A DNA stretch of 51,920 nt from Granulosicoccaceae bacterium (GTDB lineage: Bacteria > Pseudomonadota > Gammaproteobacteria > Granulosicoccales > Granulosicoccaceae): assembly GCA_020629835.1 (NCBI GenBank), contig JAHDCO010000027.1, forward strand, positions 1 through 51,920, in the 5' to 3' direction. The notes below the pieces were generated by a model, which saw only the letters and a program-made list of their open reading frames with translations, was not told where the DNA came from and did not search any database. Numbering within the stretch: the stretch's first letter is position 1; every line of letters begins with the position of its first letter. Shown here in pieces: positions 1-51,920 of the stretch. The translations under genes were made by a program, and so were the position numbers.

Positions 1-1168
1 ATAAGTGCACACGGTTACGCCCCCATTGCTTAGCCACGTAACACGCTGAATCCACGTCTTGCAGCAACACCTCAATATCAGACTCTTCACCGCTGATCGC
101 GGTTACGCCAATGCTTACACTGATTTTGAAGCTTTGCGATTGATACATGAATTCATAATCATGGATACTTTCGCGAATGGTTTCGCCCAGTGCCACAATG
201 GCGTCAATTGAATCGCCCTTGGCTATGATGGCAAACTCATCGCCACCCACCCGTGCAAACACGTCGTCACTGGATAACAGCTTTTGAATGCGATCGCTTA
301 CTTGTATGAGCAGTTGATCCCCAGCGTGATGGCCGCAGGAGTCATTTACGATCTTGAATCGATCAAAATCCAGATATAACAGGCCATACGCTTTGCGTGA
401 ACGTTGTGCCAGTTTCATTGCGCGAAGCAGGGCGGCTTCAAAGCTGCGTCGGTTGTTTAAACCGGTTAAATCGTCGTGGTTAGCAAGATGTTTTATACGG
501 CGATTGGTAGCGGTTACGCGATTTATTACCGTACCTGAGATAAGTAAAGATACAAGGAAAGCGGCAATGACACTGACCAGTAGTGCACGTCGAGTCTTAA
601 TGTAACGGGCTCGGTTTTCAGCAAGTGCTTCGGCTGCCATGGCTTGTTCGAGTTGCACTAAGCCATTCAAATGGTTCAGGAGCACCAGCTCGCGCAATTG
701 TACATTGCCCAACTCAGTTCTTAATGCATCCGCGTCGTGCACGATGCTGTAGATTTTCTCACCGACGTTTTCGTAGGCTTCGTTTGAGCGTTGGTCGGCC
801 TCGGCTATTTTTAACAAGATTTCCATCTCTTGTTCGTCAGCACCCAATTCAATGAGTGCTTGCCGAGCTTGTTGGTATGTTTGTGTGGCTTGGATAAGTT
901 TGTCGAACACCTTTTCACGATCATCTGGATCGTGTATCTGCGCCAATGAACGAACTTCAGCTGAGCGTATACGGATAACGTCGCGCATTTGATACGCCAG
1001 GCTGGTTTTTTGTTCGTTATCTTCAATCAGTTCGGCCATACTTGTCTGTACACCCGTTAAGGTGCTTATCGACAAATAGGTCACCACCAGCATCAGCGCA
1101 AACACGGCCAGGAAGCCGATGCTGATCATCCACTTTGTGTGATCCCGATTGAAATTGATTGCGCTCAT
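1..1168 (-). CDS. Membrane-anchored GGDEF diguanylate cyclase (3' end outside window)
   Basis: The gene runs off the left edge; 389 codons are visible. The ATG at 1168 begins MSAINFNRDH. A membrane segment at about residues 13-35 is followed by a helical periplasmic region resembling a four-helix-bundle sensor. A second membrane segment lies near residues 195-215, just before the GGDEF domain. The signature GGDEF is intact at residues 308-312, preceded by the expected DDLTGL and LDFDRFKIVND motifs, so diguanylate cyclase activity (two GTP to cyclic di-GMP at the inner membrane) is expected. No HAMP domain is evident between the second membrane segment and GGDEF. An EAL domain could follow beyond the edge and cannot be excluded. 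It is on the same strand as imuB but 277 bases away. Confidence 0.9.
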   Translation of the reverse strand, partial: MSAINFNRDHTKWMISIGFLAVFALMLVVTYLSISTLTGVQTSMAELIEDNEQKTSLAYQMRDVIRIRSAEVRSLAQIHDPDDREKVFDKLIQATQTYQQARQALIELGADEQEMEILLKIAEADQRSNEAYENVGEKIYSIVHDADALRTELGNVQLRELVLLNHLNGLVQLEQAMAAEALAENRARYIKTRRALLVSVIAAFLVSLLISGTVINRVTATNRRIKHLANHDDLTGLNNRRSFEAALLRAMKLAQRSRKAYGLLYLDFDRFKIVNDSCGHHAGDQLLIQVSDRIQKLLSSDDVFARVGGDEFAIIAKGDSIDAIVALGETIRESIHDYEFMYQSQSFKISVSIGVTAISGEESDIEVLLQDVDSACYVAKQWGRNRVHL

Positions 1169-1445
1169 GCGTCAGACCACCCCGTGTATATTTGCAGCGT
1201 ATGGCTGCAACGATTTCACTGGAAACGAAATCGCTTTGAGGTGCTTCAACTCCTGGTGTTTAGCGGGACTTATCGGCGCAAGCGGTTCGTGTGGAAACAT
1301 CTTGCATTCATCACAATATCGGCCGAATCCGTGAGGGATTAAACATTTCTTAACAGATAGCCACCTTGTGTCTCATCCATCCCTGCACGGCCACACCACA
1401 TGGGTTTCAGGTGGGTCTTTAACCGATACGGTTCTGGTGCAAGTT
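1169..1445 (-). other. Leader/intergenic region upstream of the GGDEF gene, with two hairpins
   Basis: No credible gene lies here. Near the GGDEF start there are two small perfect inverted repeats: GCAGC (1194-1198) with GCTGC (1204-1208), and CGATTTC (1211-1217) with GAAATCG (1227-1233). On the minus strand they would form consecutive hairpins in the leader. The conserved cores of the known cyclic di-GMP riboswitches were not found. The rest shows no structure I can interpret. Confidence 0.35.
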
Positions 1446-2858
1446 TCAGGCAAAAACGCCGTGGATATACCACTGATCCTGGGTATTTCGAGTCTTGTAT
1501 ACCCAATAACAAGCCCCATCGGGGTCTGACGCAATGTAATAGTCGCGCCGAACGTCGGTGTTGTCCCACCAACCGTTCTCAATACGTTCTGCCGCCGAGA
1601 TTAAGGTCAGCGGCCGTTGGGCAAGTTCCGGGGTGGGGTACAGCCATAACGGTCGGGCTGGCCATTCAAAAGTTTGGTAAGGGGACTTCAGCACCTCAGC
1701 CAGCCAGGCTTTTTCGGGGCGATGGTCGTCCTCGGGGAGTGCTACATATAAGGCGTCTCGTCCCAGACGTGCGGTTAAGTTATCAATAACCTGTTCGATG
1801 CTGTGCGCTTGAGCCTGGCTTTTTTGAAATAGATCGCGGGCACCACGTTCGATGGGCGCCAAATCTGTGGCGTGCAAAGTCAACCGAGTGACAGGGGCGG
1901 GTAACACGGTATTGGCTAATCGTTCCGTGGCCGTTTTCAATACGTGAGTGTGATTAGACGTTGGGTCAAGAAAACCGATCACCACTTTGGTATCAGCCAC
2001 CTTATGGTGTGATAGCAACAAGGCCATTTCCCGCACACCCGAATCGTTCAGCGTTAAGTACCCACCCAAGGCATTGAGTAAGCGATTTAAGGGAAACGTT
2101 AGTGCACTGGTATCCGGTGCTTCCAAGGGCAAGTCGACACCTTCAGAAAACGTATCCGACGGTGCGAAGGCTTCGCGTGGATCGGGCAGGGTGCCATCCA
2201 GTTTGTATAAGTAATCGGTGACGGCGGTGTTAAACCGGCGGGTGAGTGCAGCAGGTTTTAACTCACGCAGTTGTTTTACCGTGCGAATACCGGATTGACG
2301 TAGCCCCTTGAATACGAAGTTATCTAAGGGCAGGTGTTCTACGTTTACCGTATTGAGTAACGTGTTCAGAGTGTGCGCATCGGTCGCAGGCATTCGTTGC
2401 CCGGTGCGTGCAAACAGCACCGCCGCCTTTGGCGTTGTTGCAATACCGATGCGCACCGTGAGATGTTGTTTGGCGGTATCGGTTAACCAGCGTCTGTACA
2501 GTTCACGCAAACCACCAAATAAAGTCAAACTGGCTTCTGCTTCAATTAAGAGCGTATCCGGTGGTTCAGGCGATACCCACGATGAGTATTGCATGGCCCA
2601 TAACGCCAGCTGCTGCAAGTGTTCAGCCTGTGCCACCTCATCAAACTCTTGCACTTGTAAGTTAGGTGCAATGGCGTAAGCGTTCTTTAACGGTAAACCT
2701 GCATTCAGCCCTAGCTGTGAAGCCGCTTGATTAACCGCAACCAGTGTGCGTTTGGCGCCACTGGATTGAATAATGGCTGCAGGTTCGGGGTAATCGGCAC
2801 GACCCCACGGCAATCGTTCAAGAGGCAGTTGTGGAAAGTGCAGCGCGGCCCAAAGCAT
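1446..2858 (-). CDS. imuB: ImuB, Y-family polymerase-like mutagenesis protein
   Basis: This 470-residue protein matches ImuB, the catalytically inactive Y-family polymerase relative that links the DnaE2 (ImuC) polymerase and ImuA to the sliding clamp. The N-terminus (ALHFPQLPLERL) replaces the acidic metal-binding motif of active Y-family enzymes. A polymerase-like palm and little-finger region follows. The C-terminus carries the typical ImuB ending (RDYYIAS...WVYKTR...WYIHGVFA). A possible clamp-binding segment, RDLFQKS, sits in the C-terminal third but is degenerate. It begins 15 bases after imuA ends and is presumably co-transcribed from the SOS-controlled lexA promoter. Unusually, no dnaE2 follows it; a GGDEF gene does. 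Confidence 0.9.
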   Translation of the reverse strand: MLWAALHFPQLPLERLPWGRADYPEPAAIIQSSGAKRTLVAVNQAASQLGLNAGLPLKNAYAIAPNLQVQEFDEVAQAEHLQQLALWAMQYSSWVSPEPPDTLLIEAEASLTLFGGLRELYRRWLTDTAKQHLTVRIGIATTPKAAVLFARTGQRMPATDAHTLNTLLNTVNVEHLPLDNFVFKGLRQSGIRTVKQLRELKPAALTRRFNTAVTDYLYKLDGTLPDPREAFAPSDTFSEGVDLPLEAPDTSALTFPLNRLLNALGGYLTLNDSGVREMALLLSHHKVADTKVVIGFLDPTSNHTHVLKTATERLANTVLPAPVTRLTLHATDLAPIERGARDLFQKSQAQAHSIEQVIDNLTARLGRDALYVALPEDDHRPEKAWLAEVLKSPYQTFEWPARPLWLYPTPELAQRPLTLISAAERIENGWWDNTDVRRDYYIASDPDGACYWVYKTRNTQDQWYIHGVFA

Positions 2859-2873
2859 AGGGAACGAACGGAA

Positions 2874-3611
2874 TCAGTTGTGGGCGGGTATAACCGCAGC
2901 CACGGCTAAATCGTGTAAAGACAGCGCGCCAGGTGTGGGTTGCACCTCAGGCATGCCCGGCCAAGCCACACCTTGCGGTTGATCGAACGCGTGTAGCCCC
3001 AGTTCGACTTGCTGTGGTTTACCGTTACGCACTTTAATGATGTTCAGCAGCAAGTGTTTGGCGGATGGGTTTTGTTCAAGGGTAATGCGCAACGCCGCTG
3101 GCGAATGTTCGTTGCGCGTTCGATCAGGCCGGTACACCATGGCAATGCTGCTACCGGTTTCAGCCGCGATCTGTAGACGCCGTTGTTTCTGAGGTGTACT
3201 GCGATCTACCCACGCCACTACCGCCGCAAACACGCCTGAACGCAAACATTGCTCACTGGCCCATAACGTAGAGCGTGCATCTGAAGGGTTGACCACCAAC
3301 AGGTGTTCTAACTTAATACCGGCGTTACCCAGAGCTGGGGCGTAAGGAATGAAAGGTGGGTTGATGAGCGCCACCCATTGGTTTTGTTGGGTGAGCTGCT
3401 TTAACGCCGGTAATAGTAAGCTGAACTCGCCCATACCATGGCGTGCCACCATGAATTCGGTTAAGCATCCATTTGCCCACCCACGTGAGGGTAGTGCAGC
3501 GTCTAACGCGTTAAACCCTGTAGATACCGAATCCGCATTGTTGTACCGTTCGCCCCCGCGCCACACCCCCGCTTGGGATTTGAGTAACGATTCCAGCGCA
3601 ACGGTGTTCAT
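2874..3611 (-). CDS. imuA: ImuA, RecA-like SOS mutagenesis protein
   Basis: This 245-residue protein is of the ImuA/SulA-like family, distantly related to RecA. In families studied elsewhere it binds RecA and ImuB and modulates SOS mutagenesis. Recognisable features are the start (SVSTGFNALDAALPSRGWANGCLTE), the central strand WVALINPPFIPYAPAL followed by LLVVNPSD, and a C-terminal GMPEVQPTPGAL segment. The nucleotide-binding loop of RecA is not conserved. The gene sits 56 bases downstream of lexA and 15 bases upstream of imuB. I see no separate LexA box in front of it, so it most likely depends on the lexA promoter. Confidence 0.87.
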   Translation of the reverse strand: MNTVALESLLKSQAGVWRGGERYNNADSVSTGFNALDAALPSRGWANGCLTEFMVARHGMGEFSLLLPALKQLTQQNQWVALINPPFIPYAPALGNAGIKLEHLLVVNPSDARSTLWASEQCLRSGVFAAVVAWVDRSTPQKQRRLQIAAETGSSIAMVYRPDRTRNEHSPAALRITLEQNPSAKHLLLNIIKVRNGKPQQVELGLHAFDQPQGVAWPGMPEVQPTPGALSLHDLAVAAVIPAHN

Positions 3612-3667
3612 GATGCTTGGGGCCTAGGGTGACATGGTTTGAGTGGGCGCGGTTTGAGTAATTGGGC

Positions 3668-4276
3668 TCAGTGGTCGCGGCGCAACACGCCAACATACAA
3701 GCCTTCAATGCTGAATTCCTGATGGCGCAGATCTACCTTGATGGGGTCGAAGTCATCGTTTTCAGGCAACAGTGTGACAATGTTGCCGCGCTGCCGAAAT
3801 CGCTTCACGGTGACTTCATCATCAACGCGTGCCACAACCACCTGGTTGTTTTCTACTTTTTGTGTGTTGTGCACAGCCAGCAGGTCACCATCGAGAATGC
3901 CGATGTTCTGCATACTCATACCGTTTACCCGCAGGAAGTAGTCGGCGTGTGGGTAAAACAGATTGGCATCAACGGGAATAAATTCTTCGATGTGATCGCT
4001 GGACATGATGGGTTCCCCCGCCGCCACTTTACCCACCAGCGGTAGCCCGTCCTGCTCCTCAAATTCGGTAGTGACCCGAATACCTCGCGACGCCCCGGGG
4101 ATAAGCTCGATAACCCCTTTCTTTTCCAATGCACGCAAGTGGTCATCAGCCGCCGTTGGCGAGCGAAACCCAAAGTGCTCACAGATATCTGTGCGGGTAG
4201 GTGGGTACCCTGTACTCTGAATGTGATCCTGGATCATGCTAAGGATCTCTTGCTGGCGTTTCGTCAGTTCCTGCAT
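3668..4276 (-). CDS. lexA: LexA, SOS repressor
   Basis: LexA represses SOS genes and cleaves itself when RecA filaments form. The ATG at 4276 gives 202 residues, the same length as E. coli LexA, beginning MQELTKRQQEIL. An in-frame upstream start at 4309 falls inside an operator and is unlikely. The winged-helix region covers residues 1-70, with a recognition helix near PTAADDHLRAL. The self-cleavage bond is Ala86-Gly87 (KVAAGEP). The catalytic dyad is Ser121 (NGMSMQN) and Lys158 (EVTVKRF). The gene is first in a lexA-imuA-imuB unit and is preceded by two operators overlapping its promoter, so it is autoregulated. Confidence 0.97.
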   Translation of the reverse strand: MQELTKRQQEILSMIQDHIQSTGYPPTRTDICEHFGFRSPTAADDHLRALEKKGVIELIPGASRGIRVTTEFEEQDGLPLVGKVAAGEPIMSSDHIEEFIPVDANLFYPHADYFLRVNGMSMQNIGILDGDLLAVHNTQKVENNQVVVARVDDEVTVKRFRQRGNIVTLLPENDDFDPIKVDLRHQEFSIEGLYVGVLRRDH

Positions 4277-4308
4277 GTTTTTCGCTATCTTCCGCGCCCA
4301 ATAGGGCA

Positions 4309-4324
4309 CTGTTTCGGTATACAG
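4309..4324 (-). promoter_or_regulatory. LexA operator (SOS box) proximal to lexA
   Basis: On the minus strand this reads CTGTATACCGAAACAG, an exact CTG-N10-CAG gammaproteobacterial SOS box, 32 bases upstream of the lexA ATG and downstream of the -10 element. Confidence 0.88.
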
Positions 4325-4326
4325 GC

Positions 4327-4342
4327 CTGATTGTATTTACAG
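4327..4342 (-). promoter_or_regulatory. LexA operator (SOS box) distal to lexA, overlapping the -10
   Basis: On the minus strand this reads CTGTAAATACAATCAG, a second exact CTG-N10-CAG box two bases from the first. The likely -10 hexamer TACAAT lies inside it, so LexA binding would block RNA polymerase. Paired boxes are also the E. coli lexA arrangement. Confidence 0.88.
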
Positions 4343-4358
4343 TTGGGGAAAAGTGCAA
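4330..4358 (-). promoter_or_regulatory. lexA-imuAB promoter
   Basis: On the minus strand, -35 TTGCAC (4358-4353) and -10 TACAAT (4335-4330) are separated by 17 bases. The -10 lies inside the distal SOS box, as expected for a LexA-repressed sigma-70 promoter. Confidence 0.72.
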
Positions 4359-4428
4359 GTGTAAAGTCGCAGTTCGTCATAATGATCGACTATCCTCCTG
4401 TACTTCTGTCACTCACTTTGGACCCTAA

Positions 4429-6315
4429 ATGTCACAGGATGACACGGTTGCAACGTCTCAAAATACCGATGCTGCGTTAACGCCGTTTTCAGGTGGGTTG
4501 GGGTTGTTTTTGCTATTTTTGTTGCCTGGCCTAATCGTTGGCGTACTGCTCAACCAAGTCAGTGTATACGAGTCGCTGCAGGCTTCTGTGTACGAGCAAT
4601 TGCCGGCACCTTTGTATGGGTTTTCAGAATGGTTGGATGAACGCCAATATCATGTGTTCACTGTGTATCAGGCCATCTTAATCGTTTCTACCACCCATTA
4701 TCTAACCACAAGCAATGGCCATCGATGGTCTAGCTTCATTTTCTCTTTGATCCTTACGTTACTGTGTGTATCTATTCAATGGTATTCCACCGGGCGCTTC
4801 GTAAATTACGGGGAAACTGAATTAACTGGGCAAGAGTGGCCGCGTGTATTGAGCATGGCTTTAACGGTGGTTTTAGGTGGAATAGCCATCCCTTTTTATC
4901 GAACGATTTTCCAAAGAAAGCAATCGTTTACTCATTACTCATCATTATTTGAATTCGGATGGAATCAAAGTGTGGTGATGGTATTGGCTGCACTTTTTGT
5001 GGGTGTTGTACAAATCTTAATTTTAGTGGCAACCGTTCTGTTTAATACAATCGGAATTGATGTGGCACCTTATGTTTGGGACAGCAGTTTCCAAATGCCC
5101 GTTATGTTCGCATCGTTCGCCGTAGGAATTGGTATCAGTCGCCAGTACGAAAGTGTCATACATGCCTTGGTGAGCTTGATCACTGGGTTGTTTCGAGCTT
5201 TGTTGCCAATTCAAATTCTTATTGTTGTGGTGTATATCGGTATGGTCGCTTTGAGTGGGCATAATAATTTTGATAGCGCTCGTGAGTTAAAAATCGTCTT
5301 TCTGATAGCGGTCGGTATCGGTCTAACGCTGTGTACAGCAGCGGTAGGGCATAAGAATACTCCTATTTCAAAATGGCTAAGTATCTCGTGGCGATCGATG
5401 AGTATTGCCTCCGTTTGTTTATCGATAGTGGCTGTTTATTTGGTTATCGAACGTATCAAGAGTTACGGGTACACTCACGTTCATAGCTTGGCCGGGGTGC
5501 TTACACTGATTGGGTTGCTGTACTCGGTCGGCTATGCGGTGTCCGCTCTTCTGAAAAATCGGGGCCCAGACTGTTTCAAGAGAGTCAATATTTATGGTTC
5601 TTTAGTCGTTTTTTTCGTAGCGATCGCTATACAAACGCCAATGTTTGATCTAGTCACTCATGCCGCAGAAAATCAATCGATTCGAATCAAGAGAGACGGA
5701 GACCCGGTGGCTAGTTGGAAGCTTAAGTGGCTAGAACAACAAGCCGGTGCTGCGGGTCAAAGAGTACTCGATGAATTGTATGCTGATGCCTCATTTGACC
5801 TACCACCGCGCAGTAGTTTGTCGCGTATAAGAGGCGGAAATGCCACACTTGAAGATCGCATAAATGAGTGGCACCAAGCGGTTCAAGTCGGAAGTTTGGG
5901 GATTCAGCCAGGCCCATTTGCAGAAAGCAGTGAATTAGTTGATGCGCTGAGAAAAGAGCTAACGCTGGACTGGCACTTTAAGGATCACTGTCTCGAGAAT
6001 AGAAAAGAGTGTCGGGTGATGATCACAGATGATATTGCATTGGATAGAACCTTAGCTTTAGTTATCTCGCGAGTTGCGCCGACTGAGATAGCGATAGGCT
6101 GGTATCGATTGGACGATGATGACAACTGGCAAGGTGAGATATACAACTTTAGCGGATCTGGATCTATCAATCTCGGTGACGGTGAAATGGACATTCTCAA
6201 CCAGTTCTTTGAAGACTTCGATAACGGAATCATTCGACGCAAGAAAATTGAGGTTAATGCGTTCGCTCTAGATGGAGAAGTAATTTTTCCTCCATGGGAT
6301 CTTGTGAAAGAGTAG
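4429..6315 (+). CDS. DUF4153-type polytopic membrane protein
   Basis: This is a 628-residue protein with about ten to twelve predicted membrane helices in residues 25-430, followed by a soluble C-terminal part of about 200 residues. The segment FEFGWNQSVVMVLAALFVGV, then LFNTIGIDVAPYVWDSSF and later FAVGIGISRQYES, resembles the DUF4153 membrane family; no biochemical function is established for that family. The C-terminal part is acidic and not recognised. The start at 4429 is preceded by a weak GGA only. It is divergent from lexA, with 86 bases separating its start from the distal SOS box, so those boxes could in principle affect it, but no promoter here is convincing. Confidence 0.72.
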   Translation: MSQDDTVATSQNTDAALTPFSGGLGLFLLFLLPGLIVGVLLNQVSVYESLQASVYEQLPAPLYGFSEWLDERQYHVFTVYQAILIVSTTHYLTTSNGHRWSSFIFSLILTLLCVSIQWYSTGRFVNYGETELTGQEWPRVLSMALTVVLGGIAIPFYRTIFQRKQSFTHYSSLFEFGWNQSVVMVLAALFVGVVQILILVATVLFNTIGIDVAPYVWDSSFQMPVMFASFAVGIGISRQYESVIHALVSLITGLFRALLPIQILIVVVYIGMVALSGHNNFDSARELKIVFLIAVGIGLTLCTAAVGHKNTPISKWLSISWRSMSIASVCLSIVAVYLVIERIKSYGYTHVHSLAGVLTLIGLLYSVGYAVSALLKNRGPDCFKRVNIYGSLVVFFVAIAIQTPMFDLVTHAAENQSIRIKRDGDPVASWKLKWLEQQAGAAGQRVLDELYADASFDLPPRSSLSRIRGGNATLEDRINEWHQAVQVGSLGIQPGPFAESSELVDALRKELTLDWHFKDHCLENRKECRVMITDDIALDRTLALVISRVAPTEIAIGWYRLDDDDNWQGEIYNFSGSGSINLGDGEMDILNQFFEDFDNGIIRRKKIEVNAFALDGEVIFPPWDLVKE

Positions 6316-6383
6316 CCGAGAAAAAGACTGACTGAAGTATTACACTCGGTACGAGCGATTGGTAACCCGGTCACTATACTGCG

Positions 6384-6411
6384 CGACCGCGCGGTCGTTA
6401 ACTTAAGTTAA
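6384..6411. promoter_or_regulatory. Two abutting 14-bp perfect palindromes, candidate operators
   Basis: CGACCGCGCGGTCG (6384-6397) is immediately followed by TTAACTTAAGTTAA (6398-6411). Both are perfect palindromes, one all-GC-rich and one AT-rich, ending 7 bases before the ATG of the ModA-like gene. A -10-like TATACT lies at 6375-6380. They may be binding sites for dimeric regulators or adjacent RNA hairpins occluding the start region. Confidence 0.6.
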
Positions 6412-6418
6412 GCAATCT

Positions 6419-7105
6419 ATGTACAACAGTGTCATCCATTGCCTTGTTCCAATCGCTTTAAAAGAGGTTATGGAAGTCCTGGGCCCGCAGTTTGAAGCTG
6501 AAACCGGTTATCAGTTACACATAACGCATAGTCTAAACCCCGAAGTACCCGCAGCGATTGCTAGCGGCGTATCATGGGATATAGCACTCACAAACCCTCA
6601 GTACATAGACGAAATAATTTCAGCAGGCCACAGCGCTGCGAATTCGCATCAACGGTTGGGGCGTTCTCCATTGGCGTTTGCAGCACGTGGTACCGAGCCA
6701 GTTCCAATAGCTGAAACCGCCGATGAATTAGCAACGTTGCTGGAATCTGCCCAATCTATTGCTCTCACTCGTTCCGGCACCAGTGGTCAGATGTTTTGTG
6801 ATTTAGCGAAATCTCTTGGTGTATGGAACCTTGTGGAGCACAGGTTGATATTCATGGAAGGTGGCGGGCCAATCCGAGCAGTAACAGCGGGTGAGGTTGA
6901 GTTAGCTACCGTGCCACTGACTAATATTATAACTATCCCGGGTATCACTCCGGTTGGCGTATGCCCGGATGAACTGCATGTGCATATCGATGTATCTTTC
7001 TGCTTGAAACCTGGATGCATTCAAGCAGCGCATGAATTGGCTGCGTGGCTTAAGACTGAAAAAAGACAAACCGATTTGGAGTCGCTTGGCGTCTTTCGTC
7101 GTTAG
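6419..7105 (+). CDS. ModA-like substrate-binding domain protein lacking a signal peptide
   Basis: This 228-residue protein has the layout of type II periplasmic solute-binding proteins of the ModA (molybdate/sulfate) type. It shows an N-terminal strand-helix (VIHCLVPIALKEVMEVLGPQFEAETG), WDIALTNPQYIDEI, FAARG, a central ALTRSGTSGQMFCDLAKSLGV segment and a second-lobe AVTAGEVELATVPLTNI. No hydrophobic export signal precedes the first strand and the start is not obviously misplaced, so it appears cytoplasmic. No ABC permease or ATPase lies next to it. It could be a cytosolic ligand sensor or a stand-alone enzyme-like derivative; the ligand is unknown. The start lacks a Shine-Dalgarno sequence and follows two perfect palindromes. 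Confidence 0.72.
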   Translation: MYNSVIHCLVPIALKEVMEVLGPQFEAETGYQLHITHSLNPEVPAAIASGVSWDIALTNPQYIDEIISAGHSAANSHQRLGRSPLAFAARGTEPVPIAETADELATLLESAQSIALTRSGTSGQMFCDLAKSLGVWNLVEHRLIFMEGGGPIRAVTAGEVELATVPLTNIITIPGITPVGVCPDELHVHIDVSFCLKPGCIQAAHELAAWLKTEKRQTDLESLGVFRR

Positions 7106-7298
7106 AAGTCAATACTCGTGCTGTATTATTTTGCGCGTGCAAATTTGAAAAAGGCACCATAAAAGGGTCGCGGTAAAAATACCTGTGCCCGCGTCACTTA
7201 CAACGCCGTCAATTAGCAACTGTTGCCCCATACTAACGTCTCTGGTCATGTTCCGCATGGCACTCAGTTCCACTCGCTTTTCTTAGCAACGGATTTTT

Positions 7299-9278
7299 AT
7301 GACTCTTCGACCTTATCCCAGAATTTTTTGTGTTTGTCTGGGACTTGTATTTATTAGCGCATGCTCAAATTCTGATTCTGAAGGCACGGACTTCGTGCAA
7401 GACCCTGCTGGGATGGAAGCTTCAGAGTTGCCGGATAATAGTGGCGGCGAAACAACAATTAATAACGACTCTGTTCCTGCTTCAGAAACCGACGCTGTAA
7501 CCAACCCGTCTAACTCAGAAGGTTCTGCAAACAGTGATACTGTGCCCGCGCAACAAGGCGAGTTGTCAGTGTTAAATCGAGACAACGCGTCAGGCGTTAT
7601 TTTCCAGGCCTTTGAGGTGATATCTGGCCGTGCTTACGACCGACGCTTGAGTGCCTATCCGTATGTAAAACGCGCACCGCGTCTTGAGCCAGCCGTCAAT
7701 GCATTAGCGCAGCACCTTTACTACGAAACGCTGGAATGTAACAACGACGGGAGCAAAACTGACAACGTTTACAATCAAGGCACAGGATTTTCTGAATTTA
7801 TTTTTTACGACACGATGTATGTCGGTTGCAACATTGGCGGTGATGTAATTAATGGCCGATCGATACTTTCTGGCGATGCCTGTTGCGCTCAGGGTTATCA
7901 GAAAGAATTCACTGACAATTATTCCGTCAGTTTCGGGAATAGCGGAAGAATGACCGTGTCGGGTACTTACAAAAGATTCGGCTACGTTTCGGTTGAGAAT
8001 TTAAATTACAACATCACGTACTCGGGCGGGAGTCTATCGGTCAGCAATGCAACAACGACCCGTGAACCCGGCGTGCTCTCAGGATCGTTCACAATGGCAC
8101 CGCCGATAACAAACAATCAACCGGTTGCTGTTGTTATTGAGAATCGTTTTGAAAACAACGAAGCACCTAACGACTATGGGGTATTCCACAGCTTGGCGTA
8201 CGCTACAGGCTTGATGCGCATCACGAGTGATGACAGCATGATCGTCGTTGATGCCAATAACGGAGACCCTGATACCGTAAATATCACACTTACGTCTGGT
8301 GGCGATTCGGTTTCCTGGGAAGCCCCGTGGTCAAATTGGTTCGCCGCGTTGGCCTACATACCACCCGTGATTGGTGGAGATTCCAATCCGATGTCTGCGG
8401 ATGGCGACGGTTCTTTGTTAACCGCTAACACCTATCGTGACATCCTTACTGAGGTATTTGCCGTGATGCAGGGGCAACGTTTCGGTCGTGAAGTCGTAAA
8501 TTTTCCGAACTATCCGTACCCCGAATTCCCTTACGATGAAATGAGAAACCTTGATGGCTACGGTGAGGAACGATCGCTAATTTGTGACAACAGTGGCACT
8601 GCAGTCTCTCGACCATTTCGTTGGGGAGCTAGACAAGAAACGTCGGGTTGGCGTACCGAGTTTTCTAACTGCACTAAAGATGGCACTACCTACCAAGGAA
8701 ACTTTGAAGAGCGTTATTACGGGACCAAAATCAATTTTTCTTCAGGGCTTACCGCTTCCCACAATGCAGGTACTAACACATTCAAGGGTAGCGTGATGTA
8801 CAAACACAGGGCCAATCGAGGGGAGGGTCAGCCATATTCGCTTTATCAATTGAACAACGTTCATTTCGATTCCACGGCTAACGGCAATGAATTTCTTCTC
8901 AGCGACGCACTTTTCAACTACACGTTTGAATCTAACTATCGAAAGCCGGATGTCGATAAGGTGACTCGATTCTCCGGTCGCCTATCACTGGCCAGTGATG
9001 TCACCAACCAACAAACGCTTCAAGTGACCATACCGGAAGAGATATTAATTGAACATCCAGAATACGCTGACAATCGCACGTTAAACAGTCAATCCGATTT
9101 TGGTACCTTGCACATCAATGCGGGCAATGGAAATGAGCTGTTTCTGACCGCAAAAACCGGTGAACCCGGCACATTTCGCTTAGATATTTATCAACCCGGA
9201 CAAGCACCCGTGCAAATAATTGAGCGGTGGCAGGATTGGACTTCCAACTTCGGGTTTGATTTCGATCTGATCGACTAA
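7299..9278 (+). CDS. Large lipoprotein with two related halves, function unknown
   Basis: This is a 659-residue protein with a lipoprotein signal (lipobox ISAC, acylated Cys22) followed by a Ser/Asp/Asn-rich linker of about 70 residues. The remainder looks like two copies of one module of roughly 270 residues. The first copy starts near IFQAFEVISGRAYDRRL and ends near VSWEAPWSNWFAAL. The second starts near ILTEVFAVMQGQRFGREV and ends with ERWQDWTSNFGFDFD. Both contain a DYGVFHS/DFGTLHI strand followed by a GDPDTVNITL/GEPGTFRLDI stretch. The first half has several cysteines that could form disulfides. It is probably outer-membrane anchored. I do not recognise the family. Confidence 0.75.
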   Translation: MTLRPYPRIFCVCLGLVFISACSNSDSEGTDFVQDPAGMEASELPDNSGGETTINNDSVPASETDAVTNPSNSEGSANSDTVPAQQGELSVLNRDNASGVIFQAFEVISGRAYDRRLSAYPYVKRAPRLEPAVNALAQHLYYETLECNNDGSKTDNVYNQGTGFSEFIFYDTMYVGCNIGGDVINGRSILSGDACCAQGYQKEFTDNYSVSFGNSGRMTVSGTYKRFGYVSVENLNYNITYSGGSLSVSNATTTREPGVLSGSFTMAPPITNNQPVAVVIENRFENNEAPNDYGVFHSLAYATGLMRITSDDSMIVVDANNGDPDTVNITLTSGGDSVSWEAPWSNWFAALAYIPPVIGGDSNPMSADGDGSLLTANTYRDILTEVFAVMQGQRFGREVVNFPNYPYPEFPYDEMRNLDGYGEERSLICDNSGTAVSRPFRWGARQETSGWRTEFSNCTKDGTTYQGNFEERYYGTKINFSSGLTASHNAGTNTFKGSVMYKHRANRGEGQPYSLYQLNNVHFDSTANGNEFLLSDALFNYTFESNYRKPDVDKVTRFSGRLSLASDVTNQQTLQVTIPEEILIEHPEYADNRTLNSQSDFGTLHINAGNGNELFLTAKTGEPGTFRLDIYQPGQAPVQIIERWQDWTSNFGFDFDLID

Positions 9279-9470
9279 GACTAGTGGGAACGATTCCTGT
9301 GTTTTGTAATTGGTAGTTAGTATTAGCAAAAATAAGGTTGTCGTTTCACAACGGATAGGCGAGTTTGAAAGATTTACAGGCATCAGCGCGTTCCGTCGTT
9401 CGTTGACTTAGCATGAAACCCATCTAAGCGAGCTGTACTCACAGCGAGTTAAATTGAAATGGGGAATATC

Positions 9471-9956
9471 ATGAACACTCATAAAACACGGTCACCGCAT
9501 TTCGTCATCGCCATGCTGTGTGCGTTACCCATGGTGGTCGGGGCAGATGAAATAGGTGATGTCAATGTGGACTGGCTTGGTGGCGATATTAAGATCGAAG
9601 CGGTGGAGGATCCTAAAGTGCAGGGCGTTACCTGCCATATCTCGTACTTTGATCGCGGATTGATTGATCGGGTCAGAAACGGTGAGATTTTTAGTGATCC
9701 GTCGAATTCGTCTATCGCCTGTAGGCAAACCGGCCCGATCGTGATTGGTGACATTGAATTGGATGACGGTGGCGAGAACGTTTTCTCAAAGCGCACTTCA
9801 TTGATTTGGAAGTCACTCCAGGTGACGCGCATCTATGACGAAGAGCATGAGACCCTGGTGTACCTATCTCACGCTAGCCAGGTAAAAGATGGATCGGCGA
9901 AAATGGCGATCTCTACCATACCGCTGTTTGGGCAAGACGTAACCTGGGCTGAGTAA
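9471..9956 (+). CDS. creA: CreA family periplasmic protein
   Basis: This 161-residue exported protein matches CreA. It has a signal peptide ending near VVGADE, then EIGDVNVDWLGGDIKIEAVEDPKVQGVTCHIS, a second conserved cysteine in SIACRQTGPI, and the family block SKRTSLIWKSLQVTRIYD followed by LVYLSHASQVKDGSAKMAISTIPL. The two cysteines probably form a disulfide. CreA's molecular role is unknown. An in-frame ATG at 9459 exists, but GGGGA five bases before 9471 favours the later start. No creBCD genes are nearby. Confidence 0.88.
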   Translation: MNTHKTRSPHFVIAMLCALPMVVGADEIGDVNVDWLGGDIKIEAVEDPKVQGVTCHISYFDRGLIDRVRNGEIFSDPSNSSIACRQTGPIVIGDIELDDGGENVFSKRTSLIWKSLQVTRIYDEEHETLVYLSHASQVKDGSAKMAISTIPLFGQDVTWAE

Positions 9957-10042
9957 GCTCCCGGCCTGAATTCTGTGACGTGGATAGGGATAGCAAAGGC
10001 GATATTTAAGATGGCGTGTTTACAGGTCGTAAACAGCCGTAT

Positions 10043-10906
10043 ATGGCGCGTAACACTTACGATCTCGGGAACACGCTCGCACTAAGCTGCGAAGCAAAAG
10101 CAGGCACAGCGAAGCGTTTGGCAGCATTCTCTGTACTTGCGGCCGCCCTAAGCGCGGTTGGGTGTGGGGGTGGCAACACGTCATCCGATACCTCTGCGGT
10201 TATTGCCCAGGAAGCAGAGCCGCCTACGGCTTTGCAGATGGTGGTTGAAGCCAGAAATGGGAAAACCACGATTGATGCCTGGTTTCAGAGTGCATTGCGG
10301 ACAACAGCCGAGCCGCTCTCCGAAGATCATTGCGAGCGGGTTACCCATACGGCAACGGCTATGCCGCGGGCTACGAATCCAGAAACTGACACCGATATCC
10401 GGATCGTTAGCCGGGATGGCGACACGGCACGGTTAGTTGCTCATCAAACCGGCGGCTTAACCAGTTACCATATGGAGCAGCGCTGGCTGGATGATCCGGT
10501 GCCCGATGACGCGGTGCTGATGTTTACCACCGGATCAGAGTTCGATATTTTCGATTCGACAACACTGCCTTCGTTACAACCGCTCACTTGGACCGAGCCG
10601 GTACTGACGGCGCCCACAGACGCAGGAAGTGCACTGCGTTGGGAGCCGGCTACAGCGAATGATACCGTGGTTAAACTTACCTTAAGTGGATTGTATGACG
10701 ATCCCGATGCGCAGCATTCGGTTATTCAATGCACCGTGTTGGACGACGGTGAATTTACGTTGAGCGCGGAATGGCAGGCGTTATTAGGTGAGGGCGCAAA
10801 CCAAATGCTGATGCGAGCCAAACGCGTTCGCACCCGCGAATTTGAACAAGGCGATAAACGCCTGTCCGTCATGCAAATCGCTCATACGGATTTAGTAAAG
10901 CCCTAA
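10043..10906 (+). CDS. Putative lipoprotein of unknown function
   Basis: This is a protein of about 287 residues with a hydrophobic N-terminal segment (RLAAFSVLAAALSAVGC) ending in a cysteine followed by Gly/Ser/Thr residues, consistent with a lipoprotein signal although the lipobox -3 residue is Ala. The n-region is unusually long (about 24 residues), and GTG at 10016 is an alternative start. The mature part holds two widely spaced cysteines (EDHCERV and VIQCTVL) and a beta-rich composition. The family is not recognised. It lies 86 bases after creA on the same strand and may be co-transcribed. Confidence 0.65.
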   Translation: MARNTYDLGNTLALSCEAKAGTAKRLAAFSVLAAALSAVGCGGGNTSSDTSAVIAQEAEPPTALQMVVEARNGKTTIDAWFQSALRTTAEPLSEDHCERVTHTATAMPRATNPETDTDIRIVSRDGDTARLVAHQTGGLTSYHMEQRWLDDPVPDDAVLMFTTGSEFDIFDSTTLPSLQPLTWTEPVLTAPTDAGSALRWEPATANDTVVKLTLSGLYDDPDAQHSVIQCTVLDDGEFTLSAEWQALLGEGANQMLMRAKRVRTREFEQGDKRLSVMQIAHTDLVKP

Positions 10907-10928
10907 GCTAACTAGATTGAATAATGAG

Positions 10929-10944
10929 CACGCTGATTAGCGTG
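10929..10944. terminator. Small hairpin between convergent genes
   Basis: CACGCT-GATT-AGCGTG forms a 6-bp stem with a 4-base loop in the 53-base gap between two convergent genes. There is no T-tract on either side, so intrinsic termination is uncertain. Confidence 0.3.
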
Positions 10945-10959
10945 TGAAACACAGCCCGC

Positions 10960-12237
10960 TTACTGCGTAAACACCACGCCATCACTGGGGTTTCTGAATC
11001 TCGGCGGGCGTTCCGATTTAATGGTGTTGTCTTTTACTTCCAGCCCGTCGAGTAAATCTCGCTTTGTGGCATCAAAACCACCTGTTGAGATCTCTAATGG
11101 CACGCATTCATCGCTCGCGACTATGGTGTTCCCCGAGATATCGTTCGGCCCATCCATCACGATAAGTCCCGTACCCTCTGTGCAGGTTATGGTGTTACCA
11201 GACACAACGTTATTGATGGAGGTATCGGTAAACTTGCCGGGTAGGCCGTTCAGACTGTCGCACCAGCCGAGGGAGTGGTTTCGGCCCTGACGCGAGGCAA
11301 CCTGGATACTGGCGATACCGTTATTTTCAAAGGTGTTATTGATGATACGGTTGTTGTTTGGTGGCGTAGGGCGCTCAACCGGACATACGCTGCCCTTCAG
11401 CTCACCGCAATTCTGGTAAAGATTGATTCCGCCTTCGCGATTGTTGATAAATCGCGTATTACTGACTTCACTGTTGTAGGTGGAATCAATAGCAACCGCT
11501 TCCCGCGTTAGGTTATTTGAGATAGTGGAGTTGGTTATGGTGATGCGTTGACTGCCTGCTTCTGAATAAATGGCGATTCGCCGCGTCCCGTCCACATGCA
11601 CGCGGTTCATCATGACGTCTTCACTGAAGTTGCCCAGGTAAATACCGACTTGGCCACCTTCAATTTTTAAATCTTCAAACGTGATGTTGTTATGACCTAC
11701 TGGCAATGGCTCGTCTGGGCCGAGCTCACCATCGCCACCTAATTGACCGCCAAAAAAACGCGTCATCTGGATGCCGGCGTGAAACGTTCCCCGCATGGCG
11801 CAGTTTTGTACCGTGATATTCGCTAAGGAGCGATCGTCCATAAACCGCACGAACGGCATCTGGGCGCCGCGACTGGTGGGGGTGATGGAAGGCGATGATG
11901 CGCTGCTCCACCCATGGTCAATGCTGCCACCTTCGCAATTCAGTGTTTTGTTGGATTCGGTGAAAATGGCGCTGAAGTTAATGGCTTCGCCAGCGTTACA
12001 AAAAGAAAGGTGCGCGTCCATTACCACGCAGGTGTGCTCAGTGATTTCAGAGGCATCCACGCAACTACCCAGCTCACTGGCGTTTACAACCCGCTGGCAT
12101 TCGGACATTCGGGTGTCCGTATGCGGTAGTGCGCAGTTGATAGGTTGCTGATTCGCCCCGGCGATCGGCGGCCATAACAGGCAGCCCGATACCGTGGTCG
12201 CAGCAAGTGTCGTGAGAAGGGTATTTAAAGTTTTCAC
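10960..12237 (-). CDS. Secreted right-handed parallel beta-helix lipoprotein
   Basis: This 425-residue protein begins at GTG 12237 with a lipoprotein signal (lipobox VSGC, Cys19). The central region, about residues 130-400, shows repeated short strands and Asn ladders (NNITFEDLKIEGG, QRITITNSTISNN, NSEVSNTRFINN, NNRIINNTFENN) typical of pectate-lyase-like parallel beta-helix proteins. Several cysteines occur throughout. Proteins with this fold include polysaccharide lyases, epimerases and carbohydrate-binding surface proteins; catalytic residues could not be assigned here. It lies 59 bases downstream of the MFS gene on the same strand. The gap contains an 8-base T run (12259-12252 on this strand) without a good stem before it. 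Confidence 0.78.
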   Translation of the reverse strand: MKTLNTLLTTLAATTVSGCLLWPPIAGANQQPINCALPHTDTRMSECQRVVNASELGSCVDASEITEHTCVVMDAHLSFCNAGEAINFSAIFTESNKTLNCEGGSIDHGWSSASSPSITPTSRGAQMPFVRFMDDRSLANITVQNCAMRGTFHAGIQMTRFFGGQLGGDGELGPDEPLPVGHNNITFEDLKIEGGQVGIYLGNFSEDVMMNRVHVDGTRRIAIYSEAGSQRITITNSTISNNLTREAVAIDSTYNSEVSNTRFINNREGGINLYQNCGELKGSVCPVERPTPPNNNRIINNTFENNGIASIQVASRQGRNHSLGWCDSLNGLPGKFTDTSINNVVSGNTITCTEGTGLIVMDGPNDISGNTIVASDECVPLEISTGGFDATKRDLLDGLEVKDNTIKSERPPRFRNPSDGVVFTQ

Positions 12238-12296
12238 CCCACCCGTTGTGCAAAAAAAACGCCAGTGCTGCTCGCGCCTACGTGCCGTGCCGCTTG

Positions 12297-13493
12297 CTAA
12301 GCCTCTACGCTTGCTTTGCCAGCGATAAAAATACAGAAAAATGCCAACGCGGCGGTAAATGTATACCCGTACAGAATAGGATTGACCGTGCCATTAAAGC
12401 TCAGACCGATGGTACTGGCGAACACCATCGCTATCCCTATCGTGCCACTGCCGTGTAACGCACCTGCCAAGCCCGCCAAGTGGCCGAACGGTTGCAGTGC
12501 GATGGCCGCGAAGTTTCCGAACGTCAGGCCCAATAAAAACATAATGGCGCAGTTAAAGCCGATCCAAACCAGCACGGTTGGTTGGCCGATGATAACCACT
12601 AAAGCGGCGAATAACCCGGACAGAACACAGACAAGCGCTACGGCAACGCGACAAATAGTAATCATCGGTACATGATTGACGAGCCGGGCATTGGTAAACA
12701 TGGCGGATGAAATAAACACAGCCGTTACACCAAACCACAGGGCAAACGCGTTACCCACTTGATAGGTGTCTTGCAGTATTTGCTGGGCAGAGTTGACGTA
12801 CCCCATCAGTGCGCCATAGGCGCAGCCAGCTGCCACCGTGATAAACAGCGTGCAGCGATTACCAAACACTGACAGCGTTGCCTGCCACAAGGCTCGCGGT
12901 TGTAAGGGTTTGGGATTTTCCAGTGTTTCTGGTTGCCGCAGCAACAACCAAATGGCCGCTAGAAAATACAGCACTCCCAGGACGACAAACAGACCTCGCC
13001 ACGTCATGAAAAACAGTAGGGCTTGGCCAACCATTGGGGCAAAGATGGGTACGAACACGAAGATGCCCATGACCACCGACATGATCTTGGCCATGTCTTC
13101 GCCTACGAAACGATCACGGACCATGGCCACGGTACCGTTACGAGGCCCGGCTGCGCCGAAGCCCTGTAAAAACCGCCCTGCCAACAACATGTTAAACGAC
13201 GATGCGTAGGCGCAGATTAGCGTGCCGGTAATGAAGAGGGCAGCACCGACAAGCATTGTGGATTTTCGGCCGTAAGCATCGGAAGCCGGCCCGAAAACCA
13301 ACTGACCGAACACAAGGCCTATCATCAGTGTGGTTATCACCCACTGACGATCGTTACCGGATGCAACGCGCAGGTCGGACGCTAAGTCGCCCAAGCCTGG
13401 CAGCATCAGATCGACAGACACCGCCACGATTGCCGTTAAAAAAGCGGCTAGTGCAATAAATTCACGTCGTGCAAGCGGTTTTAGCTGGCTCAC
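12297..13493 (-). CDS. Bcr/CflA-family MFS efflux transporter
   Basis: This 398-residue protein has twelve predicted membrane helices and typical drug:H+ antiporter motifs: DLMLPGLGDLASDL after helix 1, QLVFGPASDAYGRKSTMLVG (motif A), and GRFLQGFGAAGPRNGTVAMVRD around helices 4 and 5. These place it in the Bcr/CflA subfamily of inner-membrane exporters. The start appears to be GTG at 13493, 39 bases after ribH ends and on the same strand. It may therefore be the last gene of the FMN-riboswitch-controlled rib operon, which would make a flavin or flavin-analogue substrate conceivable. The sequence alone does not identify the substrate. Confidence 0.88.
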   Translation of the reverse strand: MSQLKPLARREFIALAAFLTAIVAVSVDLMLPGLGDLASDLRVASGNDRQWVITTLMIGLVFGQLVFGPASDAYGRKSTMLVGAALFITGTLICAYASSFNMLLAGRFLQGFGAAGPRNGTVAMVRDRFVGEDMAKIMSVVMGIFVFVPIFAPMVGQALLFFMTWRGLFVVLGVLYFLAAIWLLLRQPETLENPKPLQPRALWQATLSVFGNRCTLFITVAAGCAYGALMGYVNSAQQILQDTYQVGNAFALWFGVTAVFISSAMFTNARLVNHVPMITICRVAVALVCVLSGLFAALVVIIGQPTVLVWIGFNCAIMFLLGLTFGNFAAIALQPFGHLAGLAGALHGSGTIGIAMVFASTIGLSFNGTVNPILYGYTFTAALAFFCIFIAGKASVEA

Positions 13494-13532
13494 TCAGTAA
13501 ACCAGCACAAGAACTGTCGTGATGACGTTCAA

Positions 13533-13997
13533 TTACAGCTGCTTTAATACATTGGCCATTTCAATAGCGGCCAAAGCGGCTTCTTCACCTTTGTTGCCGG
13601 CCTTGCTGCCAGAGCGTTCGATGGCTTGTTCAATATTTTCGGTCGTAATGACGCCAAAAGTTACCGGTACGTTTGTGGCCAGTGCGGCACTGTTAATACC
13701 TTTAGTGGCCTCAGAGGCAATTAGGTCGAAATGAATCGTACCGCCCCGAATCAAGACGCCTAAACACACAACCGCATCATACTTGCCGGATTCAGCAACG
13801 CGCTTCGCGGTCAGAGGAATTTCATAGCAGCCAGGAATGGTGACTACTGTAATGTCATCATCGGCTACGCCGTGACGAACAAGCGCATCCTGAGCGCCGC
13901 TTAGCATGCGGTGACCCATGAAGTCGTTCCAGCGCGTTGCAATGATGGCAACCTTTAAACCGGTGCCAATAAGATTACCTTCGATATGTTGTGCCAT
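13533..13997 (-). CDS. ribH: 6,7-dimethyl-8-ribityllumazine synthase
   Basis: Lumazine synthase condenses 5-amino-6-ribitylamino-uracil with 3,4-dihydroxy-2-butanone 4-phosphate, the penultimate step of riboflavin synthesis. The 154-residue protein has the substrate-binding ATRWNDF segment, the VTIPGCYEIPLTAKR motif, and the catalytic-histidine loop IRGGTIHFDLIASEATKGI, followed by PVTFGVITTENIEQAIERSGSKAGNKG. The length is typical for the family. It starts 12 bases after ribBA. The usual following gene nusB is not here; an MFS transporter takes its place. Confidence 0.97.
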   Translation of the reverse strand: MAQHIEGNLIGTGLKVAIIATRWNDFMGHRMLSGAQDALVRHGVADDDITVVTIPGCYEIPLTAKRVAESGKYDAVVCLGVLIRGGTIHFDLIASEATKGINSAALATNVPVTFGVITTENIEQAIERSGSKAGNKGEEAALAAIEMANVLKQL

Positions 13998-14009
13998 AGC
14001 TTTAAGTCT

Positions 14010-15299
14010 TTATTTCAGTTGGTGACCCATTCGGTCAGCCTTGGTGTTTAAGTAGTGTTCATTCGAGCGATTGGCTGGAATGATCATAGGTACGCGCTCC
14101 TGGACGGTAATGCCCAAACTGTTGAGCGCGTTAATTTTGTCAGGGTTATTGGTCATCAAGTTGACCGCATTCACCCCTTTGTTCCGCAACATATCGGCTG
14201 CGATGTTGTATCGCCTGGCATCCACCGGCAATCCGAGTTCCAGGTTCGCATCCACCGTATCAAACCCTTGGTCCTGCAGTTGATACGCCTTAATCTTATT
14301 GGCAAGGCCAATACCACGCCCTTCTTGTCGTAGATACAATAAAGCGCCGAATTTGGCTTTGCCAATCGCTGCCAGAGCACTATGCAATTGTTCACCACAA
14401 TCGCAACGCATCGATCCGAATACATCCCCGGTCAAACACTCTGAATGCAGGCGCACGGTTGGCGTTTGCTGAGTAAGATCGCCCATGGAGAGTAAGGAAT
14501 GTTCCAGCCCGTTTACGTCTCGGTAGACAGTGATATCGAATACGCCATGCTCGGTGGGTAGCGTGCTCTGACTCATCGCTGTTACGGTTGGCGTGACCGC
14601 TAACAAATGCTCTGCAGCGTCAGCTGACTCTTGTTGGCGCCGGTACGCGGCTAAACCTTCAACACTGATGACTGGCATATCCAACTTTTGCGCATACGCC
14701 AATATTTCGGGCAAGCGCATCATCTCACCATCTTCTTTAAGCATTTCACAAATAACCGCAGCCGGTCTTAGTCCGGCAAGCACAGCAAGATCGACACTCG
14801 CTTCGGTCTGCCCACGGCGCTCCAACACCCCACCGTCTTTAGCGCGCAACGGGAAGATGTGACCGGGCATAGAGATGCTGGCCGATGTGCTGTTTGGGTT
14901 AGCCAATGTGCGCACGGTATGCGAACGATCCGCCGCTGAAATTCCGGTACTCACACCGCTGCTGGCTTCAACGCTACAGGTAAAACCAGTACCAAAGCCG
15001 CTGCTATTACGATTGTCGGGCACCATCATAGGGATGCCCAGGCGATCGATCCACGATCCGTGCATGGAACAACAAACAAGACCCCGTCCTTCTGTGATCA
15101 GGAAGTTCATGATCTCAGGTGTCATGTGTTCGGCGGCAACCACAAAGTCACCTTCGTTCTCACGATCCTCGTCATCAACGATGATAACGATACGACCCTG
15201 TTGCATCGCCTCTATAGCTTGTTCGATGGTAGCTAAGGTCTGGGCAGGCGCATCATCGTGGTGATCGTGATCGTGATCGTGATCGTGATTGCTACACAT
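14010..15299 (-). CDS. ribBA: Bifunctional 3,4-dihydroxy-2-butanone 4-phosphate synthase / GTP cyclohydrolase II
   Basis: RibBA supplies both riboflavin precursors. The N-terminal DHBP synthase domain shows IVDDEDRENEGDFV and later LRPAAVICEML. The C-terminal GTP cyclohydrolase II domain shows the zinc-binding LTGDVFGSMRCDCGEQL, LRQEGRGIGL and NLMTNNPDKI. The ATG at 15299 is chosen because GAGGAG stands seven bases upstream; a longer frame to 15329 would sit inside ribE. The chosen start gives 429 residues and overlaps the ribE stop by 8 bases, suggesting translational coupling. The first 16 residues hold an unusual alternating His/Asp tract (HDHDHDHDHH) that could bind divalent metal. Confidence 0.96.
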   Translation of the reverse strand: MCSNHDHDHDHDHHDDAPAQTLATIEQAIEAMQQGRIVIIVDDEDRENEGDFVVAAEHMTPEIMNFLITEGRGLVCCSMHGSWIDRLGIPMMVPDNRNSSGFGTGFTCSVEASSGVSTGISAADRSHTVRTLANPNSTSASISMPGHIFPLRAKDGGVLERRGQTEASVDLAVLAGLRPAAVICEMLKEDGEMMRLPEILAYAQKLDMPVISVEGLAAYRRQQESADAAEHLLAVTPTVTAMSQSTLPTEHGVFDITVYRDVNGLEHSLLSMGDLTQQTPTVRLHSECLTGDVFGSMRCDCGEQLHSALAAIGKAKFGALLYLRQEGRGIGLANKIKAYQLQDQGFDTVDANLELGLPVDARRYNIAADMLRNKGVNAVNLMTNNPDKINALNSLGITVQERVPMIIPANRSNEHYLNTKADRMGHQLK

Positions 15300-15936
15300 A
15301 TCCGTTCTCCTCAAGAAACGTTTTATCAACGTTAGAGGCGTTGACTGATTTGTGCTGTAGCAAGTTCTCTACGTACTTACCCAGCACATCCACTTCTATA
15401 TTCACTGCATCGCCCAGCGCTTTTGTCGGCATCACAATGTGGTTTTGGGTGTAGGCCACAAGGGTTACGTTAAACCAGTCTTCGCCTACATCTACCACCG
15501 TTAAGCTGGTGCCATCGAGTGTGATGTAACCCTTGGTGACGATGTACTTCATTAAATCTTTTGGTGCTTCGATAGCGACCCACAACGCGTCTTTGTCTTT
15601 GGTAAAACTCTTTATCGTTCCCGTGCCGTCCACGTGCCCTTGCACGAAGTGACCACCCATGCGGGTACTGGGTGTGACTGATCGTTCGAGGTTTACGGGT
15701 GAGCCGGGTTGTAAGGCCTCTAAGTTTGTTCGTTGCCGTGTCTCCGGAGCCAGGCCCGCCGTGAATTGTGTCGCGGATTGCTCGGTTACGGTTAAACACA
15801 CACCGTTTACCGCAATGCTGTCGCCGAGCTGGGTACCTTCCAGCACCTTCTGGCACGTGACACGCAATTCGAACCCGTCACCGCTTGGGTGACAGGACGC
15901 TACATGGCCGAGTTCTTCTACAATTCCTGTAAACAT
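15292..15936 (-). CDS. ribE: Riboflavin synthase, alpha subunit
   Basis: The enzyme dismutates two 6,7-dimethyl-8-ribityllumazine molecules to riboflavin. The 214-residue protein begins with the family signature MFTGIVEELG and contains two lumazine-binding barrels. Barrel 1 has DSIAVNGVCLTV and a TRMGGHFVQGHVDG junction. Barrel 2 has GYITLDGTSLTVVDV and NIEVDVLGKYVENLL. The length is standard. It starts 10 bases after ribD ends, and its 3' end overlaps ribBA. Some nomenclatures call this gene ribC. Confidence 0.96.
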   Translation of the reverse strand: MFTGIVEELGHVASCHPSGDGFELRVTCQKVLEGTQLGDSIAVNGVCLTVTEQSATQFTAGLAPETRQRTNLEALQPGSPVNLERSVTPSTRMGGHFVQGHVDGTGTIKSFTKDKDALWVAIEAPKDLMKYIVTKGYITLDGTSLTVVDVGEDWFNVTLVAYTQNHIVMPTKALGDAVNIEVDVLGKYVENLLQHKSVNASNVDKTFLEENGYV

Positions 15937-15946
15937 CTTTGCGCTC

Positions 15947-17080
15947 TTAAAGCTCGTTACTTGTACGACGGTCTACTAAGCCGCGAATAAGTAGGTCGTG
16001 TTCTAAAAATTCATAACGCACATCGTTCAGCGTTACGCTTTCCTCTAGTCGTTCGATACCCAGACCGCCAATGGACGACGGTGCTGAAGTGCCTCCAATC
16101 AATTTGGGTGCAATGAATGCCCAAACCTCATCAATCATGCGCGCATCTACAAAGGCACCCAATAACTGTGCACCGCCTTCCACCAGGATGCTTTGGCAAC
16201 GGGTTGCCAGCGCATCAAGTAAGGCTGGAATATCGATTTTTCCAACGGAGTTAACAGGTAGGCGCAACACTTCAGTGCCGTTTTCGATCAGTTGTTTTTC
16301 TTGGCTTACAGGCATCTGCTCGGTTGTGGCGACCAGAGTCTTACCGGGTAGCGAACCGTTCAACGCATGACAGTCGGTTGGTAAGTCACCGGTACCGCTG
16401 ACAATAATTCGTAGTGGGTGGGCGGGTTCTAACGATGCCAGTACGTCGTTCCAGCGATCACGAACCGTTAGAGTAGGGTTATCCTTTCTTAAGGTTTCAG
16501 CGCCAACAACAATGGCATCCACTGCTTGCCTGAGGTCGTGACCACGCCGCCGCGCCGATGGCCCGGTAATCCATTGACTGTGGCCGGTGCGCGTAGAAAT
16601 ACGACCATCCAGGCTGGAGGCAGTTTTGCCGACGACCCAAGGGCGTTTGGTCGCAATGTGATGAAAAAATGCGCGGTTTTGAAAGCGTGCTTCGTCTTCC
16701 CGCACTCCCAGTGTCACCGAGATACCTGCGTCTTGTAGCAATAGAGCGCCACCTTCGGCTTTCGGGTTGTCATCCCTGGCTGCAATGACCACCTGGGCCA
16801 CGTCAGCGTTTATCAAAGCGTTCACACACGGCGGGGTTTGCCCATGGTGCGCACACGGTTCCAGTGTGACGTAAGCGGTGGACCCTGCAGCGGCTTCCCC
16901 AGCGTCGATTAGCGCGTTGACCTCGGCGTGCGCCTGCCCATAGGCTTTATGCCAACCTCGACCAATAATGTGCTCGTCTTTCACGAGAACACAGCCCACG
17001 CGCGGGTTCGGACTTACGTGTCCGGTACCCCGACGTGCCAGCGCTAGCGCTTCTGCCATGTAGTGTTCGTGCTGTGTACT
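15947..17080 (-). CDS. ribD: Bifunctional riboflavin-specific deaminase/reductase RibD
   Basis: RibD deaminates the pyrimidine product of GTP cyclohydrolase II and then reduces its ribose side chain. The deaminase domain (residues 1-145) has zinc ligands in HAEVNAL and PCAHHGQTPPC. The reductase domain follows with VGKTASSLDGRI, GHSQWITG, DAIVVGAETLRKDNPTLTVR and ILVEGGAQLLG. The GTG at 17080 is preferred, giving VSTQHEHYMAEAL, which aligns with E. coli RibD and has GGAA a few bases upstream. A TTG at 17104 would add eight residues. It is the first gene after the FMN riboswitch. Confidence 0.95.
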   Translation of the reverse strand, partial: STQHEHYMAEALALARRGTGHVSPNPRVGCVLVKDEHIIGRGWHKAYGQAHAEVNALIDAGEAAAGSTAYVTLEPCAHHGQTPPCVNALINADVAQVVIAARDDNPKAEGGALLLQDAGISVTLGVREDEARFQNRAFFHHIATKRPWVVGKTASSLDGRISTRTGHSQWITGPSARRRGHDLRQAVDAIVVGAETLRKDNPTLTVRDRWNDVLASLEPAHPLRIIVSGTGDLPTDCHALNGSLPGKTLVATTEQMPVSQEKQLIENGTEVLRLPVNSVGKIDIPALLDALATRCQSILVEGGAQLLGAFVDARMIDEVWAFIAPKLIGGTSAPSSIGGLGIERLEESVTLNDVRYEFLEHDLLIRGLVDRRTSNEL

Positions 17081-17283
17081 CACACAAATTCCAAGTCGAA
17101 CCAATGCGTCGCACCCGATGAATCGGTATGCCGTGTTCGCCTAAGGGGGTGAGGGGAATGTGGTTCATCGGGCCGCATGTACGCACCCAGAACGGCTGAG
17201 CGGACGCGCCTCGGTTCGGTCACGTTGGAGTTGTACACTCACACACGTGCCGCAGCGGTGCCGTTACGCACCCACTGATGAAC
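17081..17283 (-). promoter_or_regulatory. ribD leader between FMN aptamer and start codon
   Basis: This is about 200 bases of untranslated leader. A 9-base perfect inverted repeat, CCCGATGAA (17172-17164) and TTCATCGGG (17122-17114) on the transcript strand, encloses 41 bases and ends about 30 bases before the ribD GTG. No T-tract terminator is visible, so control of translation or a Rho-dependent mechanism is more likely than intrinsic termination. A GGGTGCGTA direct repeat flanks the middle of the leader. Confidence 0.5.
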
Positions 17284-17440
17284 GCAATCTTCTCCCATCC
17301 GGACTATAACCGTCGGCTCTGGAATTTGACCAGATCAGCTGTACCCCAACGTATTGGGTTTTTAGCTCACGGGCTTGGCGCTGTCGGTAAAAGAAGCGCC
17401 CTACCGCCGGTGGGGAATTACACCCCGCCCCGAAGACTAG
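17284..17440 (-). ncRNA. FMN riboswitch (RFN element)
   Basis: The minus strand shows the canonical RFN core. From 17437 it reads TCTTCGGGGCGGGGTGTAAT, followed by a CCCC-ACCGGCGGT block. Further along come GCCCGTGAGC, then CTGATCTGGT, CCAGAGCCGACGGTTATAGT and CCGGATGGGAGAAGA. The closing P1 stem pairs TCTTC with GAAGA. This aptamer binds flavin mononucleotide and represses riboflavin genes. It lies about 200 bases upstream of ribD on the same strand. Confidence 0.97.
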
Positions 17441-17450
17441 CTGCGAAGGT

Positions 17451-17475
17451 ATTGCATCTTTGGATGAAATGCAAT
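17451..17475 (-). repeat. Inverted repeat just upstream of the FMN aptamer
   Basis: ATTGCAT (17451-17457) and ATGCAAT (17469-17475) form a 7-bp dyad 10 bases outside the aptamer, in the region where the rib promoter should lie. A clean -35/-10 pair could not be assigned. Confidence 0.3.
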
Positions 17476-17512
17476 GGCCGCAGCCCGATTCACACGCCTT
17501 GTGAGTGATTAT

Positions 17513-18808
17513 TCACGGAATTTCGATGCGCCTGAGTGTGATGCCGTACCGGGCCAGGATTTGCTCCGCCGCTCGGTCGAAGGCGATTTCCTGGGCTGGG
17601 GATATCACACCGAACTGTACGACCAGATCCAGGAACACCTGTTTGGCGTCTTCGGCCACAAGCGCTGGACTGATGGCCTGAGTGGAATCAGCCAATACCT
17701 GACCATTGGTAAGTGGGTCGAGTAACCGCGTAGCCACTTTCTCGGCATCAGCTAAAAGTGTCTCGTACAGACCGTCTGTGCTTTGCACAGGGTTAAACGC
17801 ACCGGCGGTTAAGTCGTGGCTAACCAGTACGTACACGCGCCCCTGATTCCAATAATCTGCCACTGGGAAAAACGTTCCACCACTTTCGCTACCTCGATAC
17901 GGTGGGTGAAGCCCCAACGCCTGTTCAATCGCATGACCACGTTCAATCGGCGGGTAGGATGTGAAATAACTTAAACAGTCTCCCGGGCGCTGATCGATGC
18001 GAACAACATGATCAGCTGCTGGCTTCTCAAACCCGACTGGAGGTTCGACGCTTGGGTCTGTGCAGTGCTCGTTGACTGTTTCTTTCTGTTGTTGCTCTTG
18101 TTGCTCTTGTTGCTCTTGTTGTTGTTTTGGAGGCAGACAAATTTCTAACTTTAGTTTTTGTAAAAACCGTTGCACATTTGCTATCGCGTCAGCGTCGCCC
18201 GTGATCTCAACAACATGAGAGTGTTTATGCTTCGATTCGCGATCGCTGCTTTTACTTATGTAACGCAGATCGATGGGGTATTCAGTCGCCTTGTAATCAG
18301 ATGTGAAGATAATTTTAGTCGGATAAGAGCCTTGAAACTCTACACGTGTAGAGTGGTTGTAGATCCAGACCCACTGATTACTCCGTCCGGAATTTGAAAT
18401 ACTGCCTGCGGCCAAGTGACGGTGTGTGGTGCCATGATTATTTTCTTCTTGCCCGGTTAAATGAGCTTGACCGAAAATACTGTACGCCCCATCTTCCCAG
18501 CGAAGCACTAAGCGGCTGTCTTGTTTGTATAACCTGAAATTAAAAACACTCTCGTGCGAAAGATGCGCCGTGGTTTTCTGGTTATTCCCAGACGTCAGGA
18601 AAAGTTGGCTTGTATTAGCCTGTACTGTTGCGTTTGTAAATAATGATTGTTCAATCAAGCTTGAAAGTAATAAGAAAAATACCGAGCAAACGATAGTTCT
18701 AAATACTTTTGTTTCGACTGACGGGTTGACGTAGGGTAACCGCAGCGCGCTTTCGATTAAAGGTGAGCTTCTACGCTGGCCGGTTTCAGTCGAGTGTGCT
18801 TTTTGCAT
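17513..18808 (-). CDS. Membrane-anchored protein of unknown function with a glutamine-rich repeat
   Basis: This is a 431-residue protein. The ATG at 18808 has GGAG eight bases upstream. Residues 36-52 (FRTIVCSVFFLLLSSLI) form one membrane anchor or uncleaved signal. A beta-rich domain of about 150 residues follows, then a short basic/His segment (ESKHKHSHVVEITGDADAI). Next is a low-complexity linker QQQEQQEQQEQQQ encoded by a 9-base tandem repeat around 18092-18124, then a C-terminal domain of about 190 residues. No family is recognised. It is divergent from the Tad pilus operon across a 255-base gap, so a shared regulator or role is possible. It ends 73 bases upstream of the FMN aptamer. Confidence 0.65.
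   Translation of the reverse strand: MQKAHSTETGQRRSSPLIESALRLPYVNPSVETKVFRTIVCSVFFLLLSSLIEQSLFTNATVQANTSQLFLTSGNNQKTTAHLSHESVFNFRLYKQDSRLVLRWEDGAYSIFGQAHLTGQEENNHGTTHRHLAAGSISNSGRSNQWVWIYNHSTRVEFQGSYPTKIIFTSDYKATEYPIDLRYISKSSDRESKHKHSHVVEITGDADAIANVQRFLQKLKLEICLPPKQQQEQQEQQEQQQKETVNEHCTDPSVEPPVGFEKPAADHVVRIDQRPGDCLSYFTSYPPIERGHAIEQALGLHPPYRGSESGGTFFPVADYWNQGRVYVLVSHDLTAGAFNPVQSTDGLYETLLADAEKVATRLLDPLTNGQVLADSTQAISPALVAEDAKQVFLDLVVQFGVISPAQEIAFDRAAEQILARYGITLRRIEIP
18092..18124 (-). repeat. 9-base tandem repeat encoding Gln/Glu
   Basis: On the plus strand a TTGCTCTTG-type unit repeats about three times, flanked by extra TTG triplets. It encodes EQQ units in the unknown protein at 17513-18808. 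Such in-frame arrays can vary in length by slippage without a frameshift. Confidence 0.7.
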
Positions 18809-18919
18809 ACACCAAGCTCCGTTTGGTGAATCGTTGCGTGACGCTCATCATACTTTATCGATGCCCGATTATGCGCTCAGTATTTGTGACTGATTTTTCC
18901 GTTTTTTCCGGTGTAAATG

Positions 18920-18933
18920 TCGGAAATTTCCGA
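18920..18933. promoter_or_regulatory. Perfect 14-bp palindrome, candidate operator
   Basis: TCGGAAATTTCCGA is a perfect dyad in the gap between the divergent unknown gene and the Tad operon. A related half-site, TTTTTTCCGG, lies just upstream. It is a plausible dimeric-regulator site. Confidence 0.5.
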
Positions 18934-18955
18934 TTGTTTGTGGCGTTTTAAGTCG

Positions 18956-19018
18956 CTAACGTGGCACTTGGTTTAAGCCATCGACTAAACCACGTTAGGA
19001 AGCGCGTGGTATGGCTTA
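18956..19018 (+). promoter_or_regulatory. Interlaced inverted repeats (possible H-type RNA pseudoknot or double operator)
   Basis: Arm A CTAACGTGG (18956-18964) is complementary to A' CCACGTTAG (18990-18998). Arm B TAAGCCAT (18974-18981), inside the A loop, is complementary to B' ATGGCTTA (19011-19018). The order A-B-A'-B' with loops of 9, 8 and 12 bases is the topology of an H-type pseudoknot. It ends 29 bases before the pilin Shine-Dalgarno. If transcription starts further downstream, these would be DNA sites instead. Confidence 0.5.
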
Positions 19019-19063
19019 GCCCATTTATTCGTCACTGCATAATCGTTAAAGGAATTCGTCAAC

Positions 19064-19333
19064 ATGCACGCTTTTACCACGCCTCGATCTGCCGCCAGTT
19101 CTAAAACCCATCGGCGCACAAACTGCTTTGGTCAAGGGATGACTGAGTACATCATCATAGTTGCCATAATTGCTATCGGTGCTGTTACCGCAGCAGGTTT
19201 CTTTGGTGCGCGCGTTCAGTCTCAATTTGTGTCGATGGGTAACGAAATATCGGGAGAAGAAGGCACACCGGCCGGCCCGGTGGCAGCGCCAACCCCGGCA
19301 GCTGCAACGCTAGGCACATACACGAATAATTAA
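19064..19333 (+). CDS. Flp-type pilin, first gene of the Tad operon
   Basis: This 89-residue small pilin has a positively charged leader (SSKTHRRTNCFG), then QGMTEYIIIVAIIAIGAVTAAG. Processing after the Gly in CFG would place Glu at +5 and Tyr at +6, the hallmark of Flp pilins. The single hydrophobic helix is followed by a short Gly/Pro/Ala-rich tail. It is likely the major pilin, because it is the first gene, has a good ribosome site (AAAGGAA) and is followed by a strong hairpin. The leader is longer than in typical Flp. Confidence 0.85.
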   Translation: MHAFTTPRSAASSKTHRRTNCFGQGMTEYIIIVAIIAIGAVTAAGFFGARVQSQFVSMGNEISGEEGTPAGPVAAPTPAAATLGTYTNN

Positions 19334-19346
19334 AAGAAGTTGATTC

Positions 19347-19388
19347 TGTGTAAGCCAGGTACTTTGAGTGCCTGGCTTCTATTACACA
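19347..19388 (+). terminator. Long RNA hairpin between the pilin gene and the rest of the Tad operon
   Basis: AAGCCAGGTAC (19352-19362) pairs with GTGCCTGGCTT (19368-19378) around a TTTGA loop (one G-U pair). The flanking TGTGTAA and TTACACA can extend the base. There is no T-tract. It probably acts as a partial terminator or 3'-end stabiliser that raises pilin mRNA over the downstream genes. Confidence 0.55.
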
Positions 19389-19409
19389 ATCAACGGCAGG
19401 GAAGCCAAA

Positions 19410-21512
19410 ATGAAGCGGAACCAGGCAGGGCAAGCGTTACCACTCGGGCTCGCGTTACTGTTAGCTGGCACGTTAACCGGCGTCATGCTCTTTAATACGG
19501 GTCAGGTAATCAACGAGAAAACCCGTTTAGCTAACGCAGCGGATGCTTCGGTTTACAGCGGCTTACAATGGCAAGCCAGGGCGTTAAACTTTAACGCTTA
19601 TACAAATCGCGCGATGGTTGCGAATCAAGTCGCTATGGCTCAGGCTGTGAGTTTACAGTCCTGGGCACAGTATGCCCGCGTATCTTCGGCCAATGTTGGT
19701 GTCGTTCTGGCGCCGGTTCCAATCTTAGGACAAATTGCTTCAGCGACTCAACGTGTGATGCAAGCGTTTGAGCCCATCATTGAAGGGTTCGGGAACGGGA
19801 TATTAGCGGTCGTCGATCCTGTCAACTCCGCGCTGTCATTAGCGCAGGAAGCGATGTATTTATCGGCTTATGTGGCTACGCCCGAGTTAGTGAATAGTGT
19901 AGCCAAGGCACACGACGACCGACTCGTATGGAAATCGGCGTTTAGTACCAAAGAACTGGGTAAGTCACTTAATCACTGGCAGTCATTTACGGAGCAACAT
20001 ACGACCCATCACTCGCTGGCCATGGATGAACGCGTGGCGATGATCAATGCATCAACCGATGCGTTTACCAAAAAGCGTTCGTGGGAGTTCTTCAAGAAAT
20101 ACCTCCCGGTAACACCGTTTCATTGGTTACGTATTGACCGAAGTGGTGAAACGCGATTACTGCGAGACTCAACGACCGGAGAAACCGAGTGGAAAGCGCT
20201 GGATACAGTTTCACTCAACAGTAAGTTTTATTACTGGTTTAAGAAACATAAGCGGGTTGAGGTGCCAATCGGGTACTCACATAAATTCGCTAATACTCGG
20301 GAAAACAGTATCGAAGATTGTGAGGGCGTTGCTGAGTTAGATTGTCGTGACTGGTTCGGTCGGAATCGAACCGCACAGCGACTCGCTCGCCACGTCTCCA
20401 AGGATCTGGCAGGAGGAAGTAATACCGCAAAGAGTGATCTTAGCTACAGTGGTGTAAGAGCGTTCCGATCGTTGTCGGCGGCTATGAGAAAACAGCAGGC
20501 CCCTACGTTAAGCCTGTCGGCCGAATTAAGGCTTCCAACATCCCAGATAAACGATTCTTCTAAGCTGGGTATTTCTTCAGAAATGAACAGCGGGTTAGCG
20601 GCTGAAGCGATGCCAGATCTGTCGTCCTTGAGCACCGCTGAAGTGTATTTTAATCGCCCAGGAGATGACAACTACGAAGAGTATGCTTCCGGCTACAACC
20701 CATTTTGGACTGTACGGCTGGCTGCAAGCTCTGAACAACAGTATGCATCTGCCAGTGCGCTAAGGCCAACCGGACAGTCTTCAACTTTTGTATTAGCGCA
20801 TTATGCGGGCGATGCACAAACGGTGGTAACCAGCGACAGTACGAGCGCTACCGCGTTGCCGATTTGGAAAGGTTCTGTCGTGGGGCCGTCGGCACAACAA
20901 GTCGATGCCACGTTCCAATCAGCCGATAACGCGCTTAGAACAGTGTTTACAGATTTAGCAAACAGGCTGTTTTCTGCGGCATTACCAGGGGTAACCCGCG
21001 ACACGGTTGACGACTTCTCTGATGAACTCATGTCGGGTGTAGACACTGACGATATCGAGGCAACTGTGGCATCAGTAAACCAGGATATTGACACCTTACG
21101 ACAGGAATACCGGGCCGCAAGAGAACAGATACAGGCCGAATTCCTTCAGGCCGCGAATGAATTGACGGCGTCGGTAGAATCACGACGCCAGGCCATCAAC
21201 GAAGAAATTGATGCGCTGAGAGAAGGAATGAACAGCGTTGATCAGCGCGGCAGAGAGGAGTTGGAAGCGCAAGTTCGAACACTAGTTGAAGAGCGTGATG
21301 GCATCGCTGGTGAGGGCGGGTTGCGCGCGTGGCATCGAGATCAATTGGCTGCAACGCTCGTTGGGATTGTTAAAAAAGCACTACCTCAATGGCCAATCTC
21401 ATTGAAACAAGCCTACGAGGCTGTGGACAACTTCACCACCTATAACGGTGATGTGGCGGATCAGTTTCATATTATCCAGCTACCCGATAGTGAGGATGAT
21501 CTCAATGAGTAA
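19410..21512 (+). CDS. TadG-like pilus assembly protein
   Basis: This is a 700-residue protein. The ATG at 19410 is preferred over 19368 because AGGGAAG stands just upstream. The N-terminus, MKRNQAGQALPLGLALLLAG then INEKTRLANAADASVYSGLQWQARALNFNAY, is the signature of TadG/TadE-related Tad-locus proteins with one membrane helix and a large extracytoplasmic part. Residues of about 560-640 form a long charged coiled coil (IDTLRQEYRAAREQIQAEF, then ELEAQVRTLVEERDG). The protein probably sits in the periplasm as a pilus assembly or tip factor. The last 8 bases overlap the next gene. Confidence 0.8.
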   Translation: MKRNQAGQALPLGLALLLAGTLTGVMLFNTGQVINEKTRLANAADASVYSGLQWQARALNFNAYTNRAMVANQVAMAQAVSLQSWAQYARVSSANVGVVLAPVPILGQIASATQRVMQAFEPIIEGFGNGILAVVDPVNSALSLAQEAMYLSAYVATPELVNSVAKAHDDRLVWKSAFSTKELGKSLNHWQSFTEQHTTHHSLAMDERVAMINASTDAFTKKRSWEFFKKYLPVTPFHWLRIDRSGETRLLRDSTTGETEWKALDTVSLNSKFYYWFKKHKRVEVPIGYSHKFANTRENSIEDCEGVAELDCRDWFGRNRTAQRLARHVSKDLAGGSNTAKSDLSYSGVRAFRSLSAAMRKQQAPTLSLSAELRLPTSQINDSSKLGISSEMNSGLAAEAMPDLSSLSTAEVYFNRPGDDNYEEYASGYNPFWTVRLAASSEQQYASASALRPTGQSSTFVLAHYAGDAQTVVTSDSTSATALPIWKGSVVGPSAQQVDATFQSADNALRTVFTDLANRLFSAALPGVTRDTVDDFSDELMSGVDTDDIEATVASVNQDIDTLRQEYRAAREQIQAEFLQAANELTASVESRRQAINEEIDALREGMNSVDQRGREELEAQVRTLVEERDGIAGEGGLRAWHRDQLAATLVGIVKKALPQWPISLKQAYEAVDNFTTYNGDVADQFHIIQLPDSEDDLNE

Positions 21513-22359
21513 GTCTACGCAAGCAGGTGCGGCGTTGGTGGAGTCCGTCATTATCCTATCTGGTCTGATTGGCTTGTTGGCGTTGCTTCCCCAGTTAGCA
21601 AAGCTTCATGCTTTGCGCCAGAGTGCAGTGGAGGCCGGTCGCTACACGAGCTGGCAACTATCGGTTGGTGAACAACCGAGTCGTGAGTCGGTGGCGGCTA
21701 GATTCTTTATTCAGCCAGATGCCGATTTAACCAGCGAGAATTCCTCAGTCGATTTTTTAGTCACTGAGCGGTCGATTAGTCCACGAGTACGTCGCCATGC
21801 ATTCGATCCTATATCGCAAGAGTCGGAGAACGAGCTACCAAGTTTAGGTAGCGGCATGATTAACTTAAACACGCTGACCGTGCACGCAGAGAACAACGCC
21901 GAGCATCCCGGTACTCTAGTTGAATCCGGTGTAAACACTATTCGTAGAGTGAGCAACTGGCTGGGTAATTCAGATGCCATTGCCAGCGGACAAGGTATCG
22001 TAAAACATACGTTAGCGTTTGCAACGCATGGACCCACGCCGATGGCATCGTCCAATGCAGACTGCTCGGAAAATTCCATATTTTGCTTCTCTGCTGAAAG
22101 CGCTTTGTTGATTGATGGCTGGGAAGCTGCCGATAACCACGAAACCGAGCATGCCGCGGCTGTGTTGGTCCCAACAACACTACTAAAGCCTTTAGGAGCC
22201 ACGCTGGCTAAGGTGTCAGCAGTACCCCTATTAAAAGAGTTTTCGAAAATGGGAGCAGGCTTCGGTTGTGTCAATACCACTGCATTACCGACAAAAGAAT
22301 TGAGTGGTGAAATCGTTACCGAAAAAAACGAATCAGGTGAAAGTGATCGTGCGTGCTAA
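21505..22359 (+). CDS. TadE-like pseudopilin
   Basis: This is a 284-residue protein. The ATG at 21505 overlaps the end of the TadG-like gene. The N-terminus MSKSTQAG-AALVESVIILSGLIGLLALLPQ has a prepilin-type cleavage site (Gly, with Glu at +5) followed by a hydrophobic helix, and then LHALRQSAVEAGRYTSWQL, which matches TadE-type minor pilins. The large C-terminal part has two or three cysteines (NADCSENSIFCF, GFGCV) that could form disulfides. It is expected to be processed by a prepilin peptidase, which is not encoded in this locus. Confidence 0.75.
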   Translation: MSKSTQAGAALVESVIILSGLIGLLALLPQLAKLHALRQSAVEAGRYTSWQLSVGEQPSRESVAARFFIQPDADLTSENSSVDFLVTERSISPRVRRHAFDPISQESENELPSLGSGMINLNTLTVHAENNAEHPGTLVESGVNTIRRVSNWLGNSDAIASGQGIVKHTLAFATHGPTPMASSNADCSENSIFCFSAESALLIDGWEAADNHETEHAAAVLVPTTLLKPLGATLAKVSAVPLLKEFSKMGAGFGCVNTTALPTKELSGEIVTEKNESGESDRAC

Positions 22360-23059
22360 GACTCAATTGAAGATATTTCTGTGCGCTTTATCTGTGTGTT
22401 TAGCATCTATATCTCTTGCTGCAAGTACTTTAAATGAACTCCCGTTGCCAGATAGAACAGAGGCACGTTGGGTTGCAGGCAACAATTTGCATAACGGTTA
22501 TACGCTTTCTGCCAAGCACTTACTCAGCGACCTATCCGTAGACGGGGTGTTAGCCTTTTATAGGAACCTCTGGTCAGATACCGAATCGTTTACACCTGGC
22601 TTTCAGGAGACCGAGTCGTACGGTTGGTCGATCATTAGCCGTATAACCGAAAAATATCAATGGGTGGTTCAAGTGAAACCCAAATCGGTAGGCTCAGGCA
22701 GCGAAGGCTATTTGTCGAAGATGGAACTTAAGCAGTCTCACGGCCCCGTACATCAAGCGAGAGTATTCACAAAGCCGCCATTGGGTGGGGAAGAAATATC
22801 CGTTACTCAATCCTACGATCCAACACAAGCGCAAACGCAGGTTCTGCTTTATAACGGGCAACCCAAACAGGTAGCGCGTCGCGTACATCGGCACTACAGC
22901 CAGTCCGGTTGGTCTGCACAAGATCAATTCGAGCACAAACAAACAATCACACTACGATTGCAGGCTGCTGATCGATGGCTGGATATCTCTGTAGTTTCGA
23001 TTAGCGCGTCCAGGTCGATGGTACTTCTGAATGAGGTAATCAGAAATGAACAGGATTGA
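22349..23059 (+). CDS. Exported protein of unknown function in the Tad operon
   Basis: This is a 236-residue protein. I choose GTG at 22349 because AGGTGA lies eight bases upstream and the product then starts with a compact signal peptide (MRAKTQLK then IFLCALSVCLASISLAAS). The mature part is soluble and beta-rich, with FYRNLW, SYGWSIISRI and SVVSISASRSMVLLNEV segments. I do not recognise it. It overlaps the TadE-like gene by 11 bases and the next pilin gene by 14 bases, so it is firmly part of the pilus operon and probably a periplasmic accessory protein. Confidence 0.7.
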   Translation: MRAKTQLKIFLCALSVCLASISLAASTLNELPLPDRTEARWVAGNNLHNGYTLSAKHLLSDLSVDGVLAFYRNLWSDTESFTPGFQETESYGWSIISRITEKYQWVVQVKPKSVGSGSEGYLSKMELKQSHGPVHQARVFTKPPLGGEEISVTQSYDPTQAQTQVLLYNGQPKQVARRVHRHYSQSGWSAQDQFEHKQTITLRLQAADRWLDISVVSISASRSMVLLNEVIRNEQD

Positions 23060-23240
23060 AAAAATTTTGGAGTCGCGACAGCAAGGCTCCGTACTCAGCG
23101 AATACGCAATCACAACCGGTGTTATTACGGTGATGCTTTTTCTTCCGATTCCAGGGCTGGGTGAGTCCGCTATACACCTTCTTATAAAGTCATTTAACAA
23201 CTTTCAAACCCACAGTACCGTCTTACTGTCTATGCCTTAG
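23046..23240 (+). CDS. Second Flp-type pilin
   Basis: This 64-residue protein has GAGG nine bases before its ATG. A basic leader (MNRIEKILESRQQG) precedes SVLSEYAITTGVITVMLFLPIPG. Cleavage after the Gly puts Glu at +5 and Tyr at +6, as in Flp pilins. The mature protein is about 50 residues, close to the size of classic Flp. It lies next to cpaB in the middle of the operon, so it may be a minor pilin or an alternative major pilin. Confidence 0.8.
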   Translation: MNRIEKILESRQQGSVLSEYAITTGVITVMLFLPIPGLGESAIHLLIKSFNNFQTHSTVLLSMP

Positions 23241-23267
23241 TCGGTGAAAATAACAGGAGTGCATGGA

Positions 23268-24113
23268 ATGCATCAATTAAAAACAGTGGATAGATCATAC
23301 CGCTCAAGTTTAGGACGAGTGGTGCTGTTTTTGGTATCGATTGGTCTTGGTACCGGAGGTGTGTACTTTGCTAACCAGTACATCCAGTCCGAGTTAAGCG
23401 CATACAAAAAGCAGTTCGAAAAGACTGAACCTATGGTGGAAGTGGTGGTGCCTTCCATCAATTTGAGCAGGGGAGATATTGTTACCGAGCATGTTATGTC
23501 CGTGCGAGAAATTCCCGAGCAATATGTTGACACTCACTCGGTCACCGTTGAGCACTTCCAAACGGCTGCGGGTCAACGACTGGATTTCGATATTGACGCA
23601 GGCGCCGCATTGCTTTGGGCTCATTTGGAGGGTGGGGTTAACCCAACTTTCTCCGGAAAAGTACCTGATGGGATGAGAGCCTTGACGGTTAGAGTCGATG
23701 AAATCAACAGTGTTTCAGGTTTCCTGCAGCCCAAGGACCGGATCGATCTGTTATTTACCTATGGTGAAGGCAATGCAAAAACCATTCGACCACTAATCGA
23801 GAACCTTCCTGTCATTGCAACAGGTATTCAAACGATGGTGGACAAGTCAGCACAAACCGTCCATCGAACCTTTAACACGATAACCGTTCAACTCAGACCG
23901 GTGGATGCAAAGAAAGTTACCCTGGCTCAGCAAATCGGAACCTTAACAGCCGTATTAAGAAACCCGGAGGATTCCTCTCCGACATCCGACGCCAGGATCA
24001 CGCTGGCCTCATTAACTGGAGAAAGTAGGCCAACCCGCCAGCCAAAACCTCGAGTTGTGGTAACAAAAAAGCCCTCTGAACCAGCAATCGAATTCATTAT
24101 AGGGGGCAGATAA
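23268..24113 (+). CDS. cpaB: CpaB/RcpC pilus assembly protein
   Basis: This is a 281-residue protein. The ATG at 23268, eight bases after AGGAG, is preferred over an upstream in-frame GTG at 23244. One N-terminal membrane helix (VVLFLVSIGLGTGGVYFANQYI) is followed by a SAF/beta-clip domain (VVVPSINLSRGDIVTEHVMSVREIP...AGQRLDFDIDAGAALLWAHLE) and the CpaB core (GMRALTVRVDEINSVSGFLQPKDRIDLLFTY, then TVQLRPVDAKKVTLAQQIGTLTAVLRNPED). It is thought to connect the secretin to the rest of the machine in the periplasm. Its stop overlaps the secretin start by one base. Confidence 0.92.
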   Translation: MHQLKTVDRSYRSSLGRVVLFLVSIGLGTGGVYFANQYIQSELSAYKKQFEKTEPMVEVVVPSINLSRGDIVTEHVMSVREIPEQYVDTHSVTVEHFQTAAGQRLDFDIDAGAALLWAHLEGGVNPTFSGKVPDGMRALTVRVDEINSVSGFLQPKDRIDLLFTYGEGNAKTIRPLIENLPVIATGIQTMVDKSAQTVHRTFNTITVQLRPVDAKKVTLAQQIGTLTAVLRNPEDSSPTSDARITLASLTGESRPTRQPKPRVVVTKKPSEPAIEFIIGGR

Positions 24114-25489
24114 TGCGCGTTCACCAGATTAGGTTCATACAGAGTGTGCTGAGTACGGTCAGCTGCCGTTTGCTGATAGGCGTGTTGTTTAGTATACCGG
24201 TCGTTGAAGCGAACGGCGTGGAGTTTTCGGCGGTGCCCAATCACCCGAAGTTATTGTGGAACGGTTCCGAGCAGCCTCAGCGGGTGAACAATACGCAAAT
24301 AGGCGAGAACCTGACTACTGCCGCGACTGTAAAAGCCGCTGCGAGTGAACCCGCGCTTACAACACTTTCCGATCAAGCACTTGGATTGGGCCAAGTCGGT
24401 GCAGAGGCGAAGTCAACACGGCGTAGTACTGTTGAGCGAAGAAACCTGGATATGTTCAAAGGTGAGGTTCGCGTCTTGGCCAACAGAAAAATCAAACGCA
24501 TCGCAATTGGTCAAGGTGCTGTTTTGCGAGCAGAGGTCCTGGAGTCTGGAGAGCTTCTTGTCATTGCGGAAGCCTCAGGCAGCAGTTCCCTGAGAATCTG
24601 GTTCGCTGACCAAACGCAGAGTGACTTTAATATCCGCGTTTCTGAGAATGATCCGGAAACACGCGTACGGATGGAGAAAATGGTGCGAATGCGAGTACGC
24701 ATGATTGAGTTTCGAAAAAGCGCACTGACTCGGCTCGGCATTGATTGGGCAGATTCGATGAACGGACCTACGTTTAGTGCGGCTGGTGATGTTCTGAGTA
24801 ATTCGCTTTACCGTCCAGCGGCAACAGGGTTTGACACCCTCCCGCTGGCTGTGGATCCCGTCACGGCGTATTTTGGGGTGGCCTCTAACCTAACGTCGAA
24901 AATCAATGCGATGGCAATGCAGGGTGATGCACGTATCTTGGCAGAGCCTGTGCTCAGTGGCACCAACGGTGGCGTTGCGTCATTCCTTGCCGGTGGTGAA
25001 GTTCCGTACCCGACAGTGGGTAGTAACGGTGAATCCATTGTAGATTTCAAAGAGTACGGCATTCGCTTAGAAATCCAACCGAGCATTGACGCTGGTGGAT
25101 ATGTCAGAGCAGGTATAAAAACGGAAATCAGTCAACTGGATCCCGCTGTTACGGTTCAGGGTGCACCAGGCTTGTTGACTCGTCGTGCCAACACCACGGT
25201 CAATGTGATCTCTGGTCAAACCATCGTCATTTCAGGTTTGCTCAGTGCGGAATCCAGCAATGATATCGCTCGACTACCGGGCATCGGTCGCTTACCTGTA
25301 CTTGGACGTTTATTTCGCTCAGATAATATTCGCAACAATGTGAGTGAGTTGGTGATATTCATCACCCCTGAAGTTATCGACCCTGCGCATATATCACTTC
25401 GCGAACGAGAATCTGAATTCTTTGATGCCGCCAGTGGTTGGGCATCGAATGAGCGTATTCAGCCGCTGCCATCACAGCAACAGTGGTAG
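24113..25489 (+). CDS. cpaC: CpaC/RcpA outer-membrane secretin
   Basis: This is a 458-residue secretin forming the outer-membrane channel for the Tad pilus. A signal peptide lies within the first 33 residues. An N-terminal pilus/BON-like domain (LDMFKGEVRVLANRKIKRIAIGQG) precedes the secretin domain, with RVRMIEFRKSALTRLGIDW, ILAEPVLSGTNGGVASFLAGGEVPYP, TVNVISGQTIVISGLL and LPGIGRLPVLGRLFRSDN-IRNNVSELVIFITPEV. GGGGGC precedes the ATG. No separate pilotin is obvious, but a lipoprotein is encoded later in the operon. Confidence 0.93.
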   Translation: MRVHQIRFIQSVLSTVSCRLLIGVLFSIPVVEANGVEFSAVPNHPKLLWNGSEQPQRVNNTQIGENLTTAATVKAAASEPALTTLSDQALGLGQVGAEAKSTRRSTVERRNLDMFKGEVRVLANRKIKRIAIGQGAVLRAEVLESGELLVIAEASGSSSLRIWFADQTQSDFNIRVSENDPETRVRMEKMVRMRVRMIEFRKSALTRLGIDWADSMNGPTFSAAGDVLSNSLYRPAATGFDTLPLAVDPVTAYFGVASNLTSKINAMAMQGDARILAEPVLSGTNGGVASFLAGGEVPYPTVGSNGESIVDFKEYGIRLEIQPSIDAGGYVRAGIKTEISQLDPAVTVQGAPGLLTRRANTTVNVISGQTIVISGLLSAESSNDIARLPGIGRLPVLGRLFRSDNIRNNVSELVIFITPEVIDPAHISLRERESEFFDAASGWASNERIQPLPSQQQW

Positions 25490-25500
25490 GGCATGCGATC

Positions 25501-27219
25501 ATGTTTGATATTGTTTACCGAAGCCAAAAGCAGCGCCGAAAAGTATTCCGAGTATCGGGTACAGAGTGCCTGGTTGGCCGCTCAAGAAGCTGCGATTTGC
25601 TATTAAGCAGTCGTTCAGTCAACCAGAAACACCTTACCTTTATTCAACACGCCAATGGCATTCACCTACAAGATTTAGGCAGTTCTACGGGGACCTATGT
25701 TAATCATCAGCGTGTTGTGGATTATGGGCCTATCGATGCGTTGGATGAAGTCTCGATTGGTGAGTATCGCCTGGAAGTAAAACAACACACGCCGATTCAA
25801 ACAGCTGATTTGCGAACGGATGGAGCGTCCTCACATTCCACAGGGCAAACATCTTCGACTATTGATGTGTCTACACCCTCACCAGTTCAATCATCTGGAA
25901 GCGTTGAAACCGTTGTTGCGCAATCGTATAACCTCGAATTTGCTTATTGGGGAAGGGTGGTTCATGAACGTTTGCTAGAGGCGATGGACTTAAGGCGTAA
26001 GGATGTTAGCCGAATGTCCGATTCTCAGTTAAGGGCCGAGTCGGGAACTTTCATAAAAGAGATTATTCAGTCGCTGGTTTCTGAATTACCCTCAAGTGTC
26101 AATCAAGAGCATCTTTATAGGCACGTGCTAAACGAATCCGTAGGTCTAGGACCACTGGAGGCGTTTTTAGAAGATGACACGATATCTGAAGTTATGGTGA
26201 ATAACCACGAGGAGATTTATGTAGAGAAACATGGGCGATTAGAGCGTTCAAACGTCCAGTTTAGCAGTGAAAAAACCGTGTATTCGGTGATAGAACGCAT
26301 CATTACCCCGCTGGGTAGGCGTATCGATGAAAGTAGTCCGATTGTGGACGCGCGTTTAAAGGATGGTTCTCGTGTGAATGCCATTATTCCGCCTTTGTCA
26401 CTCAAAGGACCCGCATTGACCATCCGAAAATTTCCAAAACATCAACTAAGTTTTCAGGCGCTCATTGAATCTGAAAGCCTATCAGGCGATATGGTGGAAT
26501 TTTTAAAACACTGTGTGGAGCAGCGACGAAACATCGTTGTAGCGGGGGGGACAGGATCAGGCAAAACGACGTTGTTAAACCTACTGTCCGGTTTTATACC
26601 TCACTCTCAGCGCATAGTCACAATAGAAGACGCTGCTGAACTAAAGCTTGAACAACCCAACTGGGTCGCTCTGGAAGCCAGACCCTCTAACAGCGAAGGC
26701 ACTGGCCAGGTAACCATCCGCGACCTTATGCGTAATGCGCTGCGTATGAGACCCGATCGAATTGTGGTGGGGGAGTGTCGAGGTGGGGAGGCGATAGACA
26801 TGCTGCAAGCCATGAATACCGGACATAATGGTTCGCTGACAACTGTGCATGCAAATACACCGCGTGATGTGGTGTCCCGTTTAGAAGTGCTTGTGCTCAT
26901 GAGCGGCATCGATATTCCCATCGCGGCGATACGGGAACAGATTGCCTCTGCTGTCGACATCATCATTCAACAAAATCGCATGGCTTGCGGTACACGAAAA
27001 GTCACTCAGATATCAGAAGTGGTTGGCGTGGAAAGCGGTACGATTCAGTTGCAAGATATTTTTCGATTCACGACTCACGGCCACGATTCTGACGGACGAA
27101 CCCTGGGGCAGTTTGAGACGGGCGGCTTCATACCCACATTTTATGAGCACTTAAGGCGGCAGGGTGTTTCGCTACCGATCGAGGCATTTACCCCAAGTAC
27201 ACACGCCGTTCGCCCATGA
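25501..27219 (+). CDS. cpaF: FHA-domain-fused CpaF/TadA secretion ATPase
   Basis: This is a 572-residue hexameric ATPase that powers Tad pilus assembly. The N-terminus is an FHA phosphothreonine-binding domain (about residues 25-67: LVGRSRSCDLLLSSRSVNQKH and LQDLGSSTGTYVN), then a Ser/Thr-rich linker. The CpaF core has GLGPLEAFLEDDTISEVMVN, Walker A GGTGSGKT (about 349-356), Asp box TIEDAAEL, Walker B RIVVGECRGGEA and His box SLTTVHANTPRD. The ATG at 25501 is chosen; an in-frame GTG at 25483 overlaps cpaC. The fusion stands where a tadZ/cpaE gene often lies, and no such gene is present. Confidence 0.93.
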   Translation: MFDIVYRSQKQRRKVFRVSGTECLVGRSRSCDLLLSSRSVNQKHLTFIQHANGIHLQDLGSSTGTYVNHQRVVDYGPIDALDEVSIGEYRLEVKQHTPIQTADLRTDGASSHSTGQTSSTIDVSTPSPVQSSGSVETVVAQSYNLEFAYWGRVVHERLLEAMDLRRKDVSRMSDSQLRAESGTFIKEIIQSLVSELPSSVNQEHLYRHVLNESVGLGPLEAFLEDDTISEVMVNNHEEIYVEKHGRLERSNVQFSSEKTVYSVIERIITPLGRRIDESSPIVDARLKDGSRVNAIIPPLSLKGPALTIRKFPKHQLSFQALIESESLSGDMVEFLKHCVEQRRNIVVAGGTGSGKTTLLNLLSGFIPHSQRIVTIEDAAELKLEQPNWVALEARPSNSEGTGQVTIRDLMRNALRMRPDRIVVGECRGGEAIDMLQAMNTGHNGSLTTVHANTPRDVVSRLEVLVLMSGIDIPIAAIREQIASAVDIIIQQNRMACGTRKVTQISEVVGVESGTIQLQDIFRFTTHGHDSDGRTLGQFETGGFIPTFYEHLRRQGVSLPIEAFTPSTHAVRP

Positions 27220-28064
27220 CGCCTGTTATCCCGTTAAGTGCATTATTCATCGCTCTGGTCCTGGCTAGCGCTCTAAGTTTGTGGTTGTGTGCGGATCGAT
27301 TTGGGCGTTTTAAGGCGGTGCAAACCCAGAAGATTGATCGTTTCTTCAGTAGTGAGTTAGTTGCTCTTAATGCAGCTCAGTGTTTTTATATATACGTAAC
27401 ACTGATTGTTTTCATCCTTGTTGCTTTATTGAGTATAGGCCTACCCGTCATCGTGGTGATTTTTGCCTTCGTATTTTTTCTGAGTGGTCCCTCACTGGCA
27501 TTTCGATACCTGGAGGCAAGACGTCGTGTTCAAATGGTACGGGCGTTACCAGATACCCTGCAGCAGATCAGTGGCGCTTTGAGAGCGGGCGCCACATTCA
27601 ATACCGCTTTAGAAGCGCTGGTCGATGAACAATCCGGTCCAATCGCGCAAGAATTTTCGTTGGTATTGAGAGAACAGCGAATGGGCATCCCGATGGATGA
27701 ATCATTGGAAAATTTAGGGGACAGAATCAACAGTGAAGAGTTTGATGTTGTCATCTCAGCAATTAAGATTGCTCAGGATGTCGGTGGCAACCTTGCGGAA
27801 GTATTCAGTCGATTGGCTGATACGTTGCGTTCGAAAATCACAATGGAAGAACGCATAAGATCCTTGACTGCTCAGGGAGTCATGCAAGGTTATGTGGTAA
27901 CAGCGTTACCGGCGATGATTGTGGTGGCCTTAACACTCTTGGAAACGAAGGCCATGCTACCGCTTTTCACAACAGTACTGGGTTGGGGTTGTCTTCTTCT
28001 AATCACCTGTCTTTTGATGACCGGCGGGTGGTTTATTCGAAAAGTCGTGCGGATAGATATCTAA
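27216..28064 (+). CDS. tadB: TadB inner-membrane platform protein
   Basis: This 282-residue protein overlaps the cpaF stop (ATGA). It has N-terminal membrane helices (about residues 6-25 and 50-90), the type II secretion F-domain in the middle (LPDTLQQISGALRAGATFNTALEALV, then LREQRMGIPMDESLENLGDRI and VISAIKIAQDVGGNLAEVFSRLADTLR), and two C-terminal membrane helices. With TadC it forms the inner-membrane platform on which the ATPase acts. Confidence 0.93.
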   Translation: MTPVIPLSALFIALVLASALSLWLCADRFGRFKAVQTQKIDRFFSSELVALNAAQCFYIYVTLIVFILVALLSIGLPVIVVIFAFVFFLSGPSLAFRYLEARRRVQMVRALPDTLQQISGALRAGATFNTALEALVDEQSGPIAQEFSLVLREQRMGIPMDESLENLGDRINSEEFDVVISAIKIAQDVGGNLAEVFSRLADTLRSKITMEERIRSLTAQGVMQGYVVTALPAMIVVALTLLETKAMLPLFTTVLGWGCLLLITCLLMTGGWFIRKVVRIDI

Positions 28065-28972
28065 TGGTCATGTTCAGTTTGATCAGCATCGGTGCATCAA
28101 TTAGTTTGCTTGTGTTGCAGATTTTTCGAGCTGTACGACAGGTTCCAACAGAGAATCGAGAATGGCGGGACCGCCCCCCTTGGCTACTTCGGTGTGTATG
28201 GCCAGTCATTCAATTACTTGATTTTTATTGCACGCGTTTTTACTCTGACGAGCGGCACGATGCCGTGAAGCGGCGACTGGTCGAAGCGGGCCTTGAATAT
28301 ACGTTTACTTCGGGTCAGTTTATCGCGGCACGTTGGCTGGGCGTGTCGGGTGTTTGGCTGTTAGGTTCGTGCTTACTGTTAACCTATGATTCGGCTGAAT
28401 TTGTTTTGTTGCTCATCTTATCGCCTTGGGGATACCGCTATCCTGACATTTGGTTAGCCCGGGTCGTTCGCACAAGAAATACAAGAATTGACAAGGATCT
28501 ACCGTTCTACCTCGATGTCATCACGCTTGCGGTTGAATCGGGTTCGAACCTGACCGGTGCGTTAACACAAGCAGTAAAAAAAGCACCCGATTCACCACTC
28601 CGGTTCGAATTCAATCGTGTACTGCGAGATATTAGAGCGGGCAAGCCTCGCGCTGAAGCGCTTCGACAGCTAACCGTGAGAGTAAAGAACGACTCTTTAA
28701 AGACCGTCATCGCTGGAATGATTCAGTCGGAACGAAGCGGTGCCAGTTTAGGATCTGTGCTGCGGGCCCAATCCAATCAATTTCGTGCGGCCCGTTTCGC
28801 TGCTGCCGAAAAGAAAGCGATGGAAGCGCCAGTGAAGTTATTAGCGCCTTTGGTTTTATTTATTTTTCCAACCACTTTTATCGTTTTAGGGTTTCTTGTC
28901 CTGAGCAAAATGCTGCAAGCACAGATAATCACTTGGGCACCGCTGGTTTGGGCTTACACATGGCCCGGTTAA
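28064..28972 (+). CDS. tadC: TadC inner-membrane platform protein
   Basis: This is a 302-residue protein. The ATG at 28064 overlaps the TadB stop by one base, which rules out the longer frame from 27983. It has a membrane helix at the N-terminus, a hydrophobic pair near residues 105-140, and the T2SSF domain (DLPFYLDVITLAVESGSNLTGALTQAV, then LRDIRAGKPRAEALRQLTVRV and MIQSERSGASLGSVLRAQSNQFR). A terminal hydrophobic segment (LLAPLVLFIFPTTFIVLGFLVL) follows. It pairs with TadB. Confidence 0.93.
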   Translation: MVMFSLISIGASISLLVLQIFRAVRQVPTENREWRDRPPWLLRCVWPVIQLLDFYCTRFYSDERHDAVKRRLVEAGLEYTFTSGQFIAARWLGVSGVWLLGSCLLLTYDSAEFVLLLILSPWGYRYPDIWLARVVRTRNTRIDKDLPFYLDVITLAVESGSNLTGALTQAVKKAPDSPLRFEFNRVLRDIRAGKPRAEALRQLTVRVKNDSLKTVIAGMIQSERSGASLGSVLRAQSNQFRAARFAAAEKKAMEAPVKLLAPLVLFIFPTTFIVLGFLVLSKMLQAQIITWAPLVWAYTWPG

Positions 28973-29009
28973 CCGGCTAGATCAATTCCATCACCAGGAG
29001 GGTGTTTTA

Positions 29010-29630
29010 ATGAGAAAAGGAAGGCGCATTCTCTGTTTACTGCAGTCAATGATCGTGACTGTGTCGCTGAGCGGTTGTGATTCTCAGCAATTGCCGCTCA
29101 ATGCTCAGTTAACGATGTTGCCGGCAACACGCACGGTGGATGTTGTATCAGACTTGGCAACAAACACCTGTTGGCGAGATGACTATCCGTACCTTGATGT
29201 GCCGATGGTCGTATCACTGACGGATGCGCAGGCGTCCCCGATTGGCGGTATAACCATTCAAATCTACGCCGATTGGTCTGCTCACACCACGCCGTTTGTA
29301 GACGTGGTAACGCTTCTTTACGACTTCAACGGAGATGGAGTTGTAGACCCTGAAAATGAAAGTGTGTCTGACGGTGAATCGGGAGTATTCGAATGGCAGA
29401 CGGCACAGCATTCAGGCAGCGTTGCTTTCACTGCTCGATTAAACCTTACGTGCCAGTACAGTGGAGAGATTGTTGCTGTGGCGGCAGGTTTCCAGGCTGT
29501 TTCTACTTTCAACGTGGCACATCGGCAAGACCAATCGATCTCTAATTCTGATGTTTCATTAGTAAATACCAATACCGCTACGCCCTCGTCACTGGCTATT
29601 CAGCAAAGCGTGTGGAGTGTGCATCCATGA
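29010..29630 (+). CDS. Lipoprotein in the Tad operon with a calcium-loop motif
   Basis: This 206-residue protein has AGGAGGG before its ATG and a lipoprotein signal with lipobox LSGC (Cys23). The mature region has a YDFNGDGVVDPENE stretch that looks like an EF-hand or dockerin-type calcium loop, within an otherwise beta-rich immunoglobulin-like sequence (FEWQTAQHSGSVAFTARLNL). Possible roles are pilotin for the secretin or an outer-membrane accessory; neither is proven. It starts 37 bases after tadC and its stop overlaps the next gene. Confidence 0.75.
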   Translation: MRKGRRILCLLQSMIVTVSLSGCDSQQLPLNAQLTMLPATRTVDVVSDLATNTCWRDDYPYLDVPMVVSLTDAQASPIGGITIQIYADWSAHTTPFVDVVTLLYDFNGDGVVDPENESVSDGESGVFEWQTAQHSGSVAFTARLNLTCQYSGEIVAVAAGFQAVSTFNVAHRQDQSISNSDVSLVNTNTATPSSLAIQQSVWSVHP

Positions 29631-30070
29631 GATTTTACAACCTTGCAGCGCCTGCTGTGTCTTCGAAATACGCCATACACTCTACTGAAAAGTCATTTGA
29701 TACGGTTTTTTTGAGTAACCACGGTATAGATACGATCTATCTCTGCGACACACCGCTTCGTCGATTGCGGGGTGTGTTTTTTCGCAAAAAATTTACAGAG
29801 AAGCACGCTGTATTGATACGCAAGTGTTCGTGTGTTCATAGTCTTGGCCTACGAAGCTCACTAACCGTTGTTTTTTTAGATGCTGAAGACAGTGTGCTTT
29901 CAGTTCAGGTCTTACCACCGAATCGCGTACGACATCATGTGCGTGCACACAGTGTATTAGAAGTGAAAACCGGTTGCCCGTTGTTAGCCGACATTCAAGT
30001 GGGTAATCGACTGGTTTTTGATGACCGAACGCGTTTTGTATTGCGACAGCATCAATCGGGGGCACAGTGA
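29627..30070 (+). CDS. DUF192-like protein in the Tad operon
   Basis: This is a 147-residue protein. The ATG at 29627 overlaps the preceding stop and has GGAG nine bases upstream; GTG 29612 is the alternative. The central block TIYLCDTPLRRLRGVFFRKKF, then VHSLGLRSSLTVVFLDAEDSVLSVQVLPPNRVRHHVRAHSVLEVKTG, follows the DUF192 (COG1430) pattern, although the usual WMKNT-type turn is replaced by HSLGLRSS. Small DUF192-like proteins are found in other Tad loci; their role is unknown. No signal peptide is seen. Confidence 0.68.
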   Translation: MRFYNLAAPAVSSKYAIHSTEKSFDTVFLSNHGIDTIYLCDTPLRRLRGVFFRKKFTEKHAVLIRKCSCVHSLGLRSSLTVVFLDAEDSVLSVQVLPPNRVRHHVRAHSVLEVKTGCPLLADIQVGNRLVFDDRTRFVLRQHQSGAQ

Positions 30071-31155
30071 ATCGCTTTGCATGGATGGGGCGACGTAACA
30101 ACGCAACGCACAGACTTCAGCATGGAGGCTCAATGGTCGAGTTTTTACTGGTTGCACCCATTCTTTGCTTTCTGGGTTTTGGCATTGTGCAGTTTGGGTT
30201 GATTTATCATGCTAAGAACGTTTTAAGCTATGCCACGTTCGAAGCCGCTCGGGTTGGAGCGGTAAAGCATGGTAGTTCACACGCCATGAAAGAGGTATTA
30301 GCACGTCGACTTGCTCCGATCTTTGGAGGGGACGGTAGCGCTGCGGCGGTGAATCGATCTCTGTTGCGATCAAAACAAGCCGTAAGCGATTTATCACGCA
30401 CGCAACTGCGTATTATTAACCCGACATTGGCAGCGTTTGAAGATTTTGGTGTGGCAGATAACACCACGGGGGAAACCATCATACCTAATGCCCATTTGCA
30501 ACACCGTGAACGAGCGGTGGGCGCGCGTTCAGGTGTCACCCTGCAAGATGCTAATCTGTTGAAGATTGAGGTTACCCACGGTTACGCATTAACGTTACCC
30601 TGGTTTAACGTCTCTTTGCCGGGTACAGAATTTACACTCAAGCAGATAATGGCCCGTGCCAATCCGAAACACGCTCAGTTTTACAACCGTGGATTAGTGC
30701 CTATAAAAGCCGTTGCTATGGTCAGAATGCAGAGTGTGGCAAAGCAGTCGGATATCGCTCTAGCCGCTGCTGAGGCACAACACGCGTTGCAAGCGCTGAG
30801 TTCGCTGGGCCAAGCCGCATTGGTTTTTGATACGGACGACGAAGATACACAGTCAATGGGCTCGTCACCACAGTCAAAGCCAGTGGCCGATGTCGAAAAT
30901 GAATCCTCCCAAGATGGCAACGAATGTTTAGGCCCTCACGGGCTACCCATGAATCTTGTGATTGAATCATTGACTGCTGAACTGTCCACCCAATGTTTGT
31001 ACGAAGCAGTGGAATCTACTGACATAGAAGCCATGGATTCACCTGCACACAGTAGTGACGTCAGTGCCGGTGCACCGGGTAACTCGGTACCTGTTGATGC
31101 TCCTACTGATCTAAGTCATTCGCCAATCGACAACGGTACGTCTCATGGCTGCTAA
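30067..31155 (+). CDS. tadE: TadE-like minor pilin with long acidic tail
   Basis: This 362-residue protein starts at GTG 30067, overlapping the DUF192-like stop. After the leader (ATHRLQHG), GSMVEFLLVAPILCFLGFGIVQFGLIYHAKNVLSYATFEAARVGAVKHG is a classic TadE signature: cleavage after Gly, Glu at +5, and the conserved FEAARVGA motif. The C-terminal 110 residues are acidic and Ser/Pro-rich and look disordered, with three cysteines (NECLGPHG, STQCLYEA and the final residue). It is the last gene of the Tad operon. No terminator is visible in the 22 bases before the convergent regulator gene. Confidence 0.82.
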   Translation: MNRFAWMGRRNNATHRLQHGGSMVEFLLVAPILCFLGFGIVQFGLIYHAKNVLSYATFEAARVGAVKHGSSHAMKEVLARRLAPIFGGDGSAAAVNRSLLRSKQAVSDLSRTQLRIINPTLAAFEDFGVADNTTGETIIPNAHLQHRERAVGARSGVTLQDANLLKIEVTHGYALTLPWFNVSLPGTEFTLKQIMARANPKHAQFYNRGLVPIKAVAMVRMQSVAKQSDIALAAAEAQHALQALSSLGQAALVFDTDDEDTQSMGSSPQSKPVADVENESSQDGNECLGPHGLPMNLVIESLTAELSTQCLYEAVESTDIEAMDSPAHSSDVSAGAPGNSVPVDAPTDLSHSPIDNGTSHGC

Positions 31156-31177
31156 CAATTCAATAACAGTCGCCTGT

Positions 31178-31894
31178 TTAGCGAAACGTGGTCTTAAACG
31201 GACAATGACTATCCGGAACAACGAAGCTACGACGCCTAAACGTCTCGTCCAACACCGTCACGCTGTGCTTCCTGTCCAGTCGAAAATGGCGAAAGTCTTC
31301 TTTGTCTGTGTCGTAGCCGATTAGATACCAAGCGGGTGACATAACCAGTAGGGCGTGTGGATCGGCCTGTCGAAAGGTAGATGCGCCTTTCCGATCGGTG
31401 TAACCGAACTGAAGTGTTTGGCTGTTCAAAAAACCGGTTTCAAACCCGGGTAACACCGATGCTTCGACCAGGTTAAGTGTTGGAGTGGGTAATAGCGGGT
31501 TCGGTGTGCCGATGTACACGCTTTTCAAAATATTACGTAACGCCAGCACACGATCTCTGGGTAAGGCTTGTTCGATTTTTCTAAGCCCGGCATCGGCAAG
31601 CTCAATGAACGGCATGGGATGTAACTGTTTGAGCACGGCGATGCTGATCAGCATGGAAAATACTTCGGCACTTTTCAGCTTGGGTGTGACCAGTACCGAC
31701 GCCGGGTCCAGGTACACGCCACCTCCCGGGCCAGAAGACGACTGAATATCGAACCCTTCATGCCTTAGTTGGTCGATGTCACGCAACACGGTTCGGCGTG
31801 ACACGCCCAGTTGGTGAGTCAATTCGGACACAGATACCGCGCCCTGGCGCCTCAGCGCGCGGACCAACTCATCTTTTCGTGCTTGCTGTGCCAT
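31178..31894 (-). CDS. HTH-WYL transcriptional regulator (YafY type)
   Basis: This 238-residue protein begins with a DeoR-like winged helix (ELVRALRRQGAVSVSELTHQLGVSRRTVLRDIDQLRHEG). Its C-terminal half contains a WYL ligand-sensing domain with ALLVMSPAWYLIGYDTDKEDFRHFRLDRKHSVTVLDETF. WYL regulators respond to nucleic acids, nucleotides or small molecules. It is divergent from the RidA-family gene; the 171-base gap contains a perfect 12-bp palindrome that may be its operator. The target and ligand are unknown. Confidence 0.88.
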   Translation of the reverse strand: MAQQARKDELVRALRRQGAVSVSELTHQLGVSRRTVLRDIDQLRHEGFDIQSSSGPGGGVYLDPASVLVTPKLKSAEVFSMLISIAVLKQLHPMPFIELADAGLRKIEQALPRDRVLALRNILKSVYIGTPNPLLPTPTLNLVEASVLPGFETGFLNSQTLQFGYTDRKGASTFRQADPHALLVMSPAWYLIGYDTDKEDFRHFRLDRKHSVTVLDETFRRRSFVVPDSHCPFKTTFR

Positions 31895-31930
31895 GTTCTC
31901 AGCCTAGCATCAATTGGTGACAGGTTTTGG

Positions 31931-31942
31931 CACTAATTAGTG
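31931..31942. promoter_or_regulatory. 12-bp palindrome between divergent regulator and RidA-family genes
   Basis: CACTAATTAGTG is a perfect palindrome located 37 bases from the regulator start. It is a natural candidate for autoregulation and control of the divergent gene. Confidence 0.42.
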
Positions 31943-32065
31943 GGAGGCTTACTCATCGCTGCTACGCGGTGGGGTTGCCGGAACTGAAGGTTTGTCCTCG
32001 GCTTGAGAGTAACCCCAACCGAGTGGCGGCGACGACACAGCGTTTTTTACATTTAGGAGCACACC

Positions 32066-32479
32066 ATGACAGTTAAAGCGATCAACCCGGCCAGCATGTA
32101 CCCAACAGTTCGTATGGGCTATTCGTACGGCACACAATCTTCCGGTTCTGTGACATTGCATTGCTCCGGGCAAGTTGCCTGGAACGAAGCAGGTGAAACG
32201 GTGGGCGGCGATGACATTGGTCTGCAGGCCCGGCAAGCGCTGGCAAATTTGAAAATGATCCTGCAAGAGGCGGGTGCCGATGTGACTGATGTGGTGCGGT
32301 TACGAACCTATGTGGTGAACCATAACCCGTCATTCCTGGAACCCATAACCCAAGAGATCAGCGCTTTTTATGATGGCGCAACACCGGCTGCGAACACCCT
32401 GGTCGGCGTGCAAGCGTTGGCATTGCCGCAGTTCCTGATAGAGATTGAAGCCACGGCTGAATTCACACCGTCGGAGTAG
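32066..32479 (+). CDS. RidA/YjgF/UK114-family protein
   Basis: This is a 137-residue protein; the ATG follows AGGAG by six bases. It contains family features CSGQVAWNEAGETVGGDDIGLQARQALANLKMILQEAG, VVRLRTYVV and FLIEIEATAEF. RidA enzymes hydrolyse reactive enamine/imine intermediates using an arginine in a PAR[ST] motif. Here that segment reads TPAANTLVGVQAL, so the arginine appears to be missing. This points to a Rid subfamily without classical imine deaminase activity. It is followed by a strong terminator. Confidence 0.86.
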   Translation: MTVKAINPASMYPTVRMGYSYGTQSSGSVTLHCSGQVAWNEAGETVGGDDIGLQARQALANLKMILQEAGADVTDVVRLRTYVVNHNPSFLEPITQEISAFYDGATPAANTLVGVQALALPQFLIEIEATAEFTPSE

Positions 32480-32506
32480 ACCGAAACTCTGTAGCGCCGT
32501 TATCAA

Positions 32507-32543
32507 AAAACCTCGCTCCAGCAGTTTACTGGAGCGAGGTTTT
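32507..32543. terminator. Bidirectional intrinsic terminator
   Basis: A 15-bp perfect stem, AAAACCTCGCTCCAG (32507-32521) with CTGGAGCGAGGTTTT (32529-32543), encloses a 7-base loop. T-runs occur at the 3' side on both strands, serving the RidA-family gene (+) and the ABC exporter operon (-). Confidence 0.88.
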
Positions 32544-32619
32544 GCCAAAGCATGCTTTAAAGAAGGCTATTGTGTCAGCTTTAGCGTGCAGAGTTAGCAT
32601 GTAGACTTGGCGCGCAAAC

Positions 32620-34524
32620 TTATCTGGGTAAAGTCGCGGACTGCCATTTATCGAACACGGCTCGATAATCATAACCCCCCACATAGCCCAACTGATACCG
32701 GAACCGGTTCTGTTGTATGCGGCTTTGCGATAAGCGAAACGTGATGACATTGGGTTCGTCTTTTGACTTTGGGTAACCCATGATGGTGCTGTCGATGCCA
32801 CGGGCCAGGGAGGCGGTATTTTTAAGTCGCAGCAAGTAGTCCTGGCCAGCTGTGGGGATGCCATCGCTGTCAATTGCAAACCCGTTGTTGACAGTCACAT
32901 CCATCCAATACACATCGGCATCGTCTTCGTCGGCACGTATAGTAACGTTGCGGGTTTCTGGAATGGCTGCGGCCGCTTCTGATGTGGCTAATTCATCCAC
33001 ACGTTGTTGGAAACGAAAATTAATGTCTTCCAATTCGCACGGCAAACGCTGCAAGTGTTGACGCCAAAACGCAACGCCTCGTAGTGTCAGAACCGCATCA
33101 TCGGCACCCACAATAGTTAAAAACTTACCTAAGCTATCCGGCCCGCATACCTCGACCATGGTATCCACCCATAAGTCGCCCAGTGTGTAGGGCAGTTCGG
33201 CATCAAACTGTTCTGCAAACCCAGCGGTATCCACCATATCGGTGAACTTAATGTCGTTTCGATGGGCGGCCAGCGCACCGACTAACCAGTTGATTTCGCG
33301 TCGCGTGTCATCAGGTTCCACGGCAAAGGCAACGTGCTGGGCCATACCTTCGATAAAAAAATTGGCGCTCGCGTTAACCTTTTTTAGTTGGCGGTCAGTA
33401 ACAAATGACTGAAAGATATGCACCGTCTCATGCGCCAGCACAAAGCGATTCTCGGTGGATTGTGCGAAGCGCTGTAAGCGCATGCGGATGCGATTGTGTA
33501 CGGCTAAGCCTGCTACGTGGCTGGTGTTGGAAGTTAAGTCCGTTTGAATGATCGGTGGGGTATCGCTGTTTAAGTAGCTTGCAACCCGCACTAACAGGTC
33601 ATCTGCGTCGGCGGCGAGTTCTTCTGCGTACGGTGCGGCCGATTTAAAATAAACAAATCGGTAATGCTCAGTTTCCAGCGTGTCGTATGCCGCGTCGCGT
33701 TGTGCACCGCGTTGCTGCGAATGTTGCATGAGCCCGCCCATCAAACCCAGAAATACCAGCACCATTAACGGAACGGTTAGCCAGGGGGAAGTGATAGCCA
33801 GTTTTCGGTGGGTTTCCACCACTTCGCGCCTCATCCAGCGCTGATAACCCAGGATTAAGGCAACAACAGCCAACACGCCGTGCACGGCGAACAATGACCA
33901 GTCGATGATGAGCGTGCTGCCGAAGTAATCGACGTACATCAGGTTTAATAGGTTCCAGGCACCTATATAACCGGCAAGTGATTCAACGTAGGCCACCACC
34001 GCAAAGTACGCAGCAAACAGCACCAAGCCCATCAAGCGAAACGATGACAGGAACACGGCATACGCTAAAACGATGAATGAAAACGCTAAGCCGCGTACAA
34101 AAAACTGTGCGTCTAACGCAAGGTAGTATTTTCCATGCAGCGTTTGCGGATTCAAAGCCACAAAGGTGTAAGTAACCGCTGCGCTAAACACATAAAAGAA
34201 CACCAGAAGCGCCATACCGGCCAATACTTTTGCTGCGTATATCTGCGGCCGGCTTAACGCCAGCGACTGCAAATGCGCTAAGGTGCCGTCGTCTGCGTCT
34301 CTGGGGAATAAGCTCCAGCCCACCCAAACCACGATGGCGAGTAAAAGATAGATGGCGAAGTTCGCCACACCCGGTTGGCAAAAGGCATCGCACAGCACGG
34401 CGTATTCTGTTTCATCAATGCGGCTGGAAAACAGCAGCATGGCCGTGTTTAGTAGTTCCAGCAGCAACCATAAAATAGCCAGCGGCCAAAGCTGACGACA
34501 TTCGGTTTTGAACAACGTCATCAT
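32620..34524 (-). CDS. ABC-2 type permease fused to an extracytoplasmic HExxH metallopeptidase domain
   Basis: This is a 634-residue protein. Residues 1-265 hold six or seven membrane helices of an ABC-2 permease, with the cytoplasmic segment FPRDADDGTLAHLQSLALSR typical of such subunits. Residues 270-634 form a large domain predicted to face the periplasm. It carries HETVH at 365-369 and, 22 residues later, FFIEGMAQ with Glu392, matching the HExxH...E zinc site of gluzincins (Peptidase_MA/M1-like). An active zinc peptidase is therefore plausible. Related permease-aminopeptidase fusions (ABC-2 with M1) are known, but no GAMEN motif is seen here. The start overlaps the stop of the partner permease by 4 bases. 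Confidence 0.83.
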   Translation of the reverse strand: MMTLFKTECRQLWPLAILWLLLELLNTAMLLFSSRIDETEYAVLCDAFCQPGVANFAIYLLLAIVVWVGWSLFPRDADDGTLAHLQSLALSRPQIYAAKVLAGMALLVFFYVFSAAVTYTFVALNPQTLHGKYYLALDAQFFVRGLAFSFIVLAYAVFLSSFRLMGLVLFAAYFAVVAYVESLAGYIGAWNLLNLMYVDYFGSTLIIDWSLFAVHGVLAVVALILGYQRWMRREVVETHRKLAITSPWLTVPLMVLVFLGLMGGLMQHSQQRGAQRDAAYDTLETEHYRFVYFKSAAPYAEELAADADDLLVRVASYLNSDTPPIIQTDLTSNTSHVAGLAVHNRIRMRLQRFAQSTENRFVLAHETVHIFQSFVTDRQLKKVNASANFFIEGMAQHVAFAVEPDDTRREINWLVGALAAHRNDIKFTDMVDTAGFAEQFDAELPYTLGDLWVDTMVEVCGPDSLGKFLTIVGADDAVLTLRGVAFWRQHLQRLPCELEDINFRFQQRVDELATSEAAAAIPETRNVTIRADEDDADVYWMDVTVNNGFAIDSDGIPTAGQDYLLRLKNTASLARGIDSTIMGYPKSKDEPNVITFRLSQSRIQQNRFRYQLGYVGGYDYRAVFDKWQSATLPR

Positions 34525-36533
34525 GGCGCGGTCACTCGTTCTGCATGCAGCCGGATAGGTTGATGAAAGGCGGGTGTCCTTACCTCCACCGTCATGTACA
34601 ACCGGTCACCTGGCCCAACCGGGCCATATTCCCACAAGGTTTTTGCCTCGCCCTGGCAATCACTGATGGTGAAATCGTTGAACACGAAATCCATCTCGGT
34701 ATCGAACGGACTGGCAGGCGTGTAGTTAAGCACGCACTCGGACGGTTCGATGTTTGTCGGCTCATTGTCCGTCGTTGATACATCGGTATCTTCGTACACG
34801 TCTTGCCGTACGTACTGGAGCGCGCTTTCTTCATCGATGGCGGGCAAGGTTTGCTTGTCTGTGGCCAGGCTACCCATCAAAATCGGCCCGAGTAGAGGGT
34901 CATTCACAATATTCACAGCGGCCATGCGATACGGCATGGCTTCAACGAATGTGGCTACCTCACGTTGTGTACCAGCGTCTCGCAATGCGTCTTGCCACCC
35001 TTGTGAAAATTCAGTCCAGGTAATGCCGGTAACCGACTCGAATTCTGTGGGCACATTAACTAACCAACGCTTAATAGCAGCGCGTGAGTCAGCTTCAAAC
35101 GGGTAGGCTAACCAACGCATGGCAAGTTCATCAATGGCGGATTCGCCGCTTACTGTGCTTAAGTAATCCAGTGCACTGTAAGCCAGCGCCTCTGCCGAGG
35201 CATAGCCGATTTTATCGGCGATGGTTTGCCATTGATAAATGAGATCAACGTTGTTGCCCAACACATCTAGCGAGATCAAAGCACGAGCCATTAATTCGTG
35301 ATGGTTTTCGCTACGTTGTGCGAGTGTGCTGGCGGTGGTATTGGCTTCGGTTATCAATCGGGTGTAACCATCCAAAAACCAATGGTAGTGCTCAAACACC
35401 GCGCGGCCTCGACTGACGTCCAGTAGCAGTTGATGCAATACCGTTGTTCTGAAGACCACTCGGTCGTAATGATCGGCGTCTTCCAAGTTTCCGTAAACCA
35501 GGGGTCCGTCAGCGCGCTCTGCAATAAACTCCCACGTGGCGATATCGCCGTCGTGCACAACATAAGAGGGTGGTAAAACGAGGGGGCCGATGCGGGACTG
35601 CAGTGAAGTAATGTCATCTACCAGTGCTTCAAGTACGGGTTCCGCAGCTGCTTTTAAGTTGGGGTCAAGGTACGCAACGGTGACGTTATGTAAGTTGTCG
35701 TCTAAGCGGTGTTGTGTGGCAATGGGAAACGGATCAGGGCTGGGCGTTTCATCGAGCAGGGTTAGTAGTGTTAAAAAGGCGGCGATTAAGAAGCTCGCCA
35801 GTAGGTAATCGCGTCGGGCCATAGGGCGCGCCATGACTTCAGCCATAGAGCCTTCGTGCCATAACGCAATAAAAAAACCGATTACGGTGAACGCACCAAT
35901 TAATGCCCAGGTTTCAATTAACGCTTGCTTCGGGATTTCAACGCGTTCGTACACCAGTGTGCCGTCTAGCAACAACGCAAAGGGACCGAAGTCACTGACA
36001 TCCACGGATGACGACGCCAACAGGTAATACACAGCGCCAAACAAAATGACATACAGCACCAAACGTAAGTGTCCTGACAGGCTAATGGCGAACACGACGG
36101 CCCAGTACAGTAAAGCCAGAGAACCGGTTTTTAACGCTAACAGAGCGAAATAACTGGGCGTTATGCTGTCAATGGCGCTGGCGTAGCTCGCGGCCATGTA
36201 CAAGGTAATTAACATCAGGCCGACCACCACAAAAGCGCCGGCACAGTACTTTATAAACACCGGTGTAAAGCGTCTTACCGGCAGAGACTCTGTGAATAGA
36301 TACGCCTTGGAATGATAGTCTCTAACGATCAATCGGTTACCCAAGATAAACGCCGCGAGCGGTATGAACGTGAATAACGCATAGCTCAAGATATCCAGTG
36401 GTGAAATACTGAACTCTTGATTCTGTTGTCGGGCCAGGGTGACGAACAACGCCAACAGCACACCGATAACCAAGGCACCGACGGCGACCCCATGTTCGGC
36501 GATTTCTTTTTTTATGAACGACCCAGTGGCCAT
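34521..36533 (-). CDS. ABC-2 type permease with degenerate peptidase-like extracytoplasmic domain
   Basis: This is a 670-residue protein; GAGG lies seven bases before the ATG. Residues 1-260 contain ABC-2 membrane helices, including the family segment GNRLIVRDYHSKAYLFTESLPVRR. The remaining 400 residues form a periplasmic domain resembling that of the partner permease. At the position of HETVH it has VLHQLLLD (365-372), and in place of the FIEGMAQ glutamate it has FLDGYTR (386-392). The zinc ligands are thus lost, and this copy looks catalytically dead. It lies 16 bases after the ATPase gene, in a three-gene exporter operon. Confidence 0.8.
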   Translation of the reverse strand: MATGSFIKKEIAEHGVAVGALVIGVLLALFVTLARQQNQEFSISPLDILSYALFTFIPLAAFILGNRLIVRDYHSKAYLFTESLPVRRFTPVFIKYCAGAFVVVGLMLITLYMAASYASAIDSITPSYFALLALKTGSLALLYWAVVFAISLSGHLRLVLYVILFGAVYYLLASSSVDVSDFGPFALLLDGTLVYERVEIPKQALIETWALIGAFTVIGFFIALWHEGSMAEVMARPMARRDYLLASFLIAAFLTLLTLLDETPSPDPFPIATQHRLDDNLHNVTVAYLDPNLKAAAEPVLEALVDDITSLQSRIGPLVLPPSYVVHDGDIATWEFIAERADGPLVYGNLEDADHYDRVVFRTTVLHQLLLDVSRGRAVFEHYHWFLDGYTRLITEANTTASTLAQRSENHHELMARALISLDVLGNNVDLIYQWQTIADKIGYASAEALAYSALDYLSTVSGESAIDELAMRWLAYPFEADSRAAIKRWLVNVPTEFESVTGITWTEFSQGWQDALRDAGTQREVATFVEAMPYRMAAVNIVNDPLLGPILMGSLATDKQTLPAIDEESALQYVRQDVYEDTDVSTTDNEPTNIEPSECVLNYTPASPFDTEMDFVFNDFTISDCQGEAKTLWEYGPVGPGDRLYMTVEVRTPAFHQPIRLHAERVTAP

Positions 36534-36549
36534 GTCAGTGCCTCAGCAA

Positions 36550-37512
36550 TCAGTGCTTTTGCAGAATCATGGCAACGAAAATGTCTTCTAAAGACAGTTC
36601 CACGGGAACCCAGCCGTTGGGCAATGCCGAAGGCGGTATGTTCGGCGGTGTGTCGCTGAGCCAACGCAAAATCACAGTTTGCTTGCGTGTATCACCGCCA
36701 GCTTGAACAATAGCGAACGGGTAACCGTTCAATTCATCCAGTGGGAAGGCGTCCGTATCCGGGGTGACTTCAGCGGTAAAACTGGCTGTACGATTTGACA
36801 GAGCGTCTAAGGAACCTTCATACACTAAGGTACCTTGATCTAGTATACCGATGCGATCGGCCAGGCTTTCGATATCACCAATGAGGTGTGTAGAGAAAAA
36901 CACGGTGGTATCGCTGTGGGTAACTTCAGCCTTCACTAAAGATAAAAATTCACGCCGTGCAACTGGGTCCATACCGGCGGTGGGCTCATCCAAAATCAGC
37001 AGTCTGGGCATACCGGCCAATGCCATTGACAGTGCCAGTCGTGCTTTCATACCGCCAGAAAAACTTCCCGATTTTCGATTAAGTGGTAACTCAAATCGCG
37101 TTAGCAGCGACTGGTAGCGTTCGTCACTCCAGTCCGGGTACAAGCCCCTCATAAATCGGCCCAACCGTTGTGGCGTCATCCACGGATAAAACGATTGTTC
37201 CTGAGCCACGAATCCAATCTGCTGTCGGGCTTTGGCACAGCGCGAACCACGCATGGGGGAACCGAACACCGACACCGTGCCGGACGTTGGTGGAGAGATG
37301 CCCATCATCAGACGTATGGCAGTCGACTTTCCCGCACCGTTGCGACCTAAAAATCCGTAGATTTCACCCGGACGAACATTGAGGTTTAACCCGTTGAGTA
37401 CTTGTAATTTGCCGTAACGCTTTGAAACGTCCGACAGGGATACCAAGGGCGGGCTGCTTAAGCGTTGTGCGGGTGTGGTGTCTTCGGAAGACGACGTGGC
37501 GGTTTCAACCAT
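36550..37512 (-). CDS. ABC transporter ATP-binding protein
   Basis: This is a 320-residue ATPase energising the two downstream permeases. Walker A is GRNGAGKST, the Q-loop lies in IGFVAQEQSFYPWMTP, the signature is FSGGMKARLALSMAL, Walker B is LLILDEPTAGMDP, and the H-loop is FFSTHLIGDIES. A C-terminal extension of about 90 residues is typical of ABC-2 exporter ATPases. The ATG at 37512 is preferred; an in-frame GTG at 37569 would add 19 residues. Gene order is ATPase, permease with inactive domain, permease with active domain. Confidence 0.93.
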   Translation of the reverse strand: MVETATSSSEDTTPAQRLSSPPLVSLSDVSKRYGKLQVLNGLNLNVRPGEIYGFLGRNGAGKSTAIRLMMGISPPTSGTVSVFGSPMRGSRCAKARQQIGFVAQEQSFYPWMTPQRLGRFMRGLYPDWSDERYQSLLTRFELPLNRKSGSFSGGMKARLALSMALAGMPRLLILDEPTAGMDPVARREFLSLVKAEVTHSDTTVFFSTHLIGDIESLADRIGILDQGTLVYEGSLDALSNRTASFTAEVTPDTDAFPLDELNGYPFAIVQAGGDTRKQTVILRWLSDTPPNIPPSALPNGWVPVELSLEDIFVAMILQKH

Positions 37513-37588
37513 AAGTTCGAAAGATATCCAGGAAGCGTGAAGGTACGGGCGATCAATTGGGTTTGGCACACATCAGTGCCTTTACGAT

Positions 37589-38209
37589 TTACGACCGGCG
37601 ATTAAAGATATCGTCGTTGTTTACGTTGGAAGAAGCCTTTGTGGACTCCAGCAGCTGCTTTGATATCACTAATGCTACCAACGCACCAGCAATCGCTCCG
37701 ATTAAGTGACCGTCCCATGACACACCTGGCTGAGTGGGCAAGACGCCGCGCAACAGCGTGCCAGCGTACACAAATCCTACGATGGCAGAAATGACAATCG
37801 ATACGAAACGCCGTTCAAACAGCCCAGCGAAAACATGAAAGGCAATCAGCCCGAAAACCAATCCACTGGCACCGATGTGTCTTGCTTCGCGGCCAAATAA
37901 CCATAAACCGATACCGGCGAGTATGGCGATTGCCAGCACAATCTGAACACTATTGGCGCGCGACCCGGCAAGCAAAGCGAGGGTTACAAACAAAGGCACC
38001 GTGTTGCTGGTGATATGAGCTAAATCAGCGTGTAAAAAAGGCATTGCCACGATGCCGGTCAGTCCAATGACCGTTCTGGGAATGAGCCCAAACTGCTCTA
38101 GTGGTAGCAGTCTGTCTAATACAAAGACAAACCAGATAACGCCCACGAACAGCGCTATCCAGCGAAAGTCGCTGGCCAGTTCGTGAGCGTTTTTTTTATC
38201 AATCAACAT
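37589..38209 (-). CDS. Rhomboid-family intramembrane serine protease
   Basis: This is a 206-residue protein with about six membrane helices. The catalytic pair is visible as Ser115 in HIGASGLVFG and His168 in SWDGHLIGAIAG, with the HADLAHITSNTVPLF motif after the first helix acting as the oxyanion and loop region. The ATG at 38209 gives MLIDKKNAHEL; an upstream TTG at 38248 would translate a 12-base repeat and is unlikely. Rhomboids cut single-span membrane proteins. The substrate is unknown. It lies just upstream of the ABC exporter operon on the same strand. Confidence 0.9.
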   Translation of the reverse strand: MLIDKKNAHELASDFRWIALFVGVIWFVFVLDRLLPLEQFGLIPRTVIGLTGIVAMPFLHADLAHITSNTVPLFVTLALLAGSRANSVQIVLAIAILAGIGLWLFGREARHIGASGLVFGLIAFHVFAGLFERRFVSIVISAIVGFVYAGTLLRGVLPTQPGVSWDGHLIGAIAGALVALVISKQLLESTKASSNVNNDDIFNRRS

Positions 38210-38214
38210 TGGTT

Positions 38215-38250
38215 GCGGATGCAATTGCGGATGCAATCGCGGATGCAATC
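38215..38250. repeat. Three tandem 12-base repeats upstream of the rhomboid gene
   Basis: GCGGATGCAATY repeats three times (38215-38226, 38227-38238, 38239-38250), followed by two decayed copies to about 38274. The array lies in the leader just before the rhomboid ATG on the minus strand. Confidence 0.75.
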
Positions 38251-38303
38251 GCGGCCGTAGCTGTGCACGCAGTCGCGGACGTGTTGTTCAGCGAAGCTGG
38301 GTG

Positions 38304-38918
38304 TTAGCTCATCATCTGTTGCAGGCGTGAACGAACATCGCTCAGGGTGCCAGCGGGCACACCGTCGCTACTGCCTTGCCACAGAGCCTGGAATTGATCT
38401 TTTTCAATGCCGAGGCGAGAAGCATCAGAGTCACGCAAGTTCAAGATTTTGATCATCTCGCGTACGCTGTTTGCGTCCTCACTGGCCACCGCATCGGTAA
38501 CCCCTTGAGCATGGCCGGATTCACCCAAGCCGGCAGAGCTTGATGACGTCGAGCTGTTGTAAACAATGCCGTTGTCAGATTTGGCGGGCGCGGGCGTTGA
38601 TCCGCTGGCTGCGTCGTCGGCTGATGTCGAGGCATTCGCTGCCGCTGCAACAGCGCCCGTAGCCGCTACCGCACCCATTGCGGCAGCTGAATCAGCCTGA
38701 GCTTTGTGGGCAGTGTCGGCACCGGCGTCAGCGACGTCGTCCGCACTGACTTCAGCGGTTTGTACCGCGTGGCCTTCACCACCGGAAGATGAACCACCTG
38801 CCGATGAAGCGCCCGAATCTGAGCTGTTCTCTGGGCTTACGCCACCAGAGAAAACCTTCATTCCAAACCACACGAGTAGCCCCAATGTGATGAGGCCCAT
38901 CAACCAAACCCAAAGCAT
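38304..38918 (-). CDS. Membrane-anchored Ala/Ser-rich protein of unknown function
   Basis: This is a 204-residue protein; AAGGAA lies six bases before the ATG. Residues 2-22 (LWVWLMGLITLGLLVWFGMKV) form a single membrane anchor. The next 110 residues are Ser/Gly/Ala/Asp-rich and probably disordered. The C-terminal 55 residues are a more ordered, helical segment (VREMIKILNLRDSDASRLGIEKDQFQALW then LSDVRSRLQQMM). The sequence is not recognised. It lies between rne and the rhomboid gene, all on the minus strand. Confidence 0.65.
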   Translation of the reverse strand: MLWVWLMGLITLGLLVWFGMKVFSGGVSPENSSDSGASSAGGSSSGGEGHAVQTAEVSADDVADAGADTAHKAQADSAAAMGAVAATGAVAAAANASTSADDAASGSTPAPAKSDNGIVYNSSTSSSSAGLGESGHAQGVTDAVASEDANSVREMIKILNLRDSDASRLGIEKDQFQALWQGSSDGVPAGTLSDVRSRLQQMMS

Positions 38919-39023
38919 ACGAATTCCTTAACTAAATAAATAAACCGTATGGTCAGGTGCCAGCGGTTGCTTGTCAATTGTTGGAATCACAACGGTCATC
39001 TAATGGTCATGAATTGTGCAGTT

Positions 39024-42000
39024 TTAACTGGTTTTTGAGTCCGTGCCACCACCGGAATCGCTGCCGACACTTTCGACTGCCTTCACGTCCGGAATTGGCT
39101 TTGACGCAAATCCCTTACGAGGCTTAGGCGCTGAGGTATGATTCGCACCGGCAGTTTCCTGCTTCTCGGCAGTGTCTGGTTTTGCCGGCGATTTTTTCGG
39201 TTTAGCGTCGGCCGATTTGGCTTTTGTAACCGTATTGTCGTCAGTGGCAGTTGCCTGCTTATCCGCTTTGTCCGCGGATTCTGTTGATTTCTTTTTGCTG
39301 CTGCTTGCAGCCGCACTTGCAGCCGCACTTGCAGCCGCACTTTCACTCGGTCCGGAAGTATCAGCTTGTGATGTGCGCCTTGAACGGTTCAGATTAGAAC
39401 CCTGTCGAGACCGCCGAGCACCCGACTTAATCTCGTCTGGGTTATCTGAAACGGGTGCAACTGCGGGTGCAACTGCGGTCGCAGATGCCGGTGCACTTGC
39501 AGCGGCTGCTTCACCCAACTTGGTTGGTTTCGAGGCCTCCAGGCTTTTGTCACCATCTGCTGCCGGCTTCGAAGACACGGCTTTCTTCGATGTCTTTACC
39601 GCGGATTCACCCGATTTCGCTGCCACCTTCTTACGACGTGGCTTTGGCTTGTCGTCTGCCGCTTGTGGCGAGCTATCTTTACTTGATGGCTGAGCACCTT
39701 CTGACTTGGCCTCTGCAGCTTTATCGGACGGCTTTGCTTTTCCAGTTTTTTCTGGTTTGGCCGATTTTTCTTCGGCCGGACCAGCGCTGCTTGCCTTGCT
39801 ATTCGGCGCGGTGTCAGGTTTGCTTTCAGCAATCGCGTCAGCGGCATTCACACCGTTGGCTTTTGCCGATGTTGCTTCCTTGACGGCGGAGCCGTTTTCA
39901 CTGGTGCTCGTAGCATTCGCTGAGGCGTCACTCTGTGTTGAAGCAGCCTTGGCAGTGTCTTTATCAGACGGCGTGACTTTGTCTTTCGATGTTTGTTGAG
40001 CGTCGGAGCCACTGCCAGCAGCCTCGTCGGCGGCATCGTCACGCTTGGCATCAACCCGCTTGGAATCTACTCGCTGACGACGACGGCCAGGGCCACGCCG
40101 GCGGCGAGGTTCTTTGACTTCACCGTTGGCAGAAGGTGTAGCAGCGGCATCCGCTGTTGCCTCGGCCGGCGATGTAGCCGCTGCTGCTGACGTAGCTACG
40201 GCTTCATTTGCTGCAGAACCTTCAGTGTTTTTGGAGTCGTCTGGTTTGCCTTCACCGTTAGAGGCATTGGCGGCAGCGGTTGCTGCTATTGATTCGTCGC
40301 TAACGGCGGAGCGAGGGGCAACGCCATTGGTGCGCGGACGATCACTTTTTGGTGACGACTCTTTTGCCGAAGGTTTTGCATCGGGCTGTTCCGCATTCAG
40401 TGAATCGTTTGCCGCTGGCGCATCCTGAACGGCTGGATCGTTGTTTTGACGGTTTTCGCCACCTCGGTTGCGACCACCCCGGCCACGCCCACCGCGGCTA
40501 CGTCGAGGCTTACGGTTGCCGTCAGCGTTATCAGCTGATTTATTCGATTTGGCTTCGGCCGAATCACCCTCTGCGATGGCGGTTTGGTTGTCCGCTTTGC
40601 TCTCGCGTGATTCGTTGTTTTGGGCTTTGTTCTGACCGCCGCGTCCGCGTCCACGGCCGCGACCACCTTGGCCTTTGTTGTCCTGGTTTTTGTCGTCGCA
40701 GACGCCGTCGCGGACGCCGTCGCCGTCGGCATTAGCCTGGCCGTCGCGTTCGCCACCGCGTTCGCCACCGCGCTGGCCGTCGCGCGGATTGCCTCGATTG
40801 TTATCACGGTTGCGCCCAGAGTTGCGGTTACGCCCACCACGGGAACGTCGAGAGTTGTTGTTTGACTGCTTTTCGCGCTGCTCTGGCGGCTTGCTTTCAG
40901 TTTCCGCTTCAGCAGGCGCTGCTGATTCTGAGTCGGTTCCCGGTGCGAACAACGAGGTTACCTTGCCTAAGATTCGACGAAGCCCACCAGCGGGCTCGAC
41001 TGCCACTTCAGCGGTTGTGGGCGCGTTAGCGGCAGCATTCAACGGCTGAGGGGCAGGGGCATTGGGTCGAACCGTGCTGACGGCAGGCTGCTCCACAGCC
41101 ACTTGCTCAGGTGTCGTTGGGCTATAGGTTTCAGAGTTGTCAGTCGGTAACTCAAAACTCTTTTTGGACATACTGGCGTGTTCGTCATCAGACTGTCGAA
41201 CCCGTTCGATGGTGTAGTTCGGCGTTTCCAGCGTGGGGTTCGCCACAATCAGCATCGATACATCGCACCGACCTTCAATTTCAGTGAGGTTCTGCCGTTT
41301 TTCATTCAGCAAGTAGGTCGCTACTTCCACCGGCACATCGGCAACCACTCGAGCGGTGTTGTCTTTCATGGCGTCTTCTTCTAACAAACGCAAAATAGAC
41401 AGAGCAGCTGATTCAACCGTACGAATGGTGCCCGCACCATGACATCGCGGGCAGACATTATCGGTGCCTTCACCGAGCGATGGCCGCAGACGCTGACGCG
41501 ACATTTCCAATAAACCAAAGCGAGAAATTCTGCCAACCTGCACACGGGCACGATCGTGTTTCAGTGATTCACGCAGGCGATTTTCGACTGCACGCTGGTT
41601 CTTGTTAGACAACATATCGATGAAATCGATAACCACTAAACCGCCCAAATCCCGAATACGCAGTTGGCGCGCAACTTCTTCGGCGGCTTCCAGATTGGTA
41701 TTGGTCGCAGTTTCTTCGATATCGCTGCCCTTGGTGGCACGCGCGGAGTTGATGTCGATAGAAATCAGCGCTTCGGTATGGTCGATAACCAGAGCGCCAC
41801 CGGAAGGTAAACGTACTTCGCGAGTAAACGCCGATTCAATTTGTGATTCGATTTGGTACCGGTTAAACAGCGGCACGTCTTCGGTATAAAGCTTTAGCTT
41901 GCGCTCATTTTTCGGCATGTACATGCGAATGAATTCGGCGGCTTGATCAAAGGTTGCCTTTTCATCGGCGATGATTTCACCGATATCACCGCGGAAATAG

Positions 42001-42662
42001 TCGCGCAGGCCGCGAACGATGATGTTGCTTTCCTGGTAGATCAAAAAAGGGGCTTTTCGCCCTTCAGACGCCTGGATGATGGCTTCCCAAATCTCCGCCT
42101 GGTAGTCCAAATCCCACTGCAGTTCTTCGGTGGTTCGACCAATTGCTGCGGTGCGGGCAATCATCCCCGTGCCCTTGGGCAGATTCACGCCGGCAATGGC
42201 GTCTCGTAAATCGTTGCGATCATCGCCTTCAATGCGTCGGGAGATTCCGCCAGCTCGCGGATTGTTGGGCATCAGTACTAAAAATCGGCCCGCCAAACTG
42301 ATGTAGGTGGTAAGCGCTGCGCCTTTATTACTGCGTTCTTCTTTTTCAACCTGAACGACGAGTTCAGTGCCTTCTTTCAAGACTTCTTTAATCTGGGAAC
42401 GTGACGCTTCTTCGCCGTTCTTTTTAACCAGATAGCTTTTGGCAATTTCTTTAAACGGCAAAAAACCGTGACGTTCGGCGCCATAGTCAACGAAGGCGGC
42501 TTCTAAACTGGGCTCAACCCGGGTTACTTTTGCTTTGTATATATTGGATTTTTTTTGTTCGCGTTGTTTGTGCTCTATATCTAGATCAATTAACTTCTGG
42601 CCATCGACGATGGCAACACGCAACTCTTCTTCGTGAGTTGCGTTGATAAGCATTCTTTTCAT
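39024..42662 (-). CDS. rne: Ribonuclease E
   Basis: RNase E is the endonuclease that starts mRNA decay and matures rRNA and tRNA. This protein has 1212 residues against 1061 in E. coli. The S1 domain spans residues 36-118. The catalytic aspartates are Asp303 (ISIDINS) and Asp346 (VVIDFID), and the zinc-link is C404-P-R-C407, all at E. coli numbering. After about residue 530 the protein becomes a very long low-complexity tail, first Arg/Gly/Asn-rich ([20 protein letters not shown] and similar, likely RNA-binding), then Lys/Ala/Ser/Asp/Glu-rich. This tail presumably scaffolds a degradosome. The many open frames on the opposite strand here are composition artefacts. Confidence 0.97.
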
Positions 42663-43026
42663 TAGTTGGGGAGTCCATAACCGGTATCACTGCGGTGACT
42701 GGCATTGGGCGTTTTCTGCGGTCAGCACACATCACAACCGTACTTGGGATTGCCAAGAGGGTGATGATAAGACCTAGTAGCCACTCAAATGTCACGTCAG
42801 GATTGGATCCGGCAAATTGTTGCTGACAATACGTTGCTGAAGTTCAGCGGGCTAGCAAATGATTGGCTTCGCGCGCTGAGCGCAGTACCCCAGACACGCA
42901 CACCGGTGAGGGTGGCTGACGAATGGGTGACTGCTTGTGGTTGTTCAATAACTGGAATGTTTTTCGAATTCCGGGCCAGGAGGCGTGAGCAGTTGTGCCG
43001 CTCATTCTTGCAATCCGGGCCATATG

Positions 43027-43050
43027 ATGGCGAGCACGGGTGCTGGCCAT
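43027..43050 (-). other. Predicted stem-loop at the 5' end of the rne transcript
   Basis: On the minus strand ATGGC-C-AGCAC-CC-GTGCT-C-GCCAT folds into a 10-bp stem with one C-C mismatch and a two-base loop (more likely opening to a larger one). It lies only a few bases from the predicted transcription start, a position that would protect the 5' end or serve autoregulation. Confidence 0.5.
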
Positions 43051-43056
43051 TATCGT

Positions 43057-43085
43057 AATATAGCAGTGGCGGTGTGTTTGGGCAA
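43057..43085 (-). promoter_or_regulatory. rne promoter
   Basis: On the minus strand, -35 TTGCCC (43085-43080) and -10 TATATT (43062-43057) are spaced by 17 bases. Confidence 0.65.
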
Positions 43086-43156
43086 TTCCTAACTGCCCGG
43101 ATATCACCGATATCGCCTACACGACCACTGTTCCTGGGTTGGTTTGAGCAAAATCC

Positions 43157-44113
43157 ATGCAAAACTCCACTGATCGGCCTCGCTCCAGCGTTCGCCATCA
43201 CACCATTTCGTCTGAGGACGAAGGGCAGCGCCTGGATAATTGGTTGCTGCGGGTGGCTAAGGGCGTGCCGAAAAGCCACGTATATAAGGTGGTTCGCAGT
43301 GGGCAGGTCCGAATTAACGGTGGCCGGGTCAAGGTGTCAACCCGATTAAAACTGGGCGATGTGGTGCGCGTACCGCCCATGCAAATCGCCGAGCGATCGT
43401 CAGTTAGGGTGCCCGATAAGTTGTGCCGGTCTCTGATGGAATCGGTGGTGCTGGAGGCCGAAGACTATTTGGTGGTTAATAAACCGGCCGGTGTTGCAGT
43501 TCATGCTGGCAGCGGTTTGGCTTTTGGGGTGATTGACGCTCTGCGACAAGGCTTTAACAACCCATCCATTGAATTGGTGCATCGCCTCGATCGAGCCACC
43601 AGCGGTGCTTTGTTAGTAGCAAAAAATCGTAAAGTGGCGCGGGCACTTCAGGATCAATTTAGAGAACGTTCGGTGGGTAAGCACTATTTGACATTGGTGC
43701 ACGGTCATTGGCCTTACTCTGTAAGTACCATCGATGCGCCATTAAGTAGTAACAAAGAACACGCAGGCGAACGCCGTGTAACCATCGATCCTGTCAACGG
43801 AAAACCGTCGTTATCGCGATTTGCAGTGTTGGAACGTTTTGCTAACGTTTCGCTATTGCAGGTGACGTTAGAAACAGGTCGCACACATCAAATTCGAGTT
43901 CACACCGCCAGTCAGGGTTGCGCTGTGGTTGGCGATGAGCGTTACGGCAATAATCAAGACAATGCCAGGCTGCGTCGATTAGGATTGCGCCGTATGTTTT
44001 TGCATTCGCATCGGCTGAGCTTTACCTGGGCGGGTGAAGCGATCGATTGCATCGCTCCGGTTGGAAGCGAATGGGATCACGCACTTAAGCACCTTAAGTC
44101 AGAATCAAGTTAA
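43157..44113 (+). CDS. rluC: 23S rRNA pseudouridine synthase RluC
   Basis: This is a 318-residue RluA-family enzyme. An N-terminal S4 RNA-binding domain (GQRLDNWLLRVAKGVPKSHVYKVVRSGQVRINGGRV) precedes the catalytic domain with LVVNKPAGVAVHAG, the catalytic aspartate in ELVHRLDRATSG, and TLETGRTHQIRVHTASQGCAVVGDERYG. The divergent pairing with rne is the same as in E. coli and supports RluC, which modifies U955, U2504 and U2580 in 23S rRNA, rather than RluD. The start has only a weak GAG upstream. Confidence 0.93.
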   Translation: MQNSTDRPRSSVRHHTISSEDEGQRLDNWLLRVAKGVPKSHVYKVVRSGQVRINGGRVKVSTRLKLGDVVRVPPMQIAERSSVRVPDKLCRSLMESVVLEAEDYLVVNKPAGVAVHAGSGLAFGVIDALRQGFNNPSIELVHRLDRATSGALLVAKNRKVARALQDQFRERSVGKHYLTLVHGHWPYSVSTIDAPLSSNKEHAGERRVTIDPVNGKPSLSRFAVLERFANVSLLQVTLETGRTHQIRVHTASQGCAVVGDERYGNNQDNARLRRLGLRRMFLHSHRLSFTWAGEAIDCIAPVGSEWDHALKHLKSESS

Positions 44114-44126
44114 GCAGAACTTGAAA

Positions 44127-44165
44127 CAATGACTTGTATCAATGAATTGTTTTAATGAGTTGTAT
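44127..44165 (+). repeat. Three tandem imperfect 13-base repeats upstream of sppA
   Basis: CAATGACTTGTAT, CAATGAATTGTTT and TAATGAGTTGTAT follow each other directly in the gap between rluC and sppA, with a conserved AATGANTTGT core. No function is evident; they could be slippage-derived or regulator sites. Confidence 0.6.
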
Positions 44166-44212
44166 TTATGAGCGGTGATTGGATAGACGACATCGGTGAG
44201 GAGGTTACCGGT

Positions 44213-45187
44213 ATGGCGAAAACTCGCCGGGGCGTAGAAGAACCCGAGCAGCATGATGCCGCACGACTGTCAGCAACGGCTGATTTGCTGCTAGCGGATA
44301 TGGCAGGTGAATGGGTTCGCCATAAGCGCCGTCGTCGTTGGGGCACCTGGTTGTTCCGTGCTTTGGTAATTGGTCTGCTCGTTGTTATCGCGGTCGGTTT
44401 ACTTCGGCCTGCGGTGCTCGAAGGTCAAGCGCCGCAGACCCCGTTCACCGCAACGGTTTCGTTAACGGGTGTTGTTGTCGATGGTCAGGAAGCCAGTGCA
44501 GACAGCTTGCGTACCCGACTTACCGCAGCCTTAGAAGATGATTACGCGGTTGGCGTATTACTGTTGATTGATAGCCCCGGCGGCAGTCCGGTACAAGCGG
44601 GCTTGATGTACGACATCATAAAAAGACTGCGTGATGAGTACCCGGAGAAACCGATTCATGCGGTTATCGGCAACATGGCGGCATCGGCTGGTTATTACAT
44701 TGCGGCCGCGGCTGAAAATATTTACGCCAATCAAGCCAGTTTAGTGGGCTCTATTGGCGTGCGTCTGGATTCCTTTGGCGCGGTAGACGCCATGCAGCGT
44801 TTGGGTATAGAACGTCGCCTGCTGACCGCGGGTGAGCACAAAGGGCTGCTCGATCCTTTTTCGCCGGAAGATGATAAAGCGGTTGCTCATATGCAAAGCG
44901 TTTTAGATTCTGTGCATCAACAATTTATTCAGGCGGTAAAAGCCGGGCGCGGCAATCGCTTAACCGGTGATTCTGAGGTGTTTACCGGACTGGTTTGGAA
45001 CGGCGAACAAGCGTTAGAGCTGGGTTTGGTTGATGAATTAAGTGATGCGCATTCGGTGGCGAAGGACGTCCTGGGAGCCGAGGAGCTTGTGCCCTTTGCG
45101 CCTGAAAAATCTTTTCTTGAAGGTTTGTCCGATGAATTAGCTTCCGCTTTGGCGGCAGCGTTTAGTCAGGAACCCCGTTGGCGCTAG
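44213..45187 (+). CDS. sppA: Signal peptide peptidase SppA, S49 family
   Basis: This is a membrane-anchored serine protease that degrades signal peptides. I choose ATG 44213 (324 residues) because GAGGAGG stands eight bases upstream; ATG 44168 lacks any ribosome site. One membrane helix (WLFRALVIGLLVVIAVGLL) follows a basic cytoplasmic segment. The catalytic domain has LLLIDSPGGSPVQAGLMYDII, the nucleophile serine in GNMAASAGYYIA, SLVGSIGV, and the catalytic lysine in TAGEHKGLLDPFSPED. Its length corresponds to short single-domain SppA proteins. The 3' end overlaps tsaE by 10 bases. Confidence 0.92.
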   Translation: MAKTRRGVEEPEQHDAARLSATADLLLADMAGEWVRHKRRRRWGTWLFRALVIGLLVVIAVGLLRPAVLEGQAPQTPFTATVSLTGVVVDGQEASADSLRTRLTAALEDDYAVGVLLLIDSPGGSPVQAGLMYDIIKRLRDEYPEKPIHAVIGNMAASAGYYIAAAAENIYANQASLVGSIGVRLDSFGAVDAMQRLGIERRLLTAGEHKGLLDPFSPEDDKAVAHMQSVLDSVHQQFIQAVKAGRGNRLTGDSEVFTGLVWNGEQALELGLVDELSDAHSVAKDVLGAEELVPFAPEKSFLEGLSDELASALAAAFSQEPRWR

Positions 45188-45666
45188 AGCTGTTGTCTGA
45201 ACATACGGTATTGACTGAGAACGATATGCAGTCGTTAGCGGCATCGTTTGTAAAAGGGTTGGTGGGTTCGGTCGATGATCTCGGGGATAACGGTGCACAG
45301 GGCGCCAACGTCGTGGTGTACCTGGAAGGCGACCTGGGTGTGGGTAAAAGCGTTTTTGCGCGTGGAGCCTTGCAGGCCCTGGGGGTAACGGAGGCGATAA
45401 AAAGCCCAACGTACACCCTGGTCGAACAGTACGAACTTCCGGTTGGACGCTTTAAACTGGCTACTCACAGTGATTTGTATCGACTTACCGACCCGGAAGA
45501 ACTTTACTTCATCGGTTTTGATGACATCGCTGCAACGTCGGGCCTGTTGTTGGTGGAGTGGCCAGAGAAGGGGACGGGTCAGTTGCCAAAACCCACCCAC
45601 ACGGTCATGATTGAATACTGCAAGGACGCGGGTTCCGGCGCACGCAAAGTGCGCATCTTCAGTTAA
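45178..45666 (+). CDS. tsaE: tRNA threonylcarbamoyladenosine biosynthesis ATPase TsaE
   Basis: TsaE is the ATPase partner of TsaB/TsaD in forming t6A37 on tRNAs. The 162-residue protein has the P-loop LEGDLGVGKSVFARGALQALG, then IKSPTYTLVEQYE, HSDLYRLTDPEELYFIGFDD and LLVEWPEKG. The start is TTG 45178, with AGGA six bases upstream inside sppA; a later TTG or ATG is possible. Position before amiC and mutL agrees with gammaproteobacterial synteny. Confidence 0.94.
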   Translation: MALELLSEHTVLTENDMQSLAASFVKGLVGSVDDLGDNGAQGANVVVYLEGDLGVGKSVFARGALQALGVTEAIKSPTYTLVEQYELPVGRFKLATHSDLYRLTDPEELYFIGFDDIAATSGLLLVEWPEKGTGQLPKPTHTVMIEYCKDAGSGARKVRIFS

Positions 45667-45749
45667 GCATCTGCCGGTGCTTGTAAACCTCAATTTTTGA
45701 ACTAATCTCTAGTGTGGCCACAGGTGGGCTGTGGAAGATGAGAGAGGGC

Positions 45750-46967
45750 ATGACAGAAGACCATCGATTTCGTGATCGGCGACGTCTGATGCAGCTTACC
45801 GGGGGTGCACTTCTGGCTGGCGTGCCAGTGACAACTGTGCTCGCCAATTCAGCTGCACTGGTGGGTTTCCGTCTGGTGCATCAAGACAACGTAATGCTGC
45901 ATTTTGACTTGGTCGGTCCAGCTGAAGAGGCGTCGTTGTTCGCTTTGGAAAAACCCCAGCGCCTGGTTATTGATTTCTCGAATACCGCTCTGCAGACTGC
46001 GCTACCGGATCGGATATTCGAACAAGGGGCTGTGCAGTCGGTCCGTTCGGGCAGCCAAGCCGATGGTCGCCTGCGAATCGTAGTTGACCTGCGACAACCG
46101 GTGTCAGCCACCTATCAATTTGTGGCACGTGGTGACGGGCGTCGCCTGGTGGTGGATTTGGGTGTACCGGGCAATGCCGAGCTCGCCACACACAGCCAAC
46201 GTCAGCGTGAACCTGAATCGAGACCTGCCGCAGGCGGAAGGGATGTCATTATTGCCATCGATGCAGGGCACGGTGGAAAAGATCCGGGAGCCATTGGCCA
46301 ACGTGGTACCCGCGAAAAAGACATCGTTCTTCCGGTTGCCCGGCGGTTGCAAGCTCGTCTGGCCAGTACGCCTGGTATCAAGCCGGTGATGATTCGGGAC
46401 AGGGATGTGTTTGTGGCGCTTCGCGAACGGTTGCGCCTTGCCCGAACCATGAAAGCCGATCTATTCATCTCCATTCACGCTGATGCGTTTAAACGCAAAA
46501 GCGCGCACGGTAGCTCGGTGTATGCCTTGTCACTGAAAGGTGCTACCTCTGAGGCGGCCAAATGGCTGGCTGAAAAACAAACCGAAAACGCCGCCCTGTT
46601 TGGTGATGTGGCTTTGGACGGACTCAGTGACACGCTGAAATCCACCTTGCTGGACCTTGCGCAAAACGCCACGCTGGAAGCCAGCCTGGATATGGGTGGG
46701 GAAGTACTGAAACAGCTTAAACGCATTGGGCCGGTACACAAAAAATCGGTTGAGCAAGCGCCATTTGCGGTACTGAAATCGCCCGACATTCCGTCCTTGC
46801 TGGTTGAGACGGCGTTCATCTCAAATTTGCAAGAAGAGCGCAAATTAAAAAGCCCGCAGTTCCAGGAAGAGTTGGCTCAGGCGGTACACAACGGGGTCGT
46901 GAACTATCTCAAGCGTCGCGCGCCGCAGGGCAGCTTCTACGACTCGCTGGCAAACCAAAAAGGCTAA
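45750..46967 (+). CDS. amiC: N-acetylmuramoyl-L-alanine amidase, AmiC type
   Basis: This is a cell-wall amidase that splits septal peptidoglycan. The ATG at 45750 gives 405 residues and a twin-arginine signal (FRDRRRLMQLTGGALLAG), as in E. coli AmiC, which is Tat-exported; ATG 45738 and GTG 45714 are alternatives. An AMIN domain (about residues 38-140) precedes the Amidase_3 domain with zinc ligands in IAIDAGHGGKDPGAIG, GTREKDIVLPVA and FISIHADAF, and the catalytic glutamate in PSLLVETAFISN. No LysM domain follows. It sits in the tsaE-amiC-mutL-miaA series. Confidence 0.92.
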   Translation: MTEDHRFRDRRRLMQLTGGALLAGVPVTTVLANSAALVGFRLVHQDNVMLHFDLVGPAEEASLFALEKPQRLVIDFSNTALQTALPDRIFEQGAVQSVRSGSQADGRLRIVVDLRQPVSATYQFVARGDGRRLVVDLGVPGNAELATHSQRQREPESRPAAGGRDVIIAIDAGHGGKDPGAIGQRGTREKDIVLPVARRLQARLASTPGIKPVMIRDRDVFVALRERLRLARTMKADLFISIHADAFKRKSAHGSSVYALSLKGATSEAAKWLAEKQTENAALFGDVALDGLSDTLKSTLLDLAQNATLEASLDMGGEVLKQLKRIGPVHKKSVEQAPFAVLKSPDIPSLLVETAFISNLQEERKLKSPQFQEELAQAVHNGVVNYLKRRAPQGSFYDSLANQKG

Positions 46968-47011
46968 CTTCTCGCTTACGCCACAGCGGCGATTGGGTGC
47001 GATAATGGCGT

Positions 47012-48910
47012 ATGGCCATTAAGCAACTCCCCGATCACCTGATCAATCAAATCGCCGCGGGCGAGGTGATTGAGCGCCCCGCATCGATTGTTAAAGAGCT
47101 GCTGGAAAACTGTCTGGATGCCGAGGCCACGCAGCTGCATATTGATTTGCAGGACGGCGGCCTGGAGCGTATTCGAATTCGTGATAACGGCCATGGCATT
47201 AGCCAAAACGATCTGCCGTTAGCGCTGTCGCGTCATGCGACCAGCAAGCTCGAATCTGTTGAACAACTGTCGAATCTGACCAGCATGGGTTTTAGAGGCG
47301 AAGCGCTGCCCAGTATTGCATCGGTATCGCGATTAGAAATTCAATCCAAAATTGCGGATGCTGAACGAGCCTGGCTGATTCGCTACCGGCACGATGGTGG
47401 GGTGGAATCTGAACCCGCAGCACACCCCAATGGCACCACCGTTGATGTGCAGTCATTGTTCTATAACGTGCCAGCGCGCCGCAAGTTCATGCGAACGCCC
47501 AGAACAGAGTACACGCGGTGTGAGGCGGTCATAAAAACCCTGGCTATGGCGCACCCGGATGTTGCGTTTTATGTGACACACAACGGCAAGGCAACCTTTC
47601 GTTGTGAACGCGCAAGTTCTGTAGCAGCGCAAAACGAACGCATTGCCAAAATCCTGGGCACCCAATTCGGTGACGCCGCAAGAGTCGTAGAGATTGATCA
47701 GGGAGCGTTATCGTTGCGTGGATGGGTGGCCGATCCAAGCTTTTCGCGCAGCACCGCAGATATGCAGTATTTTTTTGTAAACCTTCGGCCGATAAAAGAT
47801 CGTGTGGTATCGCACGCAGTCAAACAAGCCTATTCGGATTTGATGTATCACCAACGCCATCCGGCGTTCGTTTTGTTTTTGTCGATGCCGCCTGAATCGG
47901 TGGACGTTAACGTGCATCCGGGCAAGCAAGAAGTACGGTTTCGGGACTCATCTTCGGTGCACGGATTTATTCGAAAGTCACTCAAAGACTATCTCGCCGT
48001 CGTGGCAGGTGGTATTGAACAATCAACGCACACCGAGCTGTCTGAACCGGCGGCAAACGCCCCGCTTGATCATCCCATGCAACAAAAGGGCGTGAACAAC
48101 GCTATGCATTTTCCCGGCACGGGCCAGTTACCATTGAATACGACAGATACCCTCGCGGCCATGCAACGTTTGGTGGAAGACCGTCCGTACTCAGGTGGAA
48201 CCACCAGTGGACGAGCTGCACAACCGCATAGCCCTTATGAGCCAAGAACGGTTGCGTCAATGCATGACACCGCTGTGGCCGAACGCATTGGTGAGCATGA
48301 TCAGCACGACACCCAGCAAGCAGGGATACCGCCGCTGGGTTTTGCCTTGGGTCATTGCCACGGCGTGTACATACTGGCGCAGAATCAATCGGGGCTGATT
48401 ATCGTCGATGCACACGCCGCACATGAGCGCATTACTTACGAACGCTTAAAAAAAGCGTGGCATGAGAATTCAATTACCACGCAACAGCTGCTGGTACCCG
48501 TCGATGTATTAGTCAGTGAAACAGAAGCCGACTTAGCCGAAACACACAACGAGCAGTTAGTCACAACCGGTTTGCATGTCTTTCGTCTTTCGCCCACCGC
48601 GTTACAAGTTCGGGAAGTACCCTCGCTGCTTGCCAAAGCGGACTCGGCCAATCTGCTCAGAGATGTGCTGTCCGAACTCAGTAGTCATGGAACTTCCGAC
48701 TTGGTGGATGCTGCAATGCACGATGTGTTGTCTTCTATGGCATGTCACGGTTCGGTGCGTGCCAATCGTATGCTCAGCATTCCTGAAATGAATGCGTTAC
48801 TTCGGCAAATTGAGACAACCCCTAATAGCGGCCAATGCAATCATGGTAGGCCGACATGGACCGAGCTGAGTATGAGTGCCTTGGATAAATTATTTATGCG
48901 CGGCCGCTAG
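47012..48910 (+). CDS. mutL: DNA mismatch repair protein MutL
   Basis: This is a 632-residue protein with the GHKL ATPase N-terminus: AAGEVIERPASIVKELLENCLDA, RDNGHGI and SMGFRGEALPSIASV. The C-terminal dimerisation domain contains VDAHAAHERITYERL, which fits the MutL endonuclease motif DQHA-x2-E-x4-E except for Ala in place of Gln, and a CNHGRP zinc motif near the end. This suggests a MutL with latent nicking activity, as in Pseudomonas, rather than the non-nicking E. coli type. A disordered linker joins the domains. Confidence 0.95.
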   Translation: MAIKQLPDHLINQIAAGEVIERPASIVKELLENCLDAEATQLHIDLQDGGLERIRIRDNGHGISQNDLPLALSRHATSKLESVEQLSNLTSMGFRGEALPSIASVSRLEIQSKIADAERAWLIRYRHDGGVESEPAAHPNGTTVDVQSLFYNVPARRKFMRTPRTEYTRCEAVIKTLAMAHPDVAFYVTHNGKATFRCERASSVAAQNERIAKILGTQFGDAARVVEIDQGALSLRGWVADPSFSRSTADMQYFFVNLRPIKDRVVSHAVKQAYSDLMYHQRHPAFVLFLSMPPESVDVNVHPGKQEVRFRDSSSVHGFIRKSLKDYLAVVAGGIEQSTHTELSEPAANAPLDHPMQQKGVNNAMHFPGTGQLPLNTTDTLAAMQRLVEDRPYSGGTTSGRAAQPHSPYEPRTVASMHDTAVAERIGEHDQHDTQQAGIPPLGFALGHCHGVYILAQNQSGLIIVDAHAAHERITYERLKKAWHENSITTQQLLVPVDVLVSETEADLAETHNEQLVTTGLHVFRLSPTALQVREVPSLLAKADSANLLRDVLSELSSHGTSDLVDAAMHDVLSSMACHGSVRANRMLSIPEMNALLRQIETTPNSGQCNHGRPTWTELSMSALDKLFMRGR

Positions 48911-48921
48911 TGTGACCGCCT

Positions 48922-49881
48922 ATGAATAAGTACCCGCTTTTGTTCCTGATGGGGCCTACCGCCATCGGTAAAACCGCTTGTGCGATAGGCTTAGCCAAGC
49001 GTGTTCACGGTGAAATAATAAACGTGGATTCAGCTCAGGTTTTTGAGCAAATGCACGTGGGTACCGCCAAACCCAGTGACGCCGAGCTTGCTGAAGTACC
49101 GCATCATCTTGTCGATGTTATTGACCCTGCGTTAAGTTATTCGGCTGCGCGTTTTTGTGATGATGCCATAGAGGCAATCGCTGATATTCGAAACCGAGGT
49201 CGTACGCCGGTGTTAGCCGGCGGCACCATGTTGTACTTCAATGCGCTGGAGCAGGGGTTGGCTGAGCTACCCGAGGCTGATGAAGCTGTGCGAAGTCGCT
49301 TGCTGCGTGAAGCACGGGAAATCGGTTGGCCCGCTATGCACGAGAAGCTCAGCGCGGTTGATCCGGTGGCCGCTAAACGAATTCATCCGAACGATCCTCA
49401 ACGGACTCAACGGGCGTTGGAGGTATATGAATTAACCGGCAAAACGCTGAGTGAGTGGCAAGCCAATACCCGCAGCCGTTTGCCCGAACCGGTTTTTAAA
49501 TTTGCTCTGTTACCCGCCGAACGTCAGTGGTTGCATGCACGCATCGAACAACGTTTTTTCAGCATGTTAGATAATGATTTTTTGTTAGAAGTGGAACGTT
49601 TACGGCAAAACCCGCACCTACATGCAGAATTACCGAGTATGCGAAGTGTTGGATACCGACAGGCCTGGCAGCACTTAGACGGTCACAGTACGTACGACGA
49701 GTTTGTGCAGCAGGGTTTGGCCGCGTCCAGACAGTTGGCAAAACGGCAAATGACCTGGATACGCGGTATGAAAAATGTGCACACCATTACATGCGATGAT
49801 GAACGAAATACTTCGTGGCAAGTTCAGGCTGCGATGGACTTGTTAAGCGCTCACTACAGCGATGAGATCGATACCCCATGA
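48922..49881 (+). CDS. miaA: tRNA dimethylallyltransferase
   Basis: MiaA adds the dimethylallyl group to A37 of UNN-reading tRNAs. The 319-residue protein has the P-loop MGPTAIGKTACAIGLAKR, then INVDSAQVFEQMHVGTAKPS, HHLVDVIDPALSYSAARF, LAGGTMLYFNALEQGLAELPEAD, and IHPNDPQRTQRALEVYELTG. It starts 11 bases after mutL. The usual hfq gene does not follow; cysM overlaps its end by 4 bases. Confidence 0.96.
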   Translation: MNKYPLLFLMGPTAIGKTACAIGLAKRVHGEIINVDSAQVFEQMHVGTAKPSDAELAEVPHHLVDVIDPALSYSAARFCDDAIEAIADIRNRGRTPVLAGGTMLYFNALEQGLAELPEADEAVRSRLLREAREIGWPAMHEKLSAVDPVAAKRIHPNDPQRTQRALEVYELTGKTLSEWQANTRSRLPEPVFKFALLPAERQWLHARIEQRFFSMLDNDFLLEVERLRQNPHLHAELPSMRSVGYRQAWQHLDGHSTYDEFVQQGLAASRQLAKRQMTWIRGMKNVHTITCDDERNTSWQVQAAMDLLSAHYSDEIDTP

Positions 49882-50780
49882 GTTCACTGTTACAACCTAG
49901 TTTGGTGGAACAAATCGGCAACACCCGGTTGGTTCCGATACAACGCTTAGCTAGTCAGGACAACAACAACCGCGTTTACGGCAAGCTAGAAGGTGACAAC
50001 CCGGCGGGCTCGGTAAAAGACCGACCGGCTGCCAATATGATTTTGGAAGCGATGCGGCGTGGTGAACTGAAACCCGGTGATCGCTTGATTGAAGCAACCA
50101 GCGGTAACACGGGTATTGCGCTGGCTATGGTGGCAGCCACGGTGGGTTTGAAATTACGTCTGTTGATGCCAGACAACATGACCAGCGAACGTCGAGCGTC
50201 TATGCGTGCCTACGGCGCTGACTTGGTGTTGGTGACTGAAGAACAAGGGATGGAATATGCCCGTGACCATGCGCACGCGATGCAAGCGGACGGTGACGGC
50301 CTGGTGCTGGATCAGTTTGCGAACCCGGATAACTGGAACGCGCACGTGAAAACGACCGGGCCGGAGATTTGGGAAGCCACACAGGGCACCATCACACATT
50401 TTGTCAGTTCGATGGGAACGACTGGCACGATCATGGGGGTGTCGCGCTACTTGAAATCGAAAAACCCGGATATTCAAATCATCGGAGTGCAACCTGAAGA
50501 TGGTTCGAGCATTCCCGGGATTCGGCGTTGGCCTAAAGCGTACTTGCCTAAAATTTACGAAGCCGACCGTGTTGATCAAATCATTGATGTATCGGCAGCG
50601 GACGCAGAAGACATGGCGCGAGCCTTGGCTGCAGAGGAAGGAATATTTTCAGGCGTTTCGTCTGGTGGCGCGCTAACGGCAGCAACCCGATTGTTACCGT
50701 CATTAGAAAACGCTGTGATCGTCACTATCGTGTGCGACCGGGGCGACAGATACTTATCCAGTGGGCTGTTTCCCGACTGA
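49878..50780 (+). CDS. cysM: Cysteine synthase B (O-acetylserine sulfhydrylase B)
   Basis: This is a 300-residue PLP enzyme making cysteine from O-acetylserine and sulfide or thiosulfate. The PLP lysine is in NPAGSVKDRPA, the substrate loop is EATSGNTGIALAM, and the phosphate-binding region is SSMGTTGTIMGVSRYLK. The segment EGDNPAGSVKDRPA and the ending VTIVCDRGDRYLSSGLF are characteristic of CysM rather than CysK. It overlaps the miaA stop (ATGA), so it is probably the last gene of the plus-strand series. Confidence 0.94.
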   Translation: MSSLLQPSLVEQIGNTRLVPIQRLASQDNNNRVYGKLEGDNPAGSVKDRPAANMILEAMRRGELKPGDRLIEATSGNTGIALAMVAATVGLKLRLLMPDNMTSERRASMRAYGADLVLVTEEQGMEYARDHAHAMQADGDGLVLDQFANPDNWNAHVKTTGPEIWEATQGTITHFVSSMGTTGTIMGVSRYLKSKNPDIQIIGVQPEDGSSIPGIRRWPKAYLPKIYEADRVDQIIDVSAADAEDMARALAAEEGIFSGVSSGGALTAATRLLPSLENAVIVTIVCDRGDRYLSSGLFPD

Positions 50781-50799
50781 TTTCTTGCCAGTCGGGAAA
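50769..50799. terminator. Hairpin after cysM, possible bidirectional terminator
   Basis: TTTCCCGACTG (50769-50779) pairs with CAGTCGGGAAA (50789-50799) around a 9-base loop. The left arm contains the end of cysM. T-tracts after the stem are weak on both strands, but its position between convergent genes supports a terminator role. Confidence 0.55.
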
Positions 50800-50826
50800 G
50801 CTATCTCATGTGGGGTTAGCCTGAGC

Positions 50827-51920
50827 TTATGCCAGGTTGAATTCTACGTCGATGCCGGCAACGTTAAGCTCGTCACCTGATTTAAGCAACATTGGCTCAT
50901 CGCCAATCGCGTCACTGTTCAATGTTGGGCGATCGACACTGTCATCGCTTTCAATGTGCATTAGAAAGTAACCATCCGGCTTTCGCATGATGGCCGCAAT
51001 CTGAATTCCGGGGCGGCCCAAGGTTGTCACAGGCTTATCGATCGGCAGTTTCTGGCCAGACTTCGCACCATTCTTTATTTCGATTACTGCGCCGGTGTAC
51101 CCGGTTTCCGTTCGTTTCTCGTCAGGTGAGGGTGCGGGTGCAACCTCGGGTGAAAGCGCGGGTGCGGCCGCAGGTGCAACGGTATCAAGTTCGGCCGCAC
51201 TATCAGCTTTTTGTGCAACGTTTTCCGCTGCGGGCGTTTTAGCCACAGCAGCTACCGGCGGTTCGGCTTCAACGACATCGTCATCACCATCAAACGCGCG
51301 GTGCCGATGACTTCCATTAACCGCGGCTAATGTTGGACGAGTGGGTACCCGACCGAGCGCCAGTTTGGCTTTGTCCGACAGACTCATGGGGACATCGTCT
51401 GGTCCGCCATCATCACCCAAATCATCCGGTAGACGATCAAAATCGTCGTCGAAGGGGGGCTCTTGGCTGGCGCGAAGGGAATCGTCCAGTTGCCGTTCTT
51501 CAAGATCATCGGCCAGAGATTCAAACAGTGCTTCAGATGACTGGGCCGCTGGCTTCGCGGGTACTTCAATTGGGGCCGCAGTCTGCGCTTTTGCCGCCGG
51601 GGTCGCGTGGTCCAGTGGATCAGCGTGTGCCGCTTCAACCGAATCCTTCTGTGTGTCCGCCGCGTGACTGTCGGGCGCTAAGGCATTAATTGTTGCGCCC
51701 GCAGACGCATTGACGTAGCGCACTCGGGTTTTGCCGATAACCAGTTCATCACCATGATTCAGCATTTGTCTACTGATAAGACGGCTGTGGATGTAGGTTC
51801 CGTTCGTGCTGTTTAAGTCCTCCACCCACGCTTCACCGTCGTTAAAAACGATTCTGGCATGGCGGCCGCTGACAGATAAGTTCGGGATGCAAACATCGTT
51901 AGTTGAACGTCTGCCTATAC
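50827..51920 (-). CDS. FHA-domain protein (5' end outside window)
   Basis: The gene runs off the right edge; about 364 codons are visible. The first visible residues form an FHA phosphopeptide-binding domain: IGRRSTNDVCIPNLSVSGRH, then IVFNDGEAWVEDLNSTNGTYI, with the core Arg, Ser-x-x-His and Asn residues present. A long Ala/Asp/Pro-rich linker follows. The C-terminal 90 residues (TGAVIEIKNGAKSGQKLPID, then VTTLGRPGIQIAAIMRKPDGYFLMHIE) look like a second, degenerate FHA domain lacking the Ser-x-x-His motif. The protein probably binds phosphothreonine partners; no kinase gene is in the window. Confidence 0.88.
   Translation of the reverse strand, partial: IGRRSTNDVCIPNLSVSGRHARIVFNDGEAWVEDLNSTNGTYIHSRLISRQMLNHGDELVIGKTRVRYVNASAGATINALAPDSHAADTQKDSVEAAHADPLDHATPAAKAQTAAPIEVPAKPAAQSSEALFESLADDLEERQLDDSLRASQEPPFDDDFDRLPDDLGDDGGPDDVPMSLSDKAKLALGRVPTRPTLAAVNGSHRHRAFDGDDDVVEAEPPVAAVAKTPAAENVAQKADSAAELDTVAPAAAPALSPEVAPAPSPDEKRTETGYTGAVIEIKNGAKSGQKLPIDKPVTTLGRPGIQIAAIMRKPDGYFLMHIESDDSVDRPTLNSDAIGDEPMLLKSGDELNVAGIDVEFNLA

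Follow-up and report, generated by a model that had tools for sequence, protein, structure and literature searches.

A three-gene ABC-2-type transporter operon of Granulosicoccaceae whose permeases carry an intact and a motif-less ectodomain of predicted gluzincin fold

The operon and its distribution

The window analysed here, a stretch of 51,920 nucleotides from a Granulosicoccaceae bacterium (assembly GCA_020629835.1, contig JAHDCO010000027.1), contains on its reverse strand a three-gene operon at positions 32620-37569 that, in transcription order, encodes an ABC ATPase and two permeases, which we call P2 and P1 (open reading frame list; Table 1). A preliminary description of this DNA had delimited the same three genes but ended the operon at 37512, which is an internal ATG; the ATPase starts from the GTG at 37569. 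The P1 and P2 genes overlap by 4 bases and the ATPase stop is separated from the P2 start by a gap of 16 bases. A rhomboid protease gene lies just upstream and, because it occupies that spot only among close relatives, it was left out of the core.

Table 1 Features of the operon and its upstream neighbour (positions in the window; AF2, AlphaFold2)
Feature	Position	Strand	Description
P1	32620..34524	-	634 aa; ABC-2-type permease, ~7 TM helices, C-terminal ectodomain of predicted gluzincin fold, intact HExxH...E
P1 ectodomain, aa 276-634	32623..33699	-	catalytic-type domain and C-terminal beta part (AF2 model)
P1 HETVH, aa 365-369	33418..33432	-	H, E and H identical in 30/30
P1 E392	33349..33351	-	candidate third zinc ligand; identical in 30/30, x22 spacing in 30/30
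P1 Y446	33187..33189	-	candidate catalytic tyrosine; identical in 30/30
P2	34521..36533	-	670 aa; ABC-2-type permease, C-terminal ectodomain of predicted gluzincin fold without HExxH (ORF, AF2, VIA)
P2 ectodomain, aa 263-670	34524..35747	-	AF2 model, Foldseek
P2 pseudo-active-site stretch	35370..35435	-	columns invariant in 28/28: H367, R377, E381, H384, W385, D388
ABC ATPase	36550..37569	-	339 aa from GTG; PF00005 1.3e-30; Walker A, SGG, Walker B Glu, switch His
Rhomboid protease gene	37589..38248	-	PF01694 9.1e-18; 19 bases upstream of the ATPase, same strand

The ATPase has intact Walker A, SGG, Walker B (with catalytic Glu) and switch His motifs, and across the family the catalytic Glu and switch His are kept in 29/29 aligned sequences; the Walker A Lys is present in 28, with a gap in the remaining row. 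Pfam assigns P1 to the ABC-2 permeases (PF12679, 30.3 bits against a cut-off of 27.2). P2 falls under every Pfam cut-off by sequence, and its membrane part has a NosY fold in the AlphaFold2 model (VIA Z 15.9, 3.8 Å over 223 residues). Together with the reading frames, the P1 Pfam match and the P2 fold bear out the earlier assignment of the locus to an ATPase and two ABC-2 permeases with large ectodomains. The two permeases align with each other over 561 columns, the greater part of either chain (hhalign 98.2%, E 3.2e-14), and no N-terminal C39 cysteine peptidase was matched by Pfam in the ATPase, P1 or P2.

P1 was found in 32 of 143 genomes (relatives and the window's own genome). Among the 48 family genomes (a search of the order returned no others), the P1 and P2 ectodomains turn up in one and the same set of 32, most of them labelled Granulosicoccaceae, and none of the 48 has P1 without P2. 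The P1 ectodomain was found in 0 of 397 other genomes of a phylum-wide sample (E up to 0.01), and P2 in 2 of 274 genomes of the class, both of them family members. In the named genome collection the 31 loci divide by label into 29 Granulosicoccaceae or Granulosicoccus, one Chromatiales and one uncultured Gammaproteobacteria (L089). The gene order ABC-P2-P1 holds at 28 of 31 loci in relatives, the other three being interrupted by contig ends. Full-length P1 matches in 27 class genomes (of 369) beyond three family members were weak, confined to membrane segments, and were rejected; one of them, L102, is a fusion to an M1 peptidase domain.

The pairwise identity values of the three proteins correlate closely (r 0.935-0.979; 27 loci with the window, leaving out L032, L033 and L055), as would also follow from plain vertical descent. 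The flanking genes vary between genomes, and the three genes therefore look like a self-contained module. The commonest neighbours beyond them, each at no more than 14 of 32 loci, are unrelated (RimM, TrmD, an EAL/GGDEF protein, an iron alcohol dehydrogenase, methionine synthase and others), and no adaptor, outer-membrane gene or regulator recurs family-wide next to the operon. The preliminary description had proposed a survey of neighbours for a small peptide substrate gene; a comparison of small open reading frames (25-150 aa) up to 1.5 kb from the operon at 29 loci including the window turned up none conserved across the family. Clusters of small frames cover subsets of at most 11 loci and, among the 14 largest, many are out-of-frame shadows of larger genes.

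These observations bear on a possible role in detoxification, by which the complex would expel and/or cleave antimicrobial peptides that reach the membrane. The patchy presence of the module in the family and the best NCBIfam matches of the ATPase, to the DrrA and PmtA models (both under cut-off), would be in keeping with such a role, but we consider it very unlikely given the changing flanks, the lack of a recurring regulator, and P1 and P2 sequences that match no defence family at E up to 0.01. Matches of the ATPase itself to defence families reflect common ATPase motifs and were discounted.

Predicted ectodomain folds and the P1 site

Our conservation counts come from an alignment of P1 (A3; 30 loci available, 29 used plus the window, L076 left out) and one of P2 (A4; 28 full loci available, 27 used plus the window, L076 left out and the P2 fragment L063 skipped), while A5 is without L078, L083 and L084, and A6 without L078 and L084. 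AlphaFold2 models built from the 30 natural P1 and 28 natural P2 sequences reached mean pLDDT values of 81.1 and 82.5, respectively. Both show about seven membrane helices followed by a C-terminal domain, in which a short strand pair, a long helix and strands precede two consecutive helices, a helical part and C-terminal strands; the two consecutive helices are where gluzincins hold their zinc site.

Among the matches listed, the P1 model recovers M1 and M61 peptidases in Foldseek (E 2.4e-5, probability 1.00), and its ectodomain matches puromycin-sensitive aminopeptidase in VIA (Z 16.2, 3.2 Å over 218 residues). For P2 the best listed Foldseek match is the TFIID chain 7edx_B, which we take to be TAF2, followed by M1 peptidases and clostridial collagenases, with E-values from 2e-3 to 1e-2 (best 2.2e-3) and none below 0.001; its listed VIA matches, at Z of about 14, are collagenase H, M1 and TFIID chains. 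Both ectodomains are thus predicted, from these models, to adopt a gluzincin (M1/M61/M9-like) fold. Sequence searches against solved structures returned nothing at E up to 1 with single proteins and only chance-level matches with profiles. The sequence likeness of the P1 and P2 ectodomains taken alone is weak (hhalign probability 16%, E 1.6e-3), so that in this region their relation rests on the models.

Both ectodomains are predicted to lie on the outer side of the membrane. Pointing that way are the odd number of membrane helices, the basic residues of the loop that precedes the last P1 helix, and an invariant cysteine pair in each ectodomain (C460/C496 in P1, C600/C626 in P2); the charge bias of the other loops is weak as topology evidence.

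The P1 site residues H365, E366, H369, E392 and Y446 are identical in all 30 P1 sequences, down to 28% identity, and in the model HExxH and E392 stand on consecutive helices, as expected of a gluzincin with its downstream Glu on the next helix within what is, by the model, a zincin fold. The role of Y446 is one that we assume from the spacing in M1. The P1 of locus L055, missing from one P1 alignment, was read separately and has HETTH and EG. At E up to 0.1, DUF6055 (PF19527) matches 24 of the 30 P1 members, with 6.5e-5 as the best E-value; the P1 of the window scores 14 bits where the cut-off is 27. The conservation of its site suggests that the P1 lobe is a zinc metallopeptidase, its activity being a prediction.

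The preliminary description had called for structure prediction of both domains and had staked its reading on HETVH being neither cytoplasmic nor variable among close homologues. The models return the zincin/gluzincin fold in both cases (AlphaFold2, Foldseek and VIA, with all P2 Foldseek E-values above 0.001), the motif is conserved in 30/30, and the outer side is the predicted one. Its motif positions were also correct: HETVH is P1 365-369 with EGMAQ from 392, and in P2 VLHQL has its His at 367 and LDGYT its Asp at 388.

The P2 pseudo-active site

HExxH is absent from the matching place in 28/28 P2 sequences, and 27 of the 28 are without the motif anywhere, L082 having a stray HEKPH at residue 470. 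How the two sites align depends on the method. Profile alignment (hhalign) sets P2 H367 against the first His of P1, with a gap, while the helix boundaries of the models set it against the second (H369), so that HETVH corresponds to TTVLH. By the models, the latter register is the more probable, and while the loss of the site that the preliminary description reported holds, its exact match of VLHQL to HETVH is in doubt, TTVLH being the more probable counterpart. In either register P2 is without the catalytic Glu and one His. There is likewise no invariant Tyr in P2 columns 444-459, the stretch that we infer to match P1 Y446. On the reading that we favour, the P2 lobe is a pseudo-peptidase in which the catalytic Glu, one of the zinc histidines and, by the inferred alignment, the Tyr are gone.

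What stands in the place of the motif is conserved. H367, R377, E381, H384, W385 and D388 are invariant in 28/28 P2 sequences and make up 6 of the 12 invariant ectodomain columns (n=28; columns counted where 80% of rows have letters), a concentration within 22 residues that was equalled in 17 of 20,000 random placements. A 29th and divergent P2, from genome G032 (locus L061, where P2 lies on another contig), was added only to the comparison of divergent copies and to a second clustering test. In this copy H367 is replaced by Arg and H384 by Ala, and R377, E381, W385 and D388 are kept. With it included, 4 of 10 invariant columns fall at the pseudo-site, a share reached in 1349 of 20,000 random placements, and the clustering is no longer significant. 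Most of the family thus has a conserved pocket where the active site would be, the exception being its most divergent member.

The P2 pocket can be read in two further ways. It may have been re-tooled, with H367, H384 and D388 (together with E381 and R377) forming another kind of site, metal-binding or catalytic, on the helix pair where gluzincins have their zinc site; were this unlikely reading true, a single substrate would meet two dissimilar active sites in turn within the same complex. The P2 of G032 lost H367 and H384 together, as a paired site would predict, and equally shows that the H367/H384 site is dispensable in that lineage. Conversely, the P2 ectodomain may be a degenerating copy whose role is limited to scaffolding, which would fit a mean pairwise identity lower than that of the membrane part (0.354 vs 0.453), the two pocket residues lost in G032 and an invariant cluster that, with G032, does not exceed chance. 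Against such decay, the pseudo-site accounts for half of the ectodomain columns that are invariant when G032 is set aside (28 sequences), and P1 is never without P2 in the 48 genomes; we think it improbable. Because G032 weakens the invariant clustering, it takes weight from the re-tooled site and from the pairing of an active with a pseudo-peptidase lobe, and adds weight to the degenerating copy.

Proposed mechanism and comparison with known systems

We favour, with a probability of about 0.53, a heteromeric ABC-2-type complex that has one active and one non-catalytic metallopeptidase lobe and couples ATP-driven export or extraction to trimming. The product of the single ATPase gene, presumably as a dimer, would drive a heterodimer of the permeases P1 and P2, with membrane parts of NosY-like fold, and each permease would carry a gluzincin-fold lobe in the periplasm. 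The P1 lobe would act as a zinc metallopeptidase and the P2 lobe would most likely position the substrate or regulate P1, such that a peptide or protein would probably be trimmed at the outer face in step with its ATP-driven export or extraction from the membrane. The direction, export, is assumed by analogy with the ABC-2 family. Since no family-wide substrate gene lies nearby, export-coupled peptide processing is given only moderate weight.

NosDFY- or MacB-type systems transmit ATP-driven movement, and the main rival to an exporter is a mechanotransmission complex in which ATP hydrolysis would move the P1 and P2 lobes and so gate the proteolysis, in the periplasm, of periplasmic or membrane proteins, with nothing crossing the membrane. 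This would suit the paired lobes, the missing substrate gene and a P2 membrane part whose near matches include NosY and CcmB; the CcmB family is also matched weakly, in Pfam, by 12 of 30 P1 members. Exporters (the mycobacterial efflux pump 8k1m, ABCG2), however, match P2 about equally, the fold alone being undecisive, and we regard mechanotransmission as possible but distinctly the less probable. On the favoured reading of an exporter with an active and a pseudo-enzyme lobe, present in the same genomes, the module offers a clean system for testing if the peptidase lobe is at work during transport and what its inactive partner adds, and would bring an instance from a bacterial membrane to the known pairings of peptidase and pseudo-peptidase. 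A structure would be of most value for the P2 pocket.

Of the systems that share parts of this design, NosDFY and CcmAB have the permease fold in common with P1 and P2. To our knowledge their permeases carry no peptidase lobe, which fits the length of the matched chains (219-269 residues). M1 aminopeptidases, M61 peptidases and M9 collagenases share the predicted fold of both ectodomains, and P1 has their HExxH, downstream Glu and Tyr, whereas P1 and P2 stay under the family cut-offs by sequence and P1 differs in its Glu spacing of 22 and in having no GxMEN-like strand with Glu. TAF2 is M1-like and non-catalytic; this TFIID subunit resembles P2 in having such a fold without catalysis, but it belongs to a eukaryotic transcription factor and no common function is implied.

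The most similar known systems are peptidase-fused ABC-2 transporters, exemplified by Myxococcus xanthus Q1D520 (TC 3.A.1.145.1), reported as a 1200-residue fusion with 13 predicted membrane segments and a C-terminal M1 domain, whose substrate is only guessed to be an amino acid or derivative in the passages of PMC3924187 that treat these proteins. We found such fusions in 5 of 274 class genomes and inspected six, from G186 (L157, the same place as L102), G009 (L155), G227, G059, G302 and G211. All six (L155, L157-L161) have HExxH, with SE(N/G/S/E)IG in place of GxMEN and its Glu kept, and the spacing from HExxH to Glu is x19 in the two counted. Within the 48 family genomes a fusion does not replace P1/P2, since only G009 has a clear full-length one and has P1/P2 as well. 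G034, a genome without P1/P2, encodes a single-chain ABC-2 relative (L156), interrupted by a contig end, with no Pfam match and no HExxH in the part read.

The M1 family is characterised by HExxH-x18-E spacing and by the exopeptidase motif GxMEN. P1 has x22 in 30/30, the two counted fusions departing from 18 too, and its corresponding strand reads GLAVHNRIRMRL, without Glu. Peptidase_M1 (PF01433) matches none of the 30 P1 members at E up to 0.1, on a scale where L102 scores above the cut-off, L155 below it (21.1 of 27.7 bits) and L156 not at all. By alignment, the distance from the last membrane helix to HExxH is ~90-100 residues in P1 and roughly 330 in L102, and P1 has little room for an N-terminal M1 domain. 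The absence of GAMEN, from which the preliminary description had argued for a family other than the M1 fusions, does not by itself separate P1 from them, because the six fusions read SExIG; the distinction is upheld instead by the x22 spacing, the missing Peptidase_M1 match, the short stretch ahead of HExxH and the division into two chains.

In membrane architecture, the P1 membrane part aligns to the second membrane domain of L102 (hhalign 94.4%, E 8.7e-8), while that of P2 gives no significant alignment (1.8%). In the fusions a single chain of ~1200 aa contains both membrane domains and the M1 domain (passages of PMC3924187; L155, L157-L161), whereas P1 and P2 are two genes with one membrane part and one lobe each, the ectodomain is shorter and one lobe is without an active site. 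Among the listed papers on ABC transporters with peptidase domains, on ABC transporters of Granulosicoccus and on DUF6055, none describes a paired P1/P2 system in its title or the opening of its abstract. Shared with the TC 3.A.1.145 transporters is the succession of an ABC-2 membrane part and a C-terminal gluzincin domain, and in the one example checked, L155, the fusion is likewise preceded directly by a same-strand ABC ATPase gene. The P1/P2 system looks like a variant of the known, little-studied peptidase-fused ABC-2 transporters.

Features of the permease ectodomain and outer loop

The uncharacterised Pfam family DUF6055 gave weak matches in 24 of the 30 members of P1, the permease carrying the HExxH motif (best E 6.5e-5), and because the match in the window's own protein spans this motif, DUF6055 may itself be a metallopeptidase family. 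A CxxxC pair in P1 is conserved in 28/30 members.

Coordinates of the features described
Feature	Location	Strand	Remark
CxxxC pair	P1 aa 45 and 49 (P1 = window 32623-34524)	(-)	first predicted outer loop
DUF6055 weak match	P1 aa 344-407 (P1 = window 32623-34524)	(-)	covers HExxH in window's protein
Rhomboid protease gene	window 37589-38248	(-)	GASG and GH motifs present
Single-chain ABC-2 permease	L156 4-2997	(-)	in G034, a Granulosicoccaceae genome without P1/P2

A neighbouring rhomboid protease gene

In the window, a rhomboid protease gene precedes the ATPase gene on the same strand, with 19 bases between the two. It is placed likewise at two relatives' loci (L031 and L033) and lies near P1 on the opposite strand at a third (L061), while none was found in the remaining relatives' stretches examined.

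A single-chain permease in G034

The G034 permease is preceded, on the same strand, by an ABC ATPase gene and a TonB-dependent receptor gene. Its sequence is incomplete, since the contig end cuts the gene, and HExxH is absent from the portion that was read. At 20% identity to L155, the single-chain ABC-2/M1 fusion of G009, it is a distant relative of the M1 fusions.
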